A model generated the notes under the pieces. It searched no databases. It saw only the letters and a program-made list of their open reading frames with translations, and was not told where the DNA came from. A stretch of DNA of 64,000 nt from Bacilli bacterium. GTDB taxonomy: Bacteria; Bacillota_I; Bacilli_A; RFN20; CAG-826. Below are positions 1 through 64,000 of this stretch, piece after piece; the first letter of the stretch is position 1; each line of letters opens with the position of its first letter. The stretch is from the NCBI GenBank assembly GCA_017445245.1, contig JAFSUM010000014.1, positions 1 through 64,000 on the forward strand, given 5' to 3'. Position numbers and translations under genes: made by a program.

Positions 1-167
1 GTCTCTTTTTCTCTTTCATTTGTTCTTTGTCCTTTCTTTGCGTTGGGGCGGCGGGGAAGGACATGATAGCCAAAAACCGGGAAAAGAAGAAAAAAGAGGG
101 CCAGGGCGGCCGGGCTGTTGCAATCACTCAGTCAAGTAACAAAATAAGAGATTCGAGCAAAAAAACG

Positions 168-195
168 TTGCAACGCGAAGCGAAGCGTGTATATT
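168..195 (+). promoter_or_regulatory. Promoter of infC-rpmI-rplT
   Basis: TTGCAA (168-173), a 16-bp spacer and TATATT (190-195) form a plausible housekeeping promoter. Transcription would start near 202, giving a leader of about 150 nt before infC. The same TTGCAA -35 precedes rpsD and the atp operon in this window. In the 352 bases before infC I see no convincing gene: a 79-codon open frame at 27-266 has no ribosome site and unremarkable composition. Confidence 0.55.
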
Positions 196-201
196 TACCC
201 A

Positions 202-330
202 TGTCGAAATACGTAGAAAGCAGTCTACCCGGACTCGCCAGACGCAGAATACGCGTTGGCCCCTAACTACCTCGCGATGAAATTCATCAAAAGATAATCA
301 GGCCGGGAAGATTCGCTTCCCGGCTTGTTT
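202..330 (+). promoter_or_regulatory. infC leader with intrinsic terminator (attenuator)
   Basis: A perfect 9-bp stem (302-310 with 316-324, loop ATTCG) followed by TTGTTT sits only 8 bases before the infC SD sequence. It lies inside the leader predicted from the 168-195 promoter, so it is better read as an attenuator than as the end of an upstream gene. In Bacilli the infC-rpmI-rplT operon is repressed by L20 through such a leader (Rfam L20 leader). Assigning this leader to that class is inference from position and layout. No consensus match could be run. Confidence 0.5.
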
Positions 331-352
331 CGTCAATAGGAGGATTGCTACT

Positions 353-913
353 ATCGCACATTTCAACCCCAACGATCGCCGACGTCCGAGTAAGCGCGTC
401 GAACCCATCAACGAAAACGTCCGTTACCCTGAAGTCATGGTCATCGGACCCAACGGAGACAACCTTGGCAAGATGTCTTCCCGCGCTGCAAACGAACTCG
501 CCGTCAGCTATGGCTTGGACCTCTTCTGCGTCGCGCCGAACGGGAACCCCCCGGTCTGCAAGATCCTCAACTACGGCAAATACCGTTTCGAGAAGCAGAA
601 ATCCGAACGCGCCCAAAAGAAGAATTCCAAAGGCGCCCAACTAAAGGAAGTCCAACTATCCATGTCGATCGGCGCTCACGACCTCGCCACCAAAGCCAAG
701 CACGCCTGTGAATTCTTGGAAGACGGTGACAAAGTCCACGTCCGCGTCATCCTCAGGGGCCGCGAAATGGCCCACCAAGACCTCGGCGAAGAGCTGTTCA
801 AGCGCTTCGTGGCCGTCGTCGCGGAAACCATTCCCGCGGTAAACATCGAGAAGGCCCCGAGTTGGGAAGGAAAGTGCTTTAGTGCCATCCTCGCATCGAA
901 GAGCAAGAAGTGA
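353..913 (+). CDS. infC: Translation initiation factor IF-3, likely AUC start
   Basis: IF-3 binds the 30S subunit, prevents premature 50S joining and proofreads the start codon. The frame carries the usual two-domain IF-3 layout: an N-domain with PINENVRYPEVMVIGPNGDNLG and a YGKYRFEKQK linker, then a C-domain with KEVQLSMSIGAHDLATKAK and the RGREMAH stretch. The first ATG (437) would delete the conserved N-terminal block. A strong AGGAGG at 338-343 is followed 9 nt later by ATC at 353, giving MAHFNPNDRRRPSKRVEPINENV (186 aa). ATT at 344 also lies in frame but abuts the SD. Rare AUU/AUC starts are the hallmark of autoregulated infC genes, so I use 353. First gene of infC-rpmI-rplT. Confidence 0.9.
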   Translation: MAHFNPNDRRRPSKRVEPINENVRYPEVMVIGPNGDNLGKMSSRAANELAVSYGLDLFCVAPNGNPPVCKILNYGKYRFEKQKSERAQKKNSKGAQLKEVQLSMSIGAHDLATKAKHACEFLEDGDKVHVRVILRGREMAHQDLGEELFKRFVAVVAETIPAVNIEKAPSWEGKCFSAILASKSKK

Positions 914-926
914 AAAGGAGAGAATC

Positions 927-1121
927 ATGCCAAAGATGAAGTCCAACCGCTCCTTAATGAAGCGGATTAAAGTTACCGGCACCGGTAAGATCAAATACGT
1001 TCACGCCTACAAGGGACACCACGCCCCTTACAAGACTGCCAAGCAGTCCCGTCAGCTCCGCCGTTCCGGCATGCTCGACCGCACCGATTACAAGCGCATT
1101 CGCTTCATGATCGTCAAATAA
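927..1121 (+). CDS. rpmI: 50S ribosomal protein L35
   Basis: A 64-residue, strongly basic protein of the large ribosomal subunit. It has the L35 start MPKMKSNRSLMKRIKVTGTGK, the HAYKGHHA segment and a C-terminal DYKRIRFMI stretch. An AAGGAG lies 5 nt before the ATG, and the gene follows infC by 13 bases. Placement between infC and rplT is the universal bacterial arrangement and supports co-regulation by the leader upstream. Confidence 0.95.
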   Translation: MPKMKSNRSLMKRIKVTGTGKIKYVHAYKGHHAPYKTAKQSRQLRRSGMLDRTDYKRIRFMIVK

Positions 1122-1140
1122 GGAAAGGAGAAAGTAAACA

Positions 1141-1497
1141 ATGGCTAGAGTCAAAGGTGGCACCGTTACCCGTGCCCGTCGCAAGAAGATCCTGAAAGCC
1201 GCCGAAGGTTATTTCGGATCCAAGCACCTCTTATTCAAAACCGCCAAAGAGCAGGTCTGCCACTCGCTCCGTTACGCGTACAACTCCCGTCGCCTCGTCA
1301 AGCGCGACTATCGCAAACTCTGGATCACCCGTATCAACGCCGCTTGCCGTTATAACGACATCAGCTACTCCAAGTTCATGGGTGGCCTCAAGAAGGCCGG
1401 CATCGAAATCAACCGCAAGATGCTCGCCGAAATCGCCATCGCGGATCCCAAGGCCTTCACCGGCCTCGTCAACACCGCGAAGAAGGCCCTCGCCTAA
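1141..1497 (+). CDS. rplT: 50S ribosomal protein L20
   Basis: L20 binds 23S rRNA early in large-subunit assembly and, in many bacteria, also represses its own operon. The 118-residue product shows the family start [26 protein letters not shown], the [18 protein letters not shown] core and the [21 protein letters not shown]-domain, which is the part that binds mRNA in known autoregulation. GGAAAGGAG precedes the ATG. It is the last gene of the operon; a terminator follows at 1512-1541. Confidence 0.96.
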
Positions 1498-1511
1498 GGC
1501 AAAACCGAATC

Positions 1512-1541
1512 ACTCCCGACCATTCCTCGGGAGTTTTTCTT
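1512..1541 (+). terminator. Terminator after rplT
   Basis: An 8-bp stem with ACTCCCGA (1512-1519) and TCGGGAGT (1527-1534) encloses a 7-base loop and runs into TTTTTCTTT. Confidence 0.85.
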
Positions 1542-1583
1542 TACCCTTTTGGAGACTACAATAAAGCGGTCAGGAGGCAATCC

Positions 1584-1997
1584 ATGAAAAAAGTCGCTCG
1601 TATCCTCTATCTCATCGGCGGTATCTATTCCTTCGTCTGCACGGGAACCGCCGTCGTCATCGGTTTCGTTTTCGCCTTATTAGGCGCCTTAAGAGTCTTT
1701 CACGAAGACCCCAAAATCACTGCCGCTCAAGCCGAAGCGGCCAACTTTGCCTTCCTCATCCTGGGAATCGTCTTCTTGGTCTATGCCATCCCCATGCTTT
1801 TAGCGGGCTTATTTGCCCTTCGTTCCCGTAATGTTCTCGCCTCAAATAAGCACGACAAAGGGCTCTATATCACCACGATGGTTTTCGGCATCATCACCTT
1901 TGAACCGTTCGTCATCGTTCCTGCTATCTTCTCGATGCATATTTCCAATTGGAAAACGCCTGAAAAAGAAGAAGTAAACGGCGAAGTCACCGATTAG
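1584..1997 (+). CDS. Small integral membrane protein, unknown function
   Basis: I do not recognise the family. The 137-residue product has four hydrophobic segments, near residues 8-40 (long, possibly one helix plus a loop), 52-79, 92-105 and 105-117, and a charged tail KTPEKEEVNGEVTD. A TACAAT box (1557-1562) and an AGGAGG 6 nt before the ATG indicate its own promoter, after the rplT terminator. Its stop codon overlaps by 3 bases the stop of the convergent C-S lyase gene (TTAG at 1994-1997), so no terminator fits between them. The real-gene call rests on SD, hydrophobic pattern and compact spacing. Confidence 0.75.
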   Translation: MKKVARILYLIGGIYSFVCTGTAVVIGFVFALLGALRVFHEDPKITAAQAEAANFAFLILGIVFLVYAIPMLLAGLFALRSRNVLASNKHDKGLYITTMVFGIITFEPFVIVPAIFSMHISNWKTPEKEEVNGEVTD

Positions 1998-3160
1998 GAT
2001 TTCAAGTAGAGCAACGCGCCTTTGACAAGGCGTTCCATCCCGTCTTTTACGCGTGCCCTGGACGTGGCGATATTGATACGGATAAAGCCTTTTCCCGCTT
2101 CGCCAAACGTCTCGCCACTAGAGACCCTTAAACCGACTTTTTCGCGCAAAAAGGCGCTGAATTTTTTAGAGTTCTCCCCACAAATCTCACGGCAATCCAC
2201 CCAAAGGAGATACGTAGATTCACCATGAATCGCTTTAAGACTCGGGGCCTTTTCTTTTAGATACGCCTCGCAATAAAGGCGGCTTTGATAAACGTATTCG
2301 TTCATCTCCTTAAGCCAATCTCGCCCTTCGTTGAAGGCGACCGTCGAGGCGATGCAGGACAAGACATTAGGATCTTCGTAAACGCTGCGATTGAGATAAT
2401 CCAGAATCGGGGCGGCCAGCTTCGGATTAGGCAAGGCAAGCGCGGCGGTATGTAACCCTGCCAGGTTAAAAGCCTTGGAGGGGGAAACGGCAGTGACACC
2501 CACTTCTTCCGCGCCTTCGATAGAAAGGAACGGAACATAAGGATGACCAGGATGCGAAATCGGACCATGGATTTCATCGGAGAAAATAACGACATCATGC
2601 TTTTTGGCTAATGCAATTAGCCTTTTGATATCGTCTTTTTCGTAAATGGTTCCCGTCGGATTATGAGGATTGCAGAAAATGCAAAGATGAACGTTTGGGG
2701 AAGAGAAGGCTTCTTCCATCTTATCGAAATCGATGTGATAGGCTCCGCCATCAAAAGAAAGCGCTACTTCGCGAACAAGACGTCCTTGATGAGTTATCGG
2801 CGTGAAGAAATGATGATAAACAGGCGTCATCAAGACCACTTCTTCTCCCACCTTGCTATAAGCCCCTACCGCAGCATAAACCGCGGCCACGACCGAAAAG
2901 ACGAAGTGAACGTCTTCCCGTTTGAATTCCCATCCGTATAAGTCACGGTAGAAATCTTGATACGCCTTGGCCCAGGAATCGTCGGGTTCGGTGTAACCGA
3001 AAACGCCTTGACCTATCCGTTTTTCTAGGGCTTTGGTAACCGCTTCGGGACTACGAAAATCCATGTCGGCAACCCACATCGGGAGTTCGCCTTCCGGCCC
3101 ACTCCACTTGCAGGAGCCGGTTCCGTGCCGATCGATGGACTCATCAAATGGGTTTGCCAT
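1994..3160 (-). CDS. patB: PatB/MalY-type PLP-dependent C-S lyase (cystathionine beta-lyase)
   Basis: A fold-type I PLP enzyme of 388 residues. Members cleave the C-S bond of cystathionine or cysteine, releasing pyruvate, ammonia and a thiol. Visible marks are the family opening GTGSCKWSGPEGELPMWVADMDFRSP, the NPHNPTG loop (residues 164-170), SDEIHGP (193-199) and the Schiff-base lysine K229 in SPSKAFNLAGLHTAA. An AAGGAA lies 9 nt before the ATG, and thiI ends 6 bases upstream, so it is probably the last gene of the ezrA-nifS-thiI transcript. With the neighbouring cysteine desulfurase it places sulfur-amino-acid handling here. Substrate (cystathionine versus cysteine) cannot be read from sequence. 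Confidence 0.88.
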   Translation of the reverse strand: MANPFDESIDRHGTGSCKWSGPEGELPMWVADMDFRSPEAVTKALEKRIGQGVFGYTEPDDSWAKAYQDFYRDLYGWEFKREDVHFVFSVVAAVYAAVGAYSKVGEEVVLMTPVYHHFFTPITHQGRLVREVALSFDGGAYHIDFDKMEEAFSSPNVHLCIFCNPHNPTGTIYEKDDIKRLIALAKKHDVVIFSDEIHGPISHPGHPYVPFLSIEGAEEVGVTAVSPSKAFNLAGLHTAALALPNPKLAAPILDYLNRSVYEDPNVLSCIASTVAFNEGRDWLKEMNEYVYQSRLYCEAYLKEKAPSLKAIHGESTYLLWVDCREICGENSKKFSAFLREKVGLRVSSGETFGEAGKGFIRINIATSRARVKDGMERLVKGALLYLKS

Positions 3161-3166
3161 AAATCT

Positions 3167-4354
3167 TTATTCCTTCGTGACGATCTTTTCCTTGCCGTCG
3201 GAGAAATAAATGGTCTCCACGTTTTCGAGACACTCCGCGATCAAGGCTTCGAAATCGAAGCGGCTTTCCGCTTTCAGGCATTCGTCGAGTCTAGGTTTTG
3301 TCTTGGGATTCTTCGGCTTGAAGATGGTACAGCAATCCTCGAAAGGACGAATCGAAATGCCATAGGTCCCAAGCTTCTTCGCCGTATCGATGATGGAGAC
3401 CTTATCCGAAACGGCAAGAGGACGAAGAATCGGGAAATTCGTCACTTCTTCGATAACGGAAATGGATTCAAGCGTCTGCGAGGCGACTTGCCCGATGGAT
3501 TCGCCAGTCGCGATGGCAAGGGCCCCATTCTTTTTGGCCATCGCCACGGCAAGGCGCACCATCATACGGCGCATGATCGTAATGCAATAAGGTTCGGGGA
3601 CATTCGCGTAAATCGCTTCTTGGATTTTGGTAAACGGGAGAACCTGCAATTTGATGTCGGGCTGATAGACGTTAAGCTCGGCGAGGATATCCTTGAGCTT
3701 ATCGATGACCGCCAACGAGGTATACGGAGGCGAAGCGAAGTGGAGGCACTCTACCCGGATGCCACGGCGCATCAGCATATAAGCCGCGACAGGCGAATCG
3801 ATGCCACCCGAAAGAAGCATCGTCACCTTGCCGATGATGCCAAGAGGATAACCGCCTAAGCCGAGTTCTTCGTGACAGGAAAGGTATGTCGCATCGGGCC
3901 GTAACGTAATGCGTAGACGAATATCCGGCTGATGCAAATCGACACCAAACCCGGAATGGTCGAGGATATAATCCGCGACTTGGCAGGCGACGCCATAGGA
4001 ATCGAGCGGAAAGCGTTTGTCGATACGTTTAACGTCAATTTTGAAGGTTTTTGCGCCGTTTTCCTGCGAAATCAGATCTAAAGCAGCCACCTTGATTTCC
4101 TCTAAATCGGAGGCACATTTATGGACGATGGAAAGGCGCTGGATGCCCGAGACGTCCTTCAAGCGATCCATCACTTTTTCGCAGGGTGCGCCATCTAAAT
4201 GGACGTAGATGTGGTCGCGGTCCCCTACCGCCGATGCGCCCAAGGGTTTGATAGCAACGCGGACGTTATGGAGAAGGCAGGAAATAAACGCCTTGCGGTT
4301 ATTCCCCTTGGTGGAGAGTTCTCCGTAATGGATCATGATCATGTCGGGTTTCAT
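3167..4354 (-). CDS. thiI: tRNA 4-thiouridine synthase ThiI
   Basis: ThiI adenylates U8 of tRNA and transfers sulfur to make s4U. The 395-residue protein has an NFLD/THUMP N-half (MIHYGELSTKGNNRKAF, then SIVHKC) and the PP-loop motif SGGIDSP at residues 182-188, followed by ATGESIGQVASQTLESI. The rhodanese domain of enterobacterial ThiI is absent, as is normal in Bacillota, where a dedicated cysteine desulfurase delivers sulfur. Exactly that enzyme lies directly upstream with a 4-base ATGA overlap. The order desulfurase-thiI is conserved in B. subtilis. A role in thiamine synthesis would need the missing rhodanese function, so tRNA modification is the safer call. Confidence 0.93.
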   Translation of the reverse strand: MKPDMIMIHYGELSTKGNNRKAFISCLLHNVRVAIKPLGASAVGDRDHIYVHLDGAPCEKVMDRLKDVSGIQRLSIVHKCASDLEEIKVAALDLISQENGAKTFKIDVKRIDKRFPLDSYGVACQVADYILDHSGFGVDLHQPDIRLRITLRPDATYLSCHEELGLGGYPLGIIGKVTMLLSGGIDSPVAAYMLMRRGIRVECLHFASPPYTSLAVIDKLKDILAELNVYQPDIKLQVLPFTKIQEAIYANVPEPYCITIMRRMMVRLAVAMAKKNGALAIATGESIGQVASQTLESISVIEEVTNFPILRPLAVSDKVSIIDTAKKLGTYGISIRPFEDCCTIFKPKNPKTKPRLDECLKAESRFDFEALIAECLENVETIYFSDGKEKIVTKE

Positions 4355-5481
4355 CTTTTGCGAATCTCCTCCAGATGTTTCTTCAAGGCGAGCAAGAAGG
4401 CATCCACCTCTTCTACGGTGTTATCTTCATCAAACGATACGCGGATCGCGTTGCTGGCTACTTCCATCGGTTTGCCCATGGCGAGGAGCACTTCAGAATA
4501 GGGTTCTTTCTTGCTGGAACAGGCCGAAGCGGTCGAAACATAAATCCCCTCTTCGGATAATGCCTCCACGATAACGGAAGCTTTATGGCGACGAAGCGAG
4601 AAATTGACGACATAAGGCGACCCTTCCTCGTTCGAGTTCAAAAGCGCTTCTTCATACGGCAGACCTTCAAGAAGGTGTTCTTTCAAAGCGGCGACTAAAA
4701 TGCGATTGGTCTCCTGCTTTTCAATCGTTTCTTTTACGGCAAGAGATAGGGATGCGCATAAAGCGGGCGAGACGGTGCCGGAACGGAAACCACCTTCTTG
4801 TCCACCTCCATCGATTAAAGGGAGGAAGCGAATCGTCGATTTATAGACCAAAGCCCCCGAGCCTTTGACGCCATGGATTTTGTGACCTGAAAAGGAGAAA
4901 AGATCCAAAGAAGAGTACGGCACATCGATTTTTCCGATCGCCTGGGTCAGATCGCTATGGAAATAGCACTTTGGGTAACGATGAACGATGTTAGCCAAGG
5001 CCCCTAAATCATTAACCGCGCCGGTTTCGTTATTCACGCCCATGATGGAGACGAGAATCGTTTTATCGTCGATCGCCTCTTCTAGCGTCTTTGGCGATAC
5101 CCTGCCCCACTCATCCGTCTTTAAGCGGACGAGTTCGAAACCAAAACGGTCAGAGAGTTGTTGCGCTGGAGCGATAACGGAAGGATGCTCGACGTCAGAA
5201 ACAAGAATCTTCTTTCCCCTATTTTGATACTGGAAGGCGATTCCTTTGATGGCGAGGTTATTAGCTTCGGAGGCACCTGAAAGGAAGATCGCCTGATGCG
5301 TTTTACTTAGCCCGAATGCGGAGAGCATCTCCTTTCGCGCATCGTCGACCAAGCGCATCGCCTCGCGCCCTAGGGCATGCGAGGAAGAAGGGTTTCCAAG
5401 ATATCGAGTCGAAATCTCTTCAAAGCGAGACAAAACCGAGGCGGAGGGCTTTGTCGTTGCCGCGGCGTCGAAATAAATCAT
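4351..5481 (-). CDS. Cysteine desulfurase (NifS/IscS family), partner of ThiI
   Basis: A PLP enzyme (376 aa) that takes sulfur from cysteine as an enzyme persulfide. Marks: MIYFDAAATTKPS start, the GNPSSSHALGREA block, SGASEANNLAIKG, the PLP lysine K201 in SFSGHKIHGVKGSGAL, and the catalytic cysteine C321 in STASACSSKKEPYSEVL. It overlaps thiI by 4 bases and follows ezrA by 2 bases, the same order as ezrA-nifZ-thiI in B. subtilis. That context argues for a dedicated role in tRNA thiolation. The short active-site loop around C321 could also allow a general Fe-S role. Confidence 0.92.
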   Translation of the reverse strand: MIYFDAAATTKPSASVLSRFEEISTRYLGNPSSSHALGREAMRLVDDARKEMLSAFGLSKTHQAIFLSGASEANNLAIKGIAFQYQNRGKKILVSDVEHPSVIAPAQQLSDRFGFELVRLKTDEWGRVSPKTLEEAIDDKTILVSIMGVNNETGAVNDLGALANIVHRYPKCYFHSDLTQAIGKIDVPYSSLDLFSFSGHKIHGVKGSGALVYKSTIRFLPLIDGGGQEGGFRSGTVSPALCASLSLAVKETIEKQETNRILVAALKEHLLEGLPYEEALLNSNEEGSPYVVNFSLRRHKASVIVEALSEEGIYVSTASACSSKKEPYSEVLLAMGKPMEVASNAIRVSFDEDNTVEEVDAFLLALKKHLEEIRKR

Positions 5482-5483
5482 GG

Positions 5484-7196
5484 TTACTCACCACGCAATC
5501 TGCGAAGACAGGCGGTCGTCTCGTCGGACACGCGGGCGAACTCGCCAGAGAAATAAAGGGTTTCCGCTTGTTTGAGGATATCGTTGACCTCGCCAAACCG
5601 ACGGCGTTCGCGGTTCGCGTAGACAATCGCGCCTTCGGCTTTACGGCAGGCATCGTAATCAGACATAAGGCCTTCAACCAAGGCGGTGCCCAAATCATGG
5701 AGTTCCAGCACGTCTTGGTTCACTTTGCTGACATCGATCGGAAGGGTATTGGCCGTATCGAAAATGATATCGATCAAATCGTAGCAACGCTCGATCGTCG
5801 GGCGGTACTTCTCTTCGAGAACCGGCAGTCCCATCTTATCGAGAGAGACTTCGCATTGATGGAGTTTGGCATAGAAAATCTGCGCTTCATTGACCGCGGA
5901 TTCCGTATCGTCTTTTAACGAATGGAGGTAACGGTCGAAATCGTCGATAGCGTTACTAGCCTGTTCCGCTTCGTCACGTAAAGCGTTCATCTTCTCCACA
6001 AGGATGGAGAAAGGCTGCTTGGTGCCCGAATGGACAAAGGTGTCCAAAGAACGTTTGGTCGCGCCTGCTTTGTTAATCAAGACACCAATCGAATCGATGC
6101 TCGACTGGGCATCGGAAGAAATCACAAAGATCTTTTTGACGTCGGCAAGGCTATTGGAAAGGCGAATGTTCTTACGGTCGACTAAGGCGGCAAACGAATA
6201 GACGGAATCGCATTCGTTCTCAAAGACGAGGCGCGCTTCCTTTTCCTTGTCGAATAGGTCGAAGTATTCGTCGATGCGGGCAATGATACCGTCGAGTTTT
6301 TCCTCGACACCACGGAAATCGAACACTTTCACCTGAGCGATGATTTCGTCCAACATGGTGTTCATGTCCTGGATGTTGCCCTTGACGATGAGATGATGAA
6401 GCGGGAAATCGGCCCGGATCATCTCGTCATAACGATTCTGCAGGGAGGACATCTTGTCGGGGATAACGGTAGTAATGGAGATGCAGATATTCGGAAGGAC
6501 TTGAAGGGATTTGCCCAGTTCGCGAATCACGGCTTCGATATCGGGAAGAAGGGCTTTGGCATCGTCATAATGGGCCGATTCAACAAGGCCGTCGAATTGC
6601 TGGAACTTCTTGTCGAGGAGGGTAAAGACCTCATCGAACGAGGCGGTGACCAAAGACAAATCAGACTGCTTGATGAAATAATCTTGCTTGATTTTGCGAA
6701 GCTCTTCCTTGAGTTGGAGGGAGAGCTGCTTGCATTCCTCTTCCGGTTTGACGACGTTGGTCAAATCGTTGTTGAGGCTATTGACCTCTTCTTCGTAGGC
6801 ATCGATGGCTTGCCTAGCGCGAGGGAGGGCGAGCTTGAGCGCGGCGTAGTTACGCTCGCTAAGGTTGTCCTTAAGACCATTGATCGTCGTCTGAGCAGAG
6901 GAGTCGGCGTTATCGCGGATGTCCTTGAAACGTTTGCTGAAAGAAGCATGGGTATCGACGTAGAGCAAGTTGCTCGCAGAGACGGCTTCGATGCGGCGGA
7001 GATATTGGGAGTCCTGGCCGATAAGAAGCGCGTGCAAGTATTCGAACCTGCGGGAAAGCTCGCGCACCTGGCGCTTATAACGGATGGAGGCGAGAAGAGT
7101 AAAGTTCAGCAGGATGATCAAAGCGATGAGGAGAAGAATACCCCCACCGACGATAAGTCCGATATGCCAACCTTCTAACAAAACAATCATTTTCAT
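5484..7196 (-). CDS. ezrA: Septation ring formation regulator EzrA
   Basis: EzrA is a membrane-anchored, spectrin-like regulator that limits FtsZ ring formation and helps organise division. The 570 residues match the family length (about 560). One transmembrane helix lies near residues 9-33 (HIGLIVGGGILLLIALIILLNFTLL), followed by a basic stretch and then almost uninterrupted helical, coiled-coil-prone sequence to the end. Gene order ezrA-desulfurase-thiI with rpsD divergent is the same as in B. subtilis, which strongly supports the name despite low motif content. No SD precedes the ATG; a TAAGAT box ends 9 nt upstream. It implies FtsZ-based division even if the cell wall is reduced. Confidence 0.85.
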   Translation of the reverse strand: MKMIVLLEGWHIGLIVGGGILLLIALIILLNFTLLASIRYKRQVRELSRRFEYLHALLIGQDSQYLRRIEAVSASNLLYVDTHASFSKRFKDIRDNADSSAQTTINGLKDNLSERNYAALKLALPRARQAIDAYEEEVNSLNNDLTNVVKPEEECKQLSLQLKEELRKIKQDYFIKQSDLSLVTASFDEVFTLLDKKFQQFDGLVESAHYDDAKALLPDIEAVIRELGKSLQVLPNICISITTVIPDKMSSLQNRYDEMIRADFPLHHLIVKGNIQDMNTMLDEIIAQVKVFDFRGVEEKLDGIIARIDEYFDLFDKEKEARLVFENECDSVYSFAALVDRKNIRLSNSLADVKKIFVISSDAQSSIDSIGVLINKAGATKRSLDTFVHSGTKQPFSILVEKMNALRDEAEQASNAIDDFDRYLHSLKDDTESAVNEAQIFYAKLHQCEVSLDKMGLPVLEEKYRPTIERCYDLIDIIFDTANTLPIDVSKVNQDVLELHDLGTALVEGLMSDYDACRKAEGAIVYANRERRRFGEVNDILKQAETLYFSGEFARVSDETTACLRRLRGE

Positions 7197-7211
7197 GCGC
7201 TAAATATCTTA
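7197..7211 (-). promoter_or_regulatory. -10 box close to the ezrA start
   Basis: TAAGAT (7211 to 7206) ends 9 nt before the ezrA ATG, with no SD between them. Transcription would start 2-3 nt before the start codon. No good -35 hexamer is visible. Confidence 0.45.
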
Positions 7212-7440
7212 CACGTTCCTACGCGCTCTCGCACGCTCAATCGCTAGAGTTTTTGTCCATTGTCCAAGAATTAGCGCTCCTAATTCACGCAAATTCACTG
7301 ATTTTCCCCTGCAAAACCCTTTTCCTTTTCCCGTTGAACCTTCAAATATCGGCCATGAAAGAAATCGTTTTGTCATTCCTATGTTTCAAGCTCGCTTTCC
7401 GAATGCTTTTTCATCAGAAAAACTCTAAAAACGATTTTTG

Positions 7441-7469
7441 TTGCAACCCCGTACGCATACGCATACAAT
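7441..7469 (+). promoter_or_regulatory. Promoter of rpsD
   Basis: TTGCAA (7441-7446), a 17-bp spacer and TACAAT (7464-7469) make one of the best promoters in the window. Transcription would start near 7476, leaving a leader of about 150 nt. The 433-bp gap between ezrA and rpsD holds this promoter, the rpsD leader and the ezrA -10 box; I see no small gene in it. Confidence 0.75.
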
Positions 7470-7475
7470 ACTGCT

Positions 7476-7629
7476 CGCTTGAAAGCAGCAGGCATCTACC
7501 CTTTCGACTGACGTCGGTAAAGCAAAACAAGTAAGCCCCCGCTACTGGAGCCGAACGGAAATTCCGACACCCGGGAAGACGGAAGACGCCCTCTGGACTT
7601 TGCAAGCGCAAAGAAAGGAGACATGAAAC
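7476..7629 (+). promoter_or_regulatory. rpsD leader, probable S4 autoregulatory RNA
   Basis: In Bacilli S4 represses its own mRNA through a structured leader. This leader is of suitable length and has several short inverted repeats. The last is a 6-bp hairpin CTTTGC-AAGC-GCAAAG (7598-7613), two bases before the AAGGAG at 7615-7620, so folding could affect ribosome access. Assignment to the S4 leader family is inference; a covariance search would decide it. Confidence 0.45.
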
Positions 7630-8232
7630 ATGTCCAATAAGAAATCGGTCTACAAGACCAGCCGCCATCTTGGATTCTCCGTCCTCGAAACCGGCGACGA
7701 ACTCAAGAAGCGTTCCTATGGCCCCGGCCAGCATGGCAACGATCGCAAGAGGAAGCCCTCCGAATACGGCGTCCAGCTCCTCGAGAAGCAGAAGCTTCGT
7801 AACCTCTACGGCGTCTCCGAACGTCAGTTCCGCCGCCTCTTCTTGATCGCGAAGAAGGAACCCACCGTCACTGGTCTCGCCTTCTTCCGCATCCTCGAAT
7901 CCCGTCTCGACAACCTCGTCTATCGCATGGGATTCTCCCGCACCCGTGCCGGTGCTCGCCAGCTCGTCAACCATGGCCACGTCCTCGTTAACGGCAAGAA
8001 GGTCGACATCCCCTCTTACCTCTGCAAGGCCGGCGACGTCATCACCTTCAAAGGCGATAGCCCCCTCAAGGTCGTCAAAGAAGCCCTCGAATCCAAGCCC
8101 CCTGTTTGCGGCTATGTCGAAGTCGATGCCGAAAAGCTCAAAGGCACCTTCCTCCGCGAGCCCGAGCGCAACGAGCTTCCGATGGATATCAACGAAGCCC
8201 AGATCATCGAGTACTACAACCGCAAGCTCTAA
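7630..8232 (+). CDS. rpsD: 30S ribosomal protein S4
   Basis: S4 nucleates 16S rRNA folding and small-subunit assembly. The 200-residue product has the family landmarks RSYGPGQHGNDRKRKPSEYGVQLLEKQKLRNLYGVSERQFRRLF, RLDNLVYRMGFSRTRAGARQLVNHGHVLVNGKKVDIPS (the S4 RNA-binding domain) and the C-terminal ELPMDINEAQIIEYYNRKL. No N-terminal zinc cysteines are present. AAGGAG lies 9 nt before the ATG. It stands alone, divergent from ezrA as in B. subtilis, with a long leader and a strong terminator. Confidence 0.96.
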   Translation: MSNKKSVYKTSRHLGFSVLETGDELKKRSYGPGQHGNDRKRKPSEYGVQLLEKQKLRNLYGVSERQFRRLFLIAKKEPTVTGLAFFRILESRLDNLVYRMGFSRTRAGARQLVNHGHVLVNGKKVDIPSYLCKAGDVITFKGDSPLKVVKEALESKPPVCGYVEVDAEKLKGTFLREPERNELPMDINEAQIIEYYNRKL

Positions 8233-8245
8233 TCTTGCAAGCAAC

Positions 8246-8274
8246 AACCACGGTTCACGCCGTGGTTTTTGTTT
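8246..8274 (+). terminator. Terminator after rpsD
   Basis: An 8-bp stem AACCACGG (8246-8253) / CCGTGGTT (8260-8267) with loop TTCACG, followed by TTTGTTTT. A weaker inverted repeat, AAGACA/TGTCTT (about 8291-8316), may end the convergent DUF362 transcript. Confidence 0.85.
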
Positions 8275-8324
8275 TCCTTATATATAAGAAAAGACACCCT
8301 CTTATCGAAGATGTCTTATTCGGT

Positions 8325-9212
8325 TTAGTCAATGTTTACGATTTCGTATTCGCGGTGCCCAATGCCAAGCTTTTCCGCAGCCTCGACCGTATGGATACCG
8401 TGTCTAGAATCCATACGCTCGATGAGGGCGGCCTTACCAGGATCCTCCGACGCTTTCACCGCGTCATAACACGCTTGGTCCAAAGCGACGGGGTCAAGCG
8501 AAGCGAAGATACCAAGATCCGCCATTTCAGGTTCATGGGGATTGGAATCGCAATCGCAGTCCACGGATAGACGATTCGCGACGTTGATATAGGCCATGTT
8601 CTTATACCCGACGAAGCGAAGAACCCCTTCTACCGCATCCGCCATCGATTCGAGGAAATCGTCTTGTTTAGGCGAATACTTGCTCCAACAAAGTTTGGAA
8701 TCGGTCGTCTGGCCCGCCGAGTGGATGTAGGCTTTCCCGCCCGTAGACGCGATACCGATAGAAATGTTCTTTAAAGCACCGCCAAAGCCACCCATCATAT
8801 GGCCTTTGAAATGGGAGAGAATCAAAACGGAATCATAGTTTGCCAAATTCTTGCCGACGATATCCTTGTCGAGATGGAACCCACCGACGACCGGAATCTC
8901 GATTTCGCCTTCTTCGTCCATCAGGTCGACTGGGAAACGAGGCTTGAAGCCGTGGGCTTCGATGGTTTCCCAGTGCTTTTTCGGGTCTTGACGGGAACCA
9001 CCATACGCTGTGCAGCATTCGATGATTGTTCCATTGAGACTATCGACGAGTTTCCCGATGAGTTCAGGATGGAGGTAGTTATGGCCGCCCATCTCGCCCG
9101 TCGAGATTTTGATTCCGACCTTCCCGCGCAGTTCGCGCCCGAGGGCTTTATAGATCTTAAAGAGAGAATCAGGGGTGATTTCTTTGGTGAAATAAACTTT
9201 GGCTGGTTCCAT
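8325..9212 (-). CDS. DUF362 domain protein
   Basis: The 295-residue product matches the DUF362 type: VGIKISTGEMGGHNYLHPELIGKLVD near the start, VLILSHFKGHMMGGFGGALKNISIGIASTGGK in the middle, and the cysteine-containing DCDCDSNPHEP and SLDPVALDQACYDAV segments. Many relatives carry an added 4Fe-4S ferredoxin domain; none is seen here, though two closely spaced cysteines in DCDCD remain. Function is not known; relatives are suspected redox or metal proteins. AGAGGA lies 7 nt upstream, behind a TATAAT-like box near 9236. The gene stands alone between terminators. Confidence 0.8.
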   Translation of the reverse strand: MEPAKVYFTKEITPDSLFKIYKALGRELRGKVGIKISTGEMGGHNYLHPELIGKLVDSLNGTIIECCTAYGGSRQDPKKHWETIEAHGFKPRFPVDLMDEEGEIEIPVVGGFHLDKDIVGKNLANYDSVLILSHFKGHMMGGFGGALKNISIGIASTGGKAYIHSAGQTTDSKLCWSKYSPKQDDFLESMADAVEGVLRFVGYKNMAYINVANRLSVDCDCDSNPHEPEMADLGIFASLDPVALDQACYDAVKASEDPGKAALIERMDSRHGIHTVEAAEKLGIGHREYEIVNID

Positions 9213-9253
9213 ATGCGTTCCTCTTATTAGTTGAATTATATAGGAAGAAGAGA

Positions 9254-9275
9254 GCCCCGATAAGTAAATCGGGGC
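9254..9275 (-). terminator. Terminator after tyrS
   Basis: A perfect 8-bp stem GCCCCGAT (9254-9261) / ATCGGGGC (9268-9275) with a 6-base loop. On the minus strand it runs into a pyrimidine-rich TCTCTTCTTCCT tract. Confidence 0.7.
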
Positions 9276-9306
9276 GTTTCGAGAATAAGGGTTTCGTCGT
9301 TTGGGA

Positions 9307-10560
9307 TTATTTCCAGAAGACCAGGTAATAGTTCTTCTTGCCGCGGCGAATCAAAGTATATTTGCCGTGTAGGGCCCCTTCCTTGCCGAGGAGGGTACCG
9401 ATTTCGGTAACCTTCTCCCCGTTGACGAGGACGGAATTTCCAGTGACGAAGGTCCTAGCTTCGCGCTTAGAAGTCGCGGCGCCGATTTCAACAAGAAGAT
9501 CCCCGATCGTACGGTCGCCTTCCACTTCCTTTTTGAAGGAGCCGAAGACCATTTCGATCTCGGACTCATTAAGCGAGGAGACGTTGCCAGAGAAGAGGGT
9601 TTCGGCGAGTTGAATCGCGTGGTCTGCGGCTTCTTTCCCGTGCAAATCCTTGGTGATTTCGTAAGCGAGGGTCTTTTGTCCGATGCGGGCACCGGGGTTT
9701 GCGAAGTGTTCTCTGGCCACCGCTTCGATCTCTTCGATGGAGAGGAAGGAGAAGATCTTGAGGAAGCGGATCGCATCTTCGTCGGACACGTTGAAAAGGA
9801 ATTGGTAGATTTCGTAAGGCGAAGTCAAATTGGCATCTAGGAACAGGGCGCCTTTCTCCGACTTGCCGAACTTTTTACCATCGCTACGAAGGATGAGCTT
9901 GCCGGTCATGACTTCGACTTTTTCGTCGAGGCCATCGATCTTGCGGATCAGCTCAAGGCCAGAGGTAAGGTTGCCCCACTGGTCGTTGCCACCGATTTGC
10001 ATCGATACGCCATAGGCGTGATGGAGATGGTAGAAGTCGATGGACTGAAGAATTTGGTAGGAGAATTCGGTAAAGGAGATGCCGGCCTCCAAACGCGATT
10101 TCACAATTTCTTTCGAAAGCATGTAGTTGACGGAGAAGTATTTGCCGTAATCGCGGAGAAAATCGATCATGCTAAGCTCGCCAAGCCAGTCCAAATTGGA
10201 AACGAGAACACCTTTGTCCGGGTCTTCCAAATCGATAAAACGTTCGAGCTGCGCCTTGATGGCCGCCGTATTGAACGCGAGTTTCTCTTTGGTTAGAAGG
10301 TTACGTTCCGCACTCTTTCCCGAGGGATCGCCAATCATGCCGGTTCCACCACCGACGAGGGCAACAATCCTATGCCCTGCCAATTGGAAACGGCGCAATA
10401 AGGAGATCATGGCGTAGTTCCCTAGGTGCATGGAAGCGGCCGAGGGGTCAAAGCCACAATAGATGGTTTGCTTGGTCTCAAGCAATTCGCGAACACTTTT
10501 CTCATCGGAGTATTGCTGGATGAGTCCGCGGTAATTCAATTCGTCAATGATGTTTGCCAT
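9307..10560 (-). CDS. tyrS: Tyrosyl-tRNA synthetase
   Basis: Charges tRNA-Tyr. The class I core shows TIYCGFDPSAASMHLGNYA with the HIGH-type HLGN at residues 45-48, GGGTGMIGDPSGKSAERNLLT, QIGGNDQWGNLTSGLELIRK and the KMSKS-equivalent KFGKSEKGALFL. An S4 RNA-binding domain ends the 417-residue protein (KREARTFVTGNSVLVNGEKV). I start at MANIIDELNYRG; the frame opens 17 codons earlier, but family alignment and a TACAAT box ending 6 nt before this ATG argue against that. There is no SD. No T-box leader, the usual control in Bacilli, is visible between the -10 box and the start. Confidence 0.93.
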   Translation of the reverse strand: MANIIDELNYRGLIQQYSDEKSVRELLETKQTIYCGFDPSAASMHLGNYAMISLLRRFQLAGHRIVALVGGGTGMIGDPSGKSAERNLLTKEKLAFNTAAIKAQLERFIDLEDPDKGVLVSNLDWLGELSMIDFLRDYGKYFSVNYMLSKEIVKSRLEAGISFTEFSYQILQSIDFYHLHHAYGVSMQIGGNDQWGNLTSGLELIRKIDGLDEKVEVMTGKLILRSDGKKFGKSEKGALFLDANLTSPYEIYQFLFNVSDEDAIRFLKIFSFLSIEEIEAVAREHFANPGARIGQKTLAYEITKDLHGKEAADHAIQLAETLFSGNVSSLNESEIEMVFGSFKKEVEGDRTIGDLLVEIGAATSKREARTFVTGNSVLVNGEKVTEIGTLLGKEGALHGKYTLIRRGKKNYYLVFWK

Positions 10561-10572
10561 GCGGCTATTGTA
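10561..10572 (-). promoter_or_regulatory. -10 box at the tyrS start (leaderless)
   Basis: TACAAT (10572 to 10567) ends 6 nt before the tyrS ATG, with no SD. The expected transcription start falls on or next to the A of the ATG. Confidence 0.55.
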
Positions 10573-10613
10573 GTCATTACGAAGCAAAAGGGCTAGCACA
10601 TTGCGCGCCACGC

Positions 10614-10650
10614 ACGAAAAAGAGGGATTAGCCTATTTTGGCTAACCCCT
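10614..10650 (-). terminator. Terminator after groEL
   Basis: A 10-bp stem (10624-10633 with 10640-10649, one G-U pair) is followed on the minus strand by TCTTTTTC. Confidence 0.8.
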
Positions 10651-10666
10651 CATTCTCGATGAACTA

Positions 10667-12576
<1,910 letters not shown>

Positions 12577-12600
12577 TGTTCGTCTCCTTTGTCGTAAATA

Positions 12601-12642
12601 ATCATAGGAAAATTTTTAGCACTGTCAACATGTGACTGCTAA
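12601..12642 (-). promoter_or_regulatory. groESL promoter with CIRCE operator
   Basis: TTAGCACTG (12616-12624), a 9-base spacer and GACTGCTAA (12634-12642) match the HrcA-binding CIRCE repeat (TTAGCACTC-N9-GAGTGCTAA) with one change per arm. On the minus strand TTGACA (12628 to 12623) lies inside the element, and TATGAT (12606 to 12601) follows after 16 bp. HrcA bound here would cover the -35. Confidence 0.85.
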
Positions 12643-12671
12643 TTCTTGAATCGAGATGTCAGAGTTAACGA

Positions 12672-13256
12672 TTAAATCGCCAGAAATACCTTCAGTTTCT
12701 GAATCGCCTTGGCGCGGTGGCTGTACGTATTTTTAGTCTTTTCATCGGCCGTTCCAAAGTCGACGTCCCCTTCTTCGCAATGAAAAATGGGGTCATAACC
12801 AAACCCGTGGTCCCCTACTGGCGCGTTCAGGATATGGCCGGGGCAAATCCCTTCAAAGAACAAAGGCTTGGCATCCTTAGAAGACAAATAGCAGATGCAG
12901 CAACGGAACTGGGCATAACGGTCCTTTCCTTCAACTTCGGAAAGAATCTTTTCGAAAGCTTTCGGATAACCACCGCACTCCTTGGCAAAGCGCGCAGAGT
13001 ATAGGCCCGGCTGATTGTTCATCGCTCGAATCTCAAGACCTGAGTCGTCCGAGATGACAGGAAAAGGAACAACCTCGGCCAAGGCCTTTGCCTTCAAATA
13101 GGCATTGGAACGATAATCCTCCCCCGTCTCTTCTACATCGATATCAAGGTTTAGGTCAGAGGGCGAATAGATGACGTATCCCATAGGGGCGAGGATCTTG
13201 CGGTACTCCTCCAATTTGCCTTTGTTGTTGGTTGCCAAGCAGATTTGAATGTTCAT
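12672..13256 (-). CDS. rdgB: XTP/dITP pyrophosphatase (RdgB/HAM1)
   Basis: Hydrolyses non-canonical purine triphosphates (XTP, dITP, ITP) to monophosphates, cleaning the nucleotide pool. The 194 residues show CLATNNKGKLEEYRKIL, the catalytic region PVISDDSGLEIRAMNNQPGLYSARF, the FEGICPGHI segment and GFGYDPIFHCEEGD with the final SHRAKAIQKL. No SD is present; TAGAAT ends 6 nt before the ATG. It sits alone between the lacI-type gene and the groESL promoter. Confidence 0.92.
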   Translation of the reverse strand: MNIQICLATNNKGKLEEYRKILAPMGYVIYSPSDLNLDIDVEETGEDYRSNAYLKAKALAEVVPFPVISDDSGLEIRAMNNQPGLYSARFAKECGGYPKAFEKILSEVEGKDRYAQFRCCICYLSSKDAKPLFFEGICPGHILNAPVGDHGFGYDPIFHCEEGDVDFGTADEKTKNTYSHRAKAIQKLKVFLAI

Positions 13257-13268
13257 GGAAATATTCTA
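13257..13268 (-). promoter_or_regulatory. -10 box at the rdgB start (leaderless)
   Basis: TAGAAT (13268 to 13263) ends 6 nt before the rdgB ATG. There is no SD and no clear -35. Confidence 0.5.
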
Positions 13269-13292
13269 AGCCCCCTCCCATTAAACGCATAG

Positions 13293-13321
13293 AAAAAGCC
13301 ATGATTTGCAAGGTCATGGCT
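13293..13321 (-). terminator. Terminator after the LacI-family gene
   Basis: An 8-bp stem AGCCATGA (13297-13304) / TCATGGCT (13314-13321) with a 9-base loop. On the minus strand it runs into TTTTTC. Confidence 0.8.
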
Positions 13322-13349
13322 TAAATTAAATTTGATTTTTGCAGCGAAT

Positions 13350-14369
13350 TTAGTTGTTTTCCACTTTTTTAGTCGTATCGCCAAGCGTGAGCTGAGCTTC
13401 GAAGCGGGCCGTCTTGTCGACGAGGTCGCCATTGAGGAGATCGGTCAACATGTACATCGCCCTCTTGCCGACTTCCTGCATGTCGATATGGAAGCCGCTG
13501 AGGCAAGGACGAACGATATGGGCGTACTTGGTGCCGACGAGGGAGAGAACCTCAACTTGTTCAGGGACCGCAATGCCGGAATCCATCGCCGCGTTCATGA
13601 CGGCCGCAGCAATCGAATCACGGTAGCAGATGTAATAGCCCTTGTGGTTATCCGGTTCTTTGAAGTAATCCAAGAACTGACGATAAGTATGGGTATAGGA
13701 ATCGTCGCAGTTGATGATGCGGTAATCCTTTCCTAATTCCTCGTGCGTACGAATGAACGTCTTCTCGCAACGGTTGATCAGACGTCCGGCGTTATGGACG
13801 TGGAGGAAGGCCATGGGGTTCACCCTGCCCCTTTCGTAATAACGCTGGATCAATTCGCGAAGGCTATTGTCATAAGAGAAATGGATATCGCAGACGCGCT
13901 CACCGTGGATCTTATTGTCGATAACGACGGAAGGAACGTTATAGGACACGATTTTCTCGACGTCTTCCTGGGAGAGCTGGTCGTCAAAGATGATCGTACC
14001 GTCAACGTGGGCGGTGATGACGCGTTCGATGGTGGCCAACGCCTCTTCGCGAGAATGGGAGGTCGTGAACAAGGACAAGGAATAGTCCTTTTCCTTTACG
14101 ACTTCGGTAATGCCAGCGAGGAGATTCGCAATATAGACATAGTTGGCGCTAGGAATGATGACGCCAATGCTCGTCGTGCGCGAAGTGGCCAAAGCCTGGG
14201 CGAGGCCGCTAGGCTTATATCCGAGAGCTTCGATCGTGTCCTCGACTTTTTTACGGGTCGCGGGAGTAACGGAAGTGGATTTGTTGATAACGCGGCTAAC
14301 GGTGGCAAGCGAAACGCCTGCAGCTTGGGCAACCTGGTAAATGGTTACGCGATCTTTGAGATTTTGCAT
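13350..14369 (-). CDS. LacI-family transcription regulator, CcpA-like
   Basis: A 339-residue repressor-type protein. The DNA-binding head reads VTIYQVAQAAGVSLATVSRVINKSTSVTPATRKKVEDTIEALGYKPSGLAQALATSRTTSIGVIIP, which is close to CcpA in its helix-turn-helix and hinge. A periplasmic-binding-protein-like core follows (DGTIIFDDQLS, MAFLHVHNAGRLINRCEKTF, CLSGFHIDMQEVGKRAMYML). It is the only LacI-type gene here and no sugar operon adjoins it, which fits a global carbon regulator such as CcpA, but the HPr-contact residues cannot be judged by eye. AAGGAGG lies 8 nt before the ATG. Confidence 0.82.
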   Translation of the reverse strand: MQNLKDRVTIYQVAQAAGVSLATVSRVINKSTSVTPATRKKVEDTIEALGYKPSGLAQALATSRTTSIGVIIPSANYVYIANLLAGITEVVKEKDYSLSLFTTSHSREEALATIERVITAHVDGTIIFDDQLSQEDVEKIVSYNVPSVVIDNKIHGERVCDIHFSYDNSLRELIQRYYERGRVNPMAFLHVHNAGRLINRCEKTFIRTHEELGKDYRIINCDDSYTHTYRQFLDYFKEPDNHKGYYICYRDSIAAAVMNAAMDSGIAVPEQVEVLSLVGTKYAHIVRPCLSGFHIDMQEVGKRAMYMLTDLLNGDLVDKTARFEAQLTLGDTTKKVENN

Positions 14370-14488
14370 GGGAGACCTCCTTGATGAAAATCATGTAACA
14401 ACCCATGAAAAAGAGATGGATTGTTGACATATATTTAGCACCTATCTTTTCAAATGTCGATGAAAAATTTTCAGAATTTTCATGAGCA

Positions 14489-14511
14489 AAAGAAAAACAC
14501 CGATCCGGTGC
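14489..14511 (-). terminator. Terminator after ytpR
   Basis: On the minus strand GCACCG-GAT-CGGTGT (14511 to 14497) is followed by a TTTTCTTTT run. Confidence 0.75.
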
Positions 14512-14530
14512 CTTCTTTTCGTGTGCGCGA

Positions 14531-15121
14531 CTAGGCGAAAAAGTCGTTCCCGGCTTCTAGTCCAACCGCTTCAAACGCGGCTTTTCCTTCCTCGCTCAGA
14601 CGGAGGTCAAAGGGAGAGCAGACCTCGCACTCAATGGGGATGTTCCGAACGATTTTCTTATGAAAGGCCGTTCCGTCGAACTTGATACAGCCGTCGATGG
14701 CGACAACAATTAGGAGCCCTTCCCGCAGGTTTGCGTAACGAGAAACGGTCGTGAGTTCATGACCGCCGAGATCCAAGGTGACGATATTGCATCTTTCGTC
14801 GAGTGGATGCTCTTCCAATTTGGTGACTTTCGCGACGATATATCCGCTGCTATCGGCCTTTTCAAGCGGAGGAATGCCAACTTTTTCCAAGCGTTGGTTG
14901 ACGTTGAAAAGGACGTTTTCAGGAATATTCACAATCATTCCTTTTTCGGTGAGATTCAGTTCGCTAGGAAGACCGAAGAAATTCGCCCCGATCAAGCGTT
15001 CGTCGTGATAAAGCAACGTTACGCCATCATGTTCTTCAACGCGGTTTGGAATCGTTTCGGGCTCGATGACGAGGAAAAGGACATCGCCAACGTTGTCTGG
15101 GTTATGAAAGAAACGGTACAT
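14531..15121 (-). CDS. ytpR: YtpR-type tRNA-binding-domain protein
   Basis: The 196-residue product has an N-terminal region of the DUF4479 type (ELNLTEKGMIVNIPENVLFNVNQRLEKVGIPPL), then an EMAP/tRNA-binding OB fold (IVAKVTKLEEHPLDERCNIVTLDLGGHELTTVSRYANLREGLLIVVAIDGC). Such domains bind tRNA and occur at the N-terminus of PheT. The exact role of free YtpR is unknown. AAGGAGGG precedes the ATG. It follows trmB by 2 bases; pepV, trmB and ytpR also lie near each other in B. subtilis, which supports the name. Confidence 0.85.
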   Translation of the reverse strand: MYRFFHNPDNVGDVLFLVIEPETIPNRVEEHDGVTLLYHDERLIGANFFGLPSELNLTEKGMIVNIPENVLFNVNQRLEKVGIPPLEKADSSGYIVAKVTKLEEHPLDERCNIVTLDLGGHELTTVSRYANLREGLLIVVAIDGCIKFDGTAFHKKIVRNIPIECEVCSPFDLRLSEEGKAAFEAVGLEAGNDFFA

Positions 15122-15123
15122 GA

Positions 15124-15747
15124 TTATTCTCCCTCCTTGCGGATGATGATGCGATGAATCGGTTGGCCAAGATCGCGGAACCTACGCTCATATTCGGACA
15201 TCGCGTCGCGTTCTTCGTCGAATTGGTAGTCCGCGGTTTCGTATTCGCAGACTAGGCCAGCCAAAGGAATTTGTTCTAACGTGAATTCGTAGAGTCCGAC
15301 GTTATCTGTTTTGACGATGATTTTCGCCCCGGGTTTAAGAAGCTCGGCCATCGCTTTAAGACGATTGGCGACCGTAAGCCTGCGCTTCCAGTGTTTCTTC
15401 TTGGGCCAAGGATCGGAAAAGTTCAGGTAAATCGCATCAAAGCGAAGCGCCCCTAGATCCTCAAGGTATTCGTCAAAGTCACCAGAGAGCAAACGAATGT
15501 CCTCGTGGCTGCCTTCCACGACCTTGCGAGCAGCCATGGCGAGCACGTTTTCTTCACGCTCAATACCGAGATAATGTCCGGGCTGCTTTGCACTTAACCC
15601 GATAATGAAGTCCCCTTTGCCGATTCCGACCTCCAAATAGAGTTTGTCGGACGCGAAGAAAGGCAGGCTCGCATCGAGCTCAGTCAACACGGTTTCCGGG
15701 TGTTCTTCCAAATAGGGAACAGCCCACTTCTTACGGCGTCCCCTCAC
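15124..15747 (-). CDS. trmB: tRNA (guanine-N7-)-methyltransferase
   Basis: Methylates G46 of tRNA using SAM. The 207-residue protein starts MRGRRKKWAVPYLEEHPE and shows LYLEVGIGKGDFIIGLSAKQPGHYLGIE (SAM site), the family signature DAIYLNFSDPWPKKKHWKRRLT and a C-terminal SEYERRFRDLGQPIHRII. Its start overlaps the pepV stop by 4 bases, so it is translated as part of pepV-trmB-ytpR. Confidence 0.95.
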   Translation of the reverse strand: MRGRRKKWAVPYLEEHPETVLTELDASLPFFASDKLYLEVGIGKGDFIIGLSAKQPGHYLGIEREENVLAMAARKVVEGSHEDIRLLSGDFDEYLEDLGALRFDAIYLNFSDPWPKKKHWKRRLTVANRLKAMAELLKPGAKIIVKTDNVGLYEFTLEQIPLAGLVCEYETADYQFDEERDAMSEYERRFRDLGQPIHRIIIRKEGE

Positions 15748-17129
15748 TTTTTTAGCTGTCCCAAAGCGTAGATGGCATCTGCGTAAATAGCGATTTGACG
15801 GTAGAAGTCATCTAGGTAGATGTATTCGTTCGGCGCGTGGATATCGCCTTCGTGGCCCTTGAACGCGGAGCCGTAAGCGACGCAGTTTTTGGCTTCTTTG
15901 GCGTAGGTTCCCCCACCGATGGCCATCGGCTTATCGAAGAACTTGTGAGTCATGTGCTTATAGGACTTCATCAAAGTGACGATAAGGGGATCTTTTAGAT
16001 CGAAATGAAGCATCGGTGAAACGCTGAGAATACGGATAGAAAGACCGGTCGCCTTGCCGAGCTTCTCCAAGCTTTCTTCCGGCTTGGCGGCTTCGCCATA
16101 GCGATGGTCGATCGAAAGTTTCAGGACACCGTCTTTGTAAGAAACTATGCCATAGTTGAACGTGCTCTTTCCGGCAGGACCAAAGCCTTCCGAATAGCAA
16201 TCGCCGCCGAAGCCTTTGCCAAAAGGATCTTCCAGCACTTTCGCGAGGTTCAGAAGGTTTTTATTTCCGAGGATTTCGCCGAAAACCTTGAAGGCTTTGA
16301 TCGCGGCGTTATCGCCGAGTTCGGGAGTCGAACCATGCGCGGACTTGCCGAAGATGGTAACGATTTGGATGGGGCCGGCCTCCGAAATATCGAAACGAAG
16401 GCCAGGAACGGCTTTGAGTTTGTCCTGAAGGCCCTTCATAGTGGGCAACGTAATGACGATCTTGTCGCAGACGGCATTGCCGACGACGCCACCATCCATC
16501 GCGATGATGGGCTTAAGATCCAATTTGCCTGAGGCTTCAGCGCGATGAATGCCTTTCTCGGCATAGATCAGTGGGAAGTCGGCATCCGGAGTGAAGCCGA
16601 AATCCGAAGCGGGTTTCTTCAATACGTGGAAATAATGTTCGAGGCAGGAAGAGCCGCGCTCTTCATCACCACCGGCGACCAAGCGGACCCGATACCCTTT
16701 GATTAGGCCGTTGTCCTTGAGGAGTTTGATGGCCATAAGGGCGGCGATAAGAGGTCCTTTGTCGTCGCTAGTGCCACGACCATACATCTTGGCTTCTTTG
16801 CCTTCGCCAACGATTTCTGCGCCAAAGGGCTTGTGGTCCCATTTGCCGGACACGGGGACGACGTCCGAGTGGGCGTAAATGCCTACGAGCGTGCCCTCCT
16901 CACCGAAAGAAATCTCGGTGCAACGTCCTTGGCAAGGATCCACCTTAAAGCCGTATTCCTTGCCTAATTTGGCAATGAAATCGAGGGCGCTTTTGACGCC
17001 TGCGCCATAAGGCGCTTCTTTGGAAATGGTCTTCTCGTCATAGACGGATTCCTTTCCGATGAGGGCCCTGAGGGCCTTAATGCCAAGGTCTTCGTAATTC
17101 TTGGCGAGTTTTTTGAAATTTGGACGCAT
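15744..17129 (-). CDS. pepV: Dipeptidase PepV (M20A zinc peptidase)
   Basis: A cytosolic dizinc dipeptidase of 461 residues. Metal and catalytic motifs are visible: AHSDVVPVSGKWDHKPF (H87, D89), MYGRGTSDDKGPLIAAL (D122/D123), AGGDEERGSSC (E156, E157) and a late KGHEGDIHAPNEYI histidine. It releases amino acids from dipeptides, which would suit an organism dependent on peptides. AGAGGAG lies 6 nt before the ATG. First gene of pepV-trmB-ytpR, 18 bases after the ECF component gene, so it may share the coaX transcript. Confidence 0.93.
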   Translation of the reverse strand: MRPNFKKLAKNYEDLGIKALRALIGKESVYDEKTISKEAPYGAGVKSALDFIAKLGKEYGFKVDPCQGRCTEISFGEEGTLVGIYAHSDVVPVSGKWDHKPFGAEIVGEGKEAKMYGRGTSDDKGPLIAALMAIKLLKDNGLIKGYRVRLVAGGDEERGSSCLEHYFHVLKKPASDFGFTPDADFPLIYAEKGIHRAEASGKLDLKPIIAMDGGVVGNAVCDKIVITLPTMKGLQDKLKAVPGLRFDISEAGPIQIVTIFGKSAHGSTPELGDNAAIKAFKVFGEILGNKNLLNLAKVLEDPFGKGFGGDCYSEGFGPAGKSTFNYGIVSYKDGVLKLSIDHRYGEAAKPEESLEKLGKATGLSIRILSVSPMLHFDLKDPLIVTLMKSYKHMTHKFFDKPMAIGGGTYAKEAKNCVAYGSAFKGHEGDIHAPNEYIYLDDFYRQIAIYADAIYALGQLKK

Positions 17130-17147
17130 AGAAACTCCTCTTGAATG

Positions 17148-17849
17148 TCAGCGCTGTTTGAATCTCTGCCGCACCTTTGAGGTCGCTAAGTACAAAGGCG
17201 GGATGACGAGGGCGGCAATGGCCATTTCCCCTAGCATGCCGATCACGATGATCAGCAAGAACGTTAGGCCCGTACCGGCAGCGACGGGACTCGTCGAAGA
17301 GAACAAACCGGTAATCTCGGCGGGATAGAAGATATAGAGATCGAGAAACACCAAGCCGGTATGAAGGAACGTCAGCAAAGCTGAGCCCAGCGTTAAGTAT
17401 AGACCTCTCGTCTTCGTTTGGGAAACCTTCCCAACAAAACCGAAAACAAGGCCAGCAGCAAGGCCGAACAATAAGCGCGGCGGAATGGCGACCCATGGAA
17501 AAGCGAACAAGGCATTAAAGCCAGCACTAGAAAGGGCCTGAATGTAGGAAGCGACGCCAAAGACAAAACCGTATAGGATGCCTTTCTTTGGTCCGCCCAA
17601 AGCAGCCCCAAGCAAGACAGGCAAATGCATTAGAGTAAACGAGATGAACGGCGTGACGGCGATGAAACCGAGATTAGGCACAAAGGTCATCAAAAGAAGG
17701 ACGGCGATGAAGAAGGCATCAAACGTCATCGAAAGAATCCGTTCGTGCGGATTGTATTTCTGTTCGCCTGTCGTTTTTAAAAAGGATAGAAACAGGATGA
17801 GAACAAGGGCCATTCCGACGAGGCCTACGATAGAAAGGGCGTTATTCAT
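17148..17849 (-). CDS. ECF transporter S component, possibly for pantothenate
   Basis: A hydrophobic 233-residue protein of the ECF S-component type: about six helices, with TFDAFFIAVLLLMTFVPNLGFI, the characteristic ISFTLMHLPVLLGAALGGPKKGILYGFVFGVAS stretch, and FALIPPRLLFGLAAGL-like sequence (FPWVAIPPRLLFGLAAGLVFGFVG). S components bind a vitamin and dock on a shared EcfAAT module, which is not in the window. The gene overlaps the end of coaX by 8 bases, so pantothenate (PanT-like) is the best guess. I start at MNNALSIVG: AGGAG lies 9 nt upstream, and the in-frame ATG two codons earlier is too close to it. An extra N-terminal helix precedes the usual fold. Confidence 0.78.
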   Translation of the reverse strand: MNNALSIVGLVGMALVLILFLSFLKTTGEQKYNPHERILSMTFDAFFIAVLLLMTFVPNLGFIAVTPFISFTLMHLPVLLGAALGGPKKGILYGFVFGVASYIQALSSAGFNALFAFPWVAIPPRLLFGLAAGLVFGFVGKVSQTKTRGLYLTLGSALLTFLHTGLVFLDLYIFYPAEITGLFSSTSPVAAGTGLTFLLIIVIGMLGEMAIAALVIPPLYLATSKVRQRFKQR

Positions 17850-18609
17850 TGACATTTCTCCTATAGATTGAAAGCAAACCTTCATGAATGAGTTTCGGCT
17901 CATAAATGAACTCGGGAAGAAGCGACGAAACGAAGCTCGAATAACCGCCTGTTAGAATCCGCTTGCAAGGATATCCAACTTCTTTTTCAATCGCGTCACA
18001 AAGCGCTTTGACTTCGAAACTAGAGCCGTAAGTAAGCGAGGAATTCATACAATCAATCGTATTCGTTCCCAAGATTTTGGCTGGGATTTGCAGTGAAACT
18101 TCGGGCAAAAGGGCCGCGTTCTTCGCGAGGCTTTCCTCTTTTAAGCCTATTCCCGCCCCAATGCAGCAACCCACGAAGGCCCCGCTTTGGTCGAGGAGAT
18201 AAATCTTCGTCGCGGTACCGAGGTCCGCGATAAGGCAAGCGCCCCCGAATTTCTCTTTCGCCCCCACCGAAGAGGCAACCATGTCGGCCCCCACTTCCTT
18301 CGGGTTATCAGTGACAATTTTGAGTCCTGTTTTAAGCTTAGGTCCGATCACCTTGGCCTCACAATGAAAAAGGGTTTTGCACAAGGCAACATAAATTTGG
18401 GTTAAGCTGGGGACAACCGAAGAGATGATCGCCCCGTCAATTCGATTAGGATCGATGTCTTTGCTCTTCATGAACAAGGAAAAAGACGCAATGGTTTCTT
18501 CTAGGCTGCTTTCTTTTTTGGAAAAGAAACGATAGAAGTGCAACCAAGCGCCTTGGTCGTTCAATCCGAAATCGGTCATCGTGTTACCGATATCAATCGT
18601 AAGTAGCAT
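17842..18609 (-). CDS. coaX: Type III pantothenate kinase
   Basis: First committed step of coenzyme A synthesis: pantothenate to 4-phosphopantothenate. Class III kinases are ASKHA-fold enzymes. The 255 residues show the phosphate-1 motif LLTIDIGNTMTDFGL (D6), VVPSLTQ, the phosphate-2 region CLIADLGTATKIYLLDQSGAFVGCCIGAGIGLKEESL and the adenosine-region TGGYSSF. I start at MLLTIDIGNT, with GGAGG 7 nt upstream; the frame extends 12 codons further without support. An inverted repeat CCGTTTTGGT/ACCAAACGG (18621-18649) ends at this SD and could influence expression. Confidence 0.93.
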   Translation of the reverse strand: MLLTIDIGNTMTDFGLNDQGAWLHFYRFFSKKESSLEETIASFSLFMKSKDIDPNRIDGAIISSVVPSLTQIYVALCKTLFHCEAKVIGPKLKTGLKIVTDNPKEVGADMVASSVGAKEKFGGACLIADLGTATKIYLLDQSGAFVGCCIGAGIGLKEESLAKNAALLPEVSLQIPAKILGTNTIDCMNSSLTYGSSFEVKALCDAIEKEVGYPCKRILTGGYSSFVSSLLPEFIYEPKLIHEGLLSIYRRNVNE

Positions 18610-18689
18610 GAGGTCTGCCTCCGTTTTGGTCCACAAGGGTACCAAACGGCATAATGTTAGGCTTTGACGAACGTTTCTCCAAGAGAAAA

Positions 18690-21098
18690 TTACAGGGCGA
18701 CGATGTTAACGATTCTTCCTTTGACGTAAATGATCTTTTTGACCGTCTTCCCTTCGAGGAAGGATTGGACGCGCGGATTAGCTAAGGCCGCGGTTTTGAC
18801 CTCGTCTTCCGTAGCTTCTGGAGAGACGGATATGACTTCGCGGGTTTTGCCGTTGATGGAAATGGCGAGATTGATTTCTTTCTTCACCAATTTTGACTCG
18901 TCGTAGGTCGGCCAGGGAACGTAGGTAAGCATTTCCTCGTGCCCGAGTTTGGACCATAGTTCTTCGCCGACAAAGGGGCAAATGCAAGAGAACATCTGGA
19001 CGAGCCCTTCAATGTAAGGACGGTAAAGGGATTTGGCCTTGTAGCAGTCGTTAACGAAGATCATCATCTGCGAGATGGCGGTATTAAAGGCAAGCGACTC
19101 GAAATCAGCGGTCGTTTTCTTGACCAAGAAATGGTAGGAATAGTCGAGCTCACCGCTATTTTCATCGACGATTAGGCCTTTTTCTAAGCCCTCTTCCACT
19201 AAGCGGAAAACGCGTTCGATGAAGCGATGTGCGCCATCAAGGCCATTCGTGGACCAAGGTTTAACTTCGTTAAGCGGGCCAGCGAACATCTCGAACAAGC
19301 GCAAAGAGTCGGCGCCGTGGCTCGCGACGATATCATCGGGATTGACCACGTTTCCCCTACTCTTGGACATCTTCTCCCCGTTTTCGCCGAGGATCATGCC
19401 CTGGTGATAGAGCTTTTGGAACGGCTCTTTGCAGAACACGACGCCGATGTCATAAAGGAATTTGTGCCAGAAGCGGGCATAGAGCAGATGCAAAACAGCG
19501 TGTTCCGCACCACCGATATAGAGGTCGACGGGAAGCCAATGTTTGATGAGCTCTTTGTCGCAGATCGCATTGGGATTATGCGGATCGATATAGCGGATAT
19601 AGTACCAGCAGGATCCAGCCCACTGCGGCATCGTATTCGTTTCACGAATGCCCTTGCGGCCATCGGGAGTCGTATATTCAAGCCAAGAGGCGGGCGCCAT
19701 GGCCAGCGGAGGCTTTCCTTGGGAGGAAGGCTGAAACTTGTCCATCTTGGGCAAGGTAAGAGGTAATTGATCCTCGGGCAAGGGGAATTCCGTTCCGTCT
19801 TCGAGCTGGACGACGGGAATCGGTTCGCCCCAGTAACGTTGACGGGAAAAAATCCAATCGCGCAGTTTGTAATTCACGATGCGATGGCCTTTACCCATTT
19901 TCTCGAGTTCTTTGGTAATCGCGACTTTCGCATCGGCGATATTCAAGCCATCGGCAAAAGAGGAATTGATATGCTTTGCATCCCCGGTAAAGGCGTTCTC
20001 ACTGATATCACCTTCGAGGGCCTGAATCATCGGAAGACTGTGCTTCTTCGCAAAGGCATAATCACGTTCGTCATGAGCAGGAACGGCCATAACGGCGCCA
20101 AAACCATAGGAACCAAGGACATAATCCGCCACAAACACAGGAATCTTCCGTCCATTAATCGGGTTGATGGCATCGACGCCAAGATAGACGCCGGTCTTGT
20201 CTTTTTCCGTTGCGGTGCGGGCGAGATCGCTCTTCGCAGCCGCCGCTTTGACATAAGCTTCCACCGCTTCTTTTTGTTCGGAGGAAACGAGTTTCGCGAC
20301 AAGAGGATGCTCGGGAGCGAGGCAGCAATACGTGCAGCCAAACAAAGTGTCCACACGCGTCGTAAACACTTGGAATTTGTCTTCTTTTCCGTCGATTTGG
20401 AATTCGATGGCGACGCCTTCGGAACGACCAATCCAGTTCTTTTGCATTTCAAGTGTGGATTTTGGCCAGTCCAAACCGACCAAATCTTCGGCAAGACGAT
20501 CGGCATACGAGGTGATCTTGAGAACCCATTGACGCATCGGCATGCGGATGACGTCAAAGCCACCTACTTCTGATTTGCCATCGACGACTTCTTCGTTAGC
20601 CAAAACGGTTCCAAGCTCGGGGCAATAGTTTACGGGAATATTGTCAACGTAAGCGAGGTCATGGGCGTAGAGTTGGAGGAAAATCCACTGCGTCCATTTG
20701 TAATAATCTTCGTCTACGGTAGCGAACTCTTTGGACCAGTCATAGCTAAAGCCCAAGGAACGGATTTGGCGCTTGAAATTCGCGATGTTCTTACGGGTAA
20801 AGATTTCCGGGTGAACGTTGTTTTTGATCGCGAATTGTTCGGCGGGCAAACCAAAGGCGTCCCATCCCATCGGATGAAGGACGTTAAAGCCTTGCATGCG
20901 CTTCATACGGGCGACGATATCGCTCGCGGTGTAGCCTTCGGGATGGCCTACATGAAGGCCCTGGCCAGAAGGATAGGGAAACATGTCGAGGACATAGTAT
21001 TTCGGTTTGGAAAAATCATGCGTATCGCAATAGAAAGCGTTGGCCTTTTCCCAAGCCGCCGCCCATTTCGTTTCAATCGTCTTAAAATCGTAACTCAT
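18690..21098 (-). CDS. leuS: Leucyl-tRNA synthetase
   Basis: Charges tRNA-Leu; 802 residues, normal for bacterial LeuRS. The HIGH motif appears in [22 protein letters not shown] (residues 49-52), an inserted editing domain in the middle ([10 protein letters not shown]-type and [23 protein letters not shown]), [16 protein letters not shown] and the KMSKS motif in [22 protein letters not shown]-terminal domain ends [14 protein letters not shown]. No SD is present; TATAAT ends 9 nt before the ATG. No T-box leader is possible with such a short leader. It follows glgA by 47 bases. Confidence 0.97.
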
Positions 21099-21136
21099 AC
21101 GGCGGTCATTATAAGAGGTTTCCCTAAAAAGGGAAG
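21099..21136 (-). promoter_or_regulatory. leuS promoter, near-leaderless
   Basis: A perfect TATAAT (21113 to 21108) ends 9 nt before the leuS ATG. The -35 region is poor (CTTCCC) and lies in a small hairpin TTCCC-TTTTTA-GGGAA that follows glgA. Confidence 0.6.
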
Positions 21137-21145
21137 AAAACTTGA

Positions 21146-22570
21146 TTAGGAACGCTTATACAAAGCGAGATAGGCTTCGGCAGAAGTCTTCCACGAATAA
21201 TCGACATTCATCGCATTACGGACGAGGGAATTCATAATCCTTTGGTTGCGGTATACGGCAAACGCAGCCTCGATCTCGGCCCAGAAAGCCGAGCCGGAAT
21301 AATCGTCGAATAGGAAGCCGGTCGCATCGTCTCTTCCCTCGCCATAAGGAATAACGGTATCCGCCAAACCACCGACTCTGCGGCAGATTGGAAGAGTGCC
21401 GTAATGTTGGGCAAGCATCTGCCCGATGCCACAAGGCTCGAACAAGGAAGGCATCAGGAAGAAGTCGCTTCCGGCATAAATGTCATGGGCGAGTTGGTTG
21501 TTGTAACCACGATAGATAGCAACGTTATTGGGGAATTCCGCACGAAGTGCTTCGAAGGCTTGCTCCAACTCATATTCACCAGATCCAAGGATGGTCATTT
21601 TGCCACCCCTATCAATGATCCCACGGGCGACTTGAATTACTAAATCGACGCCTTTTTGCGAGGTTAATCGCGAAACTAAGCCAAAAACAGGGTCATCAGA
21701 AATGGGCAACAAAGAGGTGCTTAGAAGACGCTCTTTGCACGCCTTCTTTCCCTCTTCGAAAGAGTGGACATCGTAGTTCTTTTCGATGAGCGGATCCTCG
21801 GAAGGGTTGAATTCCAATAGATCAATTCCATTAAGGATTCCCTGGAAATGCCCTTCCTTCAATGCGAGGACGCCATCTAGTCTCATCGGGTCGCCAGGAG
21901 TGAGAAGTTCTCTAGCGTGATTTGGCGAAACGGCGACGACTTCATCCGAATAGATGATGCCTGCCTTAAGGGTGGAAACCATCCCATCGAAACGGACTCT
22001 CCCATCATCAAACAAGATGTCATCAAGCCCGTAAAAATGGTTCAGGAAGTACCGATCGATGAGACCTTTGAAGGCTTCGTTATGAAGCGTCATGACAAAC
22101 TTGGTCCCCGAGAAGACAGGGAGATCCATCGACTGTTCGCGCACCAAAGTCGGAAGCATGCCAACCTGCCAGTCATGAATATGAATGACGTCGACACGGA
22201 GGTCCAAGAACTGGAAGAGGCTACGCGCCGCAAGCGTAAAGAAAGCAAACCTTTCGCCATCGTCTTCATATCCATAAAGCTCTTCGCGGCCGAAATAATA
22301 GTCGTTGCCAATCAAGTAGAAAGTAATTCCGTCTAGATAGCAAAGAAAGATATTAGCGGCCTGCTTACGCCAGGAAAGATAAACATCGTAATTTCCCAAA
22401 CGTTTCAATTTGAGACCAGAACGGTCCTTGATTTTCTTATAGAAAGGAAGGATGACGGAAACCTCTTCGCCGAGGATCACGAGTTCCTTGCTTAACGAAT
22501 AGACAACATCGGCGAGACCACCCGTTTTGCATAAGGGGTTGGCCTCGGACGCAACCATGGCAATCTTCAT
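21146..22570 (-). CDS. glgA: Glycogen synthase (ADP-glucose, GT5)
   Basis: Elongates alpha-1,4-glucan from ADP-glucose. The 474 residues begin with [30 protein letters not shown], holding the ADP-glucose-binding KTGGL (K15), and continue with [53 protein letters not shown] and the C-domain signature [35 protein letters not shown]. It overlaps glgD by 4 bases in glgC-glgD-glgA. Branching enzyme and phosphorylase are not in this window. Confidence 0.96.
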
Positions 22571-23685
22571 ACGATGGCCCCCTGCGCGATGTAGACCGGC
22601 GCCTTCTTCTTGCCATGGATCATATGTCCTCTTTCGACAATCGAATATTTGTCAATCAAAGCGTTCTCAATAATAGCACCTTGTTTGATACGAACCGATG
22701 AGAAGATGATGGAATTTCGAACGATAGCCCCCTTCTCGATGGTGACATTACGGGCAATGATAGAACCCGTAACTTCGCCTTCGACACTGGCCCCGTTAGA
22801 TATATAGGAGTTCTGGACGAGGGCATCCTTTCCATAAATCGCCGGAGGGGTATCGTGGGTAAGAGTGTAAATCGGCCAGTCCCGACGAAAGAGCTGATCG
22901 TAATTCTTCTTTTCAAGCATTCCCAGGCAACTCTCGAAATAATGCTGGAACGAATCGGTGTTGCAGACAAAGCCATCGTAGGGATAGAACGCGCAGCGAT
23001 GCACTCCTTCACTATGGGCGGTGAAAATCAAGTCACGCAATGCGAGACCAGGATGAATATCCGCATAGCGATGAATCAAATCCAATAAGGTCGTGCGGTT
23101 GATGATATAAACACCCAAAGAAACGGTCTGGGTTCCTTTGAATTGCCCATGGTTTCTTTCGGAAGACAAAACGCCTCTAGGATCCTTTGTGAGAATCGTC
23201 GAATCCATCCAGTGGGTTGAAACGTTGCGTTGTTGCGAAGTTACAACCGTGATTTGATCGCCGTTTTTGATATGGCGTTCCAGCACAGGGCGCAAATCAA
23301 TCGGAAGGACCAAATGAGCTGGGAAAATAACCAGATAGTGTGCCGAAGAATCGTAGAGGACAGTGTCGTTTTCCAAAAGATTGTTCACGTCCGTGTTCGG
23401 CATTTTCCCTAGATGAGCTAGCTCGTTGTACATCACGCGGGTATAGCCGATCTTTGTATTGGCAACCCATGAGTCCATCGTTCCAAGATGTTTCAAAATG
23501 GAACGCGGGTAATCGCGGATCAATAAACCGACTTGGGAGATACCCGAGTTGCAAAGGCTCGATAAGGCAAAGTCACAGAAGGCATAACGACCAAGGAAAG
23601 AGGTCGAACCAAGAGGGCGGTTATCCGTCAGAGGAGAGCAACTCGGTTCGTTATGAAAGTTGACAATTCCGAATACGTGTTTCAT
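22567..23685 (-). CDS. glgD: GlgD, regulatory subunit of ADP-glucose pyrophosphorylase
   Basis: A 372-residue GlgC paralogue: nucleotidyltransferase-like N-half (LGSTSFLGRYAFCDFALSSLCNSGISQVGLLIRDYPRSILKHLG) and left-handed beta-helix C-half with hexapeptide-like repeats (GSIIARNVTIEKGAIVRNSIIFSSVRIKQGAIIENALID). The glycine-rich catalytic loop of GlgC (GGKGTRL) is missing near the N-terminus, as in other GlgD proteins, which modulate GlgC as heteromers. Coupled by 4-base overlaps to glgC and glgA. Confidence 0.92.
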   Translation of the reverse strand: MKHVFGIVNFHNEPSCSPLTDNRPLGSTSFLGRYAFCDFALSSLCNSGISQVGLLIRDYPRSILKHLGTMDSWVANTKIGYTRVMYNELAHLGKMPNTDVNNLLENDTVLYDSSAHYLVIFPAHLVLPIDLRPVLERHIKNGDQITVVTSQQRNVSTHWMDSTILTKDPRGVLSSERNHGQFKGTQTVSLGVYIINRTTLLDLIHRYADIHPGLALRDLIFTAHSEGVHRCAFYPYDGFVCNTDSFQHYFESCLGMLEKKNYDQLFRRDWPIYTLTHDTPPAIYGKDALVQNSYISNGASVEGEVTGSIIARNVTIEKGAIVRNSIIFSSVRIKQGAIIENALIDKYSIVERGHMIHGKKKAPVYIAQGAIV

Positions 23686-24818
23686 CTGTTGCTTTTCCCT
23701 CCCGTAAAGAGAATGATTTCTTCTTTCGTTCCGATGATCGGTTCATCTTTATGAACGTGTTCGCCAGGCCCGATAATCGCGTTTTTAACAACGGCTCCGG
23801 CATGGATATGACAGTCGGGCATCAAGACGGCGTGACGGCATTTCGCGCCTTCATCCACGACGACCCCAGACGACACAACACATCCGTGAATGGATCCGCG
23901 AATCTGGGCTCCTTGGTTAATGAGGCTGTCCTTAACATCCGCGGAAGCGCCGATGAACTGAGGCGGCAAATGGTTATCTTCGGTAAAGACTTTCGTCCGT
24001 TTTTGGATTTCATAAAGGTTGATTTCAGGATCGCCCGAATAGAGCAAATCCATATTGGCCTCGTGCAAGGATTTGATCGTTCCAACGTCTCTCCAATAGC
24101 CATTATAGGTATAGGCATAGACCTGTTTTTTGCGTAAAAGCAGCGCAGGAATGATATCTTTTCCAAAATCGTGTGAGGATTCGGCCTTGGCGTTATCCGC
24201 CTTTAGGTAGCGACGTAACGTCTTGTACGAGAAGACATAAATACCCATCGACGCCAAGTTGCTCGTCGGCTTTTTCGGTTTCTCTTTGAAATCGATTATC
24301 TTGCCTTTGTCGTCCGTGATGACGATGCCAAAACGAGAGGCCTCCTCCCATGGGACCTCACGAACTGCGATGGTGCATTCGGCGTTATGACTTTCGTGGA
24401 AGCTGACCATCTCGTCGAAATTCATCGTGTAGATATGGTCGCCGGAAAGAATCAAAACATACTCGGGTTGGAGGGTATCCAGCCAATCCAGATTTTGGAA
24501 GATTGCGTCGGCCGTCCCACGGAACCAGTTCGAACCTTCTTCCGTTTGTTTTGGGGTGAGAACAGACGTCAGACAATTGACACCATTAAGACCCCAGTTT
24601 TTACCATTGCCGATGTAGCTATTCAGTTCACTTGATTCGTACTGGGTCAAGACCCCGACGTTGTTGATTCCCGAGTTGGCGCAGCAAGACAACGGAAAAT
24701 CGATAATGCGATACTTTCCTCCATAGGAAACAGCAGGCTTGGCGAGTTTTTTTGTCAAACCGCCCAGACGAGTGCCTTTTCCTCCGGCAAGGATCATCGC
24801 GGCGATGCGAATACCCAT
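23682..24818 (-). CDS. glgC: Glucose-1-phosphate adenylyltransferase
   Basis: Makes ADP-glucose from ATP and glucose 1-phosphate, the committed step of glycogen synthesis. The 378 residues show MILAGGKGTRLGGLTKKLAKPAVSYGGKYRIIDFPLS, GTADAIFQNLDWL, LILSGDHIYTMNF, MGIYVFSYKTLRRYL and DVGTIKSLHEANMDLL, then a beta-helix domain. GGAGG precedes the ATG by 7 nt, and TAAAAT with a weak TTCCTT -35 lies upstream. First gene of glgC-glgD-glgA, divergent from rpmB. Confidence 0.96.
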   Translation of the reverse strand: MGIRIAAMILAGGKGTRLGGLTKKLAKPAVSYGGKYRIIDFPLSCCANSGINNVGVLTQYESSELNSYIGNGKNWGLNGVNCLTSVLTPKQTEEGSNWFRGTADAIFQNLDWLDTLQPEYVLILSGDHIYTMNFDEMVSFHESHNAECTIAVREVPWEEASRFGIVITDDKGKIIDFKEKPKKPTSNLASMGIYVFSYKTLRRYLKADNAKAESSHDFGKDIIPALLLRKKQVYAYTYNGYWRDVGTIKSLHEANMDLLYSGDPEINLYEIQKRTKVFTEDNHLPPQFIGASADVKDSLINQGAQIRGSIHGCVVSSGVVVDEGAKCRHAVLMPDCHIHAGAVVKNAIIGPGEHVHKDEPIIGTKEEIILFTGGKSNR

Positions 24819-24930
24819 AGGATTTCCTCCACTGCCATAATTTTAGGGAAAAGACGGGCAAAAAGGAACGACAAGAACCGATTCCCAAGCAAAGGTTTAG
24901 GCTGCTCTTCCAAAGGAAAGCATGAAAATG

Positions 24931-24990
24931 TTTCCCTTTTTATTCGCTTGTGGTATATTAGCAACCGCGTCTAACGCGGGAGGTGAAATC
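24931..24990 (+). promoter_or_regulatory. rpmB promoter and leader hairpin
   Basis: TGG-TATATT (24951-24959) is an extended -10. Downstream, CCGCGT (24965-24970) pairs with ACGCGG (24974-24979), and the 3' arm runs into the GGGAGG SD (24978-24983). The hairpin would partly mask ribosome binding. Confidence 0.5.
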
Positions 24991-25185
24991 ATGTCCAAAC
25001 ATTGCCCGATCTCTGGCAAAGGCCCGATGACTGGAAACAACCGTAGCCATTCGCTCCGTGCTACCCGTCGTCGCTGGAACGTCAATCTTCAAAAGCGCAC
25101 ATTCGAAATCGATGGAAAGGTTGTCACCGTCCGTATGTCGAACCGCGCCTATCGCACCTTGAACAAATCCATCAAGGCGAAGTAA
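24991..25185 (+). CDS. rpmB: 50S ribosomal protein L28
   Basis: A 64-residue basic ribosomal protein with the family sequence MSKHCPISGKGPMTGNNRSHSLRATRRRWNVNLQKRTFEIDGK and VRMSNRAYRTLNKS. I start at MSKHCP because GGGAGG lies 7 nt upstream; the frame extends 23 codons further without a plausible start. rpmB next to the rpe-prkC-prpC cluster, in opposite orientation, is the arrangement of B. subtilis. It has its own promoter and terminator. Confidence 0.96.
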   Translation: MSKHCPISGKGPMTGNNRSHSLRATRRRWNVNLQKRTFEIDGKVVTVRMSNRAYRTLNKSIKAK

Positions 25186-25203
25186 ATTGTATTGACGAGA
25201 AAC

Positions 25204-25231
25204 GCTGACCTACAAGGTCGGCTTTTTCTTT
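25204..25231 (+). terminator. Terminator after rpmB
   Basis: GCTGACC (25204-25210) pairs with GGTCGGC (25216-25222) around loop TACAA and is followed by TTTTTCTTT. Confidence 0.85.
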
Positions 25232-25233
25232 AT

Positions 25234-25926
25234 TTATATAAGATCGAAGACGATAAATGACACCAAGGAAGCGATCGTTAGGGCCATTGCGAAGAAAAGA
25301 GTGAGCCATTCCGAAAAGGCTAAGATGAAGATCTTGGGACGCCTTTCCACCACCGCTCCGCTTTCATCCATCGTGGATTCAAGTTTTGGCCAGTTGGCTA
25401 ATTTCGGATTCGCCATCACGATTAATGCGATCACGCCTAAAGCGGCCAAAACCACAGCCGCAGCAATCGCAGGCGCACCTATTACATTGCGAACATTCAC
25501 ACAGATAATAGCCCCTACCGCCCCAACGAAACCTGTGAGGGCGCAGGAACAAACGAAGGATAAAAAATGGGGCTTAAAGCGATAGGCGGGGATATAGAAA
25601 AGAGAAACGAGGGCCACATCTCTCAGGATGGTTGAAATCGCATAGATAATCGAAAGAGAGAGCAAGGAAGAATGGGAGCTGATGGACGCCAGAAGATAAA
25701 AGGCCACCGCCGCATCCAACAAACCCCAAAGCAAAATGCAAATGCGGCCAGGCCGATAAGCCGGTTCGCCCGCTTCGACTAGTTCAAAGGGGAACTCGCT
25801 TCGAAGGTCGAATGGATGTTTTTGTTTCTTATGGAAAACAATCGCTGAAAACACAAAGCCAAGGCAAAAGAGCAGAATGGATGGAATAAGAATTCCAGCA
25901 AGCCAAGAAACCTGAATCGGGTTCAT
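25234..25926 (-). CDS. Multi-pass membrane protein, unknown function
   Basis: Not recognised. The 230 residues hold about six hydrophobic helices: near 8-32, 62-82, 88-112, 119-143, 148-172 and 205-228. Charged loops include HKKQKHPFDLRSEFPFELVEAGEPAYRPGR (33-61) and a KLESTMDESGAVVERRP segment before the last helix. It overlaps rpe by 4 bases and ends the rsmB-like-rlmN-prpC-prkC-rpe operon, the place held by thiN in B. subtilis. No thiamine pyrophosphokinase feature is visible, so it is not a diverged thiN. A substrate of the PrkC/PrpC pair is possible but unsupported. Confidence 0.75.
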   Translation of the reverse strand: MNPIQVSWLAGILIPSILLFCLGFVFSAIVFHKKQKHPFDLRSEFPFELVEAGEPAYRPGRICILLWGLLDAAVAFYLLASISSHSSLLSLSIIYAISTILRDVALVSLFYIPAYRFKPHFLSFVCSCALTGFVGAVGAIICVNVRNVIGAPAIAAAVVLAALGVIALIVMANPKLANWPKLESTMDESGAVVERRPKIFILAFSEWLTLFFAMALTIASLVSFIVFDLI

Positions 25927-26585
25927 TCTTCTAACAATCCTCGGATACGGTCCACGTAATCGTCATGGCCATAAATATAGGAACCAGCAACAAGCACATT
26001 TGCACCTTTTTCTACGCAAAGTCTACCCGTTTTCTCGTTAATGCCCCCATCGACTTCTAGATAGATATTGCGGCCAATTCGATCGATTTCGGTGCGAAGA
26101 TAAGCAATTTTATCCAAAGCGTTTTCTAGGAAAGACTGGCCGCCTTTTCCAGGCTCGACAGACATAACGAGCACCAAATCAAGCATCGGTAGCAAAGGCA
26201 AGATAACCTCAGGCGAAGTCGCGGGCTTAATCGAAATACCAGCCTTGATTCCCCTGCCGTGAATCTTATCGATCACGCGCTTTGCCCCTTCGATTCCATC
26301 CACGGCTTCATAGTGGAAGGTAATGATGTCACTGCCGGCATCGGCAAAGGCATCCACTTGCTCAACGGGGTTGACGATCATTAGATGCGTATCCTTAACT
26401 AGACCGACGCAGAACGGAGAAATCGAGGCCACCAAATCGGGACCGAAAGTCTTATTGGGAACGAATTTCCCGTCCATCACGTCGAGATGGATAAACCTTG
26501 CGCCGCACACACCGACCTTTTCAATTTCCTCTTTTAAGTTCGAGAAATCGGCAGAGAGAATGGAGGGTGCTACGATCGTTTTCAT
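25923..26585 (-). CDS. rpe: Ribulose-phosphate 3-epimerase
   Basis: Interconverts ribulose 5-phosphate and xylulose 5-phosphate in the pentose phosphate pathway. The 220-residue TIM barrel shows APSILSADFSNLKEEIEKV, FIHLDVMDGKFVPNKTFGPDLV, THLMIVNPVEQVDAFADAGSDIITFHYEA, LVLVMSVEPGKGGQSF and LEVDGGINEKTGRLCVEKGANVLVAGSYIYG. The metal ligands in HLDVMDG and VDGGI are intact. Its ATG shares one base with the prkC stop (TAATG). Confidence 0.95.
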   Translation of the reverse strand: MKTIVAPSILSADFSNLKEEIEKVGVCGARFIHLDVMDGKFVPNKTFGPDLVASISPFCVGLVKDTHLMIVNPVEQVDAFADAGSDIITFHYEAVDGIEGAKRVIDKIHGRGIKAGISIKPATSPEVILPLLPMLDLVLVMSVEPGKGGQSFLENALDKIAYLRTEIDRIGRNIYLEVDGGINEKTGRLCVEKGANVLVAGSYIYGHDDYVDRIRGLLEE

Positions 26586-27457
26586 TATTTGAATCCGAAG
26601 ATCTTACGGAGAAGACCTTTCTTTTCCTTGAAGTTATTCGTATCCGCCATCGCTTCGACGATAGCCTGATGCATATCCATAGCCGTCAGGAAGCGCTCTT
26701 CAACGCGTTTCCGGCAAGCCTGGATAATGATGTGGTCGATGGAGCGAGGGATGGAGGGTACAACTCTAGAAGCCTCGGGGAAGCGTCTTTTCATCTGTTT
26801 CATCGCGACTTCTTCGACGCTTTGGCCATCAAAAGGCACCTGACCAGTTAGCAACTCGAAGAACACGACGCCCATCGAATAGATATCGTTAGCAATGGCC
26901 ACAGGGGCACCCGTGATAACTTCGGGGGCGCAGTAATAAATCGTTCCCTGAATCGAATCGCCATCATTGGTCGTCCCAATCGGGGCAGCGATACCGAAAT
27001 CGGAAATCTTAAGCGTGCCATCGGACATATAGAAAAGATTGTCCGGTTTAAGATCGCGGTGAACAATGCCGTGCCGGTGGATATAATCGACACCCGAAGT
27101 CAGCTGTAGCATGACCTCGCACGCCTCATAGAGGGAGAGGGAGCCAGAGAAATTCAGCTTATCCCTAAGGGTCTGCCCGCGAATGAATTCATTTGCCATG
27201 TACGGACGACCTTCTACGACACCTCTTCCATAGACGCGGACGACGTTTGGATTGTTCAAAGAGGCGGCGGAGGCGGTCTCGTTAAGGAAACGCGTGACGT
27301 TTTCCTTATCCGCCATCAGTTCTTCTTTCATTACTTTAAGGGAAACAATGCGCTTCGAAATGAGGTCATTGGCCTCATAGACGTCTGCCATGCCGCCCGT
27401 CGCGATGCGGGAGACGATGCGGTAACGCTCATCGATTTTGTCACCGATCTTAATCAT
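26585..27457 (-). CDS. prkC: PrkC/PknB-type Ser/Thr kinase without PASTA domains
   Basis: A Hanks-type kinase of 290 residues. The full kinase core is present: GGMADVYEA, K41 in IVSLKVMKEE, HRDLKPDN (133-140) and DFGIAAP (153-159). Family PrkC proteins are about 650 residues, with a transmembrane helix and extracellular PASTA repeats that sense muropeptides. Here the protein stops shortly after the kinase domain with NNFKEKKGLLRKIFGFK, a short basic amphipathic tail, and no membrane helix. I start at MIKIGDKIDERYRI, giving a 4-base overlap with prpC; the six-codon-longer start is less likely. Loss of the sensor fits a cell with little or no peptidoglycan. Confidence 0.9.
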   Translation of the reverse strand: MIKIGDKIDERYRIVSRIATGGMADVYEANDLISKRIVSLKVMKEELMADKENVTRFLNETASAASLNNPNVVRVYGRGVVEGRPYMANEFIRGQTLRDKLNFSGSLSLYEACEVMLQLTSGVDYIHRHGIVHRDLKPDNLFYMSDGTLKISDFGIAAPIGTTNDGDSIQGTIYYCAPEVITGAPVAIANDIYSMGVVFFELLTGQVPFDGQSVEEVAMKQMKRRFPEASRVVPSIPRSIDHIIIQACRKRVEERFLTAMDMHQAIVEAMADTNNFKEKKGLLRKIFGFK

Positions 27458-28209
27458 TCTTTGAAGGTCTCCCATAAAGCGACCGCCACATTATCGGATC
27501 CGCCGTTATGATTGGCCTCCGAAATAAGGGTCGCGGTTTTCTGATCCGTCCTCTCGTCCGTTGACAAAACAGCGCGAATCTCCGGTTCAGATACGTTGTT
27601 ATATAAACCATCCGAGCAAAGAAGAACGGTATCGCCGCAATAGGGCATGGTTTTGATATCGAAATTAACCGAAGGATAAATGCCTAAAGCATTCATCAAA
27701 ACATGACGGTCTGGGCGGGAATCGCGCTCCCGTTCCTGAATTTGCCCGGAACGATAGAGATAGTTTACGTAAGTCTGGTCGGTCGTAAGGCGGCGCAAGC
27801 CAAACTCGTTATAGGCATAGGCACGAGAATCGCCTACATTAAGGACAATCATCGAAGTACCTTGGATCAGCACGGCGACGCAGGTGGTGCCCATGTCATG
27901 GTAAAAGGGATTCTTTTCCGCTTGCTCAAAAATGATGGAATTGGCTTCCTTAATCGTGCGAATCATCCATAAGCGCGACAAAAATACAGGCATTTTGCGT
28001 TTGTTTTTGAAGGATTCCACGAAATGGTCCAATGCCATTTTCGAAGCGAAATCGCCCTTGTTTTGGCCGCCCATGCCATCGCAGACAACCATGAGAACAT
28101 CGCCTTGGTAGTTGGTTAAAACGAAGGCTTGGTCTTCGTTGGTAATCCTAACGCGGCCAATATCCCTCTTGTAGTCGAACGTTCCTTTGTACGACACGAC
28201 TTTCTTCAT
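27454..28209 (-). CDS. prpC: PP2C-family protein phosphatase PrpC
   Basis: Mn-dependent Ser/Thr phosphatase, the partner of PrkC. The 251 residues carry GRVRITNEDQAFVL, VMVVCDGMGGQNKGDFAS, MGTTCVAVLI, LNVGDSRAYAYNEFGLRRLTTDQTYV, LCSDGLYNNVSEPEI and NHNGGSDNVAVALWE, covering the metal-binding aspartates of the family. It overlaps rlmN and prkC by 4 bases each, so kinase and phosphatase are made together, as in B. subtilis. Confidence 0.95.
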   Translation of the reverse strand: MKKVVSYKGTFDYKRDIGRVRITNEDQAFVLTNYQGDVLMVVCDGMGGQNKGDFASKMALDHFVESFKNKRKMPVFLSRLWMIRTIKEANSIIFEQAEKNPFYHDMGTTCVAVLIQGTSMIVLNVGDSRAYAYNEFGLRRLTTDQTYVNYLYRSGQIQERERDSRPDRHVLMNALGIYPSVNFDIKTMPYCGDTVLLCSDGLYNNVSEPEIRAVLSTDERTDQKTATLISEANHNGGSDNVAVALWETFKE

Positions 28210-29258
28210 GCCGTCTTCCCCTTGATGACTTTGCTACGGAGTTGTCCGCATGCGGCATCGATGTCGCTTCCGAATTCCTTACGGATCGTCGTATTGATTC
28301 CCCGTTTCATCAGACGGTCGTGGAATGCCTTAATCGCTTCCGCGCTCGAGCGGCGGAACGGCTTCTCAACGACTTCGTTATAAGGGATTAAATTGACATA
28401 TGCGAATATGCCGTATTCGTGGATAAGATCCGCTAGTTCGTCCGCCTGTTCGGGGGCATCGTTAATCCCGCGCAAAAGAATGTATTCAAACGTGACCCGA
28501 CGTCCGGCGTCGGTCTCGTATTCTTTGATCGCATCCATCAATTGATCCATCGGATAACCTTTGGATATTGGCATGATCTGATTACGGATGGCATCGTTTG
28601 GAGCATGAAGGGAAATCGCGAGGTTGATTTGGATGCCCTCTTTTCCATATTTCCGAATGCCTTGAGGCAATCCACACGTGGAGACGGTGATGTGACGGGC
28701 ACCGATGGCCAAACCCTGCTGATCGTTGGCTGCCTTGATGAAGGAGAGGACATTGTCGTAATTGTCAAACGGCTCGCCTGTTCCCATAACGACGATATGG
28801 GTCACGCGGCGGCCCCATTCAGCGAGAAGCTCGTTCATCACGAGAACTTCGCCCATCATTTCGGCCGCGGTCAGATTGCGGCTCTTTTTAAAGAGCCCAG
28901 ACGCGCAAAAAGCGCATCCCATATTGCAACCCACTTGACTGGAAACGCAGATGGCATCGCCATAATTGTATGGCATCAAAACAGTTTCGACCTTCGCACC
29001 GTCTTCCATCTCCAAAAGAAGTTTGACAGTGCCGTCTTCCGCGTCCTGTCGGGTATGGATGCGGGGCAAATCCAAGCAATAGTCGCGACACAAAACCGCA
29101 CGGAAATCCTTAGAAATATCCGTCATGGCGTTGAAGTCGAAGACTTTCTTTTGGTAAACCCAGATAAATACCTGTTTCGATCGATATTTGCTCTGCCCTA
29201 AGGAAACGAATTCTTCGGTCATCGCCTGCATGGTGTAACCGAGGAGATTCTTTTTCAT
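28206..29258 (-). CDS. rlmN: 23S rRNA (adenine-2503-C2)-methyltransferase / tRNA m2A37
   Basis: Radical-SAM methyltransferase of 350 residues. The 4Fe-4S motif is C111-N-M-G-C115-A-F-C118 in SSQVGCNMGCAFCASG. Also seen are VVMGTGEPFDNYDNVL, ITVSTCGLPQGIRKYG, LAISLHAPNDAIRNQIMPIS and the late catalytic cysteine region DIDAACGQLRSK. Overlaps by 4 bases with the rsmB-like gene upstream and prpC downstream, the conserved Bacillus order. Confidence 0.96.
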   Translation of the reverse strand: MKKNLLGYTMQAMTEEFVSLGQSKYRSKQVFIWVYQKKVFDFNAMTDISKDFRAVLCRDYCLDLPRIHTRQDAEDGTVKLLLEMEDGAKVETVLMPYNYGDAICVSSQVGCNMGCAFCASGLFKKSRNLTAAEMMGEVLVMNELLAEWGRRVTHIVVMGTGEPFDNYDNVLSFIKAANDQQGLAIGARHITVSTCGLPQGIRKYGKEGIQINLAISLHAPNDAIRNQIMPISKGYPMDQLMDAIKEYETDAGRRVTFEYILLRGINDAPEQADELADLIHEYGIFAYVNLIPYNEVVEKPFRRSSAEAIKAFHDRLMKRGINTTIRKEFGSDIDAACGQLRSKVIKGKTA

Positions 29259-30592
29259 TTTGCAGAAGAAGCCGAAGCAACAGAGGCCGAGGAAGCAGAC
29301 GCGGCTGCTAGATCGGAGAGAGCGGGCGGAATCGTAAGTTCCTTCTCGCCTTTGACCATTTCCGCGACATACGCGGCGGTCTCAAGTCCTTCGAAGGGGA
29401 AGTGCTGTTGATCCGAAACGAGGCGGAATTCGGGATGATTCTTGAGGAATTCCGTCACCATATGACGGCCTTCTTTGCGCGAAACCGTGTATACGACGTA
29501 TAGGAGCGTGCCGCCCTCGTCCACGTATTGGGAAGCACCTTCGAGAACCGCTTTTTCCTGGGCGATGATGCCGTCCATTTTTTCTGTATCGAAATGGAGC
29601 AGATAATCGGGAGCCGTAGGAACGAGGTCGAAGTTCGTCGAATTCGGCGCGGCGATGACGAGTTTCTGCGGGGCCGAAATCGAAGCGGTCATGGCATAAG
29701 GATCCGGTGCCGAGAAGAAATTCACGTTCTTCAAGCCGAGATCGCGAATAAGCCTAGAAATCTCGACCTTATCGTCGATTTCGGGAACGGCGATGTTCAG
29801 TCCGACCTTATTCCCATAAGTTTCGATGAGTTCCTTTTCCAAGGAAACATCCGCATTACCGTTATATAGAAGAACCTGATAAGGGTCGGCGATGATGTGG
29901 TCGTCGATGATTTTCTTGGTCAGCGGCTTTTCGACATAGAGGAGGCCCTTCACAAAGTCTTGGTTCTTGCGAAGAGGAACTTTGCCCTTATAGCAGACGA
30001 TGCCAGGAACTTCAGTCGCGGCGAAATCGGGGTTCTCAAGAAGAGAACCTAAGGCGAGCTTAGACGTGCGCGCACGTAAATATATGCTAGCGGGGCGAGA
30101 GAATTTGCGGAGGGTCTGGTAGAGATTCGATCCGCCGAAGTGGGCGATGATTTTCACCGTCCATTCCGGAATGTTGAAACGGAGCGAGAGGAACAAATTG
30201 GAATGGCGATCCACACTCTCGGGGATGTAATTCTCTGGGGTGCTGGCCAGTTCGAATAGAGGAATCGCCAATGCAAACTTTTCTTCGCCAAGCTCTTCTT
30301 TAGCCATCGCACGGACTTCCTCGTCGTTAAAACGGCGGAAGAAGAACGCGTTAGAAAGGCAGAGCATCAATAGCCTGCGGTCGCGGGTTTCGTAACCGGC
30401 AAAGTCCTTCATCATGAAATCGAAGTAAATGTTGTGGCGAAGGGCACAGCCGACAAGGCCGGCGACGTTTGCGCGTAATGGACGAATGTCGACTTCGGCG
30501 ACAAACTTCTTCCTTAACGTATCCTGAAAGGATTTCTTCTCATCGATGATTTCATCGAGAAGGGCAAGGGCAATTTCAAATTCCTTGATCAT
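29255..30592 (-). CDS. RsmB-like protein lacking both catalytic cysteines
   Basis: The gene holds the position of rsmB (16S m5C967 methyltransferase) before rlmN, and the 445-residue length fits. An N-terminal NusB-like helical region and the overall Rossmann pattern can be followed, but the active site is lost. The DAPCSG motif reads AAPNST (N317 in place of Cys), and the STCS motif reads YTVS (V370 in place of Cys). The SAM-site APGGKT cannot be found near 235-250, where LLYNGNADVS stands. The protein ends in a low-complexity tail AAASASSASVASASSAK. The reading frame is intact with a good AGGAGG, so it is a pseudoenzyme rather than a pseudogene, perhaps an RNA-binding factor. The assignment depends on synteny and partial motifs. 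Confidence 0.7.
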   Translation of the reverse strand: MIKEFEIALALLDEIIDEKKSFQDTLRKKFVAEVDIRPLRANVAGLVGCALRHNIYFDFMMKDFAGYETRDRRLLMLCLSNAFFFRRFNDEEVRAMAKEELGEEKFALAIPLFELASTPENYIPESVDRHSNLFLSLRFNIPEWTVKIIAHFGGSNLYQTLRKFSRPASIYLRARTSKLALGSLLENPDFAATEVPGIVCYKGKVPLRKNQDFVKGLLYVEKPLTKKIIDDHIIADPYQVLLYNGNADVSLEKELIETYGNKVGLNIAVPEIDDKVEISRLIRDLGLKNVNFFSAPDPYAMTASISAPQKLVIAAPNSTNFDLVPTAPDYLLHFDTEKMDGIIAQEKAVLEGASQYVDEGGTLLYVVYTVSRKEGRHMVTEFLKNHPEFRLVSDQQHFPFEGLETAAYVAEMVKGEKELTIPPALSDLAAASASSASVASASSAK

Positions 30593-30610
30593 ATGTTGAA
30601 CCTCCTAAAT

Positions 30611-31132
30611 TCAGTTCTTTTTCTTCAAATTGGCTTCGTAACGTTCCTCGAAGCCCTCAAAGGCATCCCCGAGGAAAACGTCGGCTTCGGCCTGACCGGA
30701 AATCCGTTCTTCCTCGGATTCCTCGATTTCGTCTTCTTCCGGCATTTCCCCAAAGCGCATGGTCATGCCCTGATCTTTGATTTCGTCTTGCGAAATAAAG
30801 AGGGGGAAGTCCATGTTCCGATAGACATGCCTGTTTTCTTCCTCAAAATACTGGAAAAGAATTTCCATGTTGATCGCGAAGAGATTCAGCGTCTTGCCGA
30901 TATAATCGGCGACATCCTTTTCTACGCCCTTGAAACGGGACGGGGCCAACACGATGACGCGAATGTTCCAACTGGTCTGTTCGACGCCGTTATGAAACAT
31001 CATTGCATTGGGGGCATAAAAGGAAATGTCATCTTCGCCACATTGAAAAAGCTGGGCCAAATTGCCCGTGTTCTCTCGTGAATAACGGCCTACGACGAAC
31101 TGGTCTAGGCCAAGTATTTGAATCGTAATCAT
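30611..31132 (-). CDS. Conserved-looking protein of unknown function, acidic tail
   Basis: A 173-residue soluble protein I do not recognise. Residues 1-112 look like a compact alpha/beta domain (MITIQILGLDQFVVGRYSREN, NIRVIVLAPSRFKG, DYIGKTLNLFAINMEILF). A weak resemblance to small tautomerase-like DUF1904 proteins is possible but unproven. Residues 127-150 are very acidic (EMPEEDEIEESEEERI), followed by a basic KKKN end. It occupies the place of def and fmt between priA and rsmB, and precedes the rsmB-like gene by 18 bases. The start is preceded by GAGG about 12 nt away. A 17-bp palindrome covers its predicted -10. Confidence 0.65.
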   Translation of the reverse strand: MITIQILGLDQFVVGRYSRENTGNLAQLFQCGEDDISFYAPNAMMFHNGVEQTSWNIRVIVLAPSRFKGVEKDVADYIGKTLNLFAINMEILFQYFEEENRHVYRNMDFPLFISQDEIKDQGMTMRFGEMPEEDEIEESEEERISGQAEADVFLGDAFEGFEERYEANLKKKN

Positions 31133-31152
31133 CTAAAACGTTGCCTCAATCG

Positions 31153-31169
31153 TGTGATATTCTATCACA
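31153..31169 (-). promoter_or_regulatory. Palindromic operator candidate over a -10 box
   Basis: TGTGATA-TTC-TATCACA (31153-31169) is a perfect 7-bp inverted repeat. On the minus strand it contains TGA-TAGAAT (-10 31164 to 31159, with extended TG), the likely promoter of the 173-residue protein and the operon below it. No U run follows, so it is not a terminator for priA. A regulator bound here would block the polymerase. Confidence 0.5.
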
Positions 31170-31176
31170 AGGGTAT

Positions 31177-33375
31177 TTAGTAATCGAGGGGGTCAACGTC
31201 ACATTCGACATCGACTCCGCCTTTGCCCGAAATAGCGCGCAGCAGCGAAGAAAGAAACGGTTTGACCTCGGCTGGTTTTTTGGTTTTTAGCAACAGGCCG
31301 CGACGATGCATATCCGCGAAAAAAGCTAGATAGGGAACTGTGGGCCCAAGAATCGTAACCACGTCCCCAAACTGTTGTTGCAAGGCTTCCCGAACTTCGA
31401 CTGCAGCTTCGATGCATCGCTGCTCGTTTTTGGCGGCGAATCGCAAAGCGAAAAGAAAGACAAATGGCGGAAAAGACGTGATTTTTCGTTGTTGTAATTC
31501 CTTCTGAAAGAAACCTTCGTAGTCCTGTTTTGAGCCAAAAGTAACCGCGTAATGGAACGGATTGTACGTCTGAATGAGGGCGGTGCCCGTCTTGTCGCCG
31601 CGCCCGCTTCGGCCGACTGCTTGCGTAATCAGTTGGAACGTATTTTCCGCGGCGCGGAAGGAAGGCAAGGACAAACCAACATCCGCAAGGGCCATTCCGA
31701 CTAGGGTGACATTTGGGAAATCGTGTCCTTTGGCGATCATTTGGGTGCCTACCAAAATATCGAACTCATGAGCCCGGAACTCTTGGAGGACTTCCGTCAT
31801 TTTCTTGCGCACCTTACCCACATCGCTATCCAGGCGTCCAATCCTGGCATCAGGAAGATATTCTTGGAGTACTTTCACGATTCGTTCGGTGCCAAAACCA
31901 ACGCGCATAATCTTGTTTGATTGACAATTTGGACAAACAGTTGGATAGCTTTGAACGTATCCGCAATGATGGCATTTTAGAAGCTCGTCGGCCCGGTGGT
32001 AAGTCAAGCTCCCATGGCAGGAAGGACAATTGAAAATATAGCCGCAGGAAGCGCAGCTCACATACGAGGCATAACCACGCCGATTGATGAGAAGGATGAC
32101 CTGTTCTTTCTTTGCTAATCGTTCTTTGATTGCATCGAGAAGAATACGCGAAAACACGATATCCCGAGGCATCATAATACGGCGGTCGCGCAGGTCGATG
32201 ATCTGAGTCGCTGGGAGGGCCTTCTCGTTGATTCGACGGGGTAATGTCGCATAGCCATATACACCACGCATCGCCCTAGCTTTCGTGTCTAGAGACGGTG
32301 TCGCCGAGCCTAATACGACCTTGGCCCCAAAATGGCGGCACCGCATAATCGCGACTTCGCGGGCATGGTAATACGGAAGTCCTTCTTGCTTGTAGGATTC
32401 CACGTGTTCCTCGTCCAAAATGATTAGGCCAATATTCTTTAACGGAGCGAATATGGCGCTGCGGGCACCTACGACGATTTTGGCCTCTCCCCTAGCGATA
32501 CGGCGATATTCATCATATTTTTCAGCTGGCGTTAATTCGCTATGCAAAATAGCGATTTGCTCACCGAATCTACGCGAGAAATACTCCACCATAATAGGTG
32601 TCAATGAAATCTCGGGGACGAGCATTAAAACGTTCTTGCCAGAGCTAAGACAATCTTCGCTAAGCTTCAAGTATACTTCTGTTTTTCCAGACCCTGTGAC
32701 GCCCTGCAATAAGACAACTTCCTTAGGAGAATTTAGGATATCAAAGACCGCTTTTTGCTGGTCGAAAGTCAATTCGCGGGGCCGTTGTTCTTTCTCGTAT
32801 TCTGGCAAAACAAACCGGGATTTCTCTTGTTTGAAAAAACGAATTTTCCCCTTTTTTGCGAGGTTTTCTAAGATTGTTGGCGTTCCTGCCTCTTTTTTGA
32901 GCAACGGGGAGTTCTCACTGATTAGACGTAGTGCTTCCTTCTGTTTATCCGTTAGTCCCTCTTCCGTGGCATCGAGGAGCTCGACATACGTGTCGTATGC
33001 AATCTTTGGGCCGCGAAGGGAAGAAAGAGACGGCTTTAAAGAAGCGGGAAGCATTGTTTGAAGGACTGAGACAATCGGTGCGAGGTAGTACTCGCTAATC
33101 TCTTTCGATAATAATGTCAATTCATCATTGAGTAACGGCTCTTCGTCTATAAGCGATAAAACATAGGAAAGGCGGTAACCGTACTGGGCGCTAAGCTCTT
33201 CGGGCGACTGCGTTGAGTCCATCGTCTCCACGATGTAGCCCATGATCCGTTGATGATGGAATTCGACCAGGACGCGGCAACCCGGGAGCGCACGTTTTTC
33301 GCCATCATACAAATAAGAAAAAGGACGGTCCAAGGACGTCTTTCCATGCTGCACGTAAACCGAGAGGACTTGCAC
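31177..33375 (-). CDS. priA: Primosomal protein N' (replication restart helicase)
   Basis: PriA reloads the replisome at stalled forks. The 732 residues contain the N-terminal DNA-binding region (VQHGKTSLDRPFSYLYDG), the Walker A LLQGVTGSGKTEVYLKL, the LDEEHVESYKQEG box, SATPSLDTKARA and the zinc-binding cysteine block (CASCGYIFNCPSCHGSLTYHRADELLKCHHCGYVQSYPTVCPNCQS), then the helicase C motifs GTQMIAKGHDFPNVTLVGMALADVGLSLPSFRAAE and QAVGRSGRGDKTGTALIQTYNP. The start codon is GTG, preceded by no SD; TATAAT ends 6 nt upstream. It follows gmk by 24 bases. Confidence 0.96.
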   Translation of the reverse strand: MQVLSVYVQHGKTSLDRPFSYLYDGEKRALPGCRVLVEFHHQRIMGYIVETMDSTQSPEELSAQYGYRLSYVLSLIDEEPLLNDELTLLSKEISEYYLAPIVSVLQTMLPASLKPSLSSLRGPKIAYDTYVELLDATEEGLTDKQKEALRLISENSPLLKKEAGTPTILENLAKKGKIRFFKQEKSRFVLPEYEKEQRPRELTFDQQKAVFDILNSPKEVVLLQGVTGSGKTEVYLKLSEDCLSSGKNVLMLVPEISLTPIMVEYFSRRFGEQIAILHSELTPAEKYDEYRRIARGEAKIVVGARSAIFAPLKNIGLIILDEEHVESYKQEGLPYYHAREVAIMRCRHFGAKVVLGSATPSLDTKARAMRGVYGYATLPRRINEKALPATQIIDLRDRRIMMPRDIVFSRILLDAIKERLAKKEQVILLINRRGYASYVSCASCGYIFNCPSCHGSLTYHRADELLKCHHCGYVQSYPTVCPNCQSNKIMRVGFGTERIVKVLQEYLPDARIGRLDSDVGKVRKKMTEVLQEFRAHEFDILVGTQMIAKGHDFPNVTLVGMALADVGLSLPSFRAAENTFQLITQAVGRSGRGDKTGTALIQTYNPFHYAVTFGSKQDYEGFFQKELQQRKITSFPPFVFLFALRFAAKNEQRCIEAAVEVREALQQQFGDVVTILGPTVPYLAFFADMHRRGLLLKTKKPAEVKPFLSSLLRAISGKGGVDVECDVDPLDY

Positions 33376-33387
33376 GTGTAAATTATA
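33376..33387 (-). promoter_or_regulatory. -10 box at the priA GTG start (leaderless)
   Basis: A perfect TATAAT (33387 to 33382) ends 6 nt before the priA GTG, with no SD. It lies in the 24-bp gap after gmk. Confidence 0.55.
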
Positions 33388-33399
33388 AAAGGGAAATTG

Positions 33400-33969
33400 C
33401 TAAAAACTACCCCGCGCACGCAAGATGATGTCGCGGATTTCTTCGGCCGCCCGGGCCACGTCGTCATTGGCGACTACATAAGAATAGTTGGAAGCGAGTT
33501 TCATCTCTTCTCTCGCCTTATCCATTCTCTTTTGGATCGTGGCCTCGGATTCGGTGTGACGACCACGGATGCGGGCTTCAAGTTCTTCAAGGCTAGGCGG
33601 GACGATGAAAATCGATAACGCGTCGGGGCATTTGGCCATGACTTGCTTCGCCCCGTTGGTCTCGATTTCTAGCAAGACATCGATTCCTTTTTCGCGATAA
33701 GATTCGACGATATCGCGCGGTGTTCCATAACGATTATTGACAAATTCAGCCCACTCAAGGAAGTTGTCTTGGTCGATATTTCTCTGGAAGGTTTCCGGCG
33801 TGACGAAAAAGTAATCTTTCCCGTCTTCTTCCCCGGCCCTAGGGGCACGGGTTGTCATCGAAATCGAATAATAAAAGGTCAACCCAAAATGTTCGATTAG
33901 GTATTTACGAACCGTTCCCTTACCAACGCCAGAAGGCCCGGAGAGGATGATGAGAAGTCCCTTTTTCAT
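33400..33969 (-). CDS. gmk: Guanylate kinase
   Basis: Phosphorylates GMP to GDP. The 189-residue protein starts MKKGLLIILSGPSGVGKGTVRKYLIE (P-loop at about 11-18) and shows the GMP-site sequence YYSISMTTRAPRAGEEDGKDYFFVTPETFQ, FLEWAEFVNNRYGTP, DVLLEIETNGAKQVM and the lid region RGRHTESEATIQKRMDKAREEM. The frame opens 12 codons earlier, but this ATG fits the family and is preceded by TTGAAA-N17-TAGAAT ending 7 nt away. Divergent from rqcH. Confidence 0.95.
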   Translation of the reverse strand: MKKGLLIILSGPSGVGKGTVRKYLIEHFGLTFYYSISMTTRAPRAGEEDGKDYFFVTPETFQRNIDQDNFLEWAEFVNNRYGTPRDIVESYREKGIDVLLEIETNGAKQVMAKCPDALSIFIVPPSLEELEARIRGRHTESEATIQKRMDKAREEMKLASNYSYVVANDDVARAAEEIRDIILRARGSF

Positions 33970-34005
33970 GTTCAAAATTCTATGGAGTCCCTTGTTCGAT
34001 TTCAA
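33970..34005 (-). promoter_or_regulatory. gmk promoter, leaderless
   Basis: TTGAAA (34005 to 34000), a 17-bp spacer and TAGAAT (33982 to 33977). The -10 ends 7 nt before the gmk ATG, so the transcript should begin at the start codon. This is the clearest full promoter of the leaderless set. Confidence 0.7.
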
Positions 34006-34077
34006 TAGAAAAACGGCCGTTAGTTGACATTATTGATCGATTTATGTCGCGCCTTCCTATCGCATGCGCTACGTGAA

Positions 34078-34093
34078 TGATATAATTCGGGCC
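34078..34093 (+). promoter_or_regulatory. rqcH promoter, extended -10, leaderless
   Basis: TGA-TATAAT (34078-34086), an extended -10 with perfect hexamer, ends 7 nt before the rqcH ATG. No SD or good -35. It faces the gmk promoter across about 124 bp. Confidence 0.65.
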
Positions 34094-35491
34094 ATGGCGT
34101 TGCGCAGCAAGCAGATCCGTCTTATCGCCGAATATCTCGATAGTTATCGAGGTTCTCGGGTGACCCGTTTCACCCAAACGGGCAAAAGTGTTTTCTGTTT
34201 CAACCTCGGGAAAGATTTTTATTTGACGCTCGATTTGGATAACCGCGACCCCTGTCTTTTCATGGGAGAGGAAGAAAACGGCAAAAACATCTCCACCCCT
34301 CTTTCTGCGATGCTCCGCAAGATGCTTTCAGGTGCCACGATAGCCGAAGTCAAACAAGAAAACCACGACCGCGTCATTCGCTTTTCTTTTCACGCGACCA
34401 ACGAAGTCTTTGAACCGATTGTCCTTCATCTAATCGCCGAGTTCATCCCGACAAAATCCAATTTGTCCCTTCTAGATGAGAATGACCGCATTTTGGCTTG
34501 CCTCCGTTCGAATACAATTTTGGACCCTCGCCCCATCTTCCACGGCATTACCTACACTCCCCCTTTACAGAAAGCGGGACTCGCCGAAGATCCCGAGACT
34601 TTTGATGTCAAAGAATATTTATTTGGCCAACAGGCCAGAGAAGACCGATTACGTGAAGAACGTAAACGTACCGTGTACGAACCTTTGTATCGGCAAATGA
34701 AAGCCCGTATTAAATCCTTGAAGCACAAGATCAAGCAGATCGAGTCCGATATCGAAACAGCAAAGAAACATGTTTCAGACTCCCAATACGGGACATACAT
34801 CTTCACTTATCCCAATGCGATTGTCCTCGGCGATAAGACAATGGACTATTATGGGGAATCCATCCCCCTCGATCCTCGCAAATCGCCAAACCAAAACGCG
34901 GATGCCTTTTTCAAACGCACCAAGAAGGCAAAAACGACGATTGCCCTTGGTGAAGAAAACCTCGTAAAAACAAAAGATGAACTTCGTCAATGTGAAGACC
35001 TTCTTTTCCTCGCTTCTTCCTGTGATGAGGAGGCCTTACCTTCTTTGATGGGTTACCTGAAACTGGGCGCTACGCAGAATAAGAAAAAAGAAAAAACCGT
35101 CGATGTGCGCATGCCCTGTATCATCCGCATCGAAGGTACTTCCTACCTCTTTGGAAGAAATGCGAAGGAAAACGATTACCTCACCTTCTCCTATAGCCAT
35201 AACGGCAATTATCTTTGGTTTCATCCTAAGGATAAGCAAGGGGCGCATCTATTGCTTGCAAAGGAGAATCCAAGCGAAAAAGAAATTGGTTTTGCATGCG
35301 AATTAGCCCTTCTTTGCTCAAAAGAAGAAGACGGCGAAGTCCAATATGCCCCACGGAAATCCATCCGTAAAGGCAGTGTCCCCGGCCAGGTCATTCTCTC
35401 TTCCTACCAATCTGCCTATATCCGCCATATCTCATCGACGTGCCGCGAAGCTTTCCTCCAGGCAAGCAAGTCCGATATACACCATGGATAA
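34094..35491 (+). CDS. rqcH: Rqc2/RqcH-type ribosome quality control protein (NFACT)
   Basis: RqcH binds obstructed 50S subunits and recruits tRNA-Ala to add C-terminal alanine tails to stalled peptides. The 465-residue protein begins MALRSKQIRLIAEYLDSYRGSRVTRF (NFACT-N), has the functionally important Asp-Arg pair at D92-R93, a central coiled coil (about 195-235), and the C-terminal NFACT-R domain (YLFGRNAKENDYLTFSYSHNGNYLWFHPKDKQGAHLLL). It is about 100 residues shorter than B. subtilis RqcH (about 570). Opposite gmk, as in the B. subtilis yloA-gmk region. Its last codons overlap the next gene by 8 bases. Confidence 0.9.
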   Translation: MALRSKQIRLIAEYLDSYRGSRVTRFTQTGKSVFCFNLGKDFYLTLDLDNRDPCLFMGEEENGKNISTPLSAMLRKMLSGATIAEVKQENHDRVIRFSFHATNEVFEPIVLHLIAEFIPTKSNLSLLDENDRILACLRSNTILDPRPIFHGITYTPPLQKAGLAEDPETFDVKEYLFGQQAREDRLREERKRTVYEPLYRQMKARIKSLKHKIKQIESDIETAKKHVSDSQYGTYIFTYPNAIVLGDKTMDYYGESIPLDPRKSPNQNADAFFKRTKKAKTTIALGEENLVKTKDELRQCEDLLFLASSCDEEALPSLMGYLKLGATQNKKKEKTVDVRMPCIIRIEGTSYLFGRNAKENDYLTFSYSHNGNYLWFHPKDKQGAHLLLAKENPSEKEIGFACELALLCSKEEDGEVQYAPRKSIRKGSVPGQVILSSYQSAYIRHISSTCREAFLQASKSDIHHG

Positions 35492-36335
35492 GACATCTCT
35501 TGTCATGCGCGAATTCGAAAAGATCACCAAAGAGAAAATCTTTTCCATCCGTCCTTTAGACGATGATCATCCCAATCATTTTCTTGTCAATTATTCCATC
35601 CTAATTCGCGCCACTGATCCCCGCTACTGCGAGCTACTATTCCATAGGCGGCAAGGCGAATACTATTTCTATCAACAGGCTGTAAACAAACGAATCTCTT
35701 TGCCCTCCCCGGGAATCCTTTTCTATATCCCCCGAGGCCATCTTAAAGCCGAGGCTTACCTCGATGGCACGCTCTGCCCAGCGAAAGTTAGCAAGGAGGA
35801 GGCTTCCCAAGTTATCGATGCTCTTGCCGCGTTACATAATCACCGTTTGGAGGGGCAGGAATTCGATCCATTTGAGCATTTCTTTCATTACAAGAAACTC
35901 ACCAAGAACACCTTGCCCACCTCATTCGAAGATGAACTAATTCGGAGAATGAAAGTACTCCGCGATTCCTCTCCCCTCGTCGCTTCTCATAATGACATCA
36001 AACGCCGTCATATCATCTTCCGCGATCAAAAAGCCTATCTTCTCGATATGAGTAACGCAGGAGAAAACTCCCCCATATTCGATCTGGCCAGTTTTTTCCT
36101 CGATGTCGATCTCTCTCCGGATATCATTCGAGCCTGCCTAGAGCGTTACCAAAAGACGACCAACGGCCGCACGTATCTCTATCAGGACGTCTTCGATGCC
36201 ATGTCCTTTCTTTGCGCCTACGACTATTACCACTATTCCGCGCTTGCCCAAGGCGCGAACCGTCCCTTCTTCGAAATCGAAGCGAAAAAACGCAAAGCCA
36301 AAGTTCTTCAACTCTTCGAAGAAACTTTGGCCTAG
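35484..36335 (+). CDS. Aminoglycoside/choline phosphotransferase-like kinase, altered active site
   Basis: A 283-residue protein with the APH/choline-kinase layout: an N-lobe (YSILIRATDPRYCELLFHRRQGEYYFY), YIPRGHLKAEAYLDG, the LAALHNHRLEGQEFDPFEHFFHY stretch and the catalytic loop SHNDIKRRHIIF. In the family this loop reads H-x-D-x4-N; here H169 and D171 are kept but N is replaced by H176. The following metal Asp is D188 in YLLDMSNAGENSPIFDLASFFLDVDL. It may be a weak or repurposed kinase. I start at the ATG that overlaps the rqcH stop (ATGGATAA), implying coupled translation. Choline or ethanolamine kinase (LicA-like) is the nearest known idea; the substrate is not known. Confidence 0.75.
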   Translation: MDKTSLVMREFEKITKEKIFSIRPLDDDHPNHFLVNYSILIRATDPRYCELLFHRRQGEYYFYQQAVNKRISLPSPGILFYIPRGHLKAEAYLDGTLCPAKVSKEEASQVIDALAALHNHRLEGQEFDPFEHFFHYKKLTKNTLPTSFEDELIRRMKVLRDSSPLVASHNDIKRRHIIFRDQKAYLLDMSNAGENSPIFDLASFFLDVDLSPDIIRACLERYQKTTNGRTYLYQDVFDAMSFLCAYDYYHYSALAQGANRPFFEIEAKKRKAKVLQLFEETLA

Positions 36336-36363
36336 GGTACTTACTTTCTTATCCGTTGCCCCT

Positions 36364-36375
36364 TATAGTTTTCCC
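36364..36375 (+). promoter_or_regulatory. -10 box at the lipoprotein start (leaderless)
   Basis: TATAGT (36364-36369) ends 6 nt before the ATG of the thioredoxin-fold lipoprotein, with no SD. Confidence 0.5.
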
Positions 36376-37221
36376 ATGAACAAACGTCTAGGAACGACAT
36401 TGCTCATCTTGCTTGGCCTATGTGGCTGTAACGCCCAGACCAACACCAACGCTTTTCCGCGTACCGATGACCCGGACCTCGCCTACGTTACCCGTAACGG
36501 CGACAACTATGGGAAAAGTGGAATTAACCATAACTACGAATCGATGTGCCGCCCCTTCTCCAAGGATCGCTTGGAAGAAGCGCTCGCTAACGGACGGCCC
36601 TTGTTCTTGTTTCTTTTTTCCGATAGCTGCAGCCACTGCAGGGAAGCCCATAACGACCTAACCAATTTCTTTTTGTCTTCGTCGATCGAAGTTGAAGGGG
36701 TCTCCTTTACCAGCGTCACCACCCCACAAGTTGCCGCTGAGCTAACCTCCTTTATCGTAGAGTACCCCGCCTTAGAGCAAACCATCACCACCTCATTTGT
36801 GACCCCCTCGATTTTCCTGATCAAAAACGAGCAAAAAGCTCTTAATCTCCAATTCTTGGAACAGCGGGAATCCCTGCAAAACCTCTTCGATTTCTTTAAA
36901 GGATTCATGAACTTTACTTACGTTTATACGTTCCATTCTTACGACTCATTCGCCTCCTTTTACAAGGACAACGATTGCCTTGTTTACGTCGATGACGAGA
37001 GTGACGAACCTAAGACCCCCTTCTATGACATCCTCTATCCCGAGGCCATCCATAGCGACAAATTCACCGCCCATATCGAATGGGAATACGTCAGCGAAGA
37101 AGACCGAGCCAAGTTCTCCGCTCTTCTTCCTGGAAAAGTTTACGAAGCAAAAAAGGGTGAGCTTTCGCCCATCCCTTCTTCTACCATCACGCCCGAATGG
37201 GCGAAGGCTTATTATCGTTGA
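36376..37221 (+). CDS. Thioredoxin-fold lipoprotein with CSHC motif
   Basis: A 281-residue predicted lipoprotein: MNKRLGTTLLILLGLCGC gives a short signal peptide with lipobox LCGC (lipidated C18). The mature part has a thioredoxin-like site C85-S-H-C88 in PLFLFLFSDSCSHCREAHNDL and a later cis-Pro-like FVTPSIFLIK. It would sit on the outer face of the membrane and act on surface disulfides or in redox defence. No SD; TATAGT ends 6 nt upstream. Its stop lies 3 bases from the stop of the convergent ATP-grasp gene, so the two share no terminator. The N-terminal 50 residues after the lipid anchor are polar and unassigned. Confidence 0.8.
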   Translation: MNKRLGTTLLILLGLCGCNAQTNTNAFPRTDDPDLAYVTRNGDNYGKSGINHNYESMCRPFSKDRLEEALANGRPLFLFLFSDSCSHCREAHNDLTNFFLSSSIEVEGVSFTSVTTPQVAAELTSFIVEYPALEQTITTSFVTPSIFLIKNEQKALNLQFLEQRESLQNLFDFFKGFMNFTYVYTFHSYDSFASFYKDNDCLVYVDDESDEPKTPFYDILYPEAIHSDKFTAHIEWEYVSEEDRAKFSALLPGKVYEAKKGELSPIPSSTITPEWAKAYYR

Positions 37222-37224
37222 GGT

Positions 37225-38448
37225 TTAGTTCGCTTTTTCGCGGACGTATTGATCGAACTCCAAAGCATCGTCCATCGTTTTGAAAGCCGCATAGATGTAA
37301 ACGTCGCCCATGACTTCGGCAATGTGTTTTGGGTAACGTCCCGACATTTTGATCGCGTACCCGTAACGGACATAGATATCATCTAGCGTATGCGCATATG
37401 ACAAAGAATTCTTGCGATGACTGGCAACCGCATAGAACTTCGGCAATTTCATGTTTTGCCTATTTTCGTCATAAGCGATGACATCGGCATAGATATCATA
37501 GATGCTCACCGAATTGCCATAGTCCATCAAATCGGGGGTGTAACCTCCCGGCGCGCGCATATTGCATTCAAGGGCGACGAAATCGCCTTTTTTGCCTAGG
37601 CCCTTTTTATCTTTAGATAAGACAAAGAATTCAATGTGGAAGACGCGCTTGCTAATGCCAAAGGCCTTAACGACCTGGCGACCGACTTTCTCGAATTCCT
37701 TCGCGTCGATGTCATCCATTTCTAGTTCAAATGGGATGTCGACGTAATAATGGTCCAGCCCTTCGTTTACGAGAATATCGATTGGGGTCGGGAAATGGTC
37801 GGACGTAGCGAAGACGACATTGCCCTTTGAATCACAGACACCATCGAAGCCGACGATACTCCCTTCGAGGAACTCTTCGAGAATATAAGGTTCGGGAAGA
37901 TTCCTTTCAAAGAAAGCATCGAAATCCTTCTGGTCGCGGAGAGCGTGCGAATCCCCTGCTCCAACGCCGACGTTAGGTTTGGCGAAAATCGGGAACCCGA
38001 CTTCCTTGACAAAACCCTTCGCCTTTTCTTTGTCCTGCGGGCCGGCAACGACGAGATATCGCATCGTCTTGGCGCCGCCTTTTTGGAAGCATTCCTTCAT
38101 CGCGGATTTGGCCTTGATATGAGCCATATCTGCAGGTAAAAAGCCCGTCGTAACGCCGAATTTCTCGCGGAGGCGAGCGTCTTCTTCAAGCCACCACTCG
38201 TTATTGGATTCGATGTAATCGATCTTTCCGTATTTACGTTCGTAATAACGGACGGCCTCGTCCATGAGGTCGTGGTTCGACATGTCCCAGACGAAATAGT
38301 ATTCCGTCAAAGAAGCGACTAAACGCGGGTGCAAATCATAGGTCGGCGAGTCTCCGATACCAAGGACGTTAATCCCTCTGGCGCGCAGAGCTTCGACCCA
38401 TTTGAAGTAACGGACGGGAAAGTTCGGTGAAACAAAGATGAAGTTCAT
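37225..38448 (-). CDS. ATP-grasp ligase-like protein
   Basis: A 407-residue ATP-grasp protein. Features: an N-terminal Rossmann-like domain (MNFIFVSPNFPVRYFKWVEALRARGINVLGIGD), the ATP-binding loop FPIFAKPNVGVGAGDSHALRD, the adenine/ribose segment PYILEEFLEGSIVGFDGV, and the metal-binding end VALECNMRAPGGYTPDL. ATP-grasp ligases join a carboxylate to an amine or thiol through an acylphosphate; carbamoyl-phosphate-synthase-like biotin carboxylase and dipeptide-ligase types are alternatives. Neither substrates nor a pathway are shown. TGC-TAGGAT ends 6 nt before the ATG. It lies 34 bases after atpC, so read-through from the ATP synthase operon is likely. Confidence 0.8.
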   Translation of the reverse strand: MNFIFVSPNFPVRYFKWVEALRARGINVLGIGDSPTYDLHPRLVASLTEYYFVWDMSNHDLMDEAVRYYERKYGKIDYIESNNEWWLEEDARLREKFGVTTGFLPADMAHIKAKSAMKECFQKGGAKTMRYLVVAGPQDKEKAKGFVKEVGFPIFAKPNVGVGAGDSHALRDQKDFDAFFERNLPEPYILEEFLEGSIVGFDGVCDSKGNVVFATSDHFPTPIDILVNEGLDHYYVDIPFELEMDDIDAKEFEKVGRQVVKAFGISKRVFHIEFFVLSKDKKGLGKKGDFVALECNMRAPGGYTPDLMDYGNSVSIYDIYADVIAYDENRQNMKLPKFYAVASHRKNSLSYAHTLDDIYVRYGYAIKMSGRYPKHIAEVMGDVYIYAAFKTMDDALEFDQYVREKAN

Positions 38449-38463
38449 TGCCGTATCCTAGCA
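38449..38463 (-). promoter_or_regulatory. Extended -10 at the ATP-grasp start
   Basis: TGC-TAGGAT (38463 to 38455) ends 6 nt before the ATG. The AGGA in it could alternatively serve as a weak SD, so this case is ambiguous. Confidence 0.35.
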
Positions 38464-38482
38464 TAGAATCAGCATTTTTCTA

Positions 38483-38917
38483 TTAGAAAGCGCTGTCTTT
38501 TGCTAAGCCCTCCGATAACTGTTTAACGTTGATACGGACGAGGGCTTTCGCTAACTTCGCCTTAGCCCGGACGATATCAATGCCCTCAGGGCGCTTGTCC
38601 AGGCGGTCCTGGTTACGGTCTCTGGCCGCGATGGCTCTAGCCATATCGATTTCATAACCGTCATTGATTTCTTCGGTGAAGATGGATGTTCCATCAAGTT
38701 TGCTGACATCCAAAGAACCTCCGAAAATCGCAAAATAACGTTTTTGGGTAGGCGTGACGACGAGCAAAACTCCGGCTTTGGAAATCGAAGTAATGATATT
38801 GGTGTAGCCCGGTTCGATACAAAGCGGGCCCTTTTCCGTCGGGGCGGTAAGCGAAAGGACTTCCTCATCAAAGATGATTCCCTTAGGCGTCAAAATCCGT
38901 AACGGAAAAGTCGACAC
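38483..38917 (-). CDS. atpC: ATP synthase F1 epsilon subunit
   Basis: Central-stalk subunit that links the rotor and inhibits ATP hydrolysis. The 144 residues begin TFPLRILTPKGIIFDEEVLSLTAPTEKGPLCIEPGYTNIITSISKAGVL, the beta-sandwich of the family, and end in the two-helix C-domain (IDMARAIAARDRNQDRLDKRPEGIDIVRAKAKLAKALVRINV). Last gene of the operon; it starts 1 base after the atpD stop. Confidence 0.92.
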   Translation of the reverse strand: MSTFPLRILTPKGIIFDEEVLSLTAPTEKGPLCIEPGYTNIITSISKAGVLLVVTPTQKRYFAIFGGSLDVSKLDGTSIFTEEINDGYEIDMARAIAARDRNQDRLDKRPEGIDIVRAKAKLAKALVRINVKQLSEGLAKDSAF

Positions 38918-38918
38918 G

Positions 38919-41215
<2,297 letters not shown>

Positions 41216-41219
41216 TCAG

Positions 41220-43263
<2,044 letters not shown>

Positions 43264-43264
<1 letters not shown>

Positions 43265-43869
43265 TAGCGTTGTCCTTCATCTTTGGCGGTGACGTCGTCG
43301 ACGAAGCTCTTCACGAGACGTTCGTTGTCTTTGTCGTTGACTTCACGTCCCAATAGTTTCGCCGAAGCGAGCATCGCGACATCGACCATCTCCTTGCGGG
43401 CGGATTCGATGGAGGCGCGCTTAGCGGCTTCGATATCCTCATCGGCCCGTTGCCTTTTGGCCATGGCTTCGGCATTCGCCGTATCGATGATCTGCTTCGC
43501 CTGGAATTCGGCCTCGGATTTGGCTTCCGCGACGATGCGAGCGGCCTCTTCCTTGCCCTCGGAAATCGTCTGATCGACCTCGAGAGCGGCCTTATGGGCG
43601 ATCGCCTTGTCTTCCTTGGCGTCGTCGACCATCTTCTGAATGCCGTCCCGCCTAGCTTGTAACATCTTCTTCACGGGCTTATACCCGAGGAAGAAGACGA
43701 TAAGAATCAGCAGGATGAACGCGATGAGTTGGATGAGGAAGTCCCAGTATCCGTTCGGGAAGAGTTTCGAGATGAAGTCCTGATCGGTAAAGGGTTCCCC
43801 GGAACATGAGGAAAGCAGCGCTACCGGAAGAAGCAAAAGGGCAAAGATACTGACCTTTTTCTTGTTCAT
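43264..43869 (-). CDS. atpF: ATP synthase F0 b subunit, predicted lipoprotein
   Basis: Peripheral-stalk subunit of 201 residues. Unlike most b subunits it starts with a lipoprotein signal: MNKKKVSIFALLLLPVALLSSC, with lipobox LSSC and lipid site C22. A transmembrane helix follows (about 42-62, DFLIQLIAFILLILIVFFLGY), then a long charged helix rich in A, K and E that reaches F1. A lipid-anchored b subunit is known from mycoplasmas and relatives, supporting a Mollicutes-like affinity. If cleaved, the N-terminus lies outside the cell. It follows atpE by 18 bases. Confidence 0.92.
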
Positions 43870-43887
43870 GGTCGCTCCTTTGGATGT

Positions 43888-44166
43888 TTAGAGTTTTCCG
43901 CCGAGGATGAAGATGATCAAAATCGCGACGATAAGGGCATAGATACCGCAGGATTCGTCGAGAGCGATCGCGAGGATCATCGTCGATTGCAGTTTGCTTT
44001 TCTGCTCGGGATTGCGGGTCATGCCGTCAATCGCGTGGCAGGCGATCCAAGATTCGCCCAAAGAGCTGAATCCGCCGGTGAGAATCGCGATGCCGGCGCC
44101 GATCGCGACAAGACCGATGTTGTTGGACGCGGTCGCGGCTTCGGCCAAAGTTTGTAAAAGAGCCAT
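43888..44166 (-). CDS. atpE: ATP synthase F0 c subunit, two-carboxylate Na+-type site
   Basis: Rotor-ring proteolipid of 92 residues, two helices joined by the polar loop RNPEQ (51-55). The ion-binding carboxylate is E71 in ALDESCGIY. The following S72 and Y76 match the Na+-binding ES-x-GIY pattern of Ilyobacter-type rings. In helix 1 the position of their Gln (Q32 in Ilyobacter) is E38 (LGES). E38 plus E71 resembles the two-carboxylate site described for Fusobacterium nucleatum. This predicts Na+ coupling, by residue comparison only. It follows atpB by 11 bases. Confidence 0.92.
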   Translation of the reverse strand: MALLQTLAEAATASNNIGLVAIGAGIAILTGGFSSLGESWIACHAIDGMTRNPEQKSKLQSTMILAIALDESCGIYALIVAILIIFILGGKL

Positions 44167-44177
44167 ATTGTTTCCTC

Positions 44178-45017
44178 CTATATGCTCTGTGTTTCTTTGC
44201 CTACGGGCGCACGGGTCGCCTGGCCGCTAAGGCCCATGCCGTCTTCCTCGGGCATTTCCTGCCCGAACCAAACGGCGTTAAGGGAAGCGAAAACCAGGGT
44301 TTGGATGCCCCCGGAGAACAAAGCGAAATAAAGATTGAAGACCGCAATCGGAAGCGGCCCGAAGAAGATGGCGGCCCAGGAATTGAGTCCATAGGCTGTC
44401 CCGGCTATCGAATTGACGACGTTGACCGAGACGTTTTTAAGCGCCCAGTTGATGAGTCCGATGATGACGCCACCCGCAAGGCAATTGCCAAACATACGAA
44501 GGGTCGTCGAGATGATCGGCGTCCACATGGTGATAAGGTTGACGGGCAAGAAGATGGCAATCGGTTCCACGTAACGGTGGAAATAATGGAATTTCTGATA
44601 ACGAAGACCCGTAAACTGGATGATGGTAAACATGACCACCGACAAAGCCAATGGCAACACCAACGTATCGACAACAGACGGGAAGCCGGTAATCGACCAG
44701 ATGAAGGCAAGGAATAGATACGTGAAAAGGGCGAGGAAATAGCCTGGCCAGTTGCCTGCCCTCCTGCCCATGGTCTGCTCGGTCCAGCCTTCTAACCAGT
44801 CAACGAACATTTCGGCCAAACCCAAAAGGCCTTTGGAAGGCTTCATCGGGTCATGGTGACGGGCCATAATGCCGACGATGATGGCCAAAATGGCGACGAT
44901 GGCCATGATGGTAATCGAAGAAATCAAGGGCCCTGAAACGCGAAAAGTCGGATCCTTAAAGGATTCGACCATGTCGCCGATAGGATCGGCAAGCGTCACC
45001 AGGGGAAGAGGGGTCAT
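44178..45017 (-). CDS. atpB: ATP synthase F0 a subunit
   Basis: Stator channel subunit, 279 residues, with about six helices. The essential arginine lies in TTLRMFGNCLAGGVIIGLI. Also typical are FVDWLEGWTEQTMGRRAGNWPGYFLALFTYLFLAFIWSITG and the C-terminal LPIAVFNLYFALFSGGIQTLVFASLNAVWF. A 40-residue soluble tail follows (MPEEDGMGLSGQATRAPVG). It overlaps the atpI-like gene by 4 bases. Confidence 0.96.
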   Translation of the reverse strand: MTPLPLVTLADPIGDMVESFKDPTFRVSGPLISSITIMAIVAILAIIVGIMARHHDPMKPSKGLLGLAEMFVDWLEGWTEQTMGRRAGNWPGYFLALFTYLFLAFIWSITGFPSVVDTLVLPLALSVVMFTIIQFTGLRYQKFHYFHRYVEPIAIFLPVNLITMWTPIISTTLRMFGNCLAGGVIIGLINWALKNVSVNVVNSIAGTAYGLNSWAAIFFGPLPIAVFNLYFALFSGGIQTLVFASLNAVWFGQEMPEEDGMGLSGQATRAPVGKETQSI

Positions 45018-45460
45018 TTATCTTCGGTCCCCTTCTCTTCTTTTTTGGCGCGGAAGAATGTGGTGATTACGACAACGATCCACGTCGGCATCAACGCCAG
45101 CGCGGCCGAGACGATGTTGCAATAGCCATGGGCCATGCTGCCCCAGCGGAACGTAGCAAAAGCCGCCAGGAACAAAACCCCGGCATAGAGGGCGAGGCGA
45201 AGCATCGCGAACAAAGCCATGAAATAACCGCGCTTCGAAGACGCGTCGGGATCGAGGGTCGCCTCCGAAACCTTCACAATGGAATAGTAAGCGAAGATAT
45301 TGACGGCAGAGCCCAATAGCCACCCGAAAAGAACGCCGATATTATCGACAACGATAAACGGAATGCACGCGATGGCCCCCACTAGGGCAACGCAGGCGAG
45401 AATAAAAAGGTTTTTCTTTTCGTCCTTCCAAGAACTGTATTTGTCAACAAACTTTCCCAT
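45014..45460 (-). CDS. AtpI-like membrane protein
   Basis: First gene of the atp operon. The 148-residue product has four hydrophobic helices (about 17-38, 41-60, 82-104, 113-135) and charged ends, the size and position of AtpI, which helps c-ring assembly and may carry Mg2+ or Ca2+ in other bacteria. Sequence similarity cannot be judged by eye, so the name rests on layout and synteny. An AGGAAATT stretch precedes the ATG. Confidence 0.75.
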   Translation of the reverse strand: MGKFVDKYSSWKDEKKNLFILACVALVGAIACIPFIVVDNIGVLFGWLLGSAVNIFAYYSIVKVSEATLDPDASSKRGYFMALFAMLRLALYAGVLFLAAFATFRWGSMAHGYCNIVSAALALMPTWIVVVITTFFRAKKEEKGTEDK

Positions 45461-45519
45461 AATTTCCTATCACTTTAGTGATAATAGTTAAATTGTATCT
45501 ACGCTACGCGCGTTTGCAA
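45461..45519 (-). promoter_or_regulatory. atp operon promoter with palindrome in the 5' leader
   Basis: TTGCAA (45519 to 45514), a 16-bp spacer and TACAAT (45497 to 45492). Just past the expected start near 45485 stands TATCACT-TT-AGTGATA (45468-45483), a 7-bp-arm inverted repeat that could be an operator or a small hairpin before the AGGA SD. Confidence 0.65.
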
Positions 45520-45541
45520 GATGTGCGCGTTCGCAGGCATT

Positions 45542-45570
45542 AAAAAATGCTCGGGGACCCGAGCATTTTC
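45542..45570 (-). terminator. Terminator after pfp
   Basis: A near-perfect 12-bp stem (45544-45555 with 45558-45569). On the minus strand it ends in a run of Ts. Confidence 0.88.
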
Positions 45571-45581
45571 AGTAGTTCGAC

Positions 45582-46784
45582 TTAGCGAGCCTTGACCTTC
45601 TTGAGGACGGCGGTCATGAAGATGCCGTCTTTGAACTTCGGATAGACCTCGCCCTGGATGAGAGGATAGAGGTAATCGCGGAAGCTCTGGTCCATGTGGG
45701 TCTTGCCGGCGATCATCTTGTTGGGGACCTTCTTCTCGGCATTGGCGACCTGGTCGACGGGCGCGAGGGCAAGTTCGATCTTATAAGGCTTATCGGAGAC
45801 ACGCTTGATGATGACCATCTTCGCGGTTTCGCCCTTAAGGGCGCTCTGGACGGCGAAGGCACCGCAGGCGATGGCTTCGTCCTGGTCGACCTTGGAGATG
45901 AGGACGGGGTCGGCGCGCTGGGGAAGGGAGAGTTCGACGGAGCGGGTCGGGAGGCCAAGGCGCTTTTCGACGATGGTCGAGAGAGCGTCGGCGGCACCAC
46001 CGAGCTGGATGTGGCCGAAGGCATCGATACGGGCGGTCGAGGTATCGCGTTCGAAGACGATACCTTCGGAAATCGCGATGATGACGTGGCCCTTGAGGTC
46101 ATAGATGGATTTCAAATCCTTGAGGAAGAGTTCCATGTCGAAGGAATCTTCGGGGAGGTAGATGAGGTCGGGGCGGGAAGAAGGCGGGAGCATGTCGACG
46201 GCCGCGGTGAGCCAGCCGGCATTACGGCCCATGACTTCGATGATGAAGACTTTGCCCTTCTTGTAGCACTTGGCGTCGACGCAGATGTCCTTGGTGATGT
46301 TGATAACATACTTGGCGGCGGAGCCATAACCGTTGCAGTGGTCGGTGAGGGCGAGGTCGTTATCGACGGTCTTGGGGACGCCGATGACCTTGCAGTCGAT
46401 CTTCTCCTGGGTGAAGAGTTTGGCCAATTTGGCACAGGTGTCCATCGAGTCGTTGCCGCCGTTGACGAAGACGTAACCGATGTTGTGGTTCGTGATGGTC
46501 TGGCAGATGGCCTCGTAACGGAGATCGGAGAGATCGGAGGGCATCTTGTAACGGGCGGTGCCAAGGATCGCGCCCGGAGTCTGCTTGAAGAGTTCGATGG
46601 TCTCGTCTTCTTCTTCGCGGAGGTCGATGAGATCGTCGCCGATAAGTCCCTCAACGCCGTTCATGGAACCATAGATTCCAGAGATTTCTTCATGTTTTTT
46701 GGCCTCAATAATCGCGCCGTAGAGCGAGGAGTTGATGACCGCGGTCGGACCTCCGGATTGGAGGTATACCATTGCTTTTGCCAT
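45582..46784 (-). CDS. pfp: Phosphofructokinase, PPi-dependent type
   Basis: Phosphorylates fructose 6-phosphate. The 400 residues carry the PFK core: QSGGPTAVINSSLYG, VNGGNDSMDT (109-113 GGNDS), VPKTVDNDLALTDHCNGYGSAAKYV, MGRNAGWLTAA and ISEGIVFE. In ATP-dependent enzymes the first motif is GGDGS and the second PGTIDND; here Asp in place of the second Gly (GGND) and Lys138 in PKTVDND are the PPi-type signature. This would save ATP in glycolysis and make the step reversible. AAAGGA precedes the ATG; TATAAT near 46834 on the minus strand is its likely -10. Closed by a strong terminator. Confidence 0.9.
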   Translation of the reverse strand: MAKAMVYLQSGGPTAVINSSLYGAIIEAKKHEEISGIYGSMNGVEGLIGDDLIDLREEEDETIELFKQTPGAILGTARYKMPSDLSDLRYEAICQTITNHNIGYVFVNGGNDSMDTCAKLAKLFTQEKIDCKVIGVPKTVDNDLALTDHCNGYGSAAKYVINITKDICVDAKCYKKGKVFIIEVMGRNAGWLTAAVDMLPPSSRPDLIYLPEDSFDMELFLKDLKSIYDLKGHVIIAISEGIVFERDTSTARIDAFGHIQLGGAADALSTIVEKRLGLPTRSVELSLPQRADPVLISKVDQDEAIACGAFAVQSALKGETAKMVIIKRVSDKPYKIELALAPVDQVANAEKKVPNKMIAGKTHMDQSFRDYLYPLIQGEVYPKFKDGIFMTAVLKKVKAR

Positions 46785-46879
46785 AGTGTTTTCCTTTCGC
46801 TGGCGCCTATATGCGCCTCAGTTTAGCGATTGAATTATACACATACCGCACGCGGACGAAAGAGATTTTTGTTTTCTAT

Positions 46880-46903
46880 AAGAAAAGCCCCCAACGCGGG
46901 GGC
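46880..46903 (-). terminator. Terminator after the response-regulator gene
   Basis: GCCCCC (46887-46892) pairs with GGGGGC (46898-46903), loop AACGC. On the minus strand TTTTCTT follows. Confidence 0.85.
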
Positions 46904-46919
46904 AAGCAATCCAGTGAAA

Positions 46920-47717
46920 TCAGGAATAGGTTCCGGCGACCTTAAGGTCCATTTGGTATTTATAAGAACGGGCCCAATCGTAACCGGGAAGGAACGTGCC
47001 TTCATACCCTTTGATGCGGCCTTCGAGGAACTCCCAATAGTCACAGCGGACATGTTCTTTGTTTAAACGGAGATAGCCATAACCGAAACTGACGAGTTCG
47101 GGCACCCCCGCTTCCTCCAAAGCCGACTTGAGGCGGATCTTCGCATCGCGGTAAAGGCGCTTGGAAAGTTCGACGTCATGAGAAGGCCATAACGCGGCGA
47201 TCGATTGTTCGAGGGAGAGGGTCGAACCGTTATAGACGGTGAGAAGCGCGAGCAATTCCTTGCTCTTCGCGGAACTGAAATCCACCGCCTGTCCGTCGAC
47301 AAAGAGGTCGAAGGGGGCAAAAGTCTTCAGCAAGATATCCGAAGAATGGTTGCCGATCGCGGCGAAGAAGGAATTGAGGCGGATCGGGTCGAAAGGCTTG
47401 TAGGCAAAACCGAGCACCCGGTCACCGAGTTCGGCGTAGATGGATTCTTCGTCGAAAGTAAAGGCCGTGATGAAGACGATTTTGATGGTCTTGTTCGCCT
47501 TGAGGATTTCCTTCGCGAGGTCGACCCCGTTGATATTCGGCATACGGATGTCGAGGAAGGCCGCCTCGACCTGATGGGTCGCGACGTATTCGACGGCTTC
47601 ATAAGGCTTCTCGCAATAGAAACGGTAGTCGAAATCCTTTCCTAACGTCGTTAGCAAAAAAGAGGCCAAGGCCTGCGGTTCGTCATCTACGATAATGATT
47701 TTGTTCTTCTCAACCAT
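46920..47717 (-). CDS. Orphan response regulator with SARP-like effector domain
   Basis: A 265-residue regulator. Residues 5-118 are a receiver domain (IIIVDDEP, phospho-acceptor D56 in FLDIRMP, T84, K107 in FAYKPFDP). Residues about 122-205 look like a winged-helix OmpR/SARP DNA-binding domain (FDLFVDGQAVDFSSAKSKELLALLTVYNGSTLSLEQSIAALWPS). The rest, WEFLEGRIKGYEGTFLPGYDWARSYK, resembles the start of a bacterial transcriptional-activation (BTAD) domain. No histidine kinase is adjacent. No SD; TGT-TAAAAT ends 6 nt before the ATG. It is divergent from a membrane protein across 100 bp, a possible target or sensor. Confidence 0.85.
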   Translation of the reverse strand: MVEKNKIIIVDDEPQALASFLLTTLGKDFDYRFYCEKPYEAVEYVATHQVEAAFLDIRMPNINGVDLAKEILKANKTIKIVFITAFTFDEESIYAELGDRVLGFAYKPFDPIRLNSFFAAIGNHSSDILLKTFAPFDLFVDGQAVDFSSAKSKELLALLTVYNGSTLSLEQSIAALWPSHDVELSKRLYRDAKIRLKSALEEAGVPELVSFGYGYLRLNKEHVRCDYWEFLEGRIKGYEGTFLPGYDWARSYKYQMDLKVAGTYS

Positions 47718-47732
47718 ACGCCTATTTTAACA
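47718..47732 (-). promoter_or_regulatory. Extended -10 at the response-regulator start (leaderless)
   Basis: TGT-TAAAAT (47732 to 47724) ends 6 nt before the ATG; no SD is present. Confidence 0.55.
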
Positions 47733-47802
47733 TGCTATTTTCACTTGGGGAGCCCCGTTAACGAACGCATGAAGGGAGGTTTATCGCGCGAGTAAAATAG
47801 GC

Positions 47803-47817
47803 TATCATTTGTTGGCT
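47803..47817 (+). promoter_or_regulatory. -10 box close to the 47818 start
   Basis: TATCAT (47803-47808) ends 9 nt before the ATG at 47818. TAAAAT at 47793-47798 is an alternative. No SD adjoins the start. Confidence 0.4.
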
Positions 47818-48798
47818 ATGTTATTGGGCGTTAGGCAAAGCAAGGACGAAGGCGAAGGCCTTTTTCCCGTCTACGTCCCCTCCCATTTGACCTGCCTCGT
47901 CGGGCCTAGCGTTTATGCCGCCTTACGCGGCGAACCCGTCGAAGGTTTTATTGGGGAACCGGATTTCGTACCCCTATTTGAAATCGTTGAAACCGCAGGC
48001 AAAGACCCCGTTCCCGAAATCCGCCTTGCCCTCAAGGAAAACGGTTCGGTCTGCTTGAGGCTTCTTGATAAGAATCCCGCCTTGGCAACCCGCATCGCCG
48101 CAACTTTCCCCGACGAATCCATCTATATCCTCGACGAGGACATCCCCGCCTTTTCTTCGCGCCTAACCTCCGAACCCGAAGCGTTTGGCAAAAGTGAAAA
48201 AGAATGCTTCGACGATTTCGTCGCCGACGTAACGGGATACCGGAAACAAAAGAAGGAAGCACCCCGAAAACACGCCTATCAATCGCATTATGGCGAGAAG
48301 GTTTCTCCGCCGAAAATCGTGCAAAAACCGAAGCAAATCGAAAAGAAACCTCGTCCAGAACCCGTTATTACGAAAGCGTTGATCGTATCGACATTGAAAC
48401 GCGATGCATTGAATTTCCTCTTCGGAATCATCTTCGTCGTTTTGACCTTCCTGACCACGACGGGTTACTTCTTCCTCGGGGCGGATTCGAGCGCTTTCTT
48501 CGGCGTCATCTGCGTGATCATGGCCGTCGTATTCCCCATTCTCTCTTGCGTTCCGATCGGCTTCCTCTATATCGATAACGACCGACGCCTTCGCCCTTTA
48601 TCCCTTACGTTGTTATTCTGGTTTGCCGCGTTTGGCTTTATTGTTCTCATGCTAAGTTTCATCGTCCTCGGCCTAGGTAACGGGAATGGTTGGGACCACC
48701 CCAAGGTCCTCCTCCATTTCTTCCTGAACCTATCCCCGCTCGTCTATGGGGTCATTCGTATCGCCATCGACCCCTTGTTACGCAAACAATCCAAGTAA
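47818..48798 (+). CDS. Membrane protein with soluble N-terminal region, unknown function
   Basis: A 326-residue protein I do not recognise. Residues 1-125 are soluble and mixed alpha/beta (LFPVYVPSHLTCLVGPSVYAALRGEPVEGFIGEPDFVPLFE). Residues 135-180 form a basic, Pro/Lys-rich linker (KKEAPRKHAYQSHYG, KQIEKKPRPEP). Residues 198-320 contain four helices (LNFLFGIIFVVLTFLTTTGYFFL; FFGVICVIMAVVFPILSCVPIGFLYI; LTLLFWFAAFGFIVLMLSFIVLGLG; LLHFFLNLSPLVYGVIRIAI). Divergent from the response regulator, so it may be under its control. I start at the ATG; TTG codons 6 and 9 bases earlier are possible. The basic linker suggests a cytoplasmic N-terminal part. Confidence 0.75.
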   Translation: MLLGVRQSKDEGEGLFPVYVPSHLTCLVGPSVYAALRGEPVEGFIGEPDFVPLFEIVETAGKDPVPEIRLALKENGSVCLRLLDKNPALATRIAATFPDESIYILDEDIPAFSSRLTSEPEAFGKSEKECFDDFVADVTGYRKQKKEAPRKHAYQSHYGEKVSPPKIVQKPKQIEKKPRPEPVITKALIVSTLKRDALNFLFGIIFVVLTFLTTTGYFFLGADSSAFFGVICVIMAVVFPILSCVPIGFLYIDNDRRLRPLSLTLLFWFAAFGFIVLMLSFIVLGLGNGNGWDHPKVLLHFFLNLSPLVYGVIRIAIDPLLRKQSK

Positions 48799-48801
48799 CC
48801 G

Positions 48802-48844
48802 CCTTACAAATATCATTTTGGCAATTGATTTTGTAAGGGCTTAC
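48802..48844 (+). promoter_or_regulatory. Repeated CTTAC/GTAAG half-sites before the nucleoside kinase gene
   Basis: CCTTACAA (48802-48809) is mirrored by TTGTAAGG (48831-48838), and GTAAG-GG-CTTAC (48833-48844) forms a second palindrome sharing the middle arm. These three half-sites lie between the membrane-protein stop and the SD of the next gene, overlapping TTGGCA and TTACAT boxes. They look like an operator; a long-loop hairpin at the end of the upstream transcript is the alternative. Confidence 0.4.
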
Positions 48845-48879
48845 ATAGTATCCTTATCCACTTGCTTAGGAGGAGACCC

Positions 48880-50529
48880 ATGCAATTTACCGTCCGTATC
48901 AACAACAAAGAAATCACCTTGAACAAAAAGACCGCGATCCTCGACCTCATCCGCGACGAAGATCCCAACAAAGAAGCCGTCGCCGCCAGGGTCAATAATC
49001 GCGTCCGCGAACTCACCTATGAGCTTTCGCGCGACTGCGAAGTCAATCTGCTCACCGTCCGCGATCCCGACGCCATCAAAGTCTACGAAGCTTCTCTTCG
49101 TTATGTCGTCGCGATGGCCTTTGCCCGTTGCTATCCCGATCTTCGTCTGCGTTTCGCCTATAACGTTTCCCGCTCCATCTCCATCAACCTCCTCGGCGGG
49201 AAGGCGATCGCCACGACGGCGATGTTACTCAAAGTCACCCACGAAATCGACCGCATCATCGCCGACGATATTCCCTTAATCCGCGGCAAAGTCACGTTAA
49301 AAGAAGCCGAAAAGATCTATGACGAATGCCATTTCGAAGACAAAAAGGCCATTCTCGAATATCGTCCCGAAAACCTCTGCCACATCTATACGTGCGCGGA
49401 ATACAAAAACTATATGTATTCGCATATGGTACCTTCCACTGGCTACCTCCACGATTACAAGCTTCGCCTCTATGCCCCGGGCTTCATGCTCCAATATCCG
49501 CGCGCTGAATTCGGTGGCAAAATCCCGCCTTTCCAGGATGACCCGACCTTCAACCGCACTCTGAAGGAGAGCCATGACTGGGCCAAAATCATCGGCAGCG
49601 ACACGATCGCCGGCATCAACAACGAAATCAAATCGCGCGGCGACATCGAATTCATCAATCTATGCGAAGCACGCCATAACCGCATGCTCTGCGAACTCGG
49701 TCAGCTCATCGAAGACGATATTGACGACATCTCCCTTATCTGCGTCGCCGGACCTTCTTCCTCTGGCAAAACGACTTTCGCCAACCGTCTTCGCATCGAG
49801 TTGCTTTCCCGTGGCATTCGCCCGATCCGTATATCTCTAGACGACTATTACCTCCCCAAGAGCCAGGCCCCTCTCGACGAAAACGGCAAACCTGACCTCG
49901 AACACATCGAAGCCCTTGATATCGGCCTCTTCAACCAGAACATGCTCGACCTCATCAACGGCGAGACCATCACCTTGCCGCGCTTTGACTTCCAAACTGG
50001 CAAGCGCGTTCCCGGACGCACGATTCACGTCGGCAAAAACGAACCGATCATCATCGAAGGCATCCACGCCCTCAACGACCGCATGACCATCGATATCCCG
50101 AAGTCCGCGAAGTTCAAGATTTTCATCGCTCCCCAAGCCCAGATCAATCTCGACGACCATAACCCCGCTTCCCTCACCGACTTGCGCTTGATCCGCCGCA
50201 TCGTCCGCGACTTCAAATTCCGTAACGCTTCCGCCGAAGAAACCCTCTCCATGTGGCCTAGCGTCCGCGCGGGCGAATTCCGCTGGATCTACGCCTGCCA
50301 GGAAGGCTCGGATTACGTCTATAACTCCGCCCTCTCCTACGAGTTGCCCGTCATGAAAAAGTACGCCATGCCGTTACTTAGAGCCATCGACGACGAGTCC
50401 CCCTACTTCCCCGTCGCCCAGCGCCTCATCCGCATGCTCAAATACTTCATCGACATGGATGACCAATGGGTTCCTAGCAACTCCTTAATGCGTGAATTCA
50501 TCGGCGGTTCCTGCTACGCAGACGTCTGA
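48880..50529 (+). CDS. TGS/ThrRS-like domain fused to uridine kinase-like nucleoside kinase
   Basis: A 549-residue fusion. Residues 1-60 resemble a TGS domain, 65-250 the second additional domain of threonyl-tRNA synthetase (an editing-like fold, but with HEIDRIIADDIPL and YSHMVPSTGYL in place of the clear HxxxH). Residues 285-549 form a uridine-kinase-like P-loop domain with GPSSSGKTTF (291-300), SLDDYYLP and EGIHALND. The architecture is known in Bacillota and Thermotogota as a nucleoside kinase of uncertain substrate. AGGAGGAGA precedes the ATG; the frame extends 6 codons further without support. It ends at a strong hairpin terminator. Confidence 0.88.
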   Translation: MQFTVRINNKEITLNKKTAILDLIRDEDPNKEAVAARVNNRVRELTYELSRDCEVNLLTVRDPDAIKVYEASLRYVVAMAFARCYPDLRLRFAYNVSRSISINLLGGKAIATTAMLLKVTHEIDRIIADDIPLIRGKVTLKEAEKIYDECHFEDKKAILEYRPENLCHIYTCAEYKNYMYSHMVPSTGYLHDYKLRLYAPGFMLQYPRAEFGGKIPPFQDDPTFNRTLKESHDWAKIIGSDTIAGINNEIKSRGDIEFINLCEARHNRMLCELGQLIEDDIDDISLICVAGPSSSGKTTFANRLRIELLSRGIRPIRISLDDYYLPKSQAPLDENGKPDLEHIEALDIGLFNQNMLDLINGETITLPRFDFQTGKRVPGRTIHVGKNEPIIIEGIHALNDRMTIDIPKSAKFKIFIAPQAQINLDDHNPASLTDLRLIRRIVRDFKFRNASAEETLSMWPSVRAGEFRWIYACQEGSDYVYNSALSYELPVMKKYAMPLLRAIDDESPYFPVAQRLIRMLKYFIDMDDQWVPSNSLMREFIGGSCYADV

Positions 50530-50546
50530 TTTGCCATCGCCCAAAA

Positions 50547-50579
50547 GAAAAGGCATCGCGTGAAGTGCGATGCCTTTTC
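50547..50579. terminator. Bidirectional terminator
   Basis: A 13-bp stem (50547-50559 with 50567-50579, 7-base loop) flanked by A and T runs. It serves the nucleoside kinase gene (plus) and the convergent DUF5677 gene (minus). Confidence 0.85.
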
Positions 50580-50588
50580 AGTTTCCCT

Positions 50589-51719
50589 TTAGACGTTCTC
50601 TTCCGCTTTCGCCTGGGGACGCTGGGCGGCGGTTAGACGGGAGAAGGAATTCTGGATTTGCTTATACGCGGCGATGATTTCCCAGTAATAAAGCTGGCGC
50701 ATCCGTACGTAATGCTGTTTTTCGTCTTCTTGAATCGTCGACATATAAATCGAGGTGAAAATCTTTTCCAGACGGAAGAATGATTCATAAAGATTTAGCA
50801 AGACGACATGGAAGATATAGTCTTTGCGAGAGTAGATGAGCAAGGGGCTGCTATGGGCGATTTCGGAAGACATCTCGTAGACTTTCGAATAGTTGGATAA
50901 AGCGGCCATCTTCTCCACACCATCGCGGAAATTGAGTTTGATTTCTTCGCCTTCTGGAACAGGCAAAGCGTAGAGCCAGCCATACTCGATAAAGCGTTTC
51001 ATGTCCTTCGACTTGAGATCATGTTCTCTCATTTCGGCCTTGATATCGACGAAGACGGCATCGGTCGCCTCTTTGGATTCGAGACCCCCACGGAAAGCCG
51101 CGGCATATTTCATATGGCGAAGATAAGCTTCAATCGCCGGCTGTCCGAACTTGACGAGCACGGAGAGGATGCATTCGTTTTCGTGAAGGGTACGCCAGGT
51201 CGCAAAAGCCTCGGTTTCAAAACCACCTTCAAGTAAGGAAGCCACGCACTTGGCCATCTGGAAACCCTTGGTCATGACATCGACGACAAGGGTTTGGGTC
51301 GGATCGTTTTTCTTATAACGCGAGAGCATGCCGAGGATGAAATTCAAATAGAGATCAATCGTCGACATGTATGGGGAGAAACGCGAGGTCAATTTGCCCA
51401 TCCGATAGGCCAGATGCTCGTTCGTGCAATATTTGTCTAGCGCGACCGAGGCGAGGAAACTGATGTAGTTCTCGTCTAGGGCCAACTCTTCCTGTTTCTT
51501 ATCCGAATGGGAAGAGAGATAGAAGATATGCTCATTGACCAAATAAAGGGCCAAGGAAATCGGGTTTACCGCAAAAGCGAGGGGTTTTCCGTTATTAATA
51601 GGCAATGATTTCGCCCCTTCGTAAGCCAGGCTGTACGCTTCGAAAAGAAGGTTCCGGTCCAAAGACTCGGGAACCCCTAGGGTCGAAAGAAATTTCTGGA
51701 AAGCCTCTTTGTTGTCCAT
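50589..51719 (-). CDS. DUF5677-type protein
   Basis: A 376-residue, mostly helical soluble protein. The central part fits DUF5677: QMAKCVASLLEGGFETEAFATWRTLHENECILSVLVKFGQPAIEAYLRHMKYAA, followed by YEMSSEIAHSSPLLI with the conserved His-Ser. The family function is not established; some members adjoin defence or stress genes, but no such neighbour is seen here. No SD; TAAGAT ends 7 nt before the ATG. It stands alone and faces the nucleoside kinase gene. Confidence 0.75.
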   Translation of the reverse strand: MDNKEAFQKFLSTLGVPESLDRNLLFEAYSLAYEGAKSLPINNGKPLAFAVNPISLALYLVNEHIFYLSSHSDKKQEELALDENYISFLASVALDKYCTNEHLAYRMGKLTSRFSPYMSTIDLYLNFILGMLSRYKKNDPTQTLVVDVMTKGFQMAKCVASLLEGGFETEAFATWRTLHENECILSVLVKFGQPAIEAYLRHMKYAAAFRGGLESKEATDAVFVDIKAEMREHDLKSKDMKRFIEYGWLYALPVPEGEEIKLNFRDGVEKMAALSNYSKVYEMSSEIAHSSPLLIYSRKDYIFHVVLLNLYESFFRLEKIFTSIYMSTIQEDEKQHYVRMRQLYYWEIIAAYKQIQNSFSRLTAAQRPQAKAEENV

Positions 51720-51732
51720 CGATAGAATCTTA
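51720..51732 (-). promoter_or_regulatory. -10 box at the DUF5677 start (leaderless)
   Basis: TAAGAT (51732 to 51727) ends 7 nt before the ATG, without an SD. Confidence 0.5.
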
Positions 51733-51752
51733 CTATAGCAATCTTGTCTTTC

Positions 51753-52550
51753 CTAGGTGTTCGCGTCCACCCGCGCTAGAAGGCGAGGCGAAAGGATGAG
51801 GTAACGCGTTTCGACGCCTAGACGGCGCTTTGCCTCCAAAGTAGTCGGCACACGAATGGCTTTGGCAAGTTCGTCGGAAAATGGGTTCTCGGGCAAGGGG
51901 AAAATCTCCTCCATCGACCCATAGAGGAGGAAGGACCCCTCGCTAGGCGCGTAGGGCTCTTCTAGCCTTGGGAAATCACATAGAGACTCAGGCAGTGTCG
52001 CTCCTTTCGGCGCGGACACATAGACCGGTTTTTTGACCTCCATAACTAGAGACAAGGCCTCGGCCAAGGATATGGGAGACAATGTCTCGTCCCGTAAGAT
52101 ATCCGAACCGAAATCGTAATTCACGCAGATGTTTGGAAGGTCTTGAAGCGCTTCGGCGATCGCCTTGCCATCGTAATATCCGCGCACAATGATCTTGCGG
52201 CCCTTGAAATAGACAAAAGGGTCCGCGTTAACCTGCAATACCCCTGCTCGTTCTAAGACGTCACGCAAAAGGAAATAAGGCTCTAAAACCTCGTTTTTCT
52301 CCGCATATCGAAGTCTTTTTATGATTACAATGGCGTTTTGAACTTCAGTTTCTTTCAGGCCATGTTCTTGAAGAATCCTAGATGCTTCCGGCGCGACTTC
52401 ATATTGAAACAAAGCTTCGACCGCGGCGATATCGAGCACGTCAAAAACCTCTTCCGGATGGGCTTTTCGATACGCCTCGAAATACGCCTGCTGGGCTTTT
52501 GGGGCGATAAGAATGGCATCCTCGTAATGATGACTAGGAATGGGATTCAT
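51753..52550 (-). CDS. Unknown soluble protein downstream of glpK
   Basis: Not recognised; 265 residues, no signal peptide or membrane helix. It is acidic to neutral, with alternating helix and strand: MNPIPSHHYEDAILIAPKAQQAYFEAYRKAHPEEVFDVLDIAAVEALFQYEV, a basic VIIKRLRYAEKNEVLEPYFLLRDVL, and VYFKGRKIIVRGYYDGKAIAEALQDLPNICVNYDF. The opening (a short strand, then a helix and a FDVLDI-type strand) recalls the N-terminus of a P-loop ATPase or AddB/RexB-like protein, but without a Walker motif; I do not press this. It begins 2 bases after the glpK stop, so it is translated from the same transcript. Confidence 0.6.
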   Translation of the reverse strand: MNPIPSHHYEDAILIAPKAQQAYFEAYRKAHPEEVFDVLDIAAVEALFQYEVAPEASRILQEHGLKETEVQNAIVIIKRLRYAEKNEVLEPYFLLRDVLERAGVLQVNADPFVYFKGRKIIVRGYYDGKAIAEALQDLPNICVNYDFGSDILRDETLSPISLAEALSLVMEVKKPVYVSAPKGATLPESLCDFPRLEEPYAPSEGSFLLYGSMEEIFPLPENPFSDELAKAIRVPTTLEAKRRLGVETRYLILSPRLLARVDANT

Positions 52551-52552
52551 GT

Positions 52553-54037
52553 TTAGCGTTTCGGCTTGAAGGCGCGAGCCGCCATAACCGCGGATAACCA
52601 GCCTTCGTAATGGGCGTCAACGTCTTCTTTGCTCATCTTTGGCTCGTAGGCTTTTTGGATGGCGTGACGCTTGAGGATTTCTTCTTTATCCTTCCAGAAC
52701 CCGACGCCTAGACCCGCAAAATACCCTGCGCCTAGGGCGGTGGTTTCTAGACATCCTGGCAAAGCGACCTCACATTGGAGAATGTCGGCTTGGAATTGCA
52801 TGAGCAAGGCATTGGCCGAAGCCCCGCCGTCAACGCGGAGAGATTTAAGTTCCAGCCCCGCTTCTTTTTTCATCACTTCGATGACGTCTTTCGACTGGTA
52901 AGCAATGGATTCTAACCCAGCGCGAGAAATATGGTGACGGGAAGCGCCGCGCGTAAGTCCGAAGATGGCCCCGCGCACCTCATCGTCCCACCAAGGGGTA
53001 CCAAGTCCGACGAAAGCGGGGACGAAATAGACACCCGCGGTGTCATGGACTTTCGAGCAATAATATTCCGAATCGGAAGAATCCTCGAACCAACGCGTTT
53101 GATCGCGTAGCCACTGGACGATCGCCCCGCCGATAAAGACGGAGCCTTCTAAGGCATAGGTCGTCACCCCGTTTTCGCGCCAGGCGACGGTCGTAAGAAG
53201 GCCCGACTTGGAAAGGATCGGTTCGTGACCGATGTTCATGAGCATGAAGCAACCGGTTCCATACGTGTTCTTTGATTCGCCTTTTTCGAAGCAGCACTGC
53301 CCATATAAGGCCGCCTGCTGGTCACCCGCAACCCCACGAATCGGGACGTTGCCGCTAAAGAAGGTGGCGATACCATAATCGTCGGTATTGTCTTTCACCT
53401 CGGGAAGCATGCAACGCGGAATGTTCCAAATTCGCAGCAATTCGGGGTCATAATCCATCGTGAAGATGTTAAATAGCATCGTGCGCGAAGCGTTGCTGAC
53501 GTCGGTCGCGTGGACCGCGCGTTTGGTGAGTTTGTAAATCAGCCAAGAGTCGATGGTACCAAAGAGCAATTCCCCGTTTTCGGCCCTTTGCTGGCCGTTC
53601 TCGATATGGTCGAGGATATAACGAATTTTAGAAGCGGAGAAATACGGGTTCATCCTTAAACCGGTACGGGAATGAATGAAATCCGTTTTGTCTTGGCGTT
53701 CGTCGCAAAGCTTCTGCGTCTGCTTGGATTGCCATACGATGGCGTTGCAAACGGCTTTCCCCGTCGCCTTGTCCCAGACGACCGCCGTTTCGCGTTGGTT
53801 GGTAATGCCGATCGCCGCTACGTCATCCATCGAAGCGCCCGAGATGACGAGTAACTCGTTGATGACGTCGATGACGGAAATCCAGATACGGTCCGCTTCC
53901 ACTTCGACCCAGCCAGGTTCGGGGAAAAGGCAAGTCACGGGGCGTTGGGCTTTATAGAGGGCCCGCCCTTCCTTGTCGATGAAAATGGCACGCGTCGACG
54001 TCGTGCCTTGGTCAATAGCCAAGATGTAATTCTTCAT
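52553..54037 (-). CDS. glpK: Glycerol kinase
   Basis: Phosphorylates glycerol to glycerol 3-phosphate, feeding lipid synthesis or glycolysis. The 494 residues show YILAIDQGTTSTRAIFIDKEGR (phosphate-1 motif), GITNQRETAVVWDKATGK, NPYFSASKIRYIL, GVAGDQQAALYGQCCFEKGESKNTYGTGCFMLMN and RVDGGASANALLMQFQADIL. No glycerol facilitator or G3P oxidase gene adjoins it. I start at MKNYILAIDQ; the ATG 4 codons earlier overlaps the TATAAT box (54053 to 54048) and would fall before any transcript start. Confidence 0.96.
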   Translation of the reverse strand: MKNYILAIDQGTTSTRAIFIDKEGRALYKAQRPVTCLFPEPGWVEVEADRIWISVIDVINELLVISGASMDDVAAIGITNQRETAVVWDKATGKAVCNAIVWQSKQTQKLCDERQDKTDFIHSRTGLRMNPYFSASKIRYILDHIENGQQRAENGELLFGTIDSWLIYKLTKRAVHATDVSNASRTMLFNIFTMDYDPELLRIWNIPRCMLPEVKDNTDDYGIATFFSGNVPIRGVAGDQQAALYGQCCFEKGESKNTYGTGCFMLMNIGHEPILSKSGLLTTVAWRENGVTTYALEGSVFIGGAIVQWLRDQTRWFEDSSDSEYYCSKVHDTAGVYFVPAFVGLGTPWWDDEVRGAIFGLTRGASRHHISRAGLESIAYQSKDVIEVMKKEAGLELKSLRVDGGASANALLMQFQADILQCEVALPGCLETTALGAGYFAGLGVGFWKDKEEILKRHAIQKAYEPKMSKEDVDAHYEGWLSAVMAARAFKPKR

Positions 54038-54053
54038 AGGTACTTCCATTATA
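54038..54053 (-). promoter_or_regulatory. -10 box close to the glpK start
   Basis: TATAAT (54053 to 54048) ends 10 nt before the glpK ATG. GGAAG within those 10 bases could act as a weak SD, so the case is ambiguous. Confidence 0.45.
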
Positions 54054-54091
54054 GTGAATCAACGTCCCGTTGGCCTTACTTTTTTTCAAAG

Positions 54092-54114
54092 AAAAAGGGC
54101 CGCCGAAGCAGCCC
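54092..54114 (-). terminator. Terminator after the M24 peptidase gene
   Basis: On the minus strand GGGCTGC-TTCG-GCGGCCC (54114 to 54097), a 7-bp stem with a UUCG tetraloop, is followed by TTTTTC. Confidence 0.9.
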
Positions 54115-54124
54115 GTGAGTTCGC

Positions 54125-55402
54125 TTAATGCTGACGGTACTTGTAGAAGGACTCGATATCGACGATTTCCTTCATGATGTCTTTCGTCAGGACTTCGCAT
54201 CCGTTTTGGGTGATGAGGAGGTCATCCTCGATGCGCACGCCGATGCCAAGTTCCTTGAAATAGAGGCCGGGTTCGTTGGAGATGACGTTGCCAGGGACCA
54301 GAGGTTTGGAACGTTTGGGATCGCCAGGATCATGCGTGTCCAAACCGATATGATGGGAGACGCCATGGAAATAGTATTCCTTGATCTCTTCTTTGGTCTT
54401 GATGAGCTTCTTGTCGAGACATTCAGAGGCGAGATATTCGATCGTGAAGTCCTGCAGTTCCTTGATGGTTCTGCCAGGACGGGCAAAGGCAGCGACGGCT
54501 TTGTTCGCTCCTAAGACAATGGTGTAGATGGTCTTTTGCAAATCGGAGAAGACGCCATCTGCAGGTACGGTGCGAGACACGTCGGCGCAGTAATAACCAT
54601 GACGAGATCCCAAATCCATCAAGACGAGGTCACCCGCTTTGATGCGATCGGTCGGCGTCGGGTAATGGAGGCAAGTCGTATGGACACCGGAAGCCAAAAT
54701 CGTCGGGAAGGCGGTTCCTTGATAACCGGAGTTATCGTTGATGACGCGATGGAATTCATTAGCCACTTCGTATTCATAAGCGCCCGGTTGGATCTTCGCC
54801 ATGGCGGAAGCGATGCCGATTTTCGTCACTTCGATCGCCGCGCGGAGTTCGGCGATTTCATTGGGGGATTTGACTTGGCGCAGCTCGACGATCATCTCGT
54901 AGGCGTTATAGATTTCTAGGGTCGGCGAGAGGGCGAGAAGATTCTTGCGGTAATCTTCCATATACATTCCCTGCGCGATCTTATGTTCTTCTTCCATATC
55001 GAGATAGACGCGACGGATCGGCGAGAAGTCGGAGAAATTGCCCGATAACGTGCTCTCGACGCGAGAAGCCAAAGCGGTATTAAGGACGACGTTACGGATT
55101 CCCGAAATAACCGCGGCCTCCTCCAAAGTCAATTTCTTGCCGTACCATTTTTCCTTGACCGGGTCAAAAGGCGAAACCAGCAAATACTCCCGTTCCTCGC
55201 CATCGGCTTTGATGAGAACGAGGACGGAATCTTCCTGGTCGATGCCCGTCAGATAAAAGAAATTACGGTTGACTTCAAAGGGATAGAACTCGTCGGCGGA
55301 GCAGGTCTTCGCCACGCCGGCGAAGAGGATGGCCATCGACCCTTCCTGCATTTTGGAAAGGAACGAGGCGCGGCGGTTTTGATATTCGGAAGCAGGAATC
55401 AT
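54125..55402 (-). CDS. pepP: Xaa-Pro aminopeptidase-like M24 peptidase
   Basis: A 425-residue metallopeptidase of the pita-bread fold, which removes N-terminal residues before proline. The AMP-N-type N-domain (EYQNRRASFLSKMQEGSMAILFAG, FYPFEVNRNFFYLTGIDQEDSVLVL) precedes the catalytic domain with metal ligands in LVLMDLGSRHGYYCADVSRTVP (two Asp), FHGVSHHIGLDTHDPGD (His), ISNEPGLYF (Glu) and VRIEDDLLIT (Glu). GAGGAG lies 9 nt before the ATG. It overlaps yigZ by 4 bases and is the last gene of the giant-protein operon. Confidence 0.93.
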   Translation of the reverse strand: MIPASEYQNRRASFLSKMQEGSMAILFAGVAKTCSADEFYPFEVNRNFFYLTGIDQEDSVLVLIKADGEEREYLLVSPFDPVKEKWYGKKLTLEEAAVISGIRNVVLNTALASRVESTLSGNFSDFSPIRRVYLDMEEEHKIAQGMYMEDYRKNLLALSPTLEIYNAYEMIVELRQVKSPNEIAELRAAIEVTKIGIASAMAKIQPGAYEYEVANEFHRVINDNSGYQGTAFPTILASGVHTTCLHYPTPTDRIKAGDLVLMDLGSRHGYYCADVSRTVPADGVFSDLQKTIYTIVLGANKAVAAFARPGRTIKELQDFTIEYLASECLDKKLIKTKEEIKEYYFHGVSHHIGLDTHDPGDPKRSKPLVPGNVISNEPGLYFKELGIGVRIEDDLLITQNGCEVLTKDIMKEIVDIESFYKYRQH

Positions 55403-56004
55403 AATGAGATCTCCTCGATGAATGTTTCGCGTTGGGGTTTGGGCAATACGAGGTCGAACAGACCGACCTTTTCGCCCAGCCCATCTAGTCTATCACTACT
55501 ATATAATTTCAGTTGAACTTTTATGTCAAAAACGACGTCAACTATAGAAAACGAAAGTCGATTTGCATATTTTTTCAAGGCTTCATAAGCGGAATAGTCT
55601 ACTTCGAGCGCGTAGACGAAGCGTTCCTTTGCCTCCCCTAGCCGCGCATTCTCAATCGCTTTAGTCGCAGCGGAAAGAAAGGCTCTGCGAAGGCGGGGGA
55701 TACCTAGTTTCGTCCCACCGAAATAACGGGCGACGACGAGCATTCCGTCGATGTCTTTTTCCTTAAGCAAAGAGGCTAAAGGCACCCCTGCGCTGCCACC
55801 GGGTTCGCCATCGTCGCTAGACTTATTCACGCCTGATAGGCAGAAAGCATAAGGATAATGATCCGCCTTGGGGTGCTCTTTTTTGAATCGCTCATAGATT
55901 TCCTTTGCCTCTTCCGCTTCGGAAAGAGGAAAAAGCCCGGCGATAAAATCGGAGGCCAGGACTTTTTCTTCCCCTAAGCTTGTGGACAAAGGGATTTTAG
56001 GCAT
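55399..56004 (-). CDS. yigZ: YigZ/IMPACT-family protein
   Basis: A 201-residue protein with the IMPACT signature KSSDDGEPGGSAGVPLASLL and VARYFGGTKLGIPRLRRAF, followed by a small C-terminal alpha/beta domain (RFVYALEVDYSAYEALKKYANR). Eukaryotic IMPACT modulates translation stress signalling; bacterial members bind ribosomes or RNA, but their role is not settled. Its ATG overlaps the stop of the giant gene by 8 bases (ATGCCTAA), so translation is coupled. Confidence 0.92.
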   Translation of the reverse strand: MPKIPLSTSLGEEKVLASDFIAGLFPLSEAEEAKEIYERFKKEHPKADHYPYAFCLSGVNKSSDDGEPGGSAGVPLASLLKEKDIDGMLVVARYFGGTKLGIPRLRRAFLSAATKAIENARLGEAKERFVYALEVDYSAYEALKKYANRLSFSIVDVVFDIKVQLKLYSSDRLDGLGEKVGLFDLVLPKPQRETFIEEISL

Positions 56005-59000
56005 AGAGGGCGGCGACGTTTTGGAAGGTCAGGTCGGTAAGGACGCCGTTGACGTTGCCTTGGGCGAGGAAGGAATGCAGATCGGCGCAGTGCGTCGCAT
56101 CGTCATAGTAGAAGACGTGATTTGCCTTCGTGCCGTCGCGCATCACATCGTAAAGCGAGGCGAGGTAGAAGAGATCCGCGAAGGCATTGTCGCTTCCGCT
56201 AGCCAAGGTCATGAAGCCTTGGTTCATCGCGGTGAAATCCGCGGTGGTGCCATAAAGCGTCTTCATCAAGGCGAAGCAGGCATCGACCTTGGAGAGATAT
56301 TCCGCACTCATCGGGGCAAAGTCTTCGCTCGGGCCAAAGAGATCGTCCGGGAAGGCGGTAAGCGCGGTACGGGTCGACTTGTTGGAGTCACCGAAGAGAA
56401 CCGTCGGAGAAGCAAAGTCGATCGCGACCGTCTGGGATTTGAGAGCGCCGCTATGGCCGATGAGGTTGGCCACGACGCTGCGGCCGAGGTTCGAGCTGAT
56501 GCCCGCGAGGTTGTAATTCTCGGTGTTGGTATCCGAAAGCGGGATGACGATCGAGGCGGAGCCATCGTAAACCGTCGAAGAGAGAGCCTTGCGGATTTCC
56601 TCGATAGCGGAGGGCGAATCGCTTTCCGCGAAGGCCTGATCGACGCCGGCGGTCACGAAGTACTGGACCACGGGCAACGAATATTCCACATTGGTGAAGA
56701 TGGTCGATAGCGTGGTGTTATAGGCGTCATAGGTACCGGCGCTGGTCGCGAAGTTATCGAACCAGAACGCTTCCTTGGTCACTTGGTCCATATGCTCGAG
56801 AGTCATCGCATTGAGATAAGCTTCGAGCTTCTGGAGGTGCTCGGCGCTCGTAGTTCCCTTGCCGATGAGATCGCCGAGGGAGAGCTCGGTGTTGGAAGGA
56901 AGATCGAAGGTCTGGTGGACGGCATCGACGTAAACGTGGACATCAATCGGAGCGGAGACTTCGAACTTAAGGGCGTTATAGAGGGCGCTGGCAGCGGCGG
57001 TATGGTTGGCGCCGCTACTGACGAAGGCATCGTTCTCGTCAAGTTTCGCCTCGTAGAAGCCGGAGTCGGAGAAGAGGGCGAGCAAGCCATAGGTCGAATG
57101 GTTATAGGCACTGGTGCCGGCTTCGTATTCTTCGAAGAACAGCGAGAGAGCGTTTTGGCCATCAGGAACATCGCTATTGAAGGAGAAATAACGATTGGTG
57201 CTGGCATCGCCACGATACGCCGAGGAGAGGAGGTAGCCGATCGCATCGATCGCGCCTTTCTCACCAGAGGCGGGGTTGCCGCGATATTCTTCCGGCGTGA
57301 GGTAGTAGTTCGCGAAATCGACAACCAAATCGGCATCGCCAAGGAAGTTATGGCCACCGGTGAGGGTGATTTCTAGCGGCATGGCAATCTCACCGAATGC
57401 GGGGCCGTTGAAGGTCGTGACACCCCCTTCGTAATTGCAGGTGATCATGTCCGTGATGTCGAGAGTGGTTCCCGCGTTGAGATGGTAGACGGCCGTGAAG
57501 GAACCCACGACGCTTCCATCGGTCGGGACGGAAATCTTCGCGACCGGGTGATAGGTCTTCGTGTTATCGCCATCATCGAATAGCGAAGCGGCGTTCTTGA
57601 GGTTGAGGTGAGTCGCATCCAAAGCGGTCGAACCAAGGGTCGCCTTATAGGTATGCTCGGAGTATTCGTGCAAACCGATACCGGCATCCGAACTCGGACT
57701 CACGCCAAGCAGCGATCCCATGGAGATGCCAAGAGCATCGTCGAGGAGGTTGCTCTTCGCAAGTGCGTACATGAGGCCGCGAATCTTATCCGGGGCGATG
57801 GATTCGATCGCCTTGAAGTCGATCGAGACTGTGCTGGAGGTGTCGGAGAAGAGCCCCGCGTCCTGGCTGGCCGCGACGATACCGACGATCGGATCGTTAG
57901 CCAAGATGCCATCATGGTGGAGGCCATCGGTCGTAAAGGCGTTGATTTCGTCAAGCCAATGATCTCCGTTCTTGGTGATGTCGAGAATGTCGGAATGGGC
58001 CTTGTAATAAGCACCGATCGTGCCAGTTCTCGTCGGGACATAGGTACCCGGGTTGGCTTGGATATAATCCCAGTCTTCCTCAAAGGCATACTGATAGAAA
58101 TGAGCGGAGGAATAGTTCATGTTGTGAAGGTCGGCTTTGAGCATGACCTTGTAGATGAACTGTTCGAAGACGGTGAGATCCTCGAAGTATTCATAGGCGA
58201 CGGCAGCAGGATCGCCTTCGTCCAAGCGGGCGTCTTTCCTGGCCTCGTGGAAGACATAGGAATCATGGAGGTCGAGGAGGATACCGCGGATGAGATTCGG
58301 GTCGAGGTCCTTCATCTTCATCTCGGAGAGGATGTCCTTGTTATCCTTCAAAGAGGAATAAATCATGGCGAGCTGATCGATTTCGGGGCCATAGAAGGGC
58401 ATGTCGAAATTCGGGGTCGCCTGGCGAACCGTCGAGAAGTTGCCATCGGCATCGTAATAATAATAGGAGAAATAGACATCGGCGCTTTGCAAGGAGATGC
58501 CGTCGACATTGATGACATCGCCATCGACAAGAGTCTCTTGGGCACCGTTAGGCACGCAATCGCGCAGGATCGTGCAATCATTGAGGGCGTGGAGGAGGGT
58601 CGCAAATGCGTCTTCGTCGAGTTTGCCGAAATCGCCGCTATCGCTCCCCTTGCCAAGGAAGTCCGTGAAGCGGTCTTCTTTGCAGACACTTAGCAAGCCG
58701 CCGAGTTCGGTGACGATGTAGCGGTCGGCGTTCTCGGCGATGATGGCGCGGTTGCTGCCGTTAAGGGACGGGAAGGTGTTACGGATGACGTAGGCGTTCT
58801 TGGTGATCGCATCGGTGTAGTTAGCCGCGTTAGCGATGTCCTTAGGCGAAGTGGCGAAGTAATAATGCGCGGTCAAGGAGTCGACATTCAAAACGTCGGC
58901 GAAGAGGGCCTGGAAGGCAGTCATACCCCTACGTTCCGTGGCGACTGTCGCGAACGCATCCATCGATTTGGTGGTGTCGCTATTGAAGATGGGCGAGACG

Positions 59001-62000
59001 GCCATTTCGCGTAGGGCAGCCATCAAGGGGCCGACTTCGACGGTCGAGAAATCCGTCATATCGACATCGGTGCAGAAGGCCAAGGAAGCGAAGACATTGA
59101 CGAGTCCTTCGACCGTGTTGCCCTCGCCTTCATAGGTATAACGGGGGAAGTCTACCTTGTCGGTAGGATCTTCGTAGAGATAGAAGTCGGCGCAGGAGAT
59201 ATCCTTGTCGAGATAGCCAAAGGTCATGCCGACGAGAGCGTCGTTAATCGCCTTCTCGAGCTTGGCGGGGAGGCAACGATAATAGAGTTCGCTCTGCTGC
59301 AAGGCGGCGATGAGACCGAAGAGTTCTTCTTTCGAATCGGCCTTGGAGAAGAAGGAACGGAGGCCTTCCTTGGTCGAGAACTCGTCGAAGGAAATCTGGC
59401 CGTCCTTGAGGAAGGCAGAACCCTTAAGAACATCGACGAGGGCGCAGAGGACTTCCGTTTCCTGGTCCCAACCATGGGAAGCGGTAATCGATTTGATGAC
59501 GGATTTAAGGGTTTTTTGCGTCCCTTTCAGGTAGGCGCGGTCCAACTGATCGTCATCGAGGGTCGTCGATTCGGCGCCGGTGTATTTGTCGACGAAGACA
59601 TAGACGCCGGAGTTCTTGACGAAGGTCAGGATGAGGTCTTCAAAGACCGTGAGTTCGGGTAACTTCTCAGTCGGAGAATAGAGGTCGTTGACCGAGGAAG
59701 GATTAAAGACCTTAGAATTACGGGAAGCATAGAAGAGCGGACGGAGCAAGGTATCGGAATCGAGCGTTTCGAAGTTGAAGTTGCCGTCTTTGAGAGCTTG
59801 GTTATTCGCGGCGAGTTTGATGAGGCTCACCATGAATTCCGTCTCTTGATCGCGTTGCTTAAGGACGGCGGAAACGGCGGCACCGCTGCGATCGGTTCCG
59901 TTTTCTTCCATCGCGGTGACGAGCTGCTCGGCATTGCGGAAGAACCAGCCGATGTTCGCGTTCTCCGTCTTTATCGAAGAGGAGACCGAGCCGGATTCGA
60001 AAGCCTTATAGAAGACGTTCGGGGGCAAGACGGCGCCAAGCGAATCCATCGAGCAGATATCGTTAAGCGCCATGACGAGGGCCGGAACGGATTCAGCTTT
60101 GAATTCGGTGAGGCTATCGATGCCGCCAAGGCTATTGAGCGAGGCGACGACTTTGCCGAGTTTGACGAGTTCGGCGTCCCACCCTTCTTTGGTTTCGGGT
60201 AAGGCCATGGCGCGGACGAACGTGGTCGAAAGGGCCTTCTTGTCGGCGACGACTTGGGCGGATTTGCTCGTCCAATAAGCCTCGCCTTTTTCTTCGAGGA
60301 CCTGTTTGACGGTCTTTCCGCCAAAGGCATCCACTTTCTTCTCGGCATAGTCCGTGAAGAGTTTGAACTGCGAGTATTCGTTGATGGAGAGCATGATCTT
60401 GTCGGTGAAGAAATCATCGAAGACATAAGTACCATCGGGCATGACGAAGATATTCGATTTCGCCAGTTCGCGGACGAGTTCGATGACCGAAGGATCGAAG
60501 ACGTCGAGGCTCGAGAGATCGAGGCCGTTGGCGGCGAGGTTCAAGATGGCCTGCATCGCGATGCCTTCGTTGGCCCAGTCTTCGGGGGTGACGAGGTTCT
60601 TATAGGTGACGCCGATCGCTTCGAGGTCGAGGATCTTGTCCGAATCCAAAAGGGTTCCGAGCAGGTTCGCGTCGAAGAACGGCGGGAGAATCTTGCGCAA
60701 GGTGGTCGATTTGCCGATATTGGCAAAGAGTTCGTCGATGCCGACTTTCGAGAGAGTGTCGATCGCTTCCGTCGAGGAGGATTCGGCAAGCTGGGAGAGT
60801 TCTTCGACGATGCCGGTCTCCGCAAGCTGACGGAACACCTGGACCGTGAAGAAGTTATCACGCCTGGTTCTCAGGTTATCGCCATCCCAATCGCTGGCGA
60901 GAGCGACGCCATCGAGAGTCTCATAAGTGATTTCGATACGGGAATCGGGATCGATATCCTTGAGGAAGTATTGGAGCAAGCTGGCGATGTTATAGTTCGT
61001 CACCTCTTTGGAGTCGATCGTATAGACGGGGTTAAGGATCGGCGAACCGGTGAGGATATCCAAAAGGTGCGTGACCTCATAATGCTTTTCCGCCGTCTCG
61101 AACGCGGTCAAGGCGTGGAAGAAGCTATTGGCGTCGACGGTACCGGTCTGGTCGGTCTTGGTGATGGCACCGATGCTGGCGAGGACGTCGGGACAATATT
61201 TGGCAACCGAGATGATATTGGAGAGTTCTTTGCCAAGGTTCGGGCAGTTGAAGTCCACTTTTTCGATGCCCATCTTGCCCAAAGCGCCATCCGCGGCGAG
61301 CAAAGGACGGACGTAATGGTTTCCCAAAACGGGAGACATGTACGTCATTAGTTGAGAGGAATCGAGGTTTTCGATGGCCGTCATGAAGGCATCGGCGATG
61401 GTGGGATTGAATTCAATCAACGTGCCATCGGAAGCGAATTCGAGGCCGGGGTGATTCTTATAATCGGCGAGGAAGGCCTGGCCCGCTTCGCTCTGGGTGA
61501 AATCGCCCGCGATGTCGAGGATGTGGCCGAGTTCACGCTTGTAGTTGATTTTCTCTTCGGAGGGTTTGTCGGGGTCGCCGATGAGACGGTCCGCAATCGC
61601 GCCGGTCTGATCGAGGAAGTCGGCGGGATCTTCGGGATCGGTGAGGACCTCTTGATTCAAGGTCAACGCGCCGAACTGAAGGGCGGCGGGCAAAACATAG
61701 GAAATCAGGTCGGAGTCTAGCAAACAGATGCCCGACTGGCTTTCACCGGCATCGTTCGTGAGCGGTTCGCCGCTAGCGTCACGTTCGCCGATAAGGGCTT
61801 TGATGAGGGCGGGCATGTTCTTCGCGGCATTGGCGAGGAAGTCGGCGACCATTTCGTCTTCGCTATTCATCGAAGTATCGGCAATCGCGTTTTTCGGCAA
61901 GGCTTCCATCGCTTCTTTCGAGGTGCGGAGGATCTGCGCTTCCTTGAACCAGTCGATTTCGGCAAAGCGCTTTTCGTTGAGTTCGCCTTCAGCGTTCATC

Positions 62001-63352
62001 GGCAAGAGGTCGGCAAAGATGGAATCGCCGTTATTCAAATAATCTTGGTAGACAAAGCCCGAAAGGACGGCGTTGACGTAAGCGCGAGCATCCGCATCTT
62101 CGGCCATGCGCTCCTCGATGCGATTAAGGGTCGCACTGGAGAAGGAACCTAAGCCATCATAAACGGGGACAAAGGTTTCAGCTTCAGCAGATTCGATGGT
62201 GTGGACAAATTCCGAGGAGGCGATGCGACCAAACGTCTGCATGCGCGCCTTTTTGGAAAGTTCGAAGTCGGCGGAGAGACCACTGCCCTGGAATTCTTCT
62301 TGGAGGAAGTCGACGTTCTCGGCGATTTCATAGGCCAAAGGCGTCAACGTCTCAAATAGTTCGCCATCCCCTTGGGCGAGAAGATAGAGGGATTGACCGA
62401 CGAGCAAAGAGGAATGGAGGATGGAGCTCGCGAGGGCGTCGGTCGGCTTCTCGGTGAACAAGACGGAAGAGAGAGCACCTTCGACGTTGGAGAAGATGCG
62501 GACTTCCTTGACGAGGTTGGCCTGATAGGTTTTTCCGTCGACCGTGTAGCTATTCTGGGCGACGAACTGGGCGATCTGGGTGTCGAGGGTATCGGTGCCC
62601 GCGCCTTTCGTCCACGCAAAGAAGGCTTTGTTGAAAATGGAATTATCGTACGTATTGATGACGTCGCGCACCAAATTGACCGTCTCGTTTTGAGAGGGTG
62701 GGATGACGGCGTTGTTTTTGATGGCGCTGACCAAACCGGTCAACGGGGAGATACCGACGATGGCGATGGCAATAAAGGCCAACGCCTCTTCGATCGAGGA
62801 AATCCAGCGCTTGGTCGGTTTGCGTTTGGGCTTAGGAATAAAGAACTTGAAGCCGATATGCCATAGCAAGGTAATAAGGAGGGAACCGATGGTAAGCGTG
62901 ATGATGGCCCAAACGAAGACGAGGGCAAGGCGAATCAACGAGCCGGCAAGGGCAATCGAATAGTTCGCAATAGCCGCGGGGGAAGCGTTCAACTTCAACC
63001 CATCGTGGAGCAAGGCATATACCAGGTTATAGAGCGTTTCGTAAACCGTGGTGACAGGTACGCTTACCTGAGTCCCTTGGTTAAACTCGACGACAATAGG
63101 CCCGGCGATCCATTGATGGAGGTCGATACCGCCGACGGCCCCGGAAATCGGACCGAGACACAAAAGCGGAATGATGAAGAACAAGGCCAGGAAGATGACC
63201 CTGTACGTTCCGGACTTCCATCCGCGTAACAAGCCGCGGAGGGCGAGGATCAATATCAAGGCCAAGACGACGATGAAGGCGACGAGGCACCCCGTATCGA
63301 TCCACTCAAGAATTTGCTGTTTCGAAATAGACAATAAAATGTTGGTTCCCAT
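55997..63352 (-). CDS. Giant CvpA-like membrane protein with recurrent motif
   Basis: A 2,451-residue protein. Residues 1-215 hold four helices (about 21-42, 50-68, 136-163, 189-211) in a CvpA-like layout (ALRGLLRGWKSGTYRVIFLALF; KRWISSIEEALAFIAIAIVGISPLTGLVSAI). The remaining roughly 2,240 residues are acidic, nearly free of Cys and without further membrane helices. A motif of type h-x-x-L-h-x-A-L-x-x-S-x-h-h recurs near residues 954, 1086, 1347, 1437, 1576, 1682 and 1850, suggesting tandem diverged domains. A beta-rich part lies near 1880-2010. I start at MGTNILLSIS; a 70-codon N-terminal extension would overlap the divergent gene and lacks an SD. A CATAAT/TAATAA box ends 7-9 nt upstream. 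Followed by yigZ and pepP. Function unknown. Confidence 0.8.
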   Translation of the reverse strand: MGTNILLSISKQQILEWIDTGCLVAFIVVLALILILALRGLLRGWKSGTYRVIFLALFFIIPLLCLGPISGAVGGIDLHQWIAGPIVVEFNQGTQVSVPVTTVYETLYNLVYALLHDGLKLNASPAAIANYSIALAGSLIRLALVFVWAIITLTIGSLLITLLWHIGFKFFIPKPKRKPTKRWISSIEEALAFIAIAIVGISPLTGLVSAIKNNAVIPPSQNETVNLVRDVINTYDNSIFNKAFFAWTKGAGTDTLDTQIAQFVAQNSYTVDGKTYQANLVKEVRIFSNVEGALSSVLFTEKPTDALASSILHSSLLVGQSLYLLAQGDGELFETLTPLAYEIAENVDFLQEEFQGSGLSADFELSKKARMQTFGRIASSEFVHTIESAEAETFVPVYDGLGSFSSATLNRIEERMAEDADARAYVNAVLSGFVYQDYLNNGDSIFADLLPMNAEGELNEKRFAEIDWFKEAQILRTSKEAMEALPKNAIADTSMNSEDEMVADFLANAAKNMPALIKALIGERDASGEPLTNDAGESQSGICLLDSDLISYVLPAALQFGALTLNQEVLTDPEDPADFLDQTGAIADRLIGDPDKPSEEKINYKRELGHILDIAGDFTQSEAGQAFLADYKNHPGLEFASDGTLIEFNPTIADAFMTAIENLDSSQLMTYMSPVLGNHYVRPLLAADGALGKMGIEKVDFNCPNLGKELSNIISVAKYCPDVLASIGAITKTDQTGTVDANSFFHALTAFETAEKHYEVTHLLDILTGSPILNPVYTIDSKEVTNYNIASLLQYFLKDIDPDSRIEITYETLDGVALASDWDGDNLRTRRDNFFTVQVFRQLAETGIVEELSQLAESSSTEAIDTLSKVGIDELFANIGKSTTLRKILPPFFDANLLGTLLDSDKILDLEAIGVTYKNLVTPEDWANEGIAMQAILNLAANGLDLSSLDVFDPSVIELVRELAKSNIFVMPDGTYVFDDFFTDKIMLSINEYSQFKLFTDYAEKKVDAFGGKTVKQVLEEKGEAYWTSKSAQVVADKKALSTTFVRAMALPETKEGWDAELVKLGKVVASLNSLGGIDSLTEFKAESVPALVMALNDICSMDSLGAVLPPNVFYKAFESGSVSSSIKTENANIGWFFRNAEQLVTAMEENGTDRSGAAVSAVLKQRDQETEFMVSLIKLAANNQALKDGNFNFETLDSDTLLRPLFYASRNSKVFNPSSVNDLYSPTEKLPELTVFEDLILTFVKNSGVYVFVDKYTGAESTTLDDDQLDRAYLKGTQKTLKSVIKSITASHGWDQETEVLCALVDVLKGSAFLKDGQISFDEFSTKEGLRSFFSKADSKEELFGLIAALQQSELYYRCLPAKLEKAINDALVGMTFGYLDKDISCADFYLYEDPTDKVDFPRYTYEGEGNTVEGLVNVFASLAFCTDVDMTDFSTVEVGPLMAALREMAVSPIFNSDTTKSMDAFATVATERRGMTAFQALFADVLNVDSLTAHYYFATSPKDIANAANYTDAITKNAYVIRNTFPSLNGSNRAIIAENADRYIVTELGGLLSVCKEDRFTDFLGKGSDSGDFGKLDEDAFATLLHALNDCTILRDCVPNGAQETLVDGDVINVDGISLQSADVYFSYYYYDADGNFSTVRQATPNFDMPFYGPEIDQLAMIYSSLKDNKDILSEMKMKDLDPNLIRGILLDLHDSYVFHEARKDARLDEGDPAAVAYEYFEDLTVFEQFIYKVMLKADLHNMNYSSAHFYQYAFEEDWDYIQANPGTYVPTRTGTIGAYYKAHSDILDITKNGDHWLDEINAFTTDGLHHDGILANDPIVGIVAASQDAGLFSDTSSTVSIDFKAIESIAPDKIRGLMYALAKSNLLDDALGISMGSLLGVSPSSDAGIGLHEYSEHTYKATLGSTALDATHLNLKNAASLFDDGDNTKTYHPVAKISVPTDGSVVGSFTAVYHLNAGTTLDITDMITCNYEGGVTTFNGPAFGEIAMPLEITLTGGHNFLGDADLVVDFANYYLTPEEYRGNPASGEKGAIDAIGYLLSSAYRGDASTNRYFSFNSDVPDGQNALSLFFEEYEAGTSAYNHSTYGLLALFSDSGFYEAKLDENDAFVSSGANHTAAASALYNALKFEVSAPIDVHVYVDAVHQTFDLPSNTELSLGDLIGKGTTSAEHLQKLEAYLNAMTLEHMDQVTKEAFWFDNFATSAGTYDAYNTTLSTIFTNVEYSLPVVQYFVTAGVDQAFAESDSPSAIEEIRKALSSTVYDGSASIVIPLSDTNTENYNLAGISSNLGRSVVANLIGHSGALKSQTVAIDFASPTVLFGDSNKSTRTALTAFPDDLFGPSEDFAPMSAEYLSKVDACFALMKTLYGTTADFTAMNQGFMTLASGSDNAFADLFYLASLYDVMRDGTKANHVFYYDDATHCADLHSFLAQGNVNGVLTDLTFQNVAALYA

Positions 63353-63367
63353 ACTTACATTATTATG
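63353..63367 (-). promoter_or_regulatory. -10 box close to the giant-gene start
   Basis: CATAAT (63367 to 63362) ends 9 nt and TAATAA (63365 to 63360) ends 7 nt before the ATG. No SD is seen. Confidence 0.45.
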
Positions 63368-63417
63368 CGTGCCCCTACGCGCACCATGCAAATAATTTCC
63401 ACGAAAAAATAGAGAAA

Positions 63418-63433
63418 TGGTAGACTTCTCCCA
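63418..63433 (+). promoter_or_regulatory. Extended -10 at the CPBP gene start (leaderless)
   Basis: TGG-TAGACT (63418-63426) ends 7 nt before the ATG at 63434, without an SD. It faces the giant-gene promoter across 81 bp. Confidence 0.5.
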
Positions 63434-64000
63434 ATGAAGACGTATTTTCGCCGAACTATTTGCCCGAAATGCAACTCGTCGCACGACCCGATCGAGGATA
63501 AATGCCCCCGTTGCGGGGAGCCAAATCCCGAGTTTACGGACTATGACCCTTTTAAGTTTCACCTGCGGGACACCATCCCTTGGCAGATTCTTTATTTCGT
63601 CATCGGTTGGCTAGGTTTCCAACTCCTCGGCATTACCATCCAGATCATCATCCAAGCGGGTTTTGGCATAAGCCACCCCGAGGCGACCAAAGAAGAATTG
63701 GTGGCCTTCATGAATACCGTCGGCGTCAATTTTGCCATCACGGGTATCGCTTATCTGCTTTTATTCGGGGCCTTCATTCTCATCCTTTGCTTGCGTAAAC
63801 GGATACATGGGCTAATTAAAACGTTCACGAATTGGCTTCCGTATGTCGTAGGAATCGGCGGCGGCATCGCCCTTCTTGGCGTGTCGCTCACCTATGGCCT
63901 TTTAGCCGATAGCCTCATGAAACTTGCCAACATCGTTCCTTCGGTCAACGAAAACGAAAGCGCCGTCCGCGCCATGGTGCAAGGTTTCCCCGTTCTATCG
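63434..64000 (+). CDS. Zinc-ribbon membrane protein, probable CPBP intramembrane protease (partial)
   Basis: The frame is open from this ATG to the window end (189 codons), so the C-terminus is missing. A zinc ribbon opens the protein: C10-P-K-C13 and C24-P-R-C27. Three hydrophobic helices follow (about 50-75, 93-118, 128-152), then LMKLANIVPSVNENESAVRAM. The NENE-type motif and helix pattern resemble the N-terminal part of CPBP (CAAX/Abi) proteases, whose catalytic EExxxR would lie beyond the window. The call is therefore tentative. Divergent from the giant CvpA-like gene. Confidence 0.7.
   Translation, partial: MKTYFRRTICPKCNSSHDPIEDKCPRCGEPNPEFTDYDPFKFHLRDTIPWQILYFVIGWLGFQLLGITIQIIIQAGFGISHPEATKEELVAFMNTVGVNFAITGIAYLLLFGAFILILCLRKRIHGLIKTFTNWLPYVVGIGGGIALLGVSLTYGLLADSLMKLANIVPSVNENESAVRAMVQGFPVLS

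Follow-up and report, generated by a model that had tools for sequence, protein, structure and literature searches.

A single giant gene occupies the minus strand near the end of the window, the 64,000-nucleotide stretch of DNA analysed here (part of contig C33 in a 1.35-Mb, 74%-complete assembly), and sequence comparison points to a divergent CvpA module at the N-terminus of its product, followed by a long chain that is predicted to lie outside the cell. This architecture of a CvpA anchor bearing a long chain is well supported, and the gene is a real, functional protein gene under purifying selection. A role in contact, adhesion or ligand capture at the surface of an apparently wall-less gut bacterium, useful but dispensable, is the most likely one that we infer; to the fuller proposal, in which a dispensable surface stalk anchored in the membrane makes contact or adheres and evolves fast at its tip, we lend even confidence. 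The features of the locus are collected in Table 1.

Table 1. Features of the giant gene, its predicted product and its neighbours, in window coordinates
Feature	Position	Strand	Basis
Giant CvpA-anchored repeat protein gene	55997..63352	-	2,451 aa + stop; intact homologues 1,588-3,907 aa; dN/dS <0.5 along relatives
N-terminal 4-helix CvpA-like membrane module, residues 1-240	62633..63352	-	KD segments, alignment, hhalign vs CvpA, AF2 helices
Membrane-proximal region, predicted helical, residues 241-819, largely without repeat-profile match	60895..62632	-	AF2; weak repeat links 360-439, 601-682
Degenerate tandem repeat region, residues ~820-1895; ~120 aa units paired into 240, 480	57668..60894	-	hhalign self-comparison, relatives, AF2
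Predicted Ig-like beta-sandwich, residues ~1904-2013	57314..57643	-	AF2 strands; VIA-align
Variable C-terminal region, predicted mixed alpha/beta, residues ~2014-2451	55997..57313	-	Column identity ~0.23-0.36; low-confidence AF2 stretches
yigZ (UPF0029)	55399..56004	-	PF01205 E 6.2e-26; synteny
pepP (M24 aminopeptidase P)	54125..55402	-	PF00557 E 5.1e-52, PF05195 E 2.2e-28
Divergent intergenic region, giant/CPBP-protease gene	63353..63433	.	81 bp
Zinc-ribbon + Rce1-like (CPBP) membrane protein, divergent, cut by window end	63434..64000	+	Pfam PF02517 E 1.6e-14 on L154

As an earlier note on this DNA had described, the frame runs uninterrupted from 63352 to 55997 and overlaps yigZ by 8 bases (55997-56004), with the identities of yigZ and pepP now verified by Pfam; yigZ in turn overlaps pepP by 4 bases, and glpK lies next downstream. 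On the opposite side, the divergent neighbours from window position 63434 onward (L154:3435-5245) encode a zinc-ribbon Rce1-like (CPBP) protein and a TraX-family membrane protein, and the Rce1-like gene adjoins yigZ throughout the order, also in genomes that do not carry the giant. A gene for an Mrp/NUBPL-type P-loop NTPase separates yigZ from pepP in one walled relative (L043:11979-12791), and G055 and other relatives have genes of ~270 aa at the matching position between the two. ARAGORN found no tRNA or tmRNA genes in positions 1-64000 of the window.

The hydrophobic segments of the protein, at residues ~13-46, 47-78, 131-168 and 183-212, are the only ones that it contains and bear out the four-helix N-terminus claimed for it; AlphaFold2 (AF2) places the corresponding helices at residues 11-43, 45-64, 125-170 and 182-214. 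The loops TM1-TM2 and TM3-TM4 are strongly basic, and the giant thus displays two traits of CvpA, four transmembrane helices and a basic loop joining helices 1 and 2. The resemblance to CvpA emerges at the level of the family rather than of the single protein: the giant family profile aligned across all four helices with short proteins of the canonical CvpA type, at 92.8-93.6% probability (hhalign), as against 0.3-3.2% for the control membrane families DedA, Rce1-like and TraX, whereas the window protein alone falls below Pfam detection, with zero matches in Pfam and NCBIfam, CvpA (PF02674) included. Related giants scored 16-32.5 bits against Pfam CvpA, whose cut-off is 29.3, the one above it at 32.5 bits being a distant relative of 1,078 aa, and a profile built from giants of other orders reached 97.6% to CvpA and 99.8% to the window giant family. 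Pfam matches of a few members to VTT (DedA) and EI24/CysZ were rejected as partial transmembrane matches, the VTT/DedA identity because the VTT match is confined approximately to helices 3-4 and a probability of 0.6% was obtained with the DedA profile. Where helix 1 passes into helix 2, the giant also shares with CvpA a small-residue and (R/K)G motif; it differs in that known CvpA proteins are short and end soon past helix 4, whereas the giant continues for ~2,240 aa that have no counterpart in CvpA. Separate, ordinary short CvpA paralogues are encoded as well by relatives in the genus.

By the positive-inside rule, the basic loops between segments 1-2 and 3-4 would place the long C-terminal part outside the cell, a prediction that draws also on the analogy with MarP (Rv3671c), the mycobacterial acid resistance protease in which four N-terminal helices precede an extracytoplasmic domain (PMC4992679). 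The analogy extends to the layout but not to the domain itself: MarP is ~400 aa long and has a trypsin-like domain of which none was found in the giant, and neither the protein nor its alignments yielded a protease family in Pfam or NCBIfam. The 2,236 aa that follow the module contain 329 D+E, 152 K+R and 14 Cys, in agreement with the original description of an acidic, Cys-poor region, and end in ...TFQNVAALYA, with neither an LPXTG signal nor a transmembrane segment.

The earlier note had also reported a motif, h-x-x-L-h-x-A-L-x-x-S-x-h-h, recurring at least seven times. This count did not survive, as the ectodomain contains two copies (mean in shuffles 0.008; fraction of shuffles reaching two, 0.0003); the self-similarity behind the claim was recovered by profile self-comparison as degenerate repeats between residues ~820 and ~1,895. 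Repeats were detected with phmmer fragments and hhalign in place of a BLASTP comparison of the giant with itself, which returned the trivial match alone, and hhalign located them at offsets near 120, 240 and 490 residues (E down to 9e-10). Copies of a ~480-aa block number four in G003 and two each in G018, G024 and G055. Structure prediction of slices, proposed as a check, gave AF2 models (residues 1-1200, pLDDT 78.3; residues 1252-2451, pLDDT 74.2) that are largely helical and solenoid-like, and on these models the stalk is predicted to be a solenoid of helical repeats with an Ig-like beta-sandwich domain near the C-terminus. The best Foldseek neighbours of the models were mostly HEAT/ARM solenoids and were non-significant (E 0.03 and 2.6e-3, TM ~0.1). 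VIA-align related residues ~1904-2013 to MSCRAMM adhesins, streptococcal pilins and antigen I/II domains at Z 5-6.6, which lies below the trust level of the tool (Z <8), and other beta-sandwich proteins scored like the adhesin domains. PDB sequence searches with the giant returned nothing useful, and no sequence similarity of the giant to characterised adhesins was detected. Conservation is lowest across the last ~550 residues. The CvpA-like profile, the basic cytosolic loops, the acidic ectodomain, the helical repeat model and the MarP precedent together give good support to the suggestion of a long extracellular chain borne by a CvpA anchor, and the suggested adhesion role is plausible. The outcome that the earlier note had set as refuting, no self-similarity together with a clear match of the full-length protein to a known, characterised family, was not observed.

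Homologues of the giant were sought in the genome of the window and in those of 60 relatives, and 26 of these 61 genomes had a match; in 20 of these 26, the flanking DNA contained long intact frames, of 2,308-3,907 aa for most of the genus and 853-2,179 aa in other genera and families, so that intact relatives of ~850-3,900 aa exist within the order. Identity to the nearest relatives is 37-39%. Scanning genome contigs with the whole protein found no relatives, and scanning them with the conserved N-terminal profile yielded 29 named loci; the relatives with names comprise Bacilli MAGs from rumen and gut as well as Candidatus Alloenteromonas. Across the order, the N-terminal profile matches 155 of 279 genomes and 34 of 56 genera, mostly once per genome and within a long frame, some of the weaker matches being short CvpA paralogues. 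The usual position of the giant in the order is between the divergent CPBP-protease gene and yigZ.

In 15 giant-less species, 12 of them in the genus, the CPBP gene adjoins yigZ with a gap of generally ~20-85 bp, and pepP, mostly with glpK as well, still follows yigZ. On a tree of yigZ+pepP+glpK, the presence of the giant changes seven times, at least five of these changes being forced by well-supported branches. At least five losses or gains of the giant have left its flanks intact, and repeated loss is the simpler reading because the position of the gene is common to different families. As for the proposed yigZ-pepP operon, the neighbours and their order persist in giant-less genomes, so that this arrangement is without functional information, and a functional link of the giant to yigZ-pepP was rejected.

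In closer pairs, dN/dS is ~0.07-0.48 over the full length of the giant and <0.5 in nearly all segments, and there is therefore no sign of diversifying selection; together with the conserved long frames, these values establish the giant as a functional protein gene. Synonymous divergence between G009 and G010 drops from ~1.0 to ~0.1 near residue 1,100, remains low through yigZ and stands at 0.9 again in pepP, and the pair G009/G028 has the opposite pattern. This mosaic points to interspecies recombination at the giant locus, the exchanged block in these three genomes (L038, L036 and L041) extending from giant residue ~1100 through yigZ. Within the exchanged block of one pair, tip dN/dS is 0.39-0.48 versus ~0.16-0.2 upstream.

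The family extends beyond the order. Applied to a sample from the whole class, the N-terminal profile found matches in 122 of 395 genomes, and outside the order about 97 of the ~107 matches listed lie in frames of at least 700 aa, with a maximum of 6,056 aa. At 16 loci examined closely, four helices are followed by a long region that is usually acidic and often has strong tandem repeats of ~88-97 aa. The consensus of this unit at L172, L181, L173, L182, L180 and L171 starts DELKALLDALEILGLTDFDNFDGDIDL, with up to 28 copies per protein, and no significant Pfam match to the unit was found in the proteins scanned. Homology of the ~88-aa unit of distant orders to the window repeats is not supported: the comparison gave 8% probability, albeit at the expected region, and a reversed control gave 0.2%. 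Two CvpA-fronted giants stand in tandem on one strand at L171:3513-15515 and at L182:1-11411, both in other families of the class. Three giant-bearing single-contig genomes appear to be those of Acholeplasma brassicae 0502 (giant of 3,683 aa), A. palmae J233 (1,629 aa) and Izemoplasmatales strain zrk13 (2,342 aa); the Acholeplasma genomes (PMC4221730) and that of the cultured isolate zrk13 (PMC8397711) have been published. An AuxA match of zrk13 (E 0.027) was taken as chance. As a unit, the giant family has no entry in Pfam or NCBIfam as tested, and no paper on it was found in the literature searched.

The cell envelope gives this family its context. No penicillin-binding transpeptidases (PBPs) were found in 31 genomes of the genus, in agreement with a survey of the order RFN20 in which the families CAG-826, probably that of the window, and CAG-288 were predicted to be peptidoglycan-deficient and srtA/B were missing (PMC10868615). 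Several other genera of the order do carry penicillin-binding transpeptidases, and giants are found also in PBP-bearing members of the order (G035, G041, G045 and G055). A strict tie of the giant to wall loss was therefore rejected; as giants occur in walled and wall-deficient lineages alike, the protein is no consequence of wall loss.

In the mechanism that we propose, a four-helix CvpA-type module would span the membrane, both of its short basic loops facing the cytosol. The ~2,240 acidic residues outside would form a stalk, mostly helical and solenoid-like, that is built from degenerate units of ~120 residues and capped by a tip which contains beta structure and evolves faster. Duplication of a ~480-residue block may change the length of the stalk between species, and the CvpA module would serve as the anchor where LPXTG and sortase serve elsewhere, in a lineage in which PBPs were not found and whose probable order is reported to lack sortases. 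The repeats, the changes in presence with flanks kept, the lower conservation of the tip, its higher dN/dS in one pair and the recombination block all speak for this proposal. Against it, no characterised adhesin is detectably similar in sequence, dN/dS gives no hint of diversifying selection, the identity to the nearest relatives fits a housekeeping scaffold equally well, the fold matches from both Foldseek and VIA-align are weak, and the carriage of relatives by walled species argues against a stalk specific to wall loss.

The main rival to a surface stalk is envelope maintenance, in which the CvpA module does the work and the ectodomain serves outside the cytoplasm as a scaffold, either to gather partners or to buffer the surface of the membrane. 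In EHEC and vibrios, resistance to deoxycholate depends on CvpA (PMC6705877), the periplasmic domain that MarP joins to its four helices is required for acid resistance (PMC4992679), and the hosts of the giant are rumen and gut bacteria in which it is usually single-copy, conserved in position and under purifying selection. We nonetheless consider this explanation unlikely, if the strongest of the alternatives: the giant is repeatedly lost, relatives in the genus have short CvpA paralogues besides it, an envelope enzyme has no need of 850-6,000 aa, and no catalytic domain was found in the giant by Pfam or NCBIfam. A further possibility is that the giant has a mechanical or structural part in wall-poor cells, as a cortex-like protein or as a leg for gliding or attachment instead of an adhesin that binds ligands. 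This would suit a genus without PBPs, the class-wide occurrence of giants in apparently wall-less cultured species and a stalk modelled as solenoid-like; the giants of PBP-bearing members of the order and the many PBP-less species of the genus without one make it improbable.

That the long part instead remains inside the cell, as a membrane-bound scaffold in the cytoplasm, is more doubtful still. Most solenoids of the HEAT/ARM-like type in the PDB are scaffolds from the interior of eukaryotic cells, but the basic loops and the acidic, Cys-poor C-terminal part weigh on the other side, as do the external location of the equivalent MarP domain and the Ig-like sandwich, which in the models resembles surface proteins. 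A chance open frame, an assembly artefact or a decaying gene deserves almost no credence, being refuted by full-length conservation in dozens of MAGs and by the selection acting on the frame, and the translational overlap with yigZ recurs in several species. A point in favour of decay comes from the close relative G028, in which a perfect 26-bp tandem duplication breaks the giant frame into 1,093 + 1,235 aa (L041:6391-13479), possibly through assembly error or as slippage-type on/off variation.

Viewed as a surface stalk, the giant has counterparts among known proteins. Like the MSCRAMM/LPXTG adhesins (ClfA, SdrC), antigen I/II and sortase pilins, it is large and would carry an Ig-like beta-sandwich far from the membrane, a likeness resting on a weak fold match; unlike the LPXTG/MSCRAMM adhesins, it has no LPXTG, its anchor is N-terminal and its predicted stalk is helical rather than beta. 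The giant leg proteins Gli349 and Gli521 of gliding mycoplasmas are likewise very large and surface-located, in wall-less bacteria of the same broad clade. Compared by description, the giant shares their size; it has a four-helix CvpA anchor, and motility is not indicated.

Somewhat speculatively, an unrecognised class-wide family of CvpA-anchored giants (~850 to >6,000 aa) could be the main sortase-independent long-stalk route of wall-less and wall-poor Bacilli, with repeat number setting length and recombination swapping tips. Since the genomes matching A. brassicae 0502, A. palmae J233 and zrk13 encode members, function can be tested in culture, beyond MAGs. CvpA, a poorly understood module, would be redefined as an anchor of extracellular giants, and the family may offer an answer to how bacteria without a wall and sortases hold large surface proteins.
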